45,555 bases of DNA from contig JASJDT010000008.1 in NCBI GenBank assembly GCA_030065655.1, positions 1 through 45,555 of the forward strand. The letters run 5' to 3'. The stretch is from Desulfocapsaceae bacterium. Lineage in GTDB: Bacteria > Desulfobacterota > Desulfobulbia > Desulfobulbales > Desulfocapsaceae. The notes under the pieces were generated by a model. The model was not told where the DNA came from and made no database searches. It was given only the letters and a program-made list of their open reading frames with translations. Every line of letters starts with the position of its first letter. Position 1 is the stretch's first letter. Below are positions 1 to 45,555 of the stretch, one piece after another. The translations under genes and the position numbers were made by a program.

Positions 1-216
1 TTTTCACCAGCCGAGGTTGCCGAGTATGCGAGGCGCAAAGCAAGGGGCTATAGTTGCCTATGCCTCTTGCTATGGCAACGCTGCAGAGGCGGCGAGATCG
101 GCTGGCCTTTGGTGAACATTGTGTTTATTAGAAGAGACAGAAAGTCTGTAGCCTAGAAGTTATAATCTCAAACTATTTTTTTAAATTCAACACAATGTTC
201 ATGGGAAATCCGGGCT
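1..216 (+). repeat. Dispersed MITE-like element, family 1, copy 1 (left end cut by window)
   Basis: This stretch matches 10655-10871 over its whole length at roughly 80-85 % identity by eye, with almost the same length. It holds no open reading frame. Two hairpin modules are visible: the outer pair TTCACC/GGTGAA and CCAGCCGA/TCGGCTGG encloses positions 3-116 with further inner pairing, and a second perfect 12-bp inverted repeat GAACATTGTGTT/AACACAATGTTC spans 113-200. The right end GAAATCCGGGCT is the same as in copy 2, where a matching left terminal repeat is present; here the left terminus lies outside the window. No transposase is nearby. It could also be a REP-like or structured-RNA repeat, but the terminal repeats of copy 2 favour a MITE. 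Confidence 0.8.
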
Positions 217-2368
217 AGAGGGAAATCGCGCTTACATTGTGCCCCTGAAAACTTCCTTTCTCACTGATCTTTGCCATGATGCTGAGACTATTATCCTGGG
301 GAGTCAAACGCAAGCCAATCACATCCGCTATTGCAGAAGGAGCCTCGGAAGCACCATTATCAAGGTGAATTTTTAGTTCTTTTCCGGCAAACAGGGTGTA
401 ATCAATGCCTTGGGGAATATCCAGACGAAAGCAGAGGCCAAGATTGTCGATGTGGATGATCTCCGCTTCGGCGATGTGATCATCAAGATCGTCCGTGAAA
501 GGTATTGTGGGCGGAGAATCCTGTTGGGGAGCCTTTCTTCTAGCCGACTCAAAGAGCTGTATGATAAGATCGTTTTTCCGGCAGTACTCAATTATCCTGC
601 GACAAAGATCGGGATATATCGTTTGCAGGCGCAGCAATTGCTCTTGATCGAACATGTGGACTTCCACCCAGCCTTTGGCTGTCAGGGCCACCTCCCATTC
701 CGAACCATCCATGAAGATATCATGACCGAAAATATCTCCTTTTTCCAGAGGACGAATATCGATGCTGCTGCCATCATCTGGAAACTCAACGATCACCTGG
801 CCTTCATCGATAAAGAATAGGTTGGAATGGACATCACCTATGGCCGTAATAGCCGCACCATCGTCATATGCTCTATGCGTTAACAGGGAGGAGAAAACAA
901 GAAATTCTTCCTGGGAAAGCCGGGAGTAAAAATCTTTTCTCTGCTGCATGTGTTTCTTTAAAGGTGCAGGATTCTCGGTTTTGTCACAAAATTCCTGATA
1001 CCAGTTATCTCCTGATTCGTCGGAAGATGTATTGGAGCTGCCGTCTTCTTTTGCTGCATCCTCTTTTTCAGAGGCAACACTGACAGACGCATCACTTTTT
1101 TGCACAGCTTTACTGTCGAGAGCCTCGACCAAAGAGGTCCTGTTTTCTTTGAGCTGAGAAATCGTCTCAGTTGCATAGTTCTTCAGGCTTTGCTCGTCAT
1201 CAAGCAGCTTGTCCAAAGCTGCCAGAGCTTCACCGGTGGGATAGACTGGCAATTGTTTGGAGAGAGCCTTGACGATATCCTCCTGAATTTCACCTTCAAA
1301 ATGGGAGATATTTTGCAACAGGCCGACAAAGCCATTGTTTATTCGTTTATCCTGAAGCGGGCCAAGCTTCTCAATAATTGTTGGTTTCAATTGATCGCCG
1401 CAGGTATAGAGAGCGACAAGCAGCTGCCTGGCGCCATCTTCATTGTTAAGGCTGCTAAAATAATCGATGGCTTCCAGCTGGACTCTTGAATCCGTGTGTT
1501 TGAGAAATGGGGATAAGGCAATATGCTGCGAAGGATCTGAGATGCGAACCAGCATGTGGATAAGATTTCTGGTGAAATACCAGGGCGATGAGGTTTTCAG
1601 CTCTTCAAAAATCAATGGAGTGACCGTGGAACCAGCATGTGGAATAAGTTCCAGGAGGCGATAGCGCTGCGATTTGTTCTCACAGTGTTTCAATGTCGAC
1701 AGAAGGTGGCGTAGCGAGTTGTCGCCAAATTGCAGCAGCAGTTTGCCAGCAATGTCAGACTTGTCAAGATTCCCAATAGTATAAGCGTTGCTGAGGCTAT
1801 CCAGTAATGGTTTTTCAGCTATGTTATTCTGCGACCTGGTGACAACCTGGCGGAAAAGCCTGTCTTTAGGAATAGAGCCGCGACGAATACTTTCAAGTGC
1901 TGTAAGCAGATCTTCGGCTTGATACCAGAGGCCTATTTCGAGCATTTTCTGGATTAACCTGCTCAGCTGGGTACAGACGAATTCAAAACCGGCAATAAAT
2001 TCAGTTTCGCTTTTCAGCCAGCGCACAAGCATCTGGGCGATTGCCTCGAGCAGGTCTTCATTATTATCCTCAAGAATTCTCTGGGCAACAAGTGAAAGGA
2101 CGATAAGAGAGCGCTCCCGGTGCGCCAAATCGTCATTTAATGCACCCTGGCCAAAACGTTCAAGTAACAGCAACGCCTGGCCCATATCACCATTTTGATA
2201 GAGTTTGAAGAGATAATAGGCGATTGCCTCGATGAGATCGGCAGAATCAAGCGCAGATGTGTCACCCTGGCTGAAAGATTGAATTTTCAGGGCAAGATCA
2301 TCATTCATACTGTTCTGGTTTGTACCTGACCCGTCTGCTGGCAGTTGATTGCGCGTTGAAGCACCCAT
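215..2368 (-). CDS. HEAT-like repeat protein with cyclic-nucleotide-binding domain and PilZ-like C-terminus
   Basis: 717 residues. Residues 1-400 or so are helical and repetitive with HEAT-like character (for example LLELIPHAGSTVTPLIFEELK), followed by a Ser/Asp/Glu-rich linker near 425-460. Residues about 475-605 form a cNMP-binding (Crp-type) beta-roll: hydrophobic strands around FFIDEGQVIVEF and LEKGDIFGHDIFMDG. The tail (610-717) resembles a degenerate PilZ domain (IDNLGLCFRLDIP in place of the D/NxSxxG strand). It probably reads a nucleotide second messenger and acts through protein contacts; no enzymatic domain is seen. The ATG at 2368 has an AAGG sequence about 9 nt upstream. The stop codon TAG is formed at the border of the family 1 repeat, so the native C-terminus may be altered. 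Function unknown. Confidence 0.8.
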   Translation of the reverse strand: MGASTRNQLPADGSGTNQNSMNDDLALKIQSFSQGDTSALDSADLIEAIAYYLFKLYQNGDMGQALLLLERFGQGALNDDLAHRERSLIVLSLVAQRILEDNNEDLLEAIAQMLVRWLKSETEFIAGFEFVCTQLSRLIQKMLEIGLWYQAEDLLTALESIRRGSIPKDRLFRQVVTRSQNNIAEKPLLDSLSNAYTIGNLDKSDIAGKLLLQFGDNSLRHLLSTLKHCENKSQRYRLLELIPHAGSTVTPLIFEELKTSSPWYFTRNLIHMLVRISDPSQHIALSPFLKHTDSRVQLEAIDYFSSLNNEDGARQLLVALYTCGDQLKPTIIEKLGPLQDKRINNGFVGLLQNISHFEGEIQEDIVKALSKQLPVYPTGEALAALDKLLDDEQSLKNYATETISQLKENRTSLVEALDSKAVQKSDASVSVASEKEDAAKEDGSSNTSSDESGDNWYQEFCDKTENPAPLKKHMQQRKDFYSRLSQEEFLVFSSLLTHRAYDDGAAITAIGDVHSNLFFIDEGQVIVEFPDDGSSIDIRPLEKGDIFGHDIFMDGSEWEVALTAKGWVEVHMFDQEQLLRLQTIYPDLCRRIIEYCRKNDLIIQLFESARRKAPQQDSPPTIPFTDDLDDHIAEAEIIHIDNLGLCFRLDIPQGIDYTLFAGKELKIHLDNGASEAPSAIADVIGLRLTPQDNSLSIMAKISEKGSFQGHNVSAISL

Positions 2369-2858
2369 TCTTTTTTACCTTGGTATAAATCAATCCCACA
2401 ATATCCTACTACTAAAATTTATCTTGCCTGGGGAATTGTTATAAGTCAAGGTTTATACAGGTAATGTGGTGTTCCACCAGTATGGGTGGGCCAGTGAGCA
2501 AACCTTTTCCAGTTGCTGCCATAGAAATTACAGTTGTGTTATCTTTCTGTTATTATCTGGAAAATAAAAACAGAACGATAAATACAACAATTATGTAACT
2601 GCTTTACAACTCCCCTGGATATCCATCATATATGAACTTTTACAAGATTACCAGAGTCAGATATGCCAATTTTGACTCCGGATCCGTTGGGAATATAGTA
2701 AATATTTATAATTGCAGTATATTATAATTTTTTTACCAGAATTTTTTTTTGAGATGTTAGCATTGAAAAACTGTACCGGAGAAAAGTGGTCTACTAAAAG
2801 GTCATTTGCAGGGTTGAGGAGACCCAGTTTTACAATGGCAAGATAGCTTTTCTCATGA
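2369..2858. other. 490-bp intergenic region, no gene recognised
   Basis: AT-rich between the cNMP-binding protein gene and thiF-like gene. A small hairpin-forming stretch (TGGTG-TTC-CACCA near 2466-2478, overlapping an alternative CCACC/GGTGG pairing) is visible. The short reading frames here lack ribosome sites and coding character. It presumably carries the promoter of the minus-strand gene ending at 215. Confidence 0.5.
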
Positions 2859-3719
2859 TTAAGTAAAAGAAATGACATCCATGCTTTTGTCCGCAATATT
2901 AGTGATTAGAATGCGATCCTGTAGTGACGATGTTTTCTGGCAGAGTACCGCTACGACCTCGGCACATTCCAGAGCGGCCATGAAGATTGCAGTATATGGC
3001 AGGGTACCCAGCCTGGTTTCAATACCTTTTTGGGCAGCTTTTTCAGGGTCACCGTAAATACGTCGTAAACCGACATCTTTAGGGAAAATAACGGTTGCCT
3101 GTCCTGAAGAGCCACCGATTGCAGCCGAGACTAGCGGAATACCCCGGCGGCGGCAGGCCTCCTCGAGGACGAAGCGGGAAGGGATGGAGTCAAGGCAGTC
3201 GACGGCGATGTTACTTTCTTCTAATATCTTTTTACCATTTTCCTGAGTAAAAAAAGAGTTAACAGAGGTTACTTCAATTGCAGGATTTATGCTTTCCACA
3301 CGCAGCTTGGCAACTTCTGCCTTGGGGTGGCCAAGATGCTTTACATCAGAGAGAAGCTGTCGGTTCAGGTTAGAATCTTCAAAAACATCGCCGTCGACGA
3401 GAGTCAGACGACCTATGCCGATTCGTGCTAGAATTTCCGTAACAGCACCACCCAGACCTCCCTGACCAACAATGGTGACGTGAGATTGCAGCAGCAGTAT
3501 TTGTTCACGGCTGTTCAGACTGCTATGGTTGCGACAGTATCGTTCCGGAAGAATACTATTCTCCAGGGCAGTTATCTGAATACGTTTGCGGCTCCAGGAA
3601 GTTTTTTCGGCTATTTCTTTTTCGTCACTGTCAAGCAGGCTGGCATATGGTGTACCATCTGGATGTAAACGTTGCTGCGTATGTTTCTTGAGGAGATCGA
3701 CCACCTTGGTTCTGTTCAT
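2859..3719 (-). CDS. ThiF/MoeB/HesA family E1-like adenylyltransferase
   Basis: 286 residues from the ATG at 3719, chosen because GAGG lies 6 nt upstream; longer forms read into a leader. The Rossmann nucleotide motif VTIVGQGGLGGAVTEILARIG followed by LTLVDGDVFEDSNLNRQ is the signature of E1-like enzymes that adenylate the C-terminal Gly of ThiS/MoaD-like proteins. DCLDSIPSRFVLEEAC and the following strand fit the family. The CxxC zinc pairs of classical MoeB are absent, and no ThiS/MoaD-like partner is encoded nearby. The N-terminal 80 residues are an extension typical of HesA-like members. The role is probably sulfur-carrier or ubiquitin-like protein activation for thiamine, molybdopterin or cysteine metabolism; which one cannot be decided here. 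Confidence 0.85.
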   Translation of the reverse strand: MNRTKVVDLLKKHTQQRLHPDGTPYASLLDSDEKEIAEKTSWSRKRIQITALENSILPERYCRNHSSLNSREQILLLQSHVTIVGQGGLGGAVTEILARIGIGRLTLVDGDVFEDSNLNRQLLSDVKHLGHPKAEVAKLRVESINPAIEVTSVNSFFTQENGKKILEESNIAVDCLDSIPSRFVLEEACRRRGIPLVSAAIGGSSGQATVIFPKDVGLRRIYGDPEKAAQKGIETRLGTLPYTAIFMAALECAEVVAVLCQKTSSLQDRILITNIADKSMDVISFT

Positions 3720-3741
3720 TGGTTGCCTCGAATAGCTACAG

Positions 3742-3780
3742 GTTGGCGAGAACCCGCCTTTCGCCCAACACTTGGTGGGC
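3742..3780 (-). promoter_or_regulatory. Two overlapping hairpins in the thiF-like leader
   Basis: Read on the minus strand, GCCCA/TGGGC (3780-3776 with 3767-3763) forms one hairpin, and GTTGGGCGA/TCGCCAAC (3769-3761 with 3749-3742, one bulged base) forms a second. They share the segment 3763-3767, so they exclude each other. The pair ends about 23 nt before the start codon at 3719. This is an attenuator-like arrangement, but no known riboswitch class was matched. Confidence 0.35.
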
Positions 3781-3819
3781 TGGTTAATATACCTATATAG
3801 GAAATATTTGAAGATGGAG

Positions 3820-4056
3820 TCAAGCACTTTGCTGCCGCTCATGGAGGTAAAGACGATCATTTACCCTGAGCCATCCCGTTGGCAAAAGCCTATCCCGAAG
3901 CGCATCGTGCGTCGCCAAGCTTCCTAGATAATATTCATCATAGGCACCGGAGATCGGAACATACGGCAGATCAGCAAAAGTGATATGGTCATAAAGATAG
4001 CGGGTCGCGCTGGAAGTGTTCTTCTTTGGTGGTACACTTTGTACCCATTGAAAAAT
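3820..4056 (-). pseudogene. Decayed reading frame, about 78 codons, no start codon
   Basis: The minus strand is open from a TAA at 4057-4059 to a TGA at 3820-3822, without ATG. The translation has the composition of a real protein: SATRYLYDHITFADLPY, then VPISGAYDEYYLGSL, and WLRVNDRLYLHERQQSA at the end. The GC content is higher than in the AT-rich flank beyond 4050. I do not recognise the family. It looks like the 3' remnant of a truncated gene; a chance open frame is the alternative. Confidence 0.4.
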
Positions 4057-4281
4057 TTAAAAGTAATATATTGCACTCTAAAATTGCTGTTTTTTATTAA
4101 AATATATTATTTTTTTCAGGTAATGTTCTGGCTAGACATTACAGCAAGACGCAGGTGCCAGGAATTGAAAATCCTATACTTGTTAAGTTGAGCTCGGCTT
4201 CATAGTGGCGGCAGGCGAATATCCTGGTGTTACTGTTCACGTTAATGGCGTCATGCCATCACTGACCGTTCTAAAACCGAC

Positions 4282-4719
4282 CTAAAGCTTGAAAGGGTTC
4301 AAGACCAAGGTCGGGCAATGGGCATTTTTAACAACCCGTTCGGCAACACTGCCAAGAAGAAAATTTTCAATACCCTTGGCTCCATGGGTGCCGATTATGA
4401 TCAAGCCGGAATCTATCTTCCTAGCAAAATGAATGATCTCTTCGACGATTTCACCTTTCAAAATTTCAGTTGTGCTGTTGGTATATTTAGTAGCAAGGTC
4501 CGCCAGGTATTTTTCCGCATGTTTGAACCGCATATTGGTAAGCTCTTTAATTGTTTCTGTTCCCAAATCCATTTCTCCAATGGCTGGATACGGCTCGACT
4601 ACGTGGATGAATGAAATTTTGGCATTGAGTTCTTCTGCCATGTAGGCAGCGTACTCAATAAGCTTCTGAGAGTGTCCCTCAAGATCGATGGGAGCTACGA
4701 TATCTTTGATCTCTTTCAT
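4282..4719 (-). CDS. Universal stress protein (UspA family), copy 1
   Basis: 145 residues from the ATG at 4719, preceded by a strong AGGAGGG ribosome site; the upstream in-frame extension lacks one. It has the UspA fold: KDIVAPIDLEGHSQKLIEYAAYMA at the N-terminus and the ATP-binding signature GTHGAKGIENFLLGSVAERVV (G-x2-G-x9-G-S) near the C-terminus, ending HCPTLVLNPF. It should be a cytoplasmic nucleotide-binding stress protein. The gene 5131-5568 downstream on the plus map encodes a close paralogue of identical length, so the pair arose by tandem duplication. The 411 bp between them carry no gene. Confidence 0.95.
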   Translation of the reverse strand: MKEIKDIVAPIDLEGHSQKLIEYAAYMAEELNAKISFIHVVEPYPAIGEMDLGTETIKELTNMRFKHAEKYLADLATKYTNSTTEILKGEIVEEIIHFARKIDSGLIIIGTHGAKGIENFLLGSVAERVVKNAHCPTLVLNPFKL

Positions 4720-5089
4720 GTTACCCTCCTCTAAAGAATGGGGTTGATAGGTGACCTCTTCCACAAGAGATTAAGGGATCGTTAATATGGCGTGTTCGTC
4801 CTGCGTCTTGTGCCTCTGTTAGTTTTGGTTACTGGCGGGTTTATAATTGGAGCATAGCTGTTTTTTTCCTCTTTTCATTATAGATGATCACTAGAGATTT
4901 AGCAAAAAGCTATACATCGGATACAGGTGTATCTGCACACTGGCACAGTGAAATTTTCTGTATTGATACCGGTAGTTTGATGGGATTCTTGTATTTTTCT
5001 GACGGCAGTCAGGTATATTGGCAGATGACAACTGCGGATAGAGCTGATAAGCGAACGGGAGCAGATTGTCAGCTATGGAACGGAATCAT
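4720..5089. other. Intergenic region between the two usp genes
   Basis: AT-rich. Besides the ribosome site of the gene at 4719 nothing firm is visible. An 80-codon plus-strand frame at 4884-5126 runs into the hairpin at 5090-5122, has no ribosome site and no recognisable protein character. Confidence 0.5.
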
Positions 5090-5122
5090 CAGGGCATCAC
5101 CTGTTATCCAGATGATACCCTG
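5090..5122 (-). terminator. Strong 3' hairpin after usp copy 2
   Basis: CAGGGCATCACCTG and CAGATGATACCCTG form a 14-bp stem (two G-U pairs in RNA) with a 5-nt loop. It begins 9 nt past the stop codon of the minus-strand usp gene at 5131. There is no T-run after it on that strand, so it may stabilise the 3' end or work as a factor-dependent terminator. Confidence 0.6.
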
Positions 5123-5130
5123 GTAATACT

Positions 5131-5568
5131 CTACTGTTTAAAAGGATTCATAACCAGCGTTGGGCAATGAGCCGATTTAACCACTCTCTCGGCGACGCTG
5201 CCAAGAAGCAATTTTTCAATACCCTTGTTACCGTGGGTGCCGATGACAATGATTTCAGTCTCTTTCTGTTTAGCGTACTCTACTATTTCATCAACGATTT
5301 CGCCCTGAAGAATAATTTTTTCACAGTCAGGATAAGGTTCTGCCAGCTTTTCGAGAAACTTCTGGGCGTGGCGTATCCTGTTTTGGGTATACTCTTTAAT
5401 TGTTGCCATCCCCAACTCCATATCACCAATAGCGGGAAACGGCTCAACAACGTGGACAACTGTCAGTTTGGCATCAAGCTTTTGGGCAATGTAGGCTGCA
5501 TATTCGATAAGTTTTTCGGTATGCTCTTCAAGATCGACCGGTACGATTATGTGATTGATGGCCTTCAT
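5131..5568 (-). CDS. Universal stress protein (UspA family), copy 2
   Basis: 145 residues starting at the ATG at 5568, with an AGGAGGG ribosome site 5 nt upstream. NHIIVPVDLEEHTEKLIEYAAYIAQ opens the fold and GTHGNKGIEKLLLGSVAERV is the ATP-binding loop. The sequence is closely similar to the product of 4282-4719 along its entire length, including the HVVEP and NPFK stretches. The divergence in the middle (helices around residues 60-95) suggests an old duplication. It probably forms dimers, possibly with its paralogue. No promoter was assigned. Confidence 0.95.
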   Translation of the reverse strand: MKAINHIIVPVDLEEHTEKLIEYAAYIAQKLDAKLTVVHVVEPFPAIGDMELGMATIKEYTQNRIRHAQKFLEKLAEPYPDCEKIILQGEIVDEIVEYAKQKETEIIVIGTHGNKGIEKLLLGSVAERVVKSAHCPTLVMNPFKQ

Positions 5569-5897
5569 ATTTCCCTCCTGTAAGTAGGTTGAGAAGAGAC
5601 AATCGTTTTATACATCTGTTAATGACTAAAACAATATGCATTTAATCGAGTTTTTAAAGAAAGCCTGCCGAATACCAGGGCATTGAAGAGCTATTCAACT
5701 ATCTGTAATCTATTCTGATCAGTAAAGATATAGCAAAAAGATGGTGTGTGCAGATCTGTTTTTTTACGTTGCCCTATGTTACAAGTAAGGAAGAGAGGGG
5801 TGTATTAATTCGGGGCAATTGATCTGGCAAACAAATGTTTAGCTTTTGCCTGATCAAGTAACTTATAGGCGAGTGTGGGAGTAGGGGGGAGATGGCA
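5569..5897. other. 329-bp divergent promoter region
   Basis: This lies between the divergent usp copy 2 and nucleoside transporter genes. It is AT-rich, carries the two ribosome sites at its edges, and shows no clear promoter consensus or operator that I would defend. Confidence 0.45.
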
Positions 5898-7145
5898 ATG
5901 GTAATAAGTGGTTTGGGGCTTTTCGGTTTTATGGTGGTCGCCTGGCTATTTTCGGCGGATAGGAGGAGAGTAAACTGGCGCGTTATCTTTTGGGGCTTAT
6001 TGCTGCAATTCAGTTTTGCCGCGTTTATTTTCCTTATTCCCGTCGGCAGTAGATTCTTCCTGGCACTAAATGATTTTGTGGTCATGATCCTCGATTGTGC
6101 GGCCCGGGGAAGCGAGTTTGCCTTCGGACCATTGGCCAGAGGCCCTGGTCGAGAAGGATCAATTGGTTTTATCCTGGCATTTCAAGCTCTGCCGACCATC
6201 ATCTTCTTTTCCGCACTCATCTCCCTGCTCTACTATTGTCAGGTAATGCCATTTATCATTCGTCTGTTTGCCAGGGTATTTACCTGGCTGATGAAAATTT
6301 CGGGAGCCGAGGCACTGGTAGTTGCCAGTAATGTTTTTGTCGGAGTTGAATCTGCCTTTACGGTGAAACCCCATATCGACAAGATGACCAAGTCGGAGCT
6401 GTGTACTATGCTCACAGCAGGTATGGCGACGGTTGGCTCCAATGTCCTGGCGCTCTATGTTTTGACGCTTAGAGATGTTTTTCCGACCATAGCTGGCCAT
6501 CTCGTCTCAGCCACGCTTCTGTCGGCACCCGCTGCAATCATTATGGCCAAACTCATCTATCCGGAAAGTGAATCACCGGAAACTCTGGGCAAAGATGTCA
6601 GGCCGCACTACGAAAAACCTGACAACGTCTTCGTGGCCATCATTGAAGGCTCACAGGAAGGCGTCAAGGTTATCTTAAGCATTGCTGCCCTGCTTATTGC
6701 CGTACTTGGCCTGACGGCGCTTGTCGATATGTTTTTAGGTATGGTGTCGGCAAAGCTGAGTTTGAAGTTGTTATTGAGCTATCTTGCCTATCCGTTTACC
6801 CTCATGCTAGGGGTCACGCCTGCCGATGTGCCGAATGTTGCCATACTTATCGGTGAGAAGCTGGTACTGACCGAAGTTGTAGCCTACCAGGACCTCTCGG
6901 TCATGCTTGCCGATGGCGTACTGGTCAGTAAACGTTCGGCAATAATAGCCACCTATGCCCTCTGCGGCTTTACCCATGTGGCCTCAATGGCTATATTTGT
7001 CGGAGGCATTACCGCGCTGGCACCAAAACGGACGAAAGATATTTCGCGAGTGGCCCTGCGGGCATTACTGGCAGCAACTTTAGCCTGCATGATGACAGGG
7101 AGTGTGGCAGGCATATTCTATACTGGCGAAACGCTGCTCTTTTAA
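5898..7145 (+). CDS. Concentrative nucleoside transporter (CNT/NupC family)
   Basis: 415 residues if started at the second ATG (5898), which sits 6 nt after the GGGGGGAG ribosome site; the ATG at 5892 is too close to it. The protein is a polytopic inner-membrane carrier with the CNT core: the ASNVFVGVESAFTVKPHI segment, MATVGSNVLALYV, and a Gate-like pair of inverted halves. It should import nucleosides with H+ or Na+. It heads a probable operon with the PHP phosphatase and DJ-1-like genes, and matches the nucleotidase and pyrimidine-degradation genes at 19-29 kb in theme. Substrate range cannot be read from the sequence. Confidence 0.85.
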   Translation: MVISGLGLFGFMVVAWLFSADRRRVNWRVIFWGLLLQFSFAAFIFLIPVGSRFFLALNDFVVMILDCAARGSEFAFGPLARGPGREGSIGFILAFQALPTIIFFSALISLLYYCQVMPFIIRLFARVFTWLMKISGAEALVVASNVFVGVESAFTVKPHIDKMTKSELCTMLTAGMATVGSNVLALYVLTLRDVFPTIAGHLVSATLLSAPAAIIMAKLIYPESESPETLGKDVRPHYEKPDNVFVAIIEGSQEGVKVILSIAALLIAVLGLTALVDMFLGMVSAKLSLKLLLSYLAYPFTLMLGVTPADVPNVAILIGEKLVLTEVVAYQDLSVMLADGVLVSKRSAIIATYALCGFTHVASMAIFVGGITALAPKRTKDISRVALRALLAATLACMMTGSVAGIFYTGETLLF

Positions 7146-7232
7146 GGATGGACGAGCTGGGTTGTTGGCACTTGAGTAAGCTGCAAGTTGAAGAAGTCAG
7201 AACACACATTATCTGATAACAAAAAATCACTG

Positions 7233-8123
7233 ATGGGTAAAGAAATGGAAGGTGGTAAGAAACGGGTTTCCGTTCATGGGGGGCATAGCGGCCAATTTTG
7301 CCTGCATGCTGCCGATAGTCTGGAAGAAATTGTCAGAGCCTACATAGATAATGGGTTTGTCTGGGTAGGTATAACCGAACACATGCCGCCTTCCATCGAG
7401 GATATCATTTATCCCGAGGAAAAACAGGCTGGCATGGGACCTGTCGAGTTGTATCATCGTTTTGGCAAATACATCCTGGAATGCCGACGCCTGCAGGTCA
7501 AGTACAGCAAACAGATAACCCTTCTTGTAGGCTTGGAGACTGAGAATTATCCAGGCTATGAACGGCAGGTGTTGGCACTCAGGGAGGAGTTTCAACCTGA
7601 TTATATAGTCGGTTCCATTCATCATCTTGATACTATCCCTATTGATTATTCAGAAGCTGAGTATGAGCGCGCTGCTCGGGAATTTGGAGGGATAGATAAG
7701 CTCTATTGCCGTTACTTCGACGAACAGTATAGCATGCTGCAGGCAATCCGGCCGGCAGTTGTCGGACATTTCGATCTCATTCGGATTTATGATGCACACT
7801 ATACGGACCGGCTCCAACGTCCCAAAATAATGGCTCGTATCAAACGCAACCTGGATTTCATTGGTGATTGCGGTTTGATTCTTGACTACAATCTGCGCGC
7901 TTTGAATAAGGGTGCAAAAGAACCCTATGTGAGTGAGCCGATTCTTCATTTGGCCAGGCAGCGGGGCATCGCCGTGGTCCCCGGGGACGACTCCCATGGC
8001 GTAAAATCGATCGGTGTCAACATCGATGGAGCCATGCGGAGGCTGGCAGAACTCGGCTTTGATACGGACTGGCGGATGCCTGCTGGTGCTGAAGAAAGCT
8101 CGGCGAGAGCTATGCGAGGTTAA
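7233..8123 (+). CDS. PHP-domain phosphatase, histidinol-phosphatase (HisJ) type
   Basis: 296 residues from 7233; ATG 7245 and a TTG at 7188 are alternative starts, and none has a convincing ribosome site. PHP metal motifs are visible: [12 protein letters not shown] at the N-terminus (HxxH variant of HxH), ITEHMPP, GLETE, GSIHHLD, VVGHFDL and the closing PGDDSHG. This order matches the HisK/HisJ-type histidinol-phosphatases that use three metal ions. With no his genes around, the true substrate may be another phosphomonoester. It follows the nucleoside transporter by 87 bp and precedes the DJ-1-like gene by 23 bp. Confidence 0.85.
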
Positions 8124-8146
8124 TCACAAAGACCCAGGAGGAACGT

Positions 8147-8734
8147 ATGGCACAGAAAAAAATATTGATGCTGGTAGGTGATTTCGTGGAGGACTACGAA
8201 GCAATGGTTCCCATGCAGATGTTGATTATGGTAGGTCACTCGGTAGAAACCGTCTGCCCTGACAAGAAACCGGGCGATACTGTCAAAACAGCAATCCATG
8301 ACTTCGAGGGAGATCAGACATACTCCGAAAAACCAGGCCATAATTTCATGATCACTGGCGATTTTTCAGCCGTTGATACTGGACGCTTCGATGCTCTGGT
8401 CATACCTGGTGGACGCGCGCCTGAGTATCTGCGTCTCAATGACCGGGTTATTGAAATCGTCCGGGAATTTGATCGGGACAACAAGCCCATCGCTGCCATC
8501 TGCCATGGTCCTCAGATACTGGCGGCGGCAGGTGTACTGGAGGGCAAATCCTGTTCGGCATATCCTGCCTGTGGTCCGGATGTGGAGCGGGCTGGCGGTT
8601 CATGGATTGCCAACAATGAAACCTTTTCTGACGGCCACGTCGATGGCAATCTGGTGACGGCACCAGCCTGGCCAGCTCACCCGCAATGGATCGCCAAGTT
8701 TCTTGAAGTACTGGGAACCAGGATTGAGCCCTGA
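8147..8734 (+). CDS. DJ-1/PfpI family protein
   Basis: 195 residues with an AGGAGG ribosome site 6 nt before the ATG. The class I glutamine amidotransferase-like fold is shown by [14 protein letters not shown] with the conserved Glu, [14 protein letters not shown], and the nucleophile elbow [19 protein letters not shown] with the reactive Cys followed by His. Members are protein deglycases, glyoxalases or chaperone-like proteases; the precise activity is unsettled in the family. It is the third gene of the 5.9-8.7 kb plus-strand cluster. Confidence 0.92.
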
Positions 8735-8775
8735 GATATACACTCGGTCATCCAGTTGCCGTCAATTTTGGTAAT

Positions 8776-9975
8776 CTAAATCGACAACCTTGGTGAGCGC
8801 AGGATAAGGGCGAGGATGATGCCCACGATGAATCCTGCCGCCAGGTTGAGGGCCAGGGTAAGACCCAGGATGATGAGTACGACGAACATATCCTGTCGGG
8901 TTTTAACATCTAGAATTGTTAGGGAGAGCTGGCAGCCGGCAAAAACCAGGAGCACTCCCAGAACGGACAAAGGAATGAAGTGCAGGACAGCTTGAATGTT
9001 CTGGCCGAATACGAGCACCAGGATGATGAAAATTGTGCCGATAATCAGGTTTGATCCACCTGTTCGGGCCCCGAACCGGTACCTGGATGCCAGCCCGCCC
9101 GCACCATGGCACATTGGTATGCCGCCGAGAAAAAAGGTGGCAAAATTGGCAAAGGCCATGGACAGACAGAGTGATCTGCCCGTCACTTTTTTACCTGTTT
9201 CCGGGAAATAGCTGGCAGAAAGATCGGCGTTGGCAATAATGGCATTGCCTATAGTCATGGGTATCTGGGGTAAGACGAGAACCAGCAGGGCGAAACTGAA
9301 ATCTGTGGCTGTCGGCAGGCCATAGGGAAGAAAATTTGGCAAAGACGGCTGGAAATTAAGGCTGTCGGCAACCACATTGTGCTGAAAGATTACCCCGACA
9401 ATTAAACCGATAGTAACGATGCTCACAGCTGCCGGTATTCGGCTGTTGTCATAGAGATACAGGGTAAGCGCCGAAAGAATTGCCCCAAGGACAATACCGA
9501 TGGGTAGCGGGCCGATGCTCTGAATACTAAGGTAAGGCTCTGCCAATTCATGAACAAGTTGAATGGGAGAGGTGCCCAGCATTAACTGGAGGCCTTTCAT
9601 GAGCAGCAATGTTCCCGTGGACAGCTGAACTCCGCGAACGACCGCGATTGGCATACGATTTTTCAGTGATGATATGATACCACTGCCACCAAGGGCGAAG
9701 AGGACCAGGGCTATAAGCAGACTGGAGGCCTGAATCTGGGTGGCGGTAATCCCTGAAGCCAAGGCATAAGCGGCAATCACCTTCATTGGTTCAACCGGGC
9801 TGGTAACTCTGAAATAAAGACCCGAGAAAATGTAGTAGAGGCCAAAGCAGAAAAACACACCTTTGGGATCCATGCCGTTTACCAGCACCATTCCCAGGGC
9901 CAGCGGCAGAATGGTGCCAAGATCACCAAGTGAACCGGAAAATTCCAATCGGTTGAAAATGAATTGTTTTGCCAT
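8776..9975 (-). CDS. MOT1-type sulfate/molybdate transporter
   Basis: 399 residues, about ten to twelve membrane segments. The conserved pair of MOT1/SulP-related transporters is present: FSGSLGDLGTILPLALGMV near the N-terminus and SPVEPMKVIAAYALA near residue 60, plus the repeat-half equivalents around LPQIPMTIGNAIIANADLSA and GGIPMCHGAGGLASRYRFGAR. No STAS domain follows, which agrees with MOT1 rather than SulP. It should import molybdate or sulfate across the inner membrane, both relevant to a sulfate reducer. It lies 95 bp downstream of trmO on the same strand and converges on the DJ-1-like gene. Confidence 0.85.
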   Translation of the reverse strand: MAKQFIFNRLEFSGSLGDLGTILPLALGMVLVNGMDPKGVFFCFGLYYIFSGLYFRVTSPVEPMKVIAAYALASGITATQIQASSLLIALVLFALGGSGIISSLKNRMPIAVVRGVQLSTGTLLLMKGLQLMLGTSPIQLVHELAEPYLSIQSIGPLPIGIVLGAILSALTLYLYDNSRIPAAVSIVTIGLIVGVIFQHNVVADSLNFQPSLPNFLPYGLPTATDFSFALLVLVLPQIPMTIGNAIIANADLSASYFPETGKKVTGRSLCLSMAFANFATFFLGGIPMCHGAGGLASRYRFGARTGGSNLIIGTIFIILVLVFGQNIQAVLHFIPLSVLGVLLVFAGCQLSLTILDVKTRQDMFVVLIILGLTLALNLAAGFIVGIILALILRSPRLSI

Positions 9976-10070
9976 GTTTATTTCTATTCTCTCCGCTTTT
10001 TCACTACCTTTCTGGCGATAACATGGTCGGGACTGAGCTGCTTAAGCCGACCGGAAGCCTGGAAATCATT

Positions 10071-10538
10071 TCAGGTAAATCGTGAATCAGATCTTTTTTG
10101 CCGAACTTCATTATCATCGGCAGTACACCAGCCTGATTTACTCACCTCGACAGTATCGAACTGGCGAATGTAGGGCTTGATGTCAAGAAGCGGTGTACCA
10201 TCTAGTATATCCACGCCACGGATAATGAGTTCGTTACCTTCCCGCTTCAGCAGTTCAACGATCGATAAACCGATGTGGTTGGGACGCAATGGCGATCTGG
10301 TGGCAAAAACGCCGCGGGGTTGATCATCCATAAACGGAACCACGGTCAATTCTTCCCGATCCGCGAGATGAAATGCATAGAGCAGATAAATATGGCTGAA
10401 CCCTTCAAGATCCGCAAGACCCTTCTCATACTTTATATCGACAATAACCCTGCCCTCGATATCAACTGCCCCCTTAGGCTGTATAGGCATTTCAACAAGC
10501 TCCTTAAAGGGTGATCTGATTATTCCTATCGGTTGCAT
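10071..10538 (-). CDS. trmO: tRNA N6-threonylcarbamoyladenosine methyltransferase TrmO (TsaA-like)
   Basis: 155 residues from the ATG at 10538, which has AAGAG 5-6 nt upstream; a TTG 12 codons earlier is less likely. The TsaA/TrmO beta-barrel is recognisable from QPIGIIRSPFKE, VDIEGRVIVD, LEGFSHIYLLYAFH, the signature GVFATRSPLRPNHIGLSIVEL, and ILDGTPLLDIKPYI. TrmO methylates t6A37 in threonine tRNA using S-adenosylmethionine. Some archaeal and bacterial members have other substrates. The C-terminal tail after SKSGWCTADD is short and basic. Confidence 0.9.
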   Translation of the reverse strand: MQPIGIIRSPFKELVEMPIQPKGAVDIEGRVIVDIKYEKGLADLEGFSHIYLLYAFHLADREELTVVPFMDDQPRGVFATRSPLRPNHIGLSIVELLKREGNELIIRGVDILDGTPLLDIKPYIRQFDTVEVSKSGWCTADDNEVRQKRSDSRFT

Positions 10539-10646
10539 GGCGACTCTTGAGCGTTGACCGGTATGATCAGGCAAAGTGGTTCATAATAGCATCGCTTTCA
10601 GAGAACTAGAAAACGAAAAAATATTCAATCATTGAATGACCACCCT

Positions 10647-10871
10647 AGCCCAGATTTCTCACCAGCCGGGGTTGCCGAGTATGCGAGGCGCGAAGCAAAA
10701 GGCTATAGTCGCCTATGTCTCTTGCTTTGGCAACACTGCAGACTCGGTGAGATCGGCTGGCCTTTGGTGAACAGTGTGTTGATTTGAGGAAGCAGAAAAT
10801 ATGAAGCCTAGAAGTTACAATCTCAATATATTTTTGGAAATTCAACACAATGTCCATGAGAAATCCGGGCT
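10647..10871 (+). repeat. Dispersed MITE-like element, family 1, copy 2 (complete)
   Basis: A complete 225-bp copy. Its ends are 15-bp terminal inverted repeats with one mismatch: AGCCCAGATTTCTCA (10647-10661) and TGAGAAATCCGGGCT (10857-10871). Inside are the same two hairpin modules as copy 1, with several base changes that keep pairing (for example CCAGCCGG against TCGGCTGG through a G-U). A TA precedes GCCC on the left, and TA follows GGGC at the right end of copy 1, which hints at TA target sites as in IS630/mariner-type MITEs; here the right flank is TG. No open frame. It ends 12 bp from the stop codon of the XRE regulator gene. Confidence 0.85.
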
Positions 10872-10882
10872 GATGCGTTCAA

Positions 10883-11911
10883 TTAATAAAAGACCGGTTC
10901 GGGGTGTTTCATGAGGTGATTGAGATTTTCGGCAAGTTTCTGTTCGAGATTGTACTTGCCGACCAGATTGAAAATTGTGTCTTTTAATACTTCAGGAAAA
11001 TTGTGAAGCTGTTCCGGGGGCACACCATTCTTGCTCATTTCCACTTCATTACGAAAATGAGCAACGATATGGGGAAGATCCGTGGTAAATCCCTCAAGCA
11101 TGCGTTTGTCGAACTCATTATCAAAACTGTGCAGTTTACGGCCCGGATAGGACACCTTGGGTGAGATCCCATCAACGTCCTGAATCATGAAGTGAAAATA
11201 GGGACAGCGCTCAATGATGAAAACTTTATGCTGGTCAGCACGTTTCAAAGAAAGTGACAGGGCATTGGCCAGATATTGCAGAGTGAGCTGACAGCGTCTT
11301 GGATTCTCTTTTCTAGGCACAGAGCCAAGGTGTCTCTCCAGATATTCACTAAAGCAAGTTTTACAAATATAGGTTTCAGAATAGTAGCCTGTTTTCAGGT
11401 TATGCTGAAAAATCTCCTGGCGTTCAAGGAGGATATGCTGAGTGAGACTGTATCTGAATACTGCCGCGGCATCATTGGATTCGTACGGATACTCTTTCAT
11501 CAGGTAAAGCTCATGCGGCATGAACACCCCGCTGGGGCGGTTTTTCACATAGACTTTGTTGCCACCGATCCGTTCCAGGGCAATGAGCAACAGATCGAAA
11601 TAGATGTGGTCATATTGCGGCAGGTTGCCGCCGACAATCCGGCGGGAACGATTATTTTTTAAAATGTCTGGTATATCGGCCACATGGAGCGGCTGATAGT
11701 CATACTGGTGAAGTATTCTGTTAATCTCCGAGATAGTATAGTTCAGGGCAAGCAGGATTGAGGTAATTTTATCCTTTCCGGGGCGGTTGATGTTTTTCCT
11801 GATCAATTTGGCAAGATAGGCATTGGACACACCGGAGGCTTGACTGATATTATTCAGGTTCAGTCCACTTTGCTCAATGATATTCTGCAGCGTTGCTGGA
11901 AAAAGGCGCAT
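10883..11911 (-). CDS. XRE-family HTH transcriptional regulator with large C-terminal domain
   Basis: 342 residues, with a GGAG ribosome site before the ATG at 11911. The N-terminal helix-turn-helix is LQNIIEQSGLNLNNISQASGVSNAYLAKLIRKN. The remaining 270 residues are an unrecognised domain containing a CKTCF pair (ICKTCFSEYLERH) and several His/Cys, perhaps a sensor. It is divergent from the M20 peptidase/ABC transporter operon with 199 bp between them, which holds a long palindrome, so it is the probable regulator of that operon and of itself. Family 1 repeat copy 2 lies immediately after its stop codon. Confidence 0.8.
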   Translation of the reverse strand: MRLFPATLQNIIEQSGLNLNNISQASGVSNAYLAKLIRKNINRPGKDKITSILLALNYTISEINRILHQYDYQPLHVADIPDILKNNRSRRIVGGNLPQYDHIYFDLLLIALERIGGNKVYVKNRPSGVFMPHELYLMKEYPYESNDAAAVFRYSLTQHILLERQEIFQHNLKTGYYSETYICKTCFSEYLERHLGSVPRKENPRRCQLTLQYLANALSLSLKRADQHKVFIIERCPYFHFMIQDVDGISPKVSYPGRKLHSFDNEFDKRMLEGFTTDLPHIVAHFRNEVEMSKNGVPPEQLHNFPEVLKDTIFNLVGKYNLEQKLAENLNHLMKHPEPVFY

Positions 11912-11981
11912 CCTGCGCTCCTTATTTGATTGTTAGTAATGGCAAGTACATACCATAGCATTGTTTTTTTCTTTTTTAAGT

Positions 11982-12020
11982 TTGAAATATTTTTTTATAT
12001 CGGTTAAGAAAATATTTCAA
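11982..12020. promoter_or_regulatory. 16-bp-arm palindrome between XRE regulator and M20 peptidase genes
   Basis: TTGAAATATTTTTTTA (11982-11997) and TAAGAAAATATTTCAA (12005-12020) are inverted repeats with one mismatch and a 7-nt spacer. The centre lies 90 bp from the XRE start and 110 bp from the peptidase start. Its place and symmetry suit an operator for the divergent regulator; an unlinked promoter element is the alternative. Confidence 0.5.
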
Positions 12021-12059
12021 CCACAGACTTCGCTCTTCTGTACATTACATATTCGCCTA

Positions 12060-12079
12060 CCCGACAGATCAGTGTCGGG
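12060..12079 (+). promoter_or_regulatory. Hairpin in the leader of the M20 peptidase gene
   Basis: CCCGACA-GATCAG-TGTCGGG is a perfect 7-bp stem with a 6-nt loop, ending 20 nt before the AAGGAG ribosome site. No T-run follows, so it is more likely a leader structure or protein-binding site than a terminator. Confidence 0.4.
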
Positions 12080-12110
12080 AGTAAAAATACAACAGTTGAA
12101 GGAGTAGACT

Positions 12111-13208
12111 TTGCCCACCCCTCCTCTGCAACAGGAAATACTCGAGCTCACCCAAGAGCTGATCAGGATTCCCTCGACCCACTCAAGACCCCAGGAAATC
12201 TGGAACTGCGCTTTCTATATTGAAAAATGGTTGAAAAGTAACAATATCCGTTATGAATTGCAGGAGTCGAATGGTATTCCCACCATCATGGTCCTGCCTG
12301 AAAAAGGTGCGGTCCCTGTGCTGCTGATGAGCCATTTTGACGTGGTTGAAGCAGACGATGAAATGATTTTTACGCCCCGGATAGAAGGTGACAAACTCTA
12401 TGGACGCGGTGCCATAGATGATAAATACGGGGTTGCCCTTTCCCTCATTCTTTACCGGGAGCATAAGCGAGCCTGTGAGGCCGGAGAAGGTAATTCCCAG
12501 GTGCCCTTTGGCCTGCTGTTTACCGGTGATGAGGAAATTGGCGGGGCCAATGGCGTGGCGGTTGCAGCCAAGCGGATTGCCACTGACTTTTTTCTAGCAA
12601 TAGATGGCGGCAGACCGGATCTGATTGTCACCAAAGAAAAGGGTATCATTCAGTTGGAGCTTGAAGCTCACGGTACTGCTGCTCATGCAGCCAGACCCTG
12701 GCTTGGCCAGAGTGCATTTGATATCCTTATGGATGATTACCAGAAAATGCAGAAACATTTTTCTTCTACTACTTCGGATCACTGGCACAGGACCATGGTT
12801 CTGACCAAATGTCATGCCGGCAACGGTTCAACCAATATCGTTCCCGAAAAGGCCAAAGCCATTTTTGATATCCGTTATACGGAAAAAGACAATGCTGAGG
12901 CACTGGTTGCCGACATTCGCCGAGAGGTTTCCTCCGATGTAACGGTGCATGCCCTGGAGCCTGTTTTCATCGGTCGGCCTTCACCCTATCTAGATCAGCT
13001 GGTAGCGCATTCCGGTGGTGCCAGAGTCGGCTTTGAACATGGAGCATCCGATGCCAGATATCTCTCGCAGCTTGGTATCCCAGGGGCTATCTGGGGCGCC
13101 GATGGTGAGATGACCCAGCATCGTCATGATGAACACATAGTTGTGCCGAGTATGCTACGGTTTTACGATTGTCTGGACGGATTTCTCAACACTATTCCAC
13201 ACGGGTAA
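12111..13208 (+). CDS. M20 family metallopeptidase (ArgE/DapE-type)
   Basis: 365 residues. The start is taken as TTG at 12111 because AAGGAG lies exactly 6 nt upstream and no ATG is near. Zinc ligands of the M20 family are seen in MSHFDVVEADD, GRGAIDDKYG and the TGDEEIGGANG pair of acidic residues, with a dimerisation (lid) domain between roughly 175 and 285 and the final His in the QHRHDEHI segment. It should hydrolyse dipeptides or N-acyl amino acids in the cytoplasm. It heads the ABC importer operon, 7 nt ahead of the first ATPase gene, so imported peptides are its likely substrate. Confidence 0.9.
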   Translation: MPTPPLQQEILELTQELIRIPSTHSRPQEIWNCAFYIEKWLKSNNIRYELQESNGIPTIMVLPEKGAVPVLLMSHFDVVEADDEMIFTPRIEGDKLYGRGAIDDKYGVALSLILYREHKRACEAGEGNSQVPFGLLFTGDEEIGGANGVAVAAKRIATDFFLAIDGGRPDLIVTKEKGIIQLELEAHGTAAHAARPWLGQSAFDILMDDYQKMQKHFSSTTSDHWHRTMVLTKCHAGNGSTNIVPEKAKAIFDIRYTEKDNAEALVADIRREVSSDVTVHALEPVFIGRPSPYLDQLVAHSGGARVGFEHGASDARYLSQLGIPGAIWGADGEMTQHRHDEHIVVPSMLRFYDCLDGFLNTIPHG

Positions 13209-13215
13209 ATTCCTG

Positions 13216-14214
13216 ATGAAGAGCGAACACCTTCTCGAAGTTCTGGATCTCAAGACCTCCTTTTATACCTTCGAAGGTGTTGCCCGTGCTGTCAATGGAG
13301 TTTCCTACTATCTGGACAAGGGTGAGACTCTGGGCATTGTCGGCGAGTCCGGTTGCGGCAAAAGCGTTACAGCCTCCTCCGTCATGCGCATTCTTCCCGA
13401 ACCGCCTGGTAAAATAGAAGGGGGAACGATTCTCTTTGACAACCAGGACCTTACCAAGCTCAGCCAGAAACAGATGCGCCGCATTCGAGGCGGTCGTATC
13501 GCCATGATTTTTCAAGAGCCGATGACCTCGCTCAATCCGGTTTTCACCATCGGCAACCAGATTTCGGAGATGTTTATTCTCCACAAGGGGATGAGTCGCC
13601 GGGAGGCGATGGAGGCCTCCGCCGATATGCTCGACAGGGTGCAGATTCCGGCACCAAAGGCACGTGTCCACGAATATCCCCATCAGCTTTCCGGCGGTAT
13701 GCGTCAGCGGGCTATGATAGCCATGGCTCTGGCCTGTGAACCGGAAATTCTCATTGCCGACGAGCCGACAACAGCTCTTGATGTTACTGTACAGGCGCAG
13801 ATTCTCGATATCATGCTCAAGCTCAAGGAAGATACCGGCACAGCCATCCAGATGATCACCCACGATCTGGGAGTTATCGCCGAGACCTCCAATCGAATAG
13901 TGGTGATGTATGCTGGAAAGGTTGTTGAGGAGGCTGGAACTGTGGAGCTGTTTACCAAAACACTGCATCCCTACACCAGGGGTCTGCTCGCTTCTATCCC
14001 CTTATTGGGCAGTAGGAGTGCCGGTACTCAGCAGAGCCTCAGCGAAATTAAAGGAACGGTGCCCAGCTTGTTTGAAATTCCGTCTGGCTGTGCCTTTCGT
14101 CAGAGATGTAAACATGCCATGAAGATCTGTGCCGAGCGTGAGCCAGAACTGGAACAGGTAGGTTCCGGTCATGCTGTACGTTGCTGGTTGCACATACCTC
14201 AGGAGAAAAGATGA
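13216..14214 (+). CDS. dppD: Peptide/nickel-type ABC transporter ATPase (OppD/DppD family)
   Basis: 332 residues from the ATG at 13216, in frame with a longer form that runs back into the peptidase gene. Walker [14 protein letters not shown]-loop [11 protein letters not shown], signature [15 protein letters not shown], Walker [15 protein letters not shown] and the H-loop THDLG are all intact. The C-terminal Opp-type extension has the Cys cluster [14 protein letters not shown] that binds an iron-sulfur or metal site in this family. It energises import with the second ATPase. Translation is probably coupled to the peptidase (7-nt gap, weak ribosome site). Confidence 0.93.
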
Positions 14215-15191
14215 GCACCTTGCTCCAGGCCGAAAATCTAGAAGTGCATTTTCCCATCAAAAAAGGGGTGTTCTCCCGAACGGTGGGGTATGTCTATGCT
14301 GTCGACGGGGTTGATTTTCATCTAAACAAAGGGGAAACCCTAGGTATTGTTGGTGAGTCCGGCTGTGGCAAGACCACCGCCGGCATGGCAGTTATGGGTC
14401 TTACTCCCGCCACCGGCGGTCGCATCATGTTTGCTGATCGCGACCTGGCCGCAATGCGGCGTTATGAGCTGAAAAAGCTGCGCAGCTCGATGCAGCTCAT
14501 CTTTCAGGACCCCTATTCGTCGCTGAACCCCCGCATGACTGTCAATCAGATAATTGCCGATCCCATGGATGTTCACGGCGTCTATCTTGGCCGGGAAAGA
14601 AAGGATCGGCTGGCCTTTCTTCTCGAAACCGTCGGCCTGACCCCCGAACAGGGGCGGCGCTATCCCCATGAGTTTTCCGGTGGTCAACGCCAGCGCATTG
14701 GTATCGCCCGCGCTCTGGCTCTCGACCCATCGATAATCATCGGCGATGAGCCGGTATCGGCCCTCGATGTCTCCATCCAAGCCCAGATTATCAACCTGCT
14801 GCTCAGGCTCAAACGGGAGTTTGACCTCTCCCTAATGGTTATTTCCCACGATCTTGCCGTGGTCGAGTATCTCTGCGACCGCATCATCGTTATGTATGTG
14901 GGAAAAATCATTGAGGAGGCAAAATATGCAGATCTTTATAAAACGCCGCTACACCCGTATACCCAGGCCTTGCTGTCAGCAGCACCGGTGTCGGATCCCC
15001 TGAGAGAGAAGAATCGGATCCTTCTCCATGGCGATGTACCAAGCCCGATTAATCCGCCGACGGGCTGCCGTTTTCATACGCGGTGTCCTAAACGTATGGA
15101 TATCTGTGACAAAGTGGAGCCGGAATTTACCGAGATGGGGGAAGGCCATCGAGTTGCCTGCCACCTCTATACTGCTGAGTCAGGCGTTTAA
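14211..15191 (+). CDS. dppF: Peptide/nickel-type ABC transporter ATPase (OppF/DppF family)
   Basis: 326 residues; the ATG overlaps the TGA of the preceding gene (ATGA) and has AGGAG upstream. Walker A GESGCGKTTAGMA, Q-loop LIFQDPYSSLNPRM (the hallmark of the OppF branch), signature FSGGQRQRIGIARAL, Walker B IIIGDEPVSALDVS and ISHDLAVVEYL are present. The C-terminal Cys motif CRFHTRCPKRMDIC matches that of its partner. The two ATPases form the cytoplasmic heterodimer of the importer. Confidence 0.93.
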   Translation: MSTLLQAENLEVHFPIKKGVFSRTVGYVYAVDGVDFHLNKGETLGIVGESGCGKTTAGMAVMGLTPATGGRIMFADRDLAAMRRYELKKLRSSMQLIFQDPYSSLNPRMTVNQIIADPMDVHGVYLGRERKDRLAFLLETVGLTPEQGRRYPHEFSGGQRQRIGIARALALDPSIIIGDEPVSALDVSIQAQIINLLLRLKREFDLSLMVISHDLAVVEYLCDRIIVMYVGKIIEEAKYADLYKTPLHPYTQALLSAAPVSDPLREKNRILLHGDVPSPINPPTGCRFHTRCPKRMDICDKVEPEFTEMGEGHRVACHLYTAESGV

Positions 15192-15300
15192 AGCTCTGCT
15201 GGCTGAGCTGGGAAACGAGGAGGAGAGATAATTCTTGATTGTTAGGAGAAGTATAATAGAGGAGTAAAGTACCATAAACGAACACCAAGGGAGGATTGAG

Positions 15301-16818
15301 ATGAAACGTCTGGCATTAAAAGGATTGTTATTATTTACCATCACTGCACTGCCGACCTCGGCGCTGGCTGCCGCCGATTTGGTCATCGCCACAGATGCCC
15401 CACCAAAATCGATGAATCCGCATGCCTATTCTTCTGATGCAAACCTGTCGTATATGTCTAATTTTTTTGATGGCCTGCTCCAGCGTAAAAGTCCGGATGG
15501 CAAATTAGCCCCGGCGCTGGCGACCGGCTGGGAGCGCGTAGACGGCGTCACCTGGAAATTTACTCTGCGTGAAGGCGTGAAATTCCACAACGGCAATGCT
15601 TTTGATTCAGCCGATGTGAAGTTCACTTTTACCAGGATGAAGGATCCCAAGTTTTCCAAACTGCTTAACATCGCCAATTCAATCGAAGCCATCGAAACAC
15701 CCGATGCCTACACGGTAATTTTTAAGACCAAAAAACCGGTGCCCTGGTTTGCCAATACCATGCATCAGAACTTTATCGTCGATAAAGAGTCCTCGGAAAA
15801 CAGGGATTCCGGTGATTACAACACCCGTCCCATCGGTACCGGTGCCTACACCTTTGTGGAATGGGTAAAAGGCTCCTATATTCGCATGCAGGCCAATCCA
15901 GATTACTGGGAAGGCGAGCCGAAGTACAAAACCGTCGACATCCGGCCAATCACCGAGGAGTCCACTCGTTTTGCCGCTTTGGCCGGTAAGCAGGTCGATA
16001 TCGTCAACGGTGTACCGGTGACCCTGTATGACAAGATCCAGAATATGCCGCATATCGAGCTGATCTCTCAGGCCGCTCGCCGGGCCATCTACATGGATAT
16101 TACCAACAAGCCGGGAACCCCGTTTGAAGATATTCGAGTGCGTCAGGCGATAGCTCATGCCATCAATGAGGAGCAGATAATCGAGAAGGTTATGCGGGGT
16201 CAGGCAACACTTGCCCATCAGGTGCCCGATGTTCCAACCATAGGCTACGATGAAACTCTTAAGCGACTGGACTATAATCCTGAGAAAGCCAAACAATTAT
16301 TGAAGGATGCGGGATATCCGGATGGATTTGAGATCACCATTGCCGGTCCTAATGACAGGTATATAAACGATGAAAAGATCTGCGAAGCCGTGGCCAAGTA
16401 TCTGGCCAAGATCGGTCTCAAAGTAAACCTCGATGTTAAACCGAAATCCATTTTCTTCGATGAGATTTCCGAATTCAAACATCATTTTTACCTGATCGGC
16501 TGGTTTGACGGTTCCTTCGACTTCGGTCGTTCCGCCGAGAAACTGTTGCACACTCCTGATCCGGATAAGGGGATGGGCGTGTATAACGGCACCTATTATT
16601 CCAATTCCGATATCGACAATATGATCATCGAGTCCTCATCAATTATTGACTTTAAAGAACGCGAAGAGGCACTGCAGACTGTCAACCGTAAATCGGTGGA
16701 GGATGTTGCCTGGATTCCGCTGCATTATCAACAGGACATCTTCGCAGTGATTAAAGGCAAAGGCATCAAGTTTACGCCGCGCTCCGATCGCTGGATTGTC
16801 GTCAAAGAAATAATGTAG
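15301..16818 (+). CDS. dppA: Periplasmic peptide-binding protein of the ABC importer (SBP family 5)
   Basis: 505 residues with a signal peptide: MKRLALKGLLLFTITALPTSALAAA, with cleavage near ALA. No lipobox, so it should be soluble in the periplasm. Family 5 features include the N-terminal SMNPHAYSSDANLSYMSNFFDGLL, REGVKFHNGNAFDSADVKFTF, and RQAIAHAINEEQI. AGGGAGG precedes the ATG. It lies 109 bp after the second ATPase gene and is separated from the permease gene by a very stable hairpin. The ligand may be dipeptides, oligopeptides or another small amphipathic compound. Confidence 0.93.
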   Translation: MKRLALKGLLLFTITALPTSALAAADLVIATDAPPKSMNPHAYSSDANLSYMSNFFDGLLQRKSPDGKLAPALATGWERVDGVTWKFTLREGVKFHNGNAFDSADVKFTFTRMKDPKFSKLLNIANSIEAIETPDAYTVIFKTKKPVPWFANTMHQNFIVDKESSENRDSGDYNTRPIGTGAYTFVEWVKGSYIRMQANPDYWEGEPKYKTVDIRPITEESTRFAALAGKQVDIVNGVPVTLYDKIQNMPHIELISQAARRAIYMDITNKPGTPFEDIRVRQAIAHAINEEQIIEKVMRGQATLAHQVPDVPTIGYDETLKRLDYNPEKAKQLLKDAGYPDGFEITIAGPNDRYINDEKICEAVAKYLAKIGLKVNLDVKPKSIFFDEISEFKHHFYLIGWFDGSFDFGRSAEKLLHTPDPDKGMGVYNGTYYSNSDIDNMIIESSSIIDFKEREEALQTVNRKSVEDVAWIPLHYQQDIFAVIKGKGIKFTPRSDRWIVVKEIM

Positions 16819-16846
16819 CCTTATCTCACTAACCCTGCAAAACCCG

Positions 16847-16871
16847 ATCGGGGGCCGTTAAGGCCCCCGAT
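16847..16871 (+). promoter_or_regulatory. Very stable hairpin between dppA and dppB
   Basis: ATCGGGGGCC-GTTAA-GGCCCCCGAT is a perfect 10-bp, GC-rich stem with a 5-nt loop. It ends 8 nt before the dppB ATG and no T-run follows. It probably stabilises the upstream dppA message or limits read-through and translation of the permease genes; dppB shows no ribosome site outside this structure. Confidence 0.7.
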
Positions 16872-16879
16872 ATCAGATA

Positions 16880-17845
16880 ATGGCAACCTACATCATCCGC
16901 AGACTGCTCCAGGGAATAATTGTCCTTTTGGCCGTTTCCACGGTATGCTTTGTGATGTTCAGATATACCGGTGATCCGGTGCTCATGCTTGCCGGCAAGT
17001 ATGCCACCCAGGAGGAACGGGAACATGTCCGGCATGTTTACGGCTTGGACAGACCGGTGCACGAGCAGTACATCAGTTTTCTCGGTGGCGTTCTCCAGGG
17101 AGATTTCGGCAAGTCGTATGTCAGCCAGATAGATGCCCTGGATATGATTCTGGAGCGCTTTCCGGCCACCTTCGAGCTGGCCTCTACGGCGATTATGATT
17201 TCCTTCATTTTCGGGGTCGGTCTCGGTGTAGTGGTATCTGTCTGGCCAAGTGGTTGGCTGAGCAGGACGATTATGGCCGGTTCACTGTTTGGCATTTCCA
17301 TTCCGACCTTCCTCATCGGTATCCTGCTGGTGATGTTTTTTTCCGTCTATATTGAAATTTTTCCCTCCTTCGGCAGGGGGGACACTGTCCAGATCGGTTT
17401 CTGGCGCACCGGCTTGCTGACCGCTTCTGGCTGGCAGCATATTCTATTGCCGGCCCTTACCTTGTCCGGCTATCAGCTGGCAGTACTTATCCGTCTGACC
17501 AGGGCGGGAATGCGGGAGACCCTTTCGGAGGAATACATCAAGACAGCCAAAGCCAAAGGACTATCTCCAGCGAAAGTGGTGCTCAAGCACGCCCTGCGTA
17601 ATGTGATGATCCCTGTGGTCACCATCACCGGTCTCTCCTTTGGTGAGCTGATCGCCTTCTCCATTGTCACCGAAACTATTTTTCAGTGGCCTGGCATGGG
17701 CAACCTGCTGCTCACTTCCATTTTTGAGACGGACCAGCCGATTATCGTTACCTATATCATGCTGGCAGCCTGCATAATTTTAACAATCAATATTTTAGTG
17801 GATGTTCTCTATGCTTTTCTTAACCCGAGGATTCGCTATGATTAG
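16880..17845 (+). CDS. dppB: ABC transporter permease (OppB/DppB family)
   Basis: 321 residues with six membrane segments. YIIRRLLQGIIVLLAVSTVCFVMFRYTGDP is the conserved N-terminus; GLDRPVHEQYISFLGGVLQGDFGKSY is a family hallmark; the EAA-loop lies at RAGMRETLSEEYIKTAKAKGLSPAKV. It builds one half of the inner-membrane channel. No ribosome site is recognisable and the GC-rich hairpin is directly upstream. The next gene, the partner permease, is 237 bp away because a family 2 repeat is inserted. Confidence 0.93.
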   Translation: MATYIIRRLLQGIIVLLAVSTVCFVMFRYTGDPVLMLAGKYATQEEREHVRHVYGLDRPVHEQYISFLGGVLQGDFGKSYVSQIDALDMILERFPATFELASTAIMISFIFGVGLGVVVSVWPSGWLSRTIMAGSLFGISIPTFLIGILLVMFFSVYIEIFPSFGRGDTVQIGFWRTGLLTASGWQHILLPALTLSGYQLAVLIRLTRAGMRETLSEEYIKTAKAKGLSPAKVVLKHALRNVMIPVVTITGLSFGELIAFSIVTETIFQWPGMGNLLLTSIFETDQPIIVTYIMLAACIILTINILVDVLYAFLNPRIRYD

Positions 17846-17853
17846 TTTCCATC

Positions 17854-17978
17854 CTAAAACTACCATTTTGACCGATATCTTCGTTATGTTCAAAATTTTA
17901 TCCTCGGAATATCAATTATATGCCTGTGGTAAAATTTTTCACATGCCTCGATCTCGATCTAAAATGCATAGTTTTAGA
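17854..17978 (+). repeat. MITE-like element, family 2, copy A, inserted between dppB and dppC
   Basis: About 125 bp with inverted ends CTAAAACTA (17854-17862) and TAGTTTTAG (17969-17977), the symmetry continuing imperfectly inward (CATTTT/AAAATG). It shares two blocks with 33671-33816: ATATCTTCGTTATGTT with AAAATTTTATCCTC, and GCCTCGAT with the following TC-rich stretch. No coding capacity. Its borders are approximate. Confidence 0.65.
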
Positions 17979-18082
17979 AGAGAAACTATGACGAGCATAG
18001 CTTCCAAAATATTGTTCTATTGCGACAAGAGATTATGTTTTGCCTCCAGTGATCTCGGCTATACCTGGACCGTGGAGGGCGC

Positions 18083-18955
18083 ATGAGAAAGATACTGAGC
18101 TCTCGACGGATGCAGAGTTTTCTGCATGATCCCTCTGCCGTGGCCGGATTGAGTATCCTGCTTTTTTTCCTCTTCTGCGCCATTTTTGCCCCATTTATCG
18201 CACCGATGAATCCCTATGATCTGCTGGCGGTGGATTTGGGTAACTTCCTGTTGCCGCCAAGCTGGATGGAAGGGGGCATGGCCCAATTTCCTCTGGGCAC
18301 GGATGATCAGGGGCGTGGCATCCTCTCCACTATCATATATGGCTTGCGAACCTCGATCATTGTCGGTGTCTCGGTGGTGACTATCGCCGGACTCTTCGGC
18401 ATCATCTTTGGCATGCTCGGGGCCTATTACGGCGGCCTTCTCGATGCTGCCATTATGCGGGCGGCTGATACTGTCTTTGCCTTTTCCACGACCCTGATTG
18501 CCGTACTGCTTCTGGGTGTATTTGAAAGCAGGGGAGTTTTCACGGTGATTATTGCCATCTGCATTGCCGACTGGGTGAAGTATGCCCGAACAATCCGGGG
18601 TAGTGTGTTGGAGATAAAGGGGTATCCCTATGTTCTTGCAGCCAAATCCTCCGGTGCAGGCGATTTTCGTATTCTATTCCGGCATATCCTGCCCAACGCT
18701 CTGCCACCGGTTCTGGTGGTCATGGCTGTTGATATGGCTGTGGTTATCATGCTGGAAGCGACCCTTTCATTTCTCGGTGTCGGCGTACCGTTGACCGAAC
18801 CCTCCCTCGGCATGATGATTGCCATTGGTAAAAACTATATCTATGCCGGTATGTGGTGGATGGTTATTTTCCCCGGGGCTACCCTGATTGCCATGGTGGT
18901 CGGCATCAACCTTTTTGCCGATTGGCTGCGCGAGGAACTTAATCCCAAATTGTAG
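18083..18955 (+). CDS. dppC: ABC transporter permease (OppC/DppC family)
   Basis: 290 residues, preceded by GGAGGG 4 nt from the ATG. An N-terminal cytoplasmic stretch and first helix (AVAGLSILLFFLFCAIFAPFIAP) are followed by the family's periplasmic motif HFPLGTDDQGRG-like FPLGTDDQGRGILS, five more helices and the EAA-loop GSVLEIKGYPYVLAAKSSGAGDFRI. It pairs with the permease at 16880-17845 to form the channel. The insert upstream may weaken coupling with that gene. It is the last gene of the operon. Confidence 0.93.
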   Translation: MRKILSSRRMQSFLHDPSAVAGLSILLFFLFCAIFAPFIAPMNPYDLLAVDLGNFLLPPSWMEGGMAQFPLGTDDQGRGILSTIIYGLRTSIIVGVSVVTIAGLFGIIFGMLGAYYGGLLDAAIMRAADTVFAFSTTLIAVLLLGVFESRGVFTVIIAICIADWVKYARTIRGSVLEIKGYPYVLAAKSSGAGDFRILFRHILPNALPPVLVVMAVDMAVVIMLEATLSFLGVGVPLTEPSLGMMIAIGKNYIYAGMWWMVIFPGATLIAMVVGINLFADWLREELNPKL

Positions 18956-18993
18956 GTGGAGGGATTTCTAATACCAAAACTATTCTTCTCAGC

Positions 18994-19611
18994 TTAGGGA
19001 ATTATTAGTTTTGTAGACGAGATAAGGGAAGGGAGTTCTTTCCAGGAGGAAAATCTCCTCACCTGTTGAGACTCCTGAATTTCCCGGTTCCATGGTCTAT
19101 CAAAGAGGAGAACTTGTTTGCCGTGAATATCACTTAAGTATGCGACCATATCCGGGTTATCTTCAATGCACATCGTATACCTGGTCAGATCTAACTGATC
19201 GAGAGAAACTGCAATTGCTGGGTTGGTTTCCGGCCACCCATACTTGTCCACCATGACCAACGAATCAAAAGGAATAGCCTGACTATCAAGCCATTGTTGA
19301 GTAGACAGATATGCCGAGGTGTGTCTGCCGGTAACGATTGCCAGTTTTATACCCTTGTTGTGTAGATCGACAAGAATCTTTTGTACTCCATCAATTACCT
19401 CAAGCTCTAAAACAAACTCCTTGGAATGAGCGAGTTTGAACATATGTTTATTCTGTTCGTCCGATAAACCAAAAGAGCGCTTAAGATCGAAGGAAAAAAC
19501 ATCCTCAAAGGCGATATCGAGATTAAACTCCTGTTTGATCAACCGTAAGTAGGCACCGGCAGTATCACAGAGTACGTCATCGAGATCGATATAGAGCCAT
19601 AACATTTGCAT
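18994..19611 (-). CDS. HAD-like 5'(3')-deoxyribonucleotidase family protein
   Basis: 205 residues. HAD motif I is YIDLDDVLCDTAGAYLRL (the DxDxV core), motif II is AIVTGRHTS, and motif IV is CIEDNPDMVAYL. The compact cap and this order match the NT5C-type 5'(3')-deoxyribonucleotidases, which dephosphorylate dUMP/dTMP-like nucleotides. A start two codons downstream is equally possible; no ribosome site is convincing. It lies 172 bp downstream of the Lrp/AsnC gene on the same strand, next to the pyrimidine operon, which suits a role in supplying nucleosides. Confidence 0.75.
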   Translation of the reverse strand: MQMLWLYIDLDDVLCDTAGAYLRLIKQEFNLDIAFEDVFSFDLKRSFGLSDEQNKHMFKLAHSKEFVLELEVIDGVQKILVDLHNKGIKLAIVTGRHTSAYLSTQQWLDSQAIPFDSLVMVDKYGWPETNPAIAVSLDQLDLTRYTMCIEDNPDMVAYLSDIHGKQVLLFDRPWNREIQESQQVRRFSSWKELPSLISSTKLIIP

Positions 19612-19783
19612 GGATGAGGTGTTCAGAAATTTTTTGATAATCTTTTTTCTTTATATTCAGTAACTTCAGCAACCAGTTAATCTAGTATCAGTGAGAAGGA
19701 TTTAAACTCAGCAACATTTAAACGAACAGTGCTTCGCAATCTATCACGATTTATTCAACACCAGACAACAATTTGAACCTTCC

Positions 19784-20248
19784 CTACATTGCCACACCCC
19801 AATTGTACGTGCGCTTGACATACTTAAGGATCAGCGTGGCTTCCACCTGATTGATGCCTTCGATGGGGTAGATTTTTGTATGCAGCAAGTCGTGCAAGCT
19901 TTCGGTTGATTCTGTTATGAACTCGGCATAGATATCCGGATTGCCGGTTGTCTGGACAATAAACCAGACTGCTTCAAGCTTTTGCAGTTCCGCCGTTACC
20001 TCTTCTATTTTGCTAAGGTCAACATATATCTTCAGGACACCCACAGCTTTGTAACCGATTTTTAACGGGTTGCTTACAGCAACAATTTGGATGATTTCAT
20101 CCTCAATTAGACGATTGAGACGGCTTCGCACCGTGGATTCAGATATGCCAAGCTCACGGGCTATACGGGTATTGGGACATCTGCCGTCTTCCTGTAAAAG
20201 CTCGATTATCCTGGTATCCGTTTCATCGAGAAAGGACCTGCCGTTCAT
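19784..20248 (-). CDS. Lrp/AsnC family transcriptional regulator
   Basis: 154 residues with a GGAG ribosome site. The N-terminal winged helix is DETDTRIIELLQEDGRCPNTRIARELGISESTVRSRLNRL; the C-terminal RAM (effector-binding, alpha-beta) domain runs from about residue 65 to the end. It is transcribed divergently from the pyrimidine-degradation operon with 486 bp between them, which contain symmetric sites. It is the best candidate for the operon's regulator, with an amino acid such as beta-alanine or a pathway intermediate as effector. Confidence 0.92.
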   Translation of the reverse strand: MNGRSFLDETDTRIIELLQEDGRCPNTRIARELGISESTVRSRLNRLIEDEIIQIVAVSNPLKIGYKAVGVLKIYVDLSKIEEVTAELQKLEAVWFIVQTTGNPDIYAEFITESTESLHDLLHTKIYPIEGINQVEATLILKYVKRTYNWGVAM

Positions 20249-20495
20249 TACCTGTTTCTCCTTAGCTTTCCTTGAGAGATGGTTTTATAAACCTCCAAAT
20301 GATCAGACTCAGGATTGCAATAACCACACCAACTACAAGTGGTTGAGCTGGAATCTTTATTTTAGACCAATTAATGAGTGGTAATAAGATTCCAATTTTA
20401 CTTTTCTACGCTACGCTTGACACTATTCGTTGATTCTCAAGTTTTCTACAACGAAATTCGCACAAATCTTATAAGCCTACAACGATTGTTGCACG

Positions 20496-20534
20496 GAATT
20501 GTAAAAAACCAATGTCACAATTCTTCCGAATTGT
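20496..20534. promoter_or_regulatory. Inverted and direct GAATTGT repeats (candidate AsnC/Lrp operator)
   Basis: ACAATTC-TTCC-GAATTGT (20517-20534) is a perfect 7-bp inverted repeat. A third copy of the half-site, GAATTGT at 20496-20502, lies 32 bp upstream of the right arm, close to three helical turns. Multiple phased sites are usual for Lrp/AsnC proteins. Confidence 0.5.
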
Positions 20535-20657
20535 CGTTTTTGTCTTTCTGACAAATCTGGAAAGACCACGAGATTTTGCTGATTTTATAGTTTGTTAAAT
20601 AAAATATCGAATAATCCTATTGCTTTATTTGCTTGAGAGGATTGGGTGCAAAAGTGG

Positions 20658-20671
20658 CATCAATCTTGATG
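20658..20671. promoter_or_regulatory. Short palindrome CATCAA-TC-TTGATG
   Basis: A perfect 6-2-6 palindrome about 64 bp before the aminotransferase start codon, in the position of an operator overlapping a promoter. Confidence 0.3.
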
Positions 20672-20734
20672 TTTGCCTGTTGTTAATAAAATTCCCCCAC
20701 GTGTAAAAAAACCAGACCTACCCAGGAGGGCACT

Positions 20735-22063
20735 ATGAAAGAAAATTCTGTTGCCGAAAAGCAATCAGCCTACCAGGATATTATGGCTAAACAGAATGCC
20801 TATCTCTGGCAGAGTCATCTGCACTACTATAACGAACCTTTGCCTCTGGATCGTGGTAAAGGTTCGTATGTTTGGGATGTTGCTGACGAGAAATACCTTG
20901 ATTATTTCGGTGGTATCTTGACCACCAGTGTTGGTCATGGGCACCCAAGGATAGTAGAGAAAGTAGCTGAGCAGACAGCCAAGTTGATTCATACTTCAAC
21001 CCTTTATCCGCATGCTAATCATGTCAGTCTGGCTGAAAAAATTGCTGCTATTACTCCGGGCAGGCTACAAAAATCCTATTTCACCAATTCCGGTACCGAA
21101 GCTGACGAACTGGCGCTGATGGCAGCGCGAGGCTATACCGGCAATTATGATATTTTGGCGCTTCGCCACGGTTACTCTGGCAATTCAGCAACAGGGAAAA
21201 CTTTGACCGCTCAGTCCGCCTGGCGGCTCGCCGGGAATATTGTCCCTGGCATAAAACATGCCATAAATCCTTACTGTTATCGCTGCCCTTATAAAATGTC
21301 ATATCCAGGATGTGACATTGCCTGCGCCCAGGATGTGGAAGATGTAATTAAAACGACCACCTGCGGTAAGGTTGCCGGCATTTTAATAGAGCCCATTCAG
21401 GGAGTCGGCGGTTTTATCACTCCACCGGTTGAATATTTTGGCATTGTTTCTGAAATCATCCGCGACCACGGCGGGGTGGTGATTTCCGATGAGGTACAGA
21501 CCGGATTTGGACGAACCGGTGAACATTGGTTTGGCATAGAGCATTGGGGGGTTGAACCGGAGATTATGACCATGGCGAAGGGCATCGCCAATGGCTTTCC
21601 CATGGGAAACACCATTACTGTTCCGGAGGTCGCCGATGCCATGATCGATGGCGGCAATTTTATTTGTACCTTTGGTGGCAATCCGGTTTCAACAATCGCT
21701 TCGCTGACAACCATCGAAATCATGGAGCAGGAGGCCCCACCTCAACAGGTTGCCCAGAAAGGGAGACGCCTTCGCCAGGGTCTTAACGCCATTGCCGAGA
21801 ACTCGCCTTTTGTTGGCGAAGTCAGAGGCATGGGGCTGATGCAGGGTATTGAGGTGGTAAAGGATAAGAAAAGTAAAGAACCGGCTCCAGAGCTGGTTCT
21901 GCAGATATTTGAAGAAACCAAACGGCGAAAGTTGTTGATCGGCAAAGGAGGAATGTACAACAACGTTGTCAGAATTACTCCCCCGCTGAACACGACGGAC
22001 GAAGAGTTGGAAACAGCACTTGGGGTCTTATCCGAGGTTTTTAACGATCTTGCTGGTCAATAA
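20735..22063 (+). CDS. Class III aminotransferase (beta-alanine / 3-aminoisobutyrate:pyruvate type, AGXT2-like)
   Basis: 442 residues, AGGAGGG ribosome site. The PLP fold is shown by YFTNSGTEADELAL, the HGYSGNS segment, ISDEVQTGFGRTG with the Asp that binds the pyridine N, and the Schiff-base Lys in MTMAKGIANGFPMG. A Cys-rich insertion YCYRCPYKMSYPGCDIACAQ is characteristic of the AGXT2/PydD-like branch. In this operon it should convert beta-alanine or 3-aminoisobutyrate, the products of the carbamoylase, to malonate semialdehyde or methylmalonate semialdehyde. It is the first gene of the operon. Confidence 0.88.
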   Translation: MKENSVAEKQSAYQDIMAKQNAYLWQSHLHYYNEPLPLDRGKGSYVWDVADEKYLDYFGGILTTSVGHGHPRIVEKVAEQTAKLIHTSTLYPHANHVSLAEKIAAITPGRLQKSYFTNSGTEADELALMAARGYTGNYDILALRHGYSGNSATGKTLTAQSAWRLAGNIVPGIKHAINPYCYRCPYKMSYPGCDIACAQDVEDVIKTTTCGKVAGILIEPIQGVGGFITPPVEYFGIVSEIIRDHGGVVISDEVQTGFGRTGEHWFGIEHWGVEPEIMTMAKGIANGFPMGNTITVPEVADAMIDGGNFICTFGGNPVSTIASLTTIEIMEQEAPPQQVAQKGRRLRQGLNAIAENSPFVGEVRGMGLMQGIEVVKDKKSKEPAPELVLQIFEETKRRKLLIGKGGMYNNVVRITPPLNTTDEELETALGVLSEVFNDLAGQ

Positions 22064-22111
22064 TTCCAGTGTTGTAGCAGGATGTTTTTATGAAAGAACA
22101 AGGAGGAAATT

Positions 22112-23605
22112 ATGAGTCATCATGATGAGAGCAGGACCGTAAAAAAGGTCGGAGAATTCTATGAGCTACACCCAGATACAGAGATTGTCGACAGCAGCCT
22201 GTATAACGAGGACATTGCCCCAACCATGGTCAAGCAACGAACTTGGCACAAATGGAATGTGGCAGCCCTCTGGGTGGGAATGTCGGTCTGTGTACCAACA
22301 TATACACTGGGTGGTGTTCTTACAGCCTATTTTGGTCTTGATGTTGCTGAGGCGCTCATCACCATTCTACTTGCCAACATAATTGTTCTGATACCGCTGA
22401 CGCTGAATGCTTTCGCCGGGACGAAGTACGGTATTCCTTTCCCGGTTCTGCTTCGATCTTCCTTTGGCACTTATGGTTCCAATATTCCAGCTATTATCAG
22501 AGCAATCGTTGCCTGCGGCTGGTTCGGAATTCAGACCATGTTTGGCGGCATGGCTATAAGTCTGCTGCTCTCGGAGCTCTCTCCTGCCTGGGCATCATTG
22601 GGAGACAAAGGCACGGTGATTGGTTTCTTCATCTTTTGGTGTATGAATATGTATGTTGTTATCAAAGGATCGGAATCCATTAAAAGGTTGGAGAATTTTT
22701 CAGCACCTCTGTTGCTGGCCGTCGGTGTGGGTCTCATTTTCTGGGCATCGCCTCAGATCGATACAGCTTCACTTTTTGGTACTCCCCCGAACAGGCCTGA
22801 AGGTGCTTCGCTCTGGGGCTATTTTTTCGGTGGTCTTACGGCTATGGTGGGCTTCTGGGCGACATTGTCGCTAAACATTCCTGATTTCAGCAGATACTGC
22901 AAATCACAGAAGGATCAAATTGTTGGCCAGATAATGGGGTTGCCTTTGACCATGCTGCTCTTTGCCGCCCTTGGCGTAATCCTCACAGCTGCCTCTCCTG
23001 CTCTGGTCGGGGAAACCATTTCAGATCCTATCAGTCTAATTGGGAAAATAGACAGTCCATTCTGGGTCGTACTGGCGATGATTATTATCATAATCGCTAC
23101 CATCTCAACCAATACTGCGGCGAATATTGTCTCCCCCACCAACGATTTTCAAAATGTATTTCCAAAAGTAATCAATTTCAAACGTGGTACTCTGTTGACC
23201 GGCCTGGTCGGCATTGTCCTGATGGCGTGGGAGTTATTACGGAAAATGGGCTGGGTTGTTTCAGATGTCAGTGTTGAGAGCATGTATTCAAATTGGCTGA
23301 TCGGTTACTCCTCTTTGCTTGGGCCCATCGCCGGCATCATGATTGTCGACTACTTCTTCATCAAAAAGCAGGAACTTAATCTCAAAGATCTCTACCTGAC
23401 AGATGGTTGCTATCCGGCATTTAATATGGTTGGAATTGTTGCTTTCTTTGTCCCCGTTGCCTTGACGGTTTTTTCAATCACCACTGGATTCATGCCGTGG
23501 TTCTACAGCTACGGCTGGTTTACCGGGTCATTCTTAGGCGGAGTTCTCTATTTTGGCCTAAGTTCTATCAAGGCGGAGCAGCCTGCAACTGCTTCAGCAT
23601 CATAG
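22112..23605 (+). CDS. NCS1-family nucleobase permease (cytosine/uracil/hydantoin type)
   Basis: 497 residues, twelve membrane segments, AAGGAGG ribosome site. NCS1 signatures: WNVAALWVGMSVCVPTYTLG, GIPFPVLLRSSFGTYGSNIP, ACGWFGIQTMFGG, and near the end LLGPIAGIMIVDYFFIKK with the following LNLKDLY. It imports pyrimidine bases, hydantoins or allantoin by cation symport. Position between the aminotransferase and the dehydrogenase makes uracil, thymine or dihydropyrimidines the likely cargo. Confidence 0.93.
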   Translation: MSHHDESRTVKKVGEFYELHPDTEIVDSSLYNEDIAPTMVKQRTWHKWNVAALWVGMSVCVPTYTLGGVLTAYFGLDVAEALITILLANIIVLIPLTLNAFAGTKYGIPFPVLLRSSFGTYGSNIPAIIRAIVACGWFGIQTMFGGMAISLLLSELSPAWASLGDKGTVIGFFIFWCMNMYVVIKGSESIKRLENFSAPLLLAVGVGLIFWASPQIDTASLFGTPPNRPEGASLWGYFFGGLTAMVGFWATLSLNIPDFSRYCKSQKDQIVGQIMGLPLTMLLFAALGVILTAASPALVGETISDPISLIGKIDSPFWVVLAMIIIIIATISTNTAANIVSPTNDFQNVFPKVINFKRGTLLTGLVGIVLMAWELLRKMGWVVSDVSVESMYSNWLIGYSSLLGPIAGIMIVDYFFIKKQELNLKDLYLTDGCYPAFNMVGIVAFFVPVALTVFSITTGFMPWFYSYGWFTGSFLGGVLYFGLSSIKAEQPATASAS

Positions 23606-23632
23606 ATAAACAAGTAATCGATCAGGGATATC

Positions 23633-25123
23633 ATGATAGACAATCTTGAGATAATTCAATCCGGAAAAATCGGCAATTACCTTAATGGCCAAATTGTCAT
23701 CCCGGAAGGTGCAGAATATCAGCAGATAATCTCCCCCTATACTGGGGAGGTTATCGGTCAATGCCCTTTATGCGGCAGACAAGAGCTTGATGCTGCAATG
23801 AAATTTGGTAAATCAGTATTTCTAGCATGGAAGAATACCCATATCAAGGATAGAGCCCAGGTTCTCTTTCGGCTCAAACACCTTCTGGAAAACAATATTG
23901 ATGAACTAGCGAATTTAGTTGCACTGGAATGCGGCAAACTTATCGGCGAGGCCAAAGCCGGAATTCTTAAAGGTATTGAAATTCTTGAATACGGATGTTC
24001 CGTTCCCAATATGATAACCGGCGGTTTTCAGGAAGTGAGCAAGGGGATTAGCTGCAGGTTGAGCCGTGAGCCTCTGGGAGTTGTTGCCTCAATCACTCCC
24101 TTCAACTTCCCGCATATGGTCCCAATGTGGACCCTGCCCATCGCTCTGGTATGCGGAAATAGTGTTATTCTCAAACCGTCTGAACAAGTACCGCTCTCTT
24201 CCCTGAAGCTTGCCGAGATGTACACCAAAGCCGGGTTGCCGGACGGTGTGCTTAATGTTGTTCATGGCGGTGCCGAACTTGTCGGGGAAATTTGTGATCA
24301 CCCCGATATCAAGGCGGTGAGTTTTGTCGGTTCAACCCAGGTAGCCAAGGCGGTGTACACCAGGGCGACGGCAAGCGGCAAGCAGGCATTGGCACTGGGT
24401 GGGGCGAAGAATCATCTTATCTGCATGCCGGATGCCGATCCCGATTTTTCCCCCGAACAGATAGTCAATTCGGTTACCGGCTGCGCCGGTCAGCGGTGTA
24501 TGGCGGCAGCAACTCTTATCACCGTGGGGAATTGTGATCATCTCATCAAAAAGATGGTGGCCTATGCTCAAAGCTTCAGACTTGGCCGAGACATGGGTGC
24601 GATCATTAACAGGGCAAGCCTTTCCCGCATTGAAAATTTCATTGACGAAGCGATGGCAGAGGGTGGCACTCTTCTTGTTGACGGCAGAAATCTTCTTCCT
24701 GAAGCGGTGCTTGCCAACTCTGAGAACGGCAATTGGATAGGACCCACAATTATTGATAATGTTCAACCCGGTATGGCCATTGCCAGGGAAGAAGTCTTTG
24801 GCCCGGTCATGGCTATCATCAGGGTAAATACTCTGGAAGAGGCAATAGAAATAGAAAACAGCAATCCATATGGCAATGCTGCTGCTATTTTCACCTCCTC
24901 CGGTGCGCCTGCTGACTATGTTGCAGAACATGCCAGTGCCGGCATGCTTGGCATAAATATTGGTGTACCTGTACCGCGTGAACCATTCTCATTTGGCGGC
25001 TGGAATGATTCTCGTTTTGGCGGAGGAGATATTACCGGTCAGGATGGCATTAATTTTTGGACAAAAAAGAAAAAATTGACCACAAAGTGGGTTTTTCCCA
25101 AAAACCCGGATTGGATGAGCTAG
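23633..25123 (+). CDS. mmsA: CoA-acylating methylmalonate-semialdehyde dehydrogenase
   Basis: 496 residues, CAGGGA before the ATG. Aldehyde dehydrogenase fold with SITPFNFPHMVPMWTLPIALVCGNSVILKPSE, VSFVGSTQVAK for NAD binding, and the catalytic Cys in CAGQRCMAAATLITVG; the C-terminal FGGWNDSRFGGGDITGQDGINFWTKKKKLT is diagnostic of MmsA/IolA. It turns methylmalonate semialdehyde into propionyl-CoA plus CO2, or malonate semialdehyde into acetyl-CoA plus CO2, with NAD. This joins pyrimidine breakdown to central metabolism. It starts 27 bp after the permease gene. Confidence 0.95.
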   Translation: MIDNLEIIQSGKIGNYLNGQIVIPEGAEYQQIISPYTGEVIGQCPLCGRQELDAAMKFGKSVFLAWKNTHIKDRAQVLFRLKHLLENNIDELANLVALECGKLIGEAKAGILKGIEILEYGCSVPNMITGGFQEVSKGISCRLSREPLGVVASITPFNFPHMVPMWTLPIALVCGNSVILKPSEQVPLSSLKLAEMYTKAGLPDGVLNVVHGGAELVGEICDHPDIKAVSFVGSTQVAKAVYTRATASGKQALALGGAKNHLICMPDADPDFSPEQIVNSVTGCAGQRCMAAATLITVGNCDHLIKKMVAYAQSFRLGRDMGAIINRASLSRIENFIDEAMAEGGTLLVDGRNLLPEAVLANSENGNWIGPTIIDNVQPGMAIAREEVFGPVMAIIRVNTLEEAIEIENSNPYGNAAAIFTSSGAPADYVAEHASAGMLGINIGVPVPREPFSFGGWNDSRFGGGDITGQDGINFWTKKKKLTTKWVFPKNPDWMS

Positions 25124-25145
25124 CTACAGTGTCAAGGAGGAATCC

Positions 25146-26525
25146 ATGTCAACCCTGCTGATTAAAAACGGCGAAATTATTACGGCGATGGACCGATGTC
25201 GCAGTGATGTGTATATACAGGAAGGTCGCATTGCCGCTATTGGTACGGATTTAGACGTATCTGCCGAGCGGGTGATAGATGCCGCCGGCCACTATCTGTT
25301 ACCGGGAGGTATTGATGTTCACACCCATTTTGATATGCCTTTCATGGGTGAGGTATCTGCCGATGACTTTGAATCCGGAACGGCAGCAGGTATTGCCGGA
25401 GGAACAACATCGATCATCGATTATGTCGTACCGGCCAAAGAGCAGTCGTTGCTGGAGGCTCTTGAAACCTGGAAGGCGAAAGCCAAAAACGCTGTTGCAG
25501 ATTACGGCTTTCACATGGCGGTGACCTGGTACAGCGATCAGGTAGCCAGGGAGATGCAGGTCTGCGTTGAAGAAGAGGGCATTCCCAGCTTCAAAGCATT
25601 TCTGGCGTATAAAGATGCCATCATGGTCAATGATGAGGAGCTGTTTTCAATGCTCAAGGCTTCTCGTGAACTCGGTGCACTTATTATGGCGCACTGTGAA
25701 AATGGTGAGATTATTTCGGAGTTGCAGGAGAAATTCTTTACCGAGGGAGGTACAGAGCCGGTGTATCATGCCCTGTCACGGCCTTCCTATGCGGAAGGAG
25801 AGTCTGCCTTTCGTCTTACTCAGATGGCTCGTTCATTGGGAGTTCCAGCGTATTTCGTGCACATGAGTTGCCGGGAATCGACCAAAGTACTGGTTGAGGG
25901 AAGGGCCGAGGGCATTGATCTCTACGGCGAAACCTGTCCCCAATATCTTTTGCTGGATGATACCGTGTACGAACAACCCGATTTTCGCGGCGCAGCGTAT
26001 GTGATGAGCCCCCCTATTAGACCCAAAGGCCACGCCGAGGCATTGTGGGGAGCTATCCGGTCCGGTCAGATTCAGGTCGTTGGGACCGATCATTGCCCTT
26101 TTAATCTCAAAGGGCAGAAAGAAATGGGAAGGGAAGATTTTCGTAAAATCCCCAATGGAGCAGCAGGAATCGAAGATAGACTCAAGCTGCTTTATACCTA
26201 TGGAGTGTTGCAAAAACGGATAACCTTGCAGCAGCTAGTAGCCGTTACCAGTACAAATCCTGCACAAATATTTGGCATGTATCCCCGGAAAGGTACCATT
26301 GCGATAGGTTCCGATGCAGATATCGTAATATGGCAGCCCAAGGGTGAGGGTACCATCTCCGCTGAAACGCATTTTCATAAAGTTGATACCTCTATTTTCG
26401 AGGGCATGAAAACTGAAGGTGGACCAGCCGTGGTAATAGCCGCCGGCAGGGTCCAATTTGAAAACGGCAAGTTGGATGTGGAACCCGGAGCAGGCCGATA
26501 TCTTCCAAGGTGGCTGAATACATAG
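25146..26525 (+). CDS. Dihydropyrimidinase (D-hydantoinase family)
   Basis: 459 residues, AAGGAGG ribosome site. The amidohydrolase metal centre is complete: HTHFDMPF near residue 60, the carboxylated Lys in PSFKAFLAYK, AHCENG, YFVHMSC and VVGTDHCPF. These are the residues of cyclic-amide hydrolases of the dihydropyrimidinase/hydantoinase/allantoinase group; the order and the operon favour dihydropyrimidinase, opening dihydrouracil or dihydrothymine to the N-carbamoyl beta-amino acid. Hydantoinase activity is possible. Confidence 0.93.
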   Translation: MSTLLIKNGEIITAMDRCRSDVYIQEGRIAAIGTDLDVSAERVIDAAGHYLLPGGIDVHTHFDMPFMGEVSADDFESGTAAGIAGGTTSIIDYVVPAKEQSLLEALETWKAKAKNAVADYGFHMAVTWYSDQVAREMQVCVEEEGIPSFKAFLAYKDAIMVNDEELFSMLKASRELGALIMAHCENGEIISELQEKFFTEGGTEPVYHALSRPSYAEGESAFRLTQMARSLGVPAYFVHMSCRESTKVLVEGRAEGIDLYGETCPQYLLLDDTVYEQPDFRGAAYVMSPPIRPKGHAEALWGAIRSGQIQVVGTDHCPFNLKGQKEMGREDFRKIPNGAAGIEDRLKLLYTYGVLQKRITLQQLVAVTSTNPAQIFGMYPRKGTIAIGSDADIVIWQPKGEGTISAETHFHKVDTSIFEGMKTEGGPAVVIAAGRVQFENGKLDVEPGAGRYLPRWLNT

Positions 26526-26573
26526 GAAACAGGCCCCTAATGAAGATTGGGATATTATAGATGGAGAGTGGTG

Positions 26574-27878
26574 ATGGCTGATCTTTCAATTGATTTTTGC
26601 TCTATTCAAAGCCCAAATCCTTTTTGGCTGGCTTCAGGACCGCCTACGAACACAGGAGACCAAATCAAACGTGCCTTTGACCGGGGCTGGGGAGGGGCGG
26701 TGTGGAAAACTCTGGGCAATCCGGTAAAAAACGTAAACAGCCGTTATGCTGCCATGAGTAAAGGGCGCAACAAAATTATCGGTTTGAATAACATTGAGCT
26801 AATCACCGACCGGGGGCTGAGCATCAATCTCCAAGAGATGGGGGAGGTAAAAAAAGCCTATCCTGAAAACGCAGTTGTTGCCTCGATTATGGCTGACAGT
26901 TTTGCCGAGTGGCAGGAACTCATTGCCAGGGTTGAGCAAACCGGTGCAGACGGTATTGAACTAAATTTCAGTTGTCCTCATGGGATGTGTGAACGAGGTC
27001 TTGGTTCGGCGATTGGGCAGGAGCCTGCTGTTGCGGAGAAAATCACCAGATGGGCGAGAGAATGCTCTTCGCTGCCCATTATCGTCAAACTTACCCCTAA
27101 TGTGGCCGATATAAACGAGCAGGGTATGGCAGCAGTTGCCGGTGATGCCCATGGTGTTGCCTTGATTAACACCATTAAAAGCATCATAGGTGTTGATCTT
27201 GATGATTTCATTCCATATCCCAAATTAAGAAATGGTTCTACCAACGGTGGCTATTGCGGACCGGCAGTAAAACCCATTGCTTTGCATATGGTGGCTTCAC
27301 TCAATCGAAATCCTGACTTTTCCTTACCCGTCTCGGGCATTGGCGGTATAACAAACTGGCAGGATGCCGCTGAGTTTCTTGCCCTGGGTTGTAGTACCGT
27401 GCAGGTGTGTACTGCGGTAATGCATCATGGTTTTGGCATTATCGATGAAATGATAAAAGGATTGTCTGTATACCTCTCCGAGATGAATATGGAAAGCGTT
27501 GCCGAACTTCGAGGCAGAGCCCTGCCGCACTATAAGGATTGGGCCGAGCTTGATATGAACTACAAGGTCGTTGCCACCATCGATGAGGATAAATGCATTG
27601 GCTGTGGTAAATGTTATACCGCCTGCCAGGATGGCGCCTACCAGGCGTTGGCTTTATCTCGGAAAACGACTAAGGAGGGTAAGCCTATACCCACCGTTCT
27701 CGGGGATAGATGTACCGGCTGCAATCTGTGTTCGCTGGTCTGTCCGGTTGAATGTATTGCCATGGTGGATGTTTCCGAATCCGATGAGATTGAAAGCTGG
27801 AACGAGATAGTAGCCAGAGGGAAGTTTGTCGTCAAAGACGGTTTGTCATCGACTGAATCAACAAAATCCATAGCGTAG
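26574..27878 (+). CDS. preA: Dihydropyrimidine dehydrogenase subunit PreA-like
   Basis: 434 residues from the ATG at 26574, with GGAGA upstream. The N-terminal 310 residues are a dihydroorotate-dehydrogenase-like FMN barrel: NPFWLASGPPTNTGDQI, the active-site NFSCPHGMCERGLGSAIGQ (its first Cys corresponds to the catalytic Cys of mammalian DPD), and GGYCGPAVKPIALHMV. The C-terminus carries two 4Fe-4S motifs, CIGCGKCYTAC and CTGCNLCSLVCPVEC. It should reduce uracil or thymine to the dihydro form, or run in reverse. The FAD/NAD(P)H-binding partner PreT is not in the window, so the electron donor is unknown. Confidence 0.93.
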   Translation: MADLSIDFCSIQSPNPFWLASGPPTNTGDQIKRAFDRGWGGAVWKTLGNPVKNVNSRYAAMSKGRNKIIGLNNIELITDRGLSINLQEMGEVKKAYPENAVVASIMADSFAEWQELIARVEQTGADGIELNFSCPHGMCERGLGSAIGQEPAVAEKITRWARECSSLPIIVKLTPNVADINEQGMAAVAGDAHGVALINTIKSIIGVDLDDFIPYPKLRNGSTNGGYCGPAVKPIALHMVASLNRNPDFSLPVSGIGGITNWQDAAEFLALGCSTVQVCTAVMHHGFGIIDEMIKGLSVYLSEMNMESVAELRGRALPHYKDWAELDMNYKVVATIDEDKCIGCGKCYTACQDGAYQALALSRKTTKEGKPIPTVLGDRCTGCNLCSLVCPVECIAMVDVSESDEIESWNEIVARGKFVVKDGLSSTESTKSIA

Positions 27879-27888
27879 GGGAAGTGAG

Positions 27889-29127
27889 ATGAATCTTGAC
27901 AAGCTCAGAATAAATGGTGCAAGGTTGCAGCAATCTCTGGAAAAAATGGCCCAAATAGGCGCAACACCTGGGGGTGGCGTGCAGAGACTTGCTCTCTCCG
28001 ATGAGGATAAGAAAGCCAGAGATCTCTTTGTCCACTGGCTTAAGGAAATTGACTGTGAGGTCACCATTGATCAAATGGGCAATATATTTGGGCGCAGAGC
28101 GGGGAAAAACAGAAATCTTGCCCCGGTCATGAGTGGCTCACATATTGACTCCCAGCCCAAGGGAGGAAGATTTGATGGAATTCTGGGGGTTATGTCTGCA
28201 CTCGAAGTGCTCCGTACGCTCCACGAGAATAACGTTGAAACGCAAAGAGACATTGTTATCGTCGATTGGACAAATGAAGAGGGTTCCCGGTTTGCACCGG
28301 CCATGGTTTCTTCAGGCGTTTGGGTGGGCAAACTCGATCTTGAATGGGCCTATGCCAGGCAGGATATTAACGGCAAAAAGCAGGGAGAGGAGTTGGCTCG
28401 AATCGGCTATAAAGGTGAATTACCAGCCAAGTCTTTTCCCATCCATGCCTATTACGAGTGTCATATAGAACAGGGTCCGCAGTTGGAAAAAAAGGGAAAA
28501 GTCATTGGTGCTCCAAAAGGTGTTCTTTGCCTTCACTGGTATGACATTCGGTTGAAGGGAACAGCCAATCAGGTTGGGCCTACTCCCATGGCTGGCCGCA
28601 ATGATTGTTTGCTTGCTGCGGCAGAAATGATTCAGGTGGTCAATAAGGTTGCCCATATCAAGGGTGATATGGTTGCAACAGTTGGTGAGTTGCATAACCA
28701 TCCGAATTCGCGAAACATTATCCCGGACGGAGTCCACTTTACTGTGGATATTCGCTCCTGGGAAGACGAGCATGCCATTGACGCGTGGGAGATGATGAAA
28801 CTGGAGTTCGAAGCAATAGCAAATCGCCATGGAACGCCAATTGACATGGAAATAACTTGGCGGGTGAAGCGAGCTCCATTTGACGAAGAACTGGTCTACA
28901 ACGTCCTAGAGGCCTCCGAAAAACTTGGCTACTCTTCCCTGCGCATGGTGAGTGGTGCAGGGCATGATGCATCATACATCAACCAGATAGCACCTGCGGC
29001 CATGATATTCATCCCATCAAAAGGTGGGAGAAGTCATGTCGAGGTGGAGGAGTCAAGTTGGGAGGATTGCAGCAAAGGAGCGAATGTGCTGTTGCAGTGC
29101 ATCCTGAAGTCAGCAATGCAGGCATAA
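27889..29127 (+). CDS. M20-type N-carbamoyl amino acid amidohydrolase (beta-ureidopropionase/HyuC type)
   Basis: 412 residues, starts 10 bp after preA. Zinc-ligand motifs of the hydantoinase/carbamoylase family are present: MSGSHIDSQPKGGRFDG, DWTNEEGSRFAPAM, CHIEQGPQLE, and the final GAGHDASYI. It removes the carbamoyl group from N-carbamoyl-beta-alanine or N-carbamoyl-3-aminoisobutyrate, giving CO2, ammonia and the beta-amino acid for the aminotransferase encoded first in the operon. An N-carbamoyl-alpha-amino acid substrate cannot be excluded. Confidence 0.92.
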   Translation: MNLDKLRINGARLQQSLEKMAQIGATPGGGVQRLALSDEDKKARDLFVHWLKEIDCEVTIDQMGNIFGRRAGKNRNLAPVMSGSHIDSQPKGGRFDGILGVMSALEVLRTLHENNVETQRDIVIVDWTNEEGSRFAPAMVSSGVWVGKLDLEWAYARQDINGKKQGEELARIGYKGELPAKSFPIHAYYECHIEQGPQLEKKGKVIGAPKGVLCLHWYDIRLKGTANQVGPTPMAGRNDCLLAAAEMIQVVNKVAHIKGDMVATVGELHNHPNSRNIIPDGVHFTVDIRSWEDEHAIDAWEMMKLEFEAIANRHGTPIDMEITWRVKRAPFDEELVYNVLEASEKLGYSSLRMVSGAGHDASYINQIAPAAMIFIPSKGGRSHVEVEESSWEDCSKGANVLLQCILKSAMQA

Positions 29128-29175
29128 GTACAGGTTACTGACAGAAAGAGGCTCTGAGTGTTGAAAATAAAAATT

Positions 29176-29204
29176 GGATAACATGATCCCAAATCACGTT
29201 ATCT
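29176..29204 (+). terminator. Hairpin downstream of the pyrimidine operon
   Basis: GGATAACATGAT (29176-29187) and ATCACGTTATCT (29193-29204) form a 12-bp stem with one mismatch, one G-U pair and a 5-nt loop, starting 49 nt after the carbamoylase stop. No immediate T-run, so terminator, 3' stabiliser or operator are all possible. Confidence 0.35.
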
Positions 29205-29471
29205 TACAGAAGAACTTTATTTTTGCCCGCTTTCCTGGCGGTTCCTGTGTTTAGCTAAAGGAGCACTAAATTATTAGGGTTGTTTGGTTATCAAGCTAGC
29301 TTATCTGTCTTGCAAAAGTCCCAGGGCGTTTACTCTCTAGTATGATAAGCTAATTTGAAAGCTTTTTTACCTAACAACTGGGCATACAGGGCGGGGGAGT
29401 TTATGTACTGTTAACTTACCAGTATCCTGGTTGTATACCGGAGTGACAAATAATGTGTAGCTACGAACATT
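29205..29471. other. Remainder of intergenic region after the operon
   Basis: No gene seen. A perfect 10-bp palindrome AAGCTAGCTT near 29293-29304 is the only visible symmetric element. Confidence 0.4.
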
Positions 29472-29780
29472 TTAAAGGAATTTTTTGACAAACTCTCTCC
29501 ACTCGGCCGACGGTGATTCGATCCTCACGCCAATATCTTTGGTATAACCGCTATGATTTTTCCAGCGGGGGCGAACGATCATTCTGAAATTTTCCCCTTC
29601 CTTTGAAACAACTGCGGCAAAGCTTTTCAATTCATCGTCCAGGGCGATGGAAATATGTTTCAGGCAAAGTCCGGTCTGCGATATATCACTGATAAAACCG
29701 GAATAAAAGCCATAGCCGTCTGAGATATCGACAGTCATATTGGCAATTTGCGTGCGAGGAAATATTCTCTTATCATCCAT
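29472..29780 (-). CDS. PilZ-domain protein (probable c-di-GMP receptor)
   Basis: 102 residues from the ATG at 29780, chosen because TTGGAG lies 6 nt upstream; the longer TTG form has none. The PilZ motifs are KRIFPRTQIANMTVDIS (RxxxR form) and SDISQTGLCLKHI (D/NxSxxG form), the two elements that bind cyclic di-GMP. It is a stand-alone single domain, in its own transcription unit. The target protein is unknown. The larger cNMP/PilZ-like protein at the left end belongs to the same kind of signalling. Confidence 0.85.
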   Translation of the reverse strand: MDDKRIFPRTQIANMTVDISDGYGFYSGFISDISQTGLCLKHISIALDDELKSFAAVVSKEGENFRMIVRPRWKNHSGYTKDIGVRIESPSAEWREFVKKFL

Positions 29781-30170
29781 AGTAAACTCCAACTATCTAT
29801 TGCGGCAAGAAGCTATGAGAGAAGTGGTACGCTTTTGCTTGTTTATCGTAATTTACTATCTCATTAATTGGTAGTTATTTCTATGTTTGAGTCAATATTA
29901 GCGATCAAAATCGTGTACTCTTCACATGGGGTTTATTTTAAATAAAACATAACATTTCACCAGAAATATCCTGTAGTGTTTACGCGTTTCCCTTTTTTCC
30001 TCTGTATTACTTTTCTTTTTCTGATTTGAAAGTGTGTTCTCTCTGTTATACCAGCTGAAAAATTGACCTGTATAAACTGCATTACGTAATAGTTTCTATA
30101 CTTTATCGATGAAGAAATGCCATATTTGTTTCGGGTCAACACGAAAAGTTAGACAAGCATAACATTTTTA
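29781..30170. other. AT-rich region upstream of the feo operon
   Basis: About 390 bp with no gene. GTTAGACAAGCATAAC at 30148-30163 has GTTA/TAAC symmetry and some likeness to DtxR/IdeR boxes; it lies 7 bp upstream of the feoA promoter -35. The match is loose. Confidence 0.35.
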
Positions 30171-30199
30171 TTGACATCAAATATCAGTTCAGATACATT
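30171..30199 (+). promoter_or_regulatory. Sigma-70 type promoter of feoAB
   Basis: TTGACA at 30171-30176 and TACATT at 30194-30199 are separated by 17 bp. Transcription would begin near 30206, leaving a leader of about 110 nt before feoA. Confidence 0.6.
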
Positions 30200-30212
30200 G
30201 TCACCCTGTAGG

Positions 30213-30254
30213 AGTCGAAAGGTCGATTACAAAGCATGGGAGTCGTTCCCGTGC
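30213..30254 (+). promoter_or_regulatory. Two tandem hairpins in the feoA leader
   Basis: AGTCGA-AAGG-TCGATT (30213-30228) and GCATGGGA-GTCGT-TCCCGTGC (30234-30254) form consecutive stems of 6 and 8 pairs just after the predicted transcription start, joined by ACAAA. A regulatory leader is plausible. No known riboswitch consensus was matched with confidence. Confidence 0.45.
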
Positions 30255-30315
30255 ATATTTTAAGCATAGTTTTTGTGTAGTAACCAATTTGGGAAGTTGA
30301 TCAAGGAGTAGAAAG

Positions 30316-30561
30316 ATGGCTGACATCATTAACCTGGCAGATATTTGTAAAGGGAAATCATATCAAGTTTCAGGTTTTACCGAGTCTTCTACGGAATATG
30401 CCGAGAAGTTGAGCAAGATGGGGTTTGTTGTGGGAACAGCCGTTGCCCTGGCACCGGTGAAGCTCAACGATCCGATGGTGCTGCAGATTAGAGGCAGCCG
30501 GGTGGCCCTGCGGAAAAGCGAAGCAGCACAGATTCTGGTAGAGGAGAAGAAGGATGCATAA
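30316..30561 (+). CDS. feoA: Ferrous iron transport protein FeoA
   Basis: 81 residues, AAGGAG ribosome site. The small SH3-like FeoA fold is recognised from INLADICKGKSYQVSGF, EYAEKLSKMGFVVGTAVALAP and MVLQIRGSRVALRKSEAAQILV. FeoA binds the FeoB membrane protein and is needed for ferrous iron uptake. Its last 8 nt overlap the start of feoB, so the two are translationally coupled. Confidence 0.95.
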   Translation: MADIINLADICKGKSYQVSGFTESSTEYAEKLSKMGFVVGTAVALAPVKLNDPMVLQIRGSRVALRKSEAAQILVEEKKDA

Positions 30562-32692
30562 AATAGAACGGATAGCAATTGCCGGCGTTCCCAATTCGGG
30601 GAAGACTTCCCTTTTTAACAGGCTTACCGGTTCCAGGCAAAAAGTTGGCAACTGGCCCGGTGTGACCGTTGAAAAAATTGCCGGAACCTTTGCTCTGAAA
30701 AACAGTAAGGTTGAACTGGTTGACTTGCCAGGGACCTACAATCTCAGCGCCGATTCGGAGGACCAGAAAGTTGCCGAACGGGTGATTCGTAATGGTGAAT
30801 ACGATCTTATTCTCAACGTTATCGATGCCACCAATCTCTCTAGAAATCTCTATCTTACCATGGATCTCAAAGAGAGAACCAATCAGATCATTGTACTGCT
30901 GAACATGATTGATGTCGCAGAAGCTGAAGGAATTGAAGTCAATGCCGACCGTCTCAGTGAAGATCTGGGCTTGCCGGTAATTCCTGTTGTGGCCGTAGAT
31001 AAGGCTTCGGTTGCCGCAGCAGTGCGCGAGATTGAACTGATTGCCGGGGATCTTCCCGAGCATGATTCGCATGCCTCGCGTCTGGAAGTTATGGATACGG
31101 TAAAAAAATATGCATTCATCGATTCCGTTTGTGCACGTACGGTACAGGAGAAAAAGGATCGCAGTGAAAGCATTACCAACAAAGTGGATAATATTGTTTT
31201 GAATCGCTACCTGTCGATACCAATATTTCTAGCTTCCATGTTCCTCACCTTTTGGTTTGCGATCGGCCTTGGTTCGGTGTTCATAGACTTTTTTGATATC
31301 ATCGGTGGACTGCTTTTTGTAGATATTCCCGGAGTAGCATTAGAGCGATTGGGGAGTCCGGAATGGCTTAGTGTTATGATCGCAGGTGGCATAGGCGTTG
31401 GTATGCAGACCGTAGCAACCTTTATACCGGTGGTGTTTTTTATGTTTCTCGCTCTGGCTATTCTCGAGAACTTGGGATATATGGCCAGGGTTGGGGTGAT
31501 AGCTGACAAAATCATGCGCAAGATCGGCTTACCCGGTTCAGCATTCATTCCCATGGTCGTTGGTTTTGGTTGCACCGTACCTGCAGTAATGGCTGCCCGC
31601 ACCCTGACCAGCAAGCGGGATAGATTTATGACTATCTTCATGGCTCCCTTTATGTCCTGTGGTGCAAGGCTGCCGGTATATGCCCTATTCTGCGCAGCCC
31701 TGTTCGGTGCCTATTCTGGCCTTGCTGTGTTTTTGATTTATCTTACCGGCCTGTTCATGGCAATCTTTACTGGATATATGCTGAAGAATACCCTCTTTAA
31801 AGGGACAACTTCGCATTTTGTCATGGACCTGCCGCTCTATCATCGCCCCCAGCTCGGCGCTGTTTTCAAGAGTTCTTGGCTGCGCATGAAAAATTTCGTG
31901 AAAAAAGCAGGAAGTATCGTGGTAATGGCTGTTTTTGTGCTCAGTATGCTCAATACTGTAGGTCTTGAAGAAGGAAAAATTACCTTCGGCAACGAAGATT
32001 CCCAGTCTTCACTGCTTGCCCACGGAGGCAAGGCGATTGCTCCGATTTTCGAGCCAATAGGTATCAGCAAAGACAACTGGCCTGCTTCTGTAGCTTTGTT
32101 TACAGGGCTTTTCGCCAAGGAAGCCATTGTTGGGACGGTCAATTCGCTGTATGTCACCATGGACAGAGCTGATAATGATTCAGACCCAATTGAAGAAGCA
32201 GGCGGCCTTGACATTGCCGGGGCTGTCACTGAAGCCTTTACAACCATAGGTGAAGGATTGGTGGGTGTTCTCAGCAGTATCGATATATTGGGGCTTGGTC
32301 TAATTACCGAAGACCAGACTGTCATTCAAGAAGAGATTGGTGCTGATACCGCCGTCCTCAAACACATTGCCGCTCATTTTACGGTGTTTTCAGCTTTTGC
32401 CTATCTATTGTTCGTCCTGATGTATTTTCCCTGCCTGGCAGTAATCGGGGCGGCACGGCAGGAGATGGGTGGCTACTACGCAGCCATCATGGCAGTTTAT
32501 AGCACACTTTTGGCATGGTCGGTGGCGACACTCTTCTATCAGGTTGTAGAAGGTCACAATCTCTTCTATACGTTACTCTCCCTCGCTATCCTAGCAGCGA
32601 TTTATGGTGGGCTTTATTACATTGGCACCAAGGAAAAGCAGGAAAAGATGCCGGTGTTTGCACCGCCCATCAGGAGAAGCTGCTGCGAATAG
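30554..32692 (+). CDS. feoB: Ferrous iron transporter FeoB
   Basis: 712 residues. The N-terminal G domain has GVPNSGKTSLFNRLTG (G1), GVTVEKIAGTF (G2), LVDLPGTYNLSADSEDQ (G3) and LLNMIDVAE (G4). The membrane part (from about residue 215) carries the FeoB gate-like repeats, with VPVVFF-like FIPVVFFMFLALAILENLGYMAR and GCTVPAVMAARTLTSKRDR, and CGARLPVYALF. The end is Cys-rich (RRSCCE). It imports Fe2+ across the inner membrane. There is no feoC gene. A strong terminator follows. Confidence 0.97.
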   Translation: MHKIERIAIAGVPNSGKTSLFNRLTGSRQKVGNWPGVTVEKIAGTFALKNSKVELVDLPGTYNLSADSEDQKVAERVIRNGEYDLILNVIDATNLSRNLYLTMDLKERTNQIIVLLNMIDVAEAEGIEVNADRLSEDLGLPVIPVVAVDKASVAAAVREIELIAGDLPEHDSHASRLEVMDTVKKYAFIDSVCARTVQEKKDRSESITNKVDNIVLNRYLSIPIFLASMFLTFWFAIGLGSVFIDFFDIIGGLLFVDIPGVALERLGSPEWLSVMIAGGIGVGMQTVATFIPVVFFMFLALAILENLGYMARVGVIADKIMRKIGLPGSAFIPMVVGFGCTVPAVMAARTLTSKRDRFMTIFMAPFMSCGARLPVYALFCAALFGAYSGLAVFLIYLTGLFMAIFTGYMLKNTLFKGTTSHFVMDLPLYHRPQLGAVFKSSWLRMKNFVKKAGSIVVMAVFVLSMLNTVGLEEGKITFGNEDSQSSLLAHGGKAIAPIFEPIGISKDNWPASVALFTGLFAKEAIVGTVNSLYVTMDRADNDSDPIEEAGGLDIAGAVTEAFTTIGEGLVGVLSSIDILGLGLITEDQTVIQEEIGADTAVLKHIAAHFTVFSAFAYLLFVLMYFPCLAVIGAARQEMGGYYAAIMAVYSTLLAWSVATLFYQVVEGHNLFYTLLSLAILAAIYGGLYYIGTKEKQEKMPVFAPPIRRSCCE

Positions 32693-32745
32693 TTTTGCCA
32701 GCCAGGGAGAAGGCACATCGCGTGACTTTTCCTGCCGATACCTCC

Positions 32746-32787
32746 AAAAAAAACCCCCGGTTGCCATAGCCGGGGGTTTTTCTTTTT
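32746..32787 (+). terminator. Rho-independent terminator after feoB
   Basis: ACCCCCGG and CCGGGGGT form a GC-rich stem with a 9-nt loop (TTGCCATAG... region), preceded by an A-run and followed by TTTTTCTTTTT. The A-run and T-run make it potentially bidirectional. It begins about 54 nt past the feoB stop. Confidence 0.92.
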
Positions 32788-32958
32788 AAACAGTTGATTT
32801 CACATAAATTGATGGGAAAAAAAGAGAATTATAAAGTCAGTTAGTTGATGTGTTGCCTTGTATAAAGGGAGAATTAAAAAAAAGGTTGCTCTAATGAAGT
32901 TTAAGTACTACGTATTTTTTTAGAAGAACAAGTCGCAGTCTAAAATATTTGGAAAGCT

Positions 32959-33462
32959 ATGGATAAAAGAAAAAAACTTACAGCTAGCCAGGAAGATTAT
33001 CTCGAGGCTATATACCAGATTTCCCTGGAGAAAAAGGCTGCCAGAGCAAAAGACATCGCTGAATTTCTTGGAGTCAAGGCATCTTCTGTAACCACCGCTT
33101 TACGAAATCTTAGCGCGCTGGAACTGGTTAATTATGCCCCCTATGATCTTATCACCCTCACTGACAAAGGTACTGAAGCAGCTGAGGAAATTGTCAATAG
33201 GCACCAGGCATTGAAGAATTTTCTCACCAATGTGCTTGGAGTTGAAAAAGAGGCAGCCGATGAGGCAGCCTGTCGCATGGAACATTCTGTGCCAAACATG
33301 ATCGTAGAACGCCTTATAAAATACGCTGAGTATGTCGAGACATGTCCGAAAGGTGGCATCACCTGGGATTCCGGCTTTGGTTTCTATTGCAAAGAAGCCT
33401 GTCTTGATGGTGGTTGTGAGAGGGCGAACCCTCAAAATAATTCAACCTTGCAAGACAATTAA
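32959..33462 (+). CDS. DtxR/MntR-family metal-dependent regulator
   Basis: 167 residues. Winged helix: SQEDYLEAIYQISLEKKAARAKDIAEFLGVKASSVTTALRNLSALELVNYAPYDLITLTDKG. The dimerisation and metal-binding domain has NRHQALKNFLTNVLGV and AACRMEHSV, giving the Cys-x2-Glu-His ligand set of DtxR/IdeR. No SH3 domain follows; instead a Cys-rich tail CPKGGITWDSGFGFYCKEACLDGGCE that could bind another metal. It lies 267 bp after feoB beyond a terminator, so it is a separate unit and the likely iron or manganese sensor of feoAB. Confidence 0.92.
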   Translation: MDKRKKLTASQEDYLEAIYQISLEKKAARAKDIAEFLGVKASSVTTALRNLSALELVNYAPYDLITLTDKGTEAAEEIVNRHQALKNFLTNVLGVEKEAADEAACRMEHSVPNMIVERLIKYAEYVETCPKGGITWDSGFGFYCKEACLDGGCERANPQNNSTLQDN

Positions 33463-33670
33463 TCAATTCAGAATAAAGTATTGATTAACCCCTGAGGTTT
33501 CTTGGGTTCTACTTCCATCTTCTTGTTCTTTTGCTCACCGTTTCAACAAGAATACTTGACGATTTCTCCTCCTATTTCAAGTTCAACAAGTTGCCATTTT
33601 AAAAATCCGTATAATACTTGTTCCTAACGCAAGATTGCAGAACGTGTTAAGGTAACTTGGTTTCATCCGA

Positions 33671-33816
33671 AAGCAGCTCTTTTGCCCAATATCTTCGTAT
33701 GTTTAAAAATTTTATCCTCAGGTAGGTGAACGGACTGAGACTCCGAGATAACAGCAATATACCTTTGGTGAGTTTTTGGGTATGCCTCGATTTCAATCAA
33801 AATTGCTAGTTTTTGG
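33671..33816 (+). repeat. MITE-like element, family 2, copy B, upstream of the OmpA lipoprotein gene
   Basis: About 146 bp sharing ATATCTTCG, TTTAAAAATTTTATCCTC and GGGTATGCCTCGAT-type blocks in the same order as 17854-17978, with about 30 extra bases in the middle (near 33725-33755). The ends are imperfectly inverted (AAGCAGCTCTTTTG against CAAAATTGCTAGTTTT). It ends about 50 bp before the lipoprotein start codon, so it may hold or displace its promoter. The rest of the 404-bp gap shows nothing else. Confidence 0.6.
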
Positions 33817-33866
33817 ACGGAAATAAATTTGCAGTATATCATCACATTAATTTCAGGGAGATTATA

Positions 33867-34619
33867 ATGAGAAAGGATATCTGTTTGTTGCAGATCGGAA
33901 GAAAATTTACAGGATTTGGTTGTTTGATGCTCTGTTCTTTAATGTTCTCGCTTAGCGGTTGCGTCTCCAAAGGTGCACACGAGGCAATTATCTCTGAGCG
34001 GGATCAGATTATTGATGAGCGTGATCGTTTGATTGAAACTCGCAATGATTTGATAGATAAAATTTCGATGTTGAACAGGGAGCTTGCTGAAACTGAAGAG
34101 CAGAAAGAGATGGTTACCGCCAAGGCGAGGGCTGCTCAAGACGAGCTCGACCGGCAGCAACAACTCTACGATAATCTGGAAGCCACCTTTGCCAAAGAGC
34201 GAGCGGCAAACCAGGTCAAGATAGAGATGATGAAATCAGGGGTGAAGGTTAACCTGGCCAATGAAATCCTCTTCCCCTCAGGGTCTGCAGCGCTCAATGA
34301 TATGGGCGTTGAAGTGCTCAGACGAGCTGCTGCCGAACTTAAGGACAGCACTTACCAGGTAGTTGTGGCTGGATTCACCGATGATGTGCCGATAAGCAGT
34401 GGACTTCAATATCGCTATCCAACCAACTGGGAACTTGCTGGAGCAAGGGCAGCCAGCGTAGTTCGCCTCTTCGAGGAGGAGGAAATCTCTGCTGACAAAC
34501 TGCTGGCCATCTCCTTTGGTGAAAACAGCCCGGTGGCAAGTAACGAAACACCTGAGGGACGTAAACTGAACCGTCGGATTGAGATAATGCTTCGTCCCGC
34601 ACCAATCGCCATGAATTGA
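33867..34619 (+). CDS. OmpA-family peptidoglycan-binding lipoprotein
   Basis: 250 residues from the ATG at 33867 (CAGGGAG 6 nt upstream); the longer frame has no ribosome site. A type II signal with lipobox LSGC puts the lipidated Cys at residue 32. Residues 40-130 form a charged heptad coiled coil (SERDQIIDERDRLIETRNDLI). Residues about 140-245 are an OmpA C-terminal domain: NEILFPSGSAALNDMG, VVVAGFTDDVPIS, TNWELAGARAASVV, and NRRIEIMLRP. It should tether the outer membrane to peptidoglycan. It is a single-gene unit ending at a hairpin terminator. Confidence 0.93.
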   Translation: MRKDICLLQIGRKFTGFGCLMLCSLMFSLSGCVSKGAHEAIISERDQIIDERDRLIETRNDLIDKISMLNRELAETEEQKEMVTAKARAAQDELDRQQQLYDNLEATFAKERAANQVKIEMMKSGVKVNLANEILFPSGSAALNDMGVEVLRRAAAELKDSTYQVVVAGFTDDVPISSGLQYRYPTNWELAGARAASVVRLFEEEEISADKLLAISFGENSPVASNETPEGRKLNRRIEIMLRPAPIAMN

Positions 34620-34655
34620 GATAAAAAAGGTAGTGTAAACTAAATTTTAAATCCC

Positions 34656-34684
34656 AACCAGCGGCAACTGTCCTGCCGCTGGTT
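34656..34684 (+). terminator. Hairpin terminator after the OmpA lipoprotein gene
   Basis: AACCAGCGGCA and TGCCGCTGGTT form an 11-bp perfect stem with a 6-7 nt loop, followed by a pyrimidine-rich, T-containing tract, 37 nt beyond the stop codon. Confidence 0.75.
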
Positions 34685-34979
34685 GTCATTCTCTTCTTCC
34701 TGGCTTTCCTCTCTTCTAATACCTTCTTAATTAGAAAGTAATAATTTATAGAGACTTTCCTTTTAGCTGCTTAAGCGGCGCGAAGTGTTTGGGTCTGAAG
34801 ATAACTAAATAAACTTCCAAAGAGCTGGTCACATTTACTCTCTTAGACCAAGGCTGAAAGCTCCTGGTTATAATTTTTCTCAGGGTGGAGAAGGGTACTG
34901 GTCGTGGAAAAGCCAGGTATGCTCAACCGAGATCCCAGCTTTTGCCTGGAATACCGGTCGAGCAACCTTGAGAAGATAT
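34685..34979. other. Intergenic region, no gene recognised
   Basis: Between the terminator and the Cys-rich mini-gene. A minus-strand frame of about 37 codons reading through 34865-34980 has no start and was not accepted. Confidence 0.4.
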
Positions 34980-35183
34980 TTATCTTTTCGGTCGGCAAAG
35001 ATGCTGTGGATCAGCGGAAACATTACCACATTCACAGGTGTACGTCATATCTGTGACGTGCTCATCGCAGACTCCAGCACTCTTTATGCTGCAGGATTTG
35101 TTTTTATACATATCACCTATGGGATTGCACACGTTCGCTTTACTTTCGTCGGTTACACCGCAATTCTGACATATATAAGCCAT
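34980..35183 (-). CDS. Small Cys-rich protein with paired Cys motifs
   Basis: 67 residues from the ATG at 35183, with AGGAG 7 nt upstream; the longer frame lacks one. Eight Cys are arranged as CQNC, then NVCN, SCS, VCDE, CECG and LCRPK. This suggests zinc-ribbon or iron/zinc-binding modules, possibly two repeated units. Similar mini-proteins are common in sulfate- and metal-reducing deltaproteobacteria, but I do not know a function. It is monocistronic. Confidence 0.7.
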   Translation of the reverse strand: MAYICQNCGVTDESKANVCNPIGDMYKNKSCSIKSAGVCDEHVTDMTYTCECGNVSADPQHLCRPKR

Positions 35184-35652
35184 GGTAGGTCTCCTGATAA
35201 TATTTCTTAAAGGTTCTTTACTTTTGTTTATTTTAAAGCCAGCAGTAAGTGGATCAATAGCTTCATCCATTATTTACTCCCGAAAGAAACTGGAGAGGAT
35301 GAAGCATCATTCTAACAAGAACAATAGATCTGCATATGCACAGTTGTCAATGTTATCGAGCTGAAAAGCAGGTCGAAAAGAGAATGAACAATTGACTTTT
35401 TCAAGAGTAAGAGCAACTATATTCTTGTTTGTTTATGAGGAAACACTAATAAAATCGTCACTCTCCAAGATGAAGTCGGCGTTTGATTGGGAGAGGCGGG
35501 CATCTTATCAAAAGAACAGGTTGCCGAAAAGATCTCTAAAAGTGTTTCTTAAGTGTTGAGTTATGCATATACTGCCTATCACATTATTTGCTCGTTTATT
35601 GCCATCGAGAGCCGGTATAATGAGGGGTAACACATGAGCATGCGAGGTCATC
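35184..35652. other. 469-bp intergenic region, no gene recognised
   Basis: AT-rich, between the divergent Cys-rich mini-gene and the SDR/radical SAM fusion. No promoter or terminator is convincing. The GAGG ribosome site of the fusion lies at its right edge. Confidence 0.4.
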
Positions 35653-37551
35653 ATGGATTCTTCATTCTTCTCAGGGAAAATCATTCTATTAACAGGTGCA
35701 ACGGGAGATCTTGGCTCCACACTTGCCCGAAGTCTTTCTTCATTGGGAGCGGATCTTGTTCTCTCTTCACGTTCTGCCGAGAAGCTTGAGACCCTTATAG
35801 ATACGTTGCCCCAAAAAAGAAAAGCAATAGCTTTGCCAGCCGATCTTTCTCAGCAGAGTGAAGCTGAAAAGCTTGCCGACAGAGCCATTGAACAGGCTGG
35901 GCATATTGATATTCTGATAAACAATGCCGGGCTTGGCTACTTTGCTCTTATGGAGGAAGCGGATGAAGAGAAAATACGTTATCTCTTCGAGGTCAATACT
36001 TTCTCTCCTCTGGCTCTCATCAATAGACTGACTCCCCATATGGCCAAGCGTGGTGGCGGACGGATTATTAACATCGTCTCCAGCGCTGGTAGGGTGCCGA
36101 TTCCCACGGTGGGTGTTTATGGTGGCAGTAAATCGGCGCTGGCGGTGATGACCAATACCATGCGGCTGGAGCTGGAGCCCAAAAATATTGATGTCCTCAA
36201 TATTTATCCAGGTACCATCAATGATTCCTTTGAAAGAAACGCCATGCGCGAAAATGATCGCCTTGGTCTCTGCCCGACAGCCGACTGCGGCGATGCTGAG
36301 GAGATGACGGTGGCAGAAATCATAGCTGCCGCTGCTGGTGAACCGGGAGAAATCTGGCTGGAAAAAACCGGTAAATGGATGGCGCTGGCTGCAATAGCCT
36401 GGCCCAGCATAGTCGATAATCGCTTGAAGCATTTGCGTAACAAGGCGGTTACCGCCTCCGATGCTGAAAAACCAAAGGAATTGCGGAGATGGCGTCTTCT
36501 CCAGGTAGAGTCATCCCTTGCCTGCAATCTTAAATGTATCATGTGTCCCTGGGTGGATGAACGAAAAAACATGCAGCAACGGGGGCACATGAGTCAAGCA
36601 ACCTGGGAGGCGATACTTCCTCATCTGCCCGAAGTACGTTCCATCGATTTCACCGGTGGTGGGGAACCGCTGCTACAGAAAAACCTCCTTGAATGGATAG
36701 GTCAGGCAAAGGCCAGCGGTTGTGAGGCAGGATTTCTGACCAATGGTCTGCTGCTATCAGAAGAGGTGAGCAGGCGCGTTCTTGATGCCGGTATTAACTG
36801 GATTGGTTTTTCCGTTGATGGGGCGGATAAAGAGACCTATGATTTCATCCGCCGCGGCTCGGATTTCGATGTTATCTGTAAAAATATTAAATATCTGACC
36901 GACAATCGAGTCGACACGCTGCCGATGACCATGATTAATTTTGTTATCATGCAGTCGAACTATCATCAACTGGAAAAGATCATCCAACTTGCCCATGATC
37001 TGGGGGTCGATCAGGTTAATTTCAAACAATGTGATGTCATCAGGGGAGAGCACGGCAAGGAGTTCGGTCTGTTTGATTCTGAGGAGACCAAAAAAGTGAA
37101 GCAGCTCAAGAAAGCTTTGGACAAGGCTAACCGGCTGGCACGCAAACTCGAAGTGAAAACAACCTCATTTTCTTTTGTGCCGGAGGAACAGTCGGTATGC
37201 GATCAGGATCCCAGAGATTCATTGTTCATCCGTTTCGATGGTTCAGTTTCACCGTGTATAAATCTTGCCATTGGCGGCCCTTCCACCTTTCTCGGCAAGG
37301 ACATTATCTTCCCGCACGTTGCCTATGGGAAAATTCCCGATGAAGATATTCTGGCTCTCTGGGAGAGCGAGCAATGCAATTTCTATCGGCGCACTTTTTC
37401 CCAACGGGTGAAGGCTTACGATGCAGCGCTTGCCAAAGCCGATTTCGGCCATGATATTATCAAGCTCAAGGAAGCTTTTCGGGATGCGATCAAAGCAATG
37501 CCTGAGGCTCCGGATGGTTGCAAAACCTGTCATTATCTCTACGATATTTAG
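35653..37551 (+). CDS. Fusion protein: short-chain dehydrogenase + radical SAM/SPASM-like enzyme
   Basis: 632 residues in one frame, GAGG 6 nt before the ATG. Residues 1-265 are a classical SDR: TGATGDLG (14-21) for NAD(P), NNAG (90-93), catalytic Ser143/144, Tyr156 and Lys160 in VYGGSK. Residues about 283-632 are a radical SAM enzyme: CNLKCIMC at 291-298 binds the 4Fe-4S cluster, and FTGGGEPLL is the SAM-contact GGE motif. Near the end SVCDQDPRDSLFIRFDGSVSPC and GCKTCHYLYDI offer Cys for an auxiliary cluster (SPASM-like). The two activities should act in sequence on one substrate, unknown. It is isolated, with no precursor peptide or biosynthetic partners adjacent. Confidence 0.9.
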   Translation: MDSSFFSGKIILLTGATGDLGSTLARSLSSLGADLVLSSRSAEKLETLIDTLPQKRKAIALPADLSQQSEAEKLADRAIEQAGHIDILINNAGLGYFALMEEADEEKIRYLFEVNTFSPLALINRLTPHMAKRGGGRIINIVSSAGRVPIPTVGVYGGSKSALAVMTNTMRLELEPKNIDVLNIYPGTINDSFERNAMRENDRLGLCPTADCGDAEEMTVAEIIAAAAGEPGEIWLEKTGKWMALAAIAWPSIVDNRLKHLRNKAVTASDAEKPKELRRWRLLQVESSLACNLKCIMCPWVDERKNMQQRGHMSQATWEAILPHLPEVRSIDFTGGGEPLLQKNLLEWIGQAKASGCEAGFLTNGLLLSEEVSRRVLDAGINWIGFSVDGADKETYDFIRRGSDFDVICKNIKYLTDNRVDTLPMTMINFVIMQSNYHQLEKIIQLAHDLGVDQVNFKQCDVIRGEHGKEFGLFDSEETKKVKQLKKALDKANRLARKLEVKTTSFSFVPEEQSVCDQDPRDSLFIRFDGSVSPCINLAIGGPSTFLGKDIIFPHVAYGKIPDEDILALWESEQCNFYRRTFSQRVKAYDAALAKADFGHDIIKLKEAFRDAIKAMPEAPDGCKTCHYLYDI

Positions 37552-37587
37552 CTAAAAGAAGGAAATCTGCGAATAGAATTTGAGTCG

Positions 37588-38190
37588 TTAGCGCGAAAAA
37601 ACATCACTAGCCTGATTCCGGCGAAACTCTGCGGTACTTTTTTCAATTGATTCTACTGCTGCAGTTGTCCGTTCATCTTCATTTTCCAGGTCCGGAAGTA
37701 AAGCCCTGTTCAGCTCCCGCTCAACCGAGTTGAGCCGGTTAAGAGCGAGGAGATAGTTGGATTTTTTTCCATAGCAAGACTGCACCAGTGATGTATAGTC
37801 GCTGCCGTTGGCCTCCATAAGCGACCGGTAAAAAACAATGAGTTCATTAACCCAAGCACCATAGGCATCACGTGCGTGTTGCGGTGCATTGCTTGCTGCA
37901 ATAAGCTCTTCCAGGTTTATGTGGCTTTTGTCTGCCAAAGCTTTGTGAACAGCATCCAGAACCCGCTTACGTGTTCTCAGAAAATCGTGCTTGAAGTTAG
38001 TGAGCCCGTTTTTGTACCGTTTAAATTGGAAATAGTAGAAAACAAAAAATACCGGAATCAGAATCATCCATAAACTAAGCAATGGTTTATCGATCACTTC
38101 TCCGGCAACATGGGCGGTGAGGACTCTTTCATTCTCGAGTATGGAGTTATATTTCTCTTGTAAATTTTTTATTTTATCCTTGTTTTCCAT
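37588..38190 (-). CDS. Unknown single-TM protein, third gene of the YeiH-type operon
   Basis: 200 residues. A short N-terminal helix (KIKNLQEKYNSILENERVL) is followed by one membrane segment at about 40-56 (SLWMILIPVFFVFYYFQF), then a helical, charged cytoplasmic domain with KRVLDAVHKALADKSHINLEEL and a Glu/Arg-rich end. No catalytic motif is recognised. The ATG lies 1 nt beyond the TGA of the preceding gene, so translation is coupled. The association with the transporter suggests an accessory subunit or regulator. It converges on the SDR/radical SAM gene. Confidence 0.75.
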   Translation of the reverse strand: MENKDKIKNLQEKYNSILENERVLTAHVAGEVIDKPLLSLWMILIPVFFVFYYFQFKRYKNGLTNFKHDFLRTRKRVLDAVHKALADKSHINLEELIAASNAPQHARDAYGAWVNELIVFYRSLMEANGSDYTSLVQSCYGKKSNYLLALNRLNSVERELNRALLPDLENEDERTTAAVESIEKSTAEFRRNQASDVFSR

Positions 38191-38191
38191 G

Positions 38192-38533
38192 TCAGCGTGG
38201 TAGGCAGCGAAAACCGAAATAAAGGATAAGCAGGCAGATGATGATGCCTGAGATAAATGGAAGGGTCAAACCATAGTGCTCCGGGGCGAGAAACTGCAGA
38301 GATTGATCAAGATAGGCATAACCATCGGTTGCCCCTTCTATCTCTGTATAGTAATAGGCTCCGCCATCAATACCGCTTTCCTCCATAACGGTGACTATCT
38401 CATCCATGCCGAAGATATGTTGCTGGAGCCAGGGCCCTATAAAAACACCGAAAATATAGACCATAAAGAGGACTGACAGCAGGACTAGCCAGCCTTTCTT
38501 CTTGTTCATGGTCGTGTTGTTTGCGGTTTGCAT
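38192..38533 (-). CDS. Small two-TM protein, second gene of the YeiH-type operon
   Basis: 113 residues from the ATG at 38533 (AAGG upstream); the longer frame would overlap the transporter gene. Two membrane segments flank a periplasmic loop: WLVLLSVLFMVYIFGVFIGPWL near the N-terminus and TLPFISGIIICLLILYFGF at the end. The loop includes DGGAYYYTEIEGATDGYAYL. No known family. It starts 66 bp after the transporter stop and touches the third gene, so the three form one operon. Confidence 0.7.
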   Translation of the reverse strand: MQTANNTTMNKKKGWLVLLSVLFMVYIFGVFIGPWLQQHIFGMDEIVTVMEESGIDGGAYYYTEIEGATDGYAYLDQSLQFLAPEHYGLTLPFISGIIICLLILYFGFRCLPR

Positions 38534-38598
38534 ACCAGCCTTTTTGAACTGCCGTTCTCTCCAAAGCTTACAGCCCTGGAGAAAACGGCAGAATGGGT

Positions 38599-40362
38599 TT
38601 AGATGGTTGCGGTCAGTTCTGGAAATACCACGTAGAACATGATATAGGCAACCAACAGAGTCAGACAGAGATTGAATGATTGTCCGAAAACATACAGAAT
38701 GAGGGGTTTTCCACCCACCAAATGTTCCTTGAGCTCCCGGAAATTGGTGGCCAGACCGATACTGACAAAGGAGAGCGTAAAGAACCATCCTCTGAAAAGA
38801 TCGCCCATGCCTTTAACCACACCCTGGTCGATCATTGCCGGTCCAAGACCTGCAACCTGATTGTTAAAAGAGGTATAGATCAGCGAGAAAACAATGGAAG
38901 CTGCAATAAACCCGATAACGAACTTCGGGAATCTGTACCATATTTCCATGGCCCCGACTTTCTTGCCGGTTTCCTCCGCCTCAACCCGAGTGGTGAAGTA
39001 GATAGCCACGGCAAAGGCCATAACCCCGATGAGAACATTCTGAATCATCTTGATGGTTGCGGCAACATACAGCGCTTTTTCACCCAGGAAGGCACCGGCT
39101 GCTGCAACTGCACCGGTGGCGTCGATGGTACCGCCCATCCAGGCACCGCCGAGGATCAGTTGTTTATCAACCGGGAAAGTTGTTTTAATAATTGCCGGCA
39201 TGACAATCATCATGATTGAGGTGAAGACCAGAGAAAGACCCACCGAAAGAGTAAGCTCTTCCTTTTTGGCCTTACAGGCGGCTGCTGTGGCAATGGCCGC
39301 ACTGACCCCACAGACACTCATGTCCGAACAGATTGTGGCATTAAGCCGTTTGGAAGGTATCTTGATATATTTCTGACCGACATAATAGGTAACCAGCCAA
39401 ACGGTCGGGGTAACAACCCAGGCGACAAAGATACCCGCCGTACCGATGGTGATGATTTTCTCAAAGAGAATACTTGCTCCCAAGAGAACCAGACCGGTCT
39501 TGATATAAAACTCAGTTTGGACCGCTGGCATTGCAAACTTTGGCGTACCGACGGTATTGGAGATAAGAATCCCGAAGAAAATCGCCCAGAAAGCATAACC
39601 TACGCCATAGGCTTTCATGGTTGCCTGGGTGGCGGCAAAATGTGAAAGGACGGAGACCAGCCAGATAAAAGTGAAGCCGATAATGAATGCCGTGAATGAT
39701 TTACCCATGGCTTTCATGCCAATACCAAAAAATACGGCAAAACTGGCACCAAGCAGAAGCAGCCAGCCTATCTGGTTGTAAGGTTTGGCTTTGGTTTTGC
39801 TCTGGGCCTTGCTTGCTTTCAGCCTGGTATCACGCCAATTGGCAATGGCAGTCTTAGCTTCCTCATTGAGCTGGGCATTGGCAAAACCGGCGGTCTCTGC
39901 CTTTGCTTCCGCAGCCTGGGCCACGACCAATGCTTCCGCTGCTGCGGCCTTAAGTGGTTCAGCTTTGGCTACGGCTTTTTCTTTCTTGGCCGTGGCAGCA
40001 GACTCGCTCATGAAAAAGGCATTTGCTGGATTGGTGCTCCAGCTATGCGTCTTTTTGGCAAAATTTGAAAGCCATTTCCCTACGGCAATATCCTTGGCCT
40101 TGACCTTTTTTTTGGCATCATTGAGCTGATGCCAACCAATCGTGCGGAACTTATCGGTTTTCTGAGCATCTGCCGCATATTTTGCCTCAATGGCAGTAAG
40201 TTCCTGCTCGAGTTTGCCTGCTTGTGGAAAATAGATGATAACGCCCATGAGCAAGATGAAGAAGCCGAGCCAGACGGCCCACCAATCTTCCTTCTTCCAC
40301 ATCTCGGACCATTCCCATTTCCCCACATCTACTACTACTTGATCCCCATTTTTTTCAGCCAT
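38599..40362 (-). CDS. YeiH-family putative sulfate/anion exporter with N-terminal extension
   Basis: 587 residues, AGGAGA ribosome site. Residues about 200-587 are the YeiH core (PF03601-type), ten helices with the signature [21 protein letters not shown] and [21 protein letters not shown]. The first 200 residues are not in ordinary YeiH: one membrane segment ([19 protein letters not shown]) and then an Ala/Lys/Glu-rich, probably coiled periplasmic or cytoplasmic domain. Sulfate export has been proposed for relatives. Gene order and the sigma-54 promoter upstream indicate control by the divergent two-component system. Confidence 0.88.
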
Positions 40363-40485
40363 GCATCTTCTCCTGTTGATAATTTCGACATTCAGTTTTG
40401 TCAGGTCAAAAGGGTGCCTCCTTTCGTTCCTGTTAATACAAAACTGATGCGGTTAATACGGGTTCCCCCATCGAAGGGATCTGTG

Positions 40486-40501
40486 AGCAATGTATGTGCC
40501 A
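40486..40501 (-). promoter_or_regulatory. Sigma-54 promoter of the YeiH-type operon
   Basis: On the minus strand the sequence reads TGGCAC-ATACA-TTGCT, a full match to the -24/-12 consensus TGGCAC-N5-TTGCW. Transcription would begin near 40475 and run through a leader of about 113 nt to the ATG at 40362. A sigma-54 activator gene lies divergently beyond the kinase gene. Confidence 0.9.
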
Positions 40502-40534
40502 ACATTGGGTGGAAAAACAACAATTCATCCATCG

Positions 40535-40560
40535 TCATGTAATCATGAACAAATATTGTT
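40535..40560. promoter_or_regulatory. Candidate activator-binding sites upstream of the sigma-54 promoter
   Basis: TCATG-TAAT-CATGA (40535-40548) and AACAA-ATA-TTGTT (40548-40560) are two perfect palindromes 34-59 bp upstream of the -24 element. Upstream activating sequences for a Fis-type response regulator are expected in this interval, though usually 80-200 bp away. Confidence 0.45.
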
Positions 40561-40670
40561 ATTATTGACTTACAGAAAAACAACATAAAACACTCTTCGC
40601 CTTGAAAGTGCATATTTCAGTTTACACATTTACGGTTGCAGGTGTATACTCTCGTTTCCACTTTTCCACA

Positions 40671-43187
40671 ATGGTGAACAGAATGTTAAACTATCTTCGC
40701 AAAAAACTGCCTCAGGGCAGAAGAAGCCTGCAGGCACGATTTCAGATAGGCCTTGCCCTTATTCTATGTTTTTTCTGCCTGCTTTCGGTTGTAGTCGTCT
40801 ATACCCTGCAGCGAAACCTGCTGGAGCGGGAAGCTCTACGGCAGACCAATGTGGTCATGAGTTCGCTCGAAGCAACCAGGCGCTATGTCCGTGAAACACT
40901 TCGTCCACGGATGTATGAGATTCTGCCACAACACAGCTTTGTTATCGAATCCATGTCCTCCTCTTATATCACCAGGGTTATTATGCAGAATCTGGGTGAA
41001 GAACTTTCAGAATTCAACTATCGGCGGGTGGCTGAAAACCCAAGGAACCCAGAATTTGCCCCGCAGGATCTTGAGCGGAAAATGATTACCCATTTCCGTG
41101 ACAAGGAGGACCTGGATAGCTGGGAAGGCGTGATTGGTCAAGGCGCCTCACAGCAATTTATTCGATTTCAGCCGGTTCGTTTCAATCAATCATGTCTTGT
41201 CTGCCACGGTCGCCCTGAAGATGCCCCGCAAGGGATAATCGAGCGCTACGGAGACAAAGGCGGATTTTACAAAAAAGTAGGTGAGGTGGGTGGGGTCGTC
41301 TCCGTCTCGATCCCTCTGGGCCGTGATTTGATCGGCATCCGCACCTCGGTTTTTTGGTTGTTCGGTTGCATCCTCGCATCCAGCCTTTTACTTTTCCTTT
41401 TTATCCAACTGTTTTTCAGGCAGTTGGTCGTGGTGAACCTCCATAACTTGCTCGGTTTTTTTCGGGAAACGGTAACTGATGCCAAAGGATCGCAGCTATA
41501 TGAACGAATTACTTCTCAAGACGAAATCAAGGAGATGTCGGAAGGCATGCGTTTACTGGCCACTCATATTCGCGACAATAAAAACCAGTTGGAACAACAC
41601 GCCCTTCAACTGGAAGACATTGTGGCCCAGCGCACCGAGGCACTTGAACGCTCTCATGACCAGCTCGCTCAACAGATACGGCAACGCAACAGCGAACTCA
41701 ACCTTTTCATTGCCATATCTGACTTGACTTCACGGGCCGCTGCACTTGAAGATATTCTCAACCAGGTGCTGTTGAAAGCAAAACAAGTTCTCCCTGGAAA
41801 AAATATAGCCCTCTATCTTCGCAACAACCGTGGTGAGCTAGAGCTTTGCTGTAGCAACTCTCCCATCGAAGTTCCCCAGATTTTCCGTTTCAGCGATGTC
41901 ACTGATCCGGCATTACAGCTTTCAGGTAGTGAAAATAACCTAACTCTTGAGAGTATGGTTATCGTTGATGAACAACAGAGCAGTGTTGCCATTCCCCTCA
42001 GCTATAGAGAAAAAAATCATGGTATGATGCTGCTCACCGGATTGGACCGTGACTACCTTTCCGAACCGGCTAAAGATTTGCTCTTGTCCATAGGCAACCA
42101 GATTGGCATAGCCTTCGAAAGCATCCAGAACACCAATGCTCTTCGACACTCCGAACAACTACTACAATCTGTTATCAACGGTATCAGCGACCCACTGGTC
42201 CTCATGGATAACAGCGGTCTTCTACAGATTGTCAATGAAGCTTTTCTCTCGCGCCACCAGCTTACCCACGAAGAAGCACTTGGTAAAAGGCTTACCGATC
42301 TTGTCGGTCCGAAGAACTGTTTTATGGGTCAGGCGGCTGAAAAGTTTAACCATCAAATTACCACTCCGCTCAGCCAGAAAATCACCACTGACGATGGATC
42401 AGACTTTGAAGTACTTTTCTATCCGGTCTCCAATCACGAAGGAGTGGTGAGTTCCATCATCTGTCTCGCCCACGATGTCACCGAAAGTGTTCGGGTGCAG
42501 CAGAAATTGCGGCAAACCGAGAAACTTGCCGCTATTGGCCAGCTTGCCGCCGGCGTTGCCCATGAAATAAACAACCCTCTATCCATCATTCTCTGCCACA
42601 CCGATATCGTCAAAAATGAGTACTCCATAACCGAGGAGCTTAGGGAAGATATCGAGACCATCGAGCGGCACGCCAATAACTGCCGGCATACGGTGACAGA
42701 GCTGCTTAACTTCGCCCGGATCAAAGACAACCAGCTTCTCAAGCAACACAAGAATATCAACGAAGCTATTCGTCTGGTTGCAGCAATGGTCGAAGTACAG
42801 TTTGCCAAGCAATATATTGAACTTATTCTCGAGCTTGATCGCAACGAACCCCAGGCTTTTTTTGATTCAGATCGCATCCAACAGGTTCTGATGAATCTGT
42901 TGATGAACAGTGCCCAAGCCATTGGCAAAGACGGAACAATCCGCATTACCTCCAGGTCGACCACCGAGTCAATTTATATCGATATCGAGGATGACGGTCC
43001 CGGCATATCTGCTGAGGTAAAAGAAAGTATTTTTGATCCTTTTTTTACCACCAAGGGACAGGGAACCGGGCTCGGGTTGTCCGTCAGCTACCGTATTATC
43101 AATGATCACGACGGGGAAATCAGCGTTTCCAGCCAACCAGGAAAAACCATCTTTACCATTCAATTTCCACGAAACAGCAAATCATGA
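40671..43187 (+). CDS. Sensor histidine kinase with c-type haem (Tll0287-like/DUF3365) sensor, GAF and PAS domains
   Basis: 838 residues from the ATG at 40671; a TTG 23 codons earlier is possible and neither has a clear ribosome site. Order: TM1 (about 19-45), periplasmic DUF3365-like domain with haem-c motif CLVCH (175-179; bases 41193-41207), TM2 (about 226-248), HAMP-like and coiled coil, GAF-like domain, PAS (SEQLLQSVINGISDPLVLMDNSG), HisKA with GVAHEINNPLSII, and HATPase with NLLMNSAQAI, DDGPGIS, and GTGLGLSVSYRI. It should sense redox state or a diatomic or small ligand at the haem and phosphorylate the response regulator encoded next (4-bp overlap). Confidence 0.93.
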   Translation: MVNRMLNYLRKKLPQGRRSLQARFQIGLALILCFFCLLSVVVVYTLQRNLLEREALRQTNVVMSSLEATRRYVRETLRPRMYEILPQHSFVIESMSSSYITRVIMQNLGEELSEFNYRRVAENPRNPEFAPQDLERKMITHFRDKEDLDSWEGVIGQGASQQFIRFQPVRFNQSCLVCHGRPEDAPQGIIERYGDKGGFYKKVGEVGGVVSVSIPLGRDLIGIRTSVFWLFGCILASSLLLFLFIQLFFRQLVVVNLHNLLGFFRETVTDAKGSQLYERITSQDEIKEMSEGMRLLATHIRDNKNQLEQHALQLEDIVAQRTEALERSHDQLAQQIRQRNSELNLFIAISDLTSRAAALEDILNQVLLKAKQVLPGKNIALYLRNNRGELELCCSNSPIEVPQIFRFSDVTDPALQLSGSENNLTLESMVIVDEQQSSVAIPLSYREKNHGMMLLTGLDRDYLSEPAKDLLLSIGNQIGIAFESIQNTNALRHSEQLLQSVINGISDPLVLMDNSGLLQIVNEAFLSRHQLTHEEALGKRLTDLVGPKNCFMGQAAEKFNHQITTPLSQKITTDDGSDFEVLFYPVSNHEGVVSSIICLAHDVTESVRVQQKLRQTEKLAAIGQLAAGVAHEINNPLSIILCHTDIVKNEYSITEELREDIETIERHANNCRHTVTELLNFARIKDNQLLKQHKNINEAIRLVAAMVEVQFAKQYIELILELDRNEPQAFFDSDRIQQVLMNLLMNSAQAIGKDGTIRITSRSTTESIYIDIEDDGPGISAEVKESIFDPFFTTKGQGTGLGLSVSYRIINDHDGEISVSSQPGKTIFTIQFPRNSKS

Positions 43188-44599
43188 CCAAAACATCCGA
43201 ATTCAATGACAGCACCTTCCTCATCGTTGACGACGAGCCAGACCTCCTCAGGGGTCTTTCACGATCCCTTTCCCGTCGTCTTGACGGAATGACTATATTA
43301 CTAGCCCATGGTGGCAAAGAAGCCCTGGAAATTATTAGCAGTAAACGAATAGACATTGTCCTGCTCGACATGAAAATGGATGATCTCAGCGGTATGGAGG
43401 TTCTTGAGGAAATCAATCGCCTCAACGAAGACCTCACGGTCATCATGATGACCGCCTTTGGGTCCATTCCGCTTGCCGTTGAAGCTATCCATGCAGGCGC
43501 ATGGGATTTTGTCACCAAACCCATAGACCTTGACGCCCTGGCTCGTCTCCTGAAGAAAGGAATAGAGCGCAGCCGACTCATCAAGGAGAATATCCGTCTA
43601 CTTGAGCAACTGCACGAAAGCGACACCCCGTCTCATTTCGTTGGTGATTCTGCGGTGATGCGCCAGCTCTACCGAAATATCAAAGCAGTTGCTGCCTCCG
43701 ACTATACGGTATTGATTCGCGGTGCATCCGGCACCGGCAAGGAAATTGCCGCCAATATGATCCACCGCCTGAGTTCGCGTAAAAACAAACCATTTGTCAT
43801 GGTCAACTGTCCAGCCATACCCGAGCAACTCCTGGAATCTGAACTCTTTGGCCATCGCAAAGGGGCGTTTACGGGTGCTGACCACGACCATGAAGGCATG
43901 TTTGTTCAAGCCAACGGAGGTACCATCTGCCTTGACGAAATCGGTGACATTCCCGTGTCCATTCAAACGAAGCTGTTACGCGTCCTGCAGAACAAAGAGG
44001 TAAAACCACTTGGCAGCAATAACACGCGACCGGTGGATGTACGCATTCTCGCTTCCACAAACCAGAATCTCGAAGAACACATAGAAAACCAGACCTTCCG
44101 CGAGGATCTTTTCTACCGCCTTAACGTAGTTACCATTGCAACACCATGGCTGCGAGACATCCCCGAGGATATCCCGCTCATCGCCGATCATTTTCTCAGG
44201 CAGGCCTGCCGAGAATTGCAATGCAGCCGCAAAACTCTCTCGAATGCGGCTCTGCAAGTTCTGGAAAGACAACCATGGCCGGGAAACTGCCGTCAGTTGC
44301 AAAACGTCATCAGGCGTGCCGCTGTTTTTTCGCGAGGCGAAACGGTCGAGCCTGAACATTTTGCTGATCTTACGCCACCCGAAGATAAAGAAGACAAGTC
44401 GACATCATCTCTATCAAGGCCTTACAAAGAAGCTAAGGAGGCCTGCCTGAGTGCCTTCTCCGAACGTTACATAACTGATCTTCTAAAAAGCACCAAAGGA
44501 AACGTTTCTGAAGCCGCCAGACGCTCTGAACTAACCAGAGCCGCCCTGCAAAAAATAATGAAGCGTCAGGGAATTCACGGCAACTCATTTAAAGTGTAG
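43184..44599 (+). CDS. Sigma-54-dependent response regulator (NtrC family)
   Basis: 471 residues; ATG overlaps the kinase stop (ATGA). Receiver 1-120: VDDEPD, phospho-acceptor Asp in IVLLDMKMDD, MMTAFG and VTKPID. AAA+ domain: Walker A GASGTGKEIAAN, the sigma-54-contacting GAFTGA loop in HRKGAFTGADHD, Walker B GGTICLDEIGD, then NVIRRAAVFSRG. C-terminal Fis-type HTH: GNVSEAARRSELTRAALQKIMKRQG. It activates sigma-54 polymerase. The clearest target is the divergent YeiH-type operon with the perfect -24/-12 promoter. Confidence 0.96.
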   Translation: MTKTSEFNDSTFLIVDDEPDLLRGLSRSLSRRLDGMTILLAHGGKEALEIISSKRIDIVLLDMKMDDLSGMEVLEEINRLNEDLTVIMMTAFGSIPLAVEAIHAGAWDFVTKPIDLDALARLLKKGIERSRLIKENIRLLEQLHESDTPSHFVGDSAVMRQLYRNIKAVAASDYTVLIRGASGTGKEIAANMIHRLSSRKNKPFVMVNCPAIPEQLLESELFGHRKGAFTGADHDHEGMFVQANGGTICLDEIGDIPVSIQTKLLRVLQNKEVKPLGSNNTRPVDVRILASTNQNLEEHIENQTFREDLFYRLNVVTIATPWLRDIPEDIPLIADHFLRQACRELQCSRKTLSNAALQVLERQPWPGNCRQLQNVIRRAAVFSRGETVEPEHFADLTPPEDKEDKSTSSLSRPYKEAKEACLSAFSERYITDLLKSTKGNVSEAARRSELTRAALQKIMKRQGIHGNSFKV

Positions 44600-44837
44600 T
44601 GCATCAATTTACCAGGCGAAGAATTCTTGCAGAGATAGATTGGCAAAATAATCTTCAGAGAATTGCAAAGTTCCCGACAGATTTTATCTTGTAATGGTTA
44701 ATGAAGATCATGTGCATAATCTTGGTAATGGAGCCAAGACCATCCGAGATGCGCGGAACATGATACTGAGTATGACATGCAGATAAAGTTTAAAGCAGTT
44801 GTACCAATTGATCACTAAGCTTATCGAAATAAAAAGA

Positions 44838-45395
44838 ATGAAGAGCATATTTACTTTTATGGCAGCGGCCTTAAAAACACTTGTCTTACTGACTTTCTTC
44901 ACCTCAACTGGCTGTAGCCAGGACGGCTGGCATAATACCCGCCGTGATTCAGCAGGCCTCGCGCCCCTCCCGGAAAGCACTCCGGAGGCAGTGCTACAGG
45001 TATATGGGGCCAATGCCTGGGGCTGGCGCGGCTGGTTTGCTATTCACACCTGGGTTGCCGTCAAACCTTCGGACGCGTCCTCCTACACCGTCCTCGACGT
45101 CGCTGGCTGGCGTGGCAGGGGTGGCGGCTCGGTGGTACGAATCCGCCAGGATATTCCCGATCGCTACTGGTTTGGCGCCAAACCCGAGATCATTGCTGAG
45201 CACAGGGGGGAGGGAGTTGATGAACTCATCGCAGACGTTCTCGATGCGGCCGATAATTATCCCTGGAAGACGACCTACAAGGGCTTCCCCGGCCCGAATA
45301 GCAATACTTTCACCGCCTGGATAGGCAGGGAGGTTCCTAGGCTCAACCTGCAATTGCCCTTTTCTGCTATTGGTAAGGGTTACAAAGAGGAGTAG
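44838..45395 (+). CDS. DUF3750 lipoprotein
   Basis: 185 residues from the ATG at 44838, chosen because the signal peptide starts there; a TTG 13 codons earlier is possible. Type II signal with lipobox STGC (Cys26). The body has features of the DUF3750 family: WRGWFAIHTWVAVKP, YTVLDVAGWRGRGGGSVVRIRQDIPDRYWFG, YPWKTTYKGFPGPNSNTFTAW with a conserved Cys-free Asn/Thr-rich stretch. The domain is proposed to resemble NlpC/P60-like folds (ASNTF-type segment), but activity is unknown. It is separate from the upstream regulator by 238 bp that show nothing further. Confidence 0.8.
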   Translation: MKSIFTFMAAALKTLVLLTFFTSTGCSQDGWHNTRRDSAGLAPLPESTPEAVLQVYGANAWGWRGWFAIHTWVAVKPSDASSYTVLDVAGWRGRGGGSVVRIRQDIPDRYWFGAKPEIIAEHRGEGVDELIADVLDAADNYPWKTTYKGFPGPNSNTFTAWIGREVPRLNLQLPFSAIGKGYKEE

Positions 45396-45555
45396 AGAAT
45401 ATAACCCCACCTACCCCCTGCTATGAATAACAGAGTATGCATTAGTTTCTGTTGCGTATTCAGTAAGAGTATTAATGTAGAGCCTAAAGTGCATATTTGA
45501 TACTTGTGCAGACAATATTCGTCATACAATTTATTACCTTCGTGTGAGGAAAAGT

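Follow-up and report, generated by a model that had tools for sequence, protein, structure and literature searches.

A gene in a Desulfocapsaceae bacterium encodes a fusion of a classical short-chain dehydrogenase (SDR) and a radical SAM enzyme in one polypeptide of 632 amino acids. Both halves are members of known superfamilies, and it is the combination that appears to be new. Neither Pfam nor the best 25 NCBIfam matches offered a model of the whole SDR plus radical SAM architecture. Furthermore, no description of this architecture, of the cysteine pair that is specific to the fusion, or of the interchangeable partner described below was found in the open-licence papers searched. As a rule, one enzyme carries out hydride chemistry and another radical chemistry. 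The presence of both in one conserved polypeptide, which has a cysteine pair of its own and a partner that can be swapped, points to an unstudied pathway in sulfate-reducing-type bacteria. The fusion also provides a tractable system for asking whether a direct coupling of nicotinamide and radical SAM steps is possible.

A conserved gene fusion

The gene is located in a 45,555-nucleotide stretch of contig JASJDT010000008.1, referred to here as the window (Table 1). The preliminary description, made from the sequence of the window, had reported a single continuous frame with complete catalytic motifs in both halves and a good ribosome site. These features were all recovered: the open reading frame runs exactly from 35653 to 37551 on the forward strand, GAGG is found ca. 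7 nucleotides upstream of the ATG, and the motifs are intact (TGATGDLG at residue 14, NNAG at 90, S143, Y156-x3-K160, CNLKCIMC at 291, and GGGEP at 335). Three Pfam domains exceeded their curated cut-offs, namely, adh_short (residues 9 to 194; E value of 1.2e-47; 162 bits), Radical_SAM (residues 288 to 446; 3.8e-18; 66.6 bits versus a cut-off of 29.5), and SPASM (residues 516 to 579; 1.6e-5; 25.5 bits versus a cut-off of 21.5).

Table 1. Features of the fusion gene, its conserved neighbors, and a related fusion with another partner
Feature	Position	Strand	Basis
SDR::radical SAM/Twitch fusion gene	35653..37551	+	Single continuous frame, 632 aa, ATG start; Pfam
Classical SDR domain, residues 1-262	35653..36438	+	Pfam adh_short; PDB SDR folds
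TGATGDLG nucleotide-binding motif, residues 14-21	35692..35715	+	Sequence, alignment
SDR catalytic S143, Y156, K160	36079..36132	+	Invariant in 12/12 fusions
Fusion-specific Cys pair C207-X4-C212, SDR substrate loop	36271..36288	+	11/12 fusions, 0/20 free SDRs
Interdomain linker, residues 263-277	36439..36483	+	pLDDT low at 254-272; conservation weak
Radical SAM partial barrel, residues 278-500	36484..37152	+	Pfam Radical_SAM; strands beta1-beta6 in model
CNLKCIMC, predicted SAM [4Fe-4S] ligands C291, C295, C298	36523..36546	+	Conservation
GGGEP SAM-binding motif, residues 335-339	36655..36669	+	Sequence, alignment
Twitch-like C-terminal domain, residues 510-632, predicted ligands C516, C535, C623, C626	37180..37551	+	Conservation
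NF038143 (HYxxLL) family protein, conserved neighbor	37588..38190	-	193 bits versus cut-off of 50
Small membrane protein, gene flanked by the NF038143 and YeiH-like genes	38192..38512	-	Start inferred from L013 homologue
YeiH-like transporter (PF03601), conserved neighbor	38599..40362	-	Pfam
Radical SAM half fused to GNAT/LPG-synthase-like domain, no SDR	L027:8813-10945		

A further 11 full-length fusions, with 54 to 79% identity, were retrieved from related genomes and a public genome collection. The fusions occur in Desulfobacterota and related metagenome-assembled genomes, in records assigned to Desulfobulbaceae, Desulfobacteraceae, Desulfobacterales, Desulfomonile, and a Deltaproteobacteria bin, and one of the 11 sits in a one-contig genome of 4.2 Mb (G006). 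Therefore, the fusion is not an assembly artefact. The concern raised at the outset that homologues might always be separate genes is likewise ruled out by the 12 fused genes in different genomes. The distribution is patchy: the 258 genomes of the order to which the window belongs contained four fusions, counting that of the window, and a single radical SAM relative that stands alone. The window's genome has a single fused copy, and its remaining matches were SDR or radical SAM proteins of single-domain size that scored below 70 bits.

Both halves are maintained. In the three pairs compared, dN was 0.08 to 0.18, while dS ranged from 0.7 to saturation in each half, and purifying selection thus acts on the SDR half and the radical SAM half alike. 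Trees computed separately for the two halves were congruent on well-supported groups, a pattern that would fit one old fusion.

The SDR half

The N-terminal half has the TGxxxGxG motif and the N-S-Y-x3-K tetrad of classical SDRs, and the tetrad (N115-S143-Y156-K160) is complete in every one of the 12 fusions. An AlphaFold model built from the alignment (pTM, 0.57) was good in the radical SAM barrel but poor in the SDR active-site loops, with pLDDT values below 50 at residues 144 to 157 and 191 to 213. When this model was used in a fold search, residues 1 to 251 matched PDB SDR folds with Z scores of ca. 26, and SDR chains filled the matches listed. The location of R40 after beta-2 suggests that NADP is the cofactor. 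Fold, tetrad, and cofactor motif are common to the fusion and to classical SDRs (adh_short proteins such as glucose/ribitol dehydrogenases and 11beta-HSD1), whereas the fusion adds the C-terminal radical SAM domain and the cysteine pair C207/C212.

This cysteine pair is placed in the loop that follows the PG motif, and the free SDRs with which it was compared were 20 proteins from related genomes. The sole fusion without it, L020 (1053-2879), also lacks the CX3CX2C motif, which is removed by an in-frame gap of ca. 23 residues in its radical SAM half, and it keeps the SDR catalytic residues and all of the Twitch cysteines. The joint loss of C207/C212 and the SAM-cluster motif, a single case in a metagenome bin, is suggestive but is not proof. 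A free SDR closely related to the fused one was not found in any of 12 genomes, the nearest proteins being generic SDRs with ca. 31 to 37% identity.

The radical SAM half

The CX3CX2C motif that characterizes the radical SAM superfamily lies within the Radical_SAM domain as C291-X3-C295-X2-C298 and was present in 11 of the 12 fusions and in every non-fused relative scanned. Residues G335, G337, and E338 of the GGGEP motif were invariant across 16 aligned sequences. A candidate active-site residue is C460, which is located where strand beta-6 of the model ends and is retained in every fusion and close relative.

The preliminary description considered the C-terminal cysteines to be suggestive of an auxiliary cluster in a SPASM-like enzyme. 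The SPASM motif has seven cysteines, arranged as CX9-15GX4C-gap-CX2CX5CX3C-gap-C (PMC6231123). Twitch domains are shortened SPASM domains with one cluster, which in BtrN is ligated by four cysteines (PMC6231123, PMC9012708). The conserved part of the fusion consists only of C516-X13-G-X4-C535 and C623-X2-C626, invariant in all 16 aligned sequences, and the pattern CX13GX4C...CX2C was found in all 22 sequences scanned. Because a SPASM domain needs seven cysteines and the Twitch domain of BtrN four, the four invariant cysteines indicate that the C-terminal domain is Twitch-like, with a predicted BtrN-like ligation, and not a full seven-cysteine SPASM domain. Thus, the auxiliary cluster site stands, but the cysteine set fits a Twitch domain with one cluster and not a SPASM domain, which has two.

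By sequence, the radical SAM half matched BlsE best among PDB entries (E value of 1.4e-12), followed by SkfB, MoaA, PqqE, and BtrN. Sequence similarity is a poor guide to function within the SPASM/Twitch subfamily (PMC6231123).

Alternative partners of the radical SAM module

In the order of genome G363, to which the Desulfomonile records belong, the same radical SAM protein is found alone, fused to an SDR, or, in G363, with another N-terminal domain that has a weak GNAT match (Acetyltransf_6; 22.2 bits versus a cut-off of 22). In three other genomes (L028, L059, and L060), the GNAT-like protein has a gene of its own, immediately upstream of that for the radical SAM protein. It is also found with SDR fusions, directly upstream with the genes touching in L019 and nearby upstream in L016. 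Because related radical SAM proteins occur alone or fused to a GNAT-like domain, the radical SAM module has at least two alternative partners, of which the SDR is one. No GNAT-like homologue was found with a single query sequence in the window's genome, which is 84.5% complete; given both limits, this is a weak negative.

A single clade of SDR fusions was rejected in the tree of the radical SAM half (p-AU, 4e-5), in which several branches were weakly supported. The SDR-less proteins L029 and L058 were nested among SDR-fused proteins, which would fit loss of the SDR; neither of the two genomes yielded a free SDR close to the fused one.

A second GNAT-like gene, adjoining a TraB/PrgY/gumN-family gene, was observed at five loci (L027:6768-8467, L028:11461-13325, L059:4274-5986, L060:5016-6798, and L019:3062-4790). 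At the first four loci, it and the GNAT-radical SAM pair are divergent, and in L019 it is ca. 5 kb away. An independent, unfused pairing was seen at L030:7034-10168, where a free SDR gene is followed after ca. 54 bp by a TIGR04317-like radical SAM gene and a second, divergent radical SAM gene adjoins.

Gene neighborhood

The linkage of the radical SAM half to the GNAT-like gene, and to a YeiH-type transporter together with NF038143 proteins, extends across orders. Genes for a YeiH-like transporter (PF03601) and NF038143-family proteins are found beside the fusion in the window and in L013, L016, and L019. In two genomes of the G363 order, more distant radical SAM relatives (ca. 34% identity) likewise have a YeiH-like gene next to them. 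It is unlikely, in our judgement rather than from a computed probability, that the proximity of YeiH-like and radical SAM genes arose repeatedly by chance in separate lineages. At L047:6139-10113, YeiH, two NF038143, and GNAT-like genes stand in a row without a radical SAM gene. This row is a conserved module, and the transporter module thus also exists independently of the radical SAM gene. The fusion is far from the transporter module in G006 and G022. In the window the fusion gene and the transporter set are convergent and therefore do not form one operon.

The YeiH-like transporter of the window has an extra Ala/Lys-rich N-terminal region, with the PF03601 match starting at residue 229. 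Divergent from the fusion gene is a gene (34983-35270, reverse strand) for a small Cys-rich protein with CxxC pairs and a rubredoxin-like look. A same-strand run at 20735-29127 that includes genes for an aminotransferase, a PreA-type dihydropyrimidine dehydrogenase, and an allantoate/carbamoyl amidohydrolase resembles reductive pyrimidine breakdown.

Possible functions of the fusion

We tentatively favor, at somewhat less than even confidence, a bifunctional enzyme in which an NADP(H)-dependent SDR and a BtrN-like radical oxidoreductase catalyze sequential steps on one small alcohol or ketone substrate. BtrN (2-deoxy-scyllo-inosamine dehydrogenase) catalyzes the two-electron oxidation of an alcohol, with the auxiliary cluster as the proposed electron acceptor (PMC9012708). 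Like the fusion, it combines a radical SAM barrel with one four-cysteine auxiliary cluster site. By analogy, the C-terminal half would reductively cleave SAM at the C291/C295/C298 [4Fe-4S] cluster, and the resulting 5'-deoxyadenosyl radical would abstract a hydrogen atom from the substrate, most likely at the carbinol carbon. The fully Cys-ligated Twitch cluster (C516, C535, C623, and C626) would then take the second electron, as proposed for BtrN. The SDR half would interconvert the ketone and alcohol forms of that molecule, either ahead of the radical step or following it, and the two reactions together would yield a net stereo-inversion or a double oxidation. Where it is present, the linked GNAT-like enzyme may supply or modify the substrate, and the YeiH-type transporter may move it. 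The likeness of the SDR half to 11beta-HSD1-type structures, together with the membrane-type neighbors, hints at an amphiphilic substrate. Sequential chemistry on one substrate, already put forward in the preliminary description, is still something that we infer, unlike the architecture, motifs, and auxiliary cluster site; the fusion-specific cysteine pair and the congruent trees strengthen it. However, the sequence similarity to BtrN is weak (E value of ca. 0.001) and limited to the N-terminal region, and BtrN has ca. 270 amino acids in PDB entries and no SDR. Also counting against the bifunctional scheme, the SDR fusions do not group as a single clade and the SDR is missing from some relatives. 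Thus, the SDR step is either dispensable or provided in another way.

An alternative that is possible but clearly less probable is C-C, C-S, or redox-neutral chemistry, such as BlsE-like decarboxylation or MoaA-like cyclization, on a small molecule derived from a nucleoside or amino acid, with the SDR setting a carbonyl before or after. The rank of BlsE (cytosylglucuronate decarboxylase) among PDB relatives, the match of MoaA models to a non-fused relative as well, and the linkage to the GNAT/LPG-synthase-like enzyme are consistent with it. However, the similarity to BlsE is confined to the barrel, and a non-fused relative scanned against the BlsE family model TIGR04466 scored only 48 bits versus a cut-off of 400. 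Moreover, the MoaA cluster has three cysteines and an open site (PMC9012708), whereas four are invariant here. It is unlikely that the radical SAM half matures a tungsten (AOR-type) or other metalloenzyme with the SDR as helper. The names of the best NCBIfam models suggest such a role (TIGR04317, W_rSAM_matur, 146.5 bits; TIGR04311, rSAM_Geo_metal, 135.2 bits), and TIGR04317 aligned over most of its length, but the scores are far below the cut-offs of 380 (equivalog) and 400, and the fused SDR is a further difference from these putative maturases. AOR genes were present in all 18 genomes examined, so common that co-occurrence is uninformative, and no AOR match was found in the neighborhoods listed, the nearest one seen being ca. 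15 kb away in G022.

Two oxidoreductases that are loosely joined without a shared substrate appear improbable. The occurrence of some relatives of the radical SAM half without an SDR is in line with such independence, but the fusion has been retained across orders with congruent trees, and the fusion-only cysteine pair is absent together with the SAM motif in L020. Maturation of a small peptide is the least probable of the explanations considered. Many SPASM/Twitch enzymes are RiPP maturases (PMC9012708), and a peptide was among the substrates initially suggested. However, no conserved short open reading frame was found near the 18 loci except apparent shadow frames of neighboring genes, and Pfam matched the N-terminal domain to SDRs with no RRE-type domain in the fusion, making a peptide substrate less likely.

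Within the fusion itself, the C207/C212 dithiol could have a more direct role, which we regard as speculative. Facing the radical SAM active site and recharged by NADPH, it would terminate the radical reaction by donating a hydrogen atom or an electron. The fusion would then act as a self-contained radical epimerase or reductase driven by NADPH.
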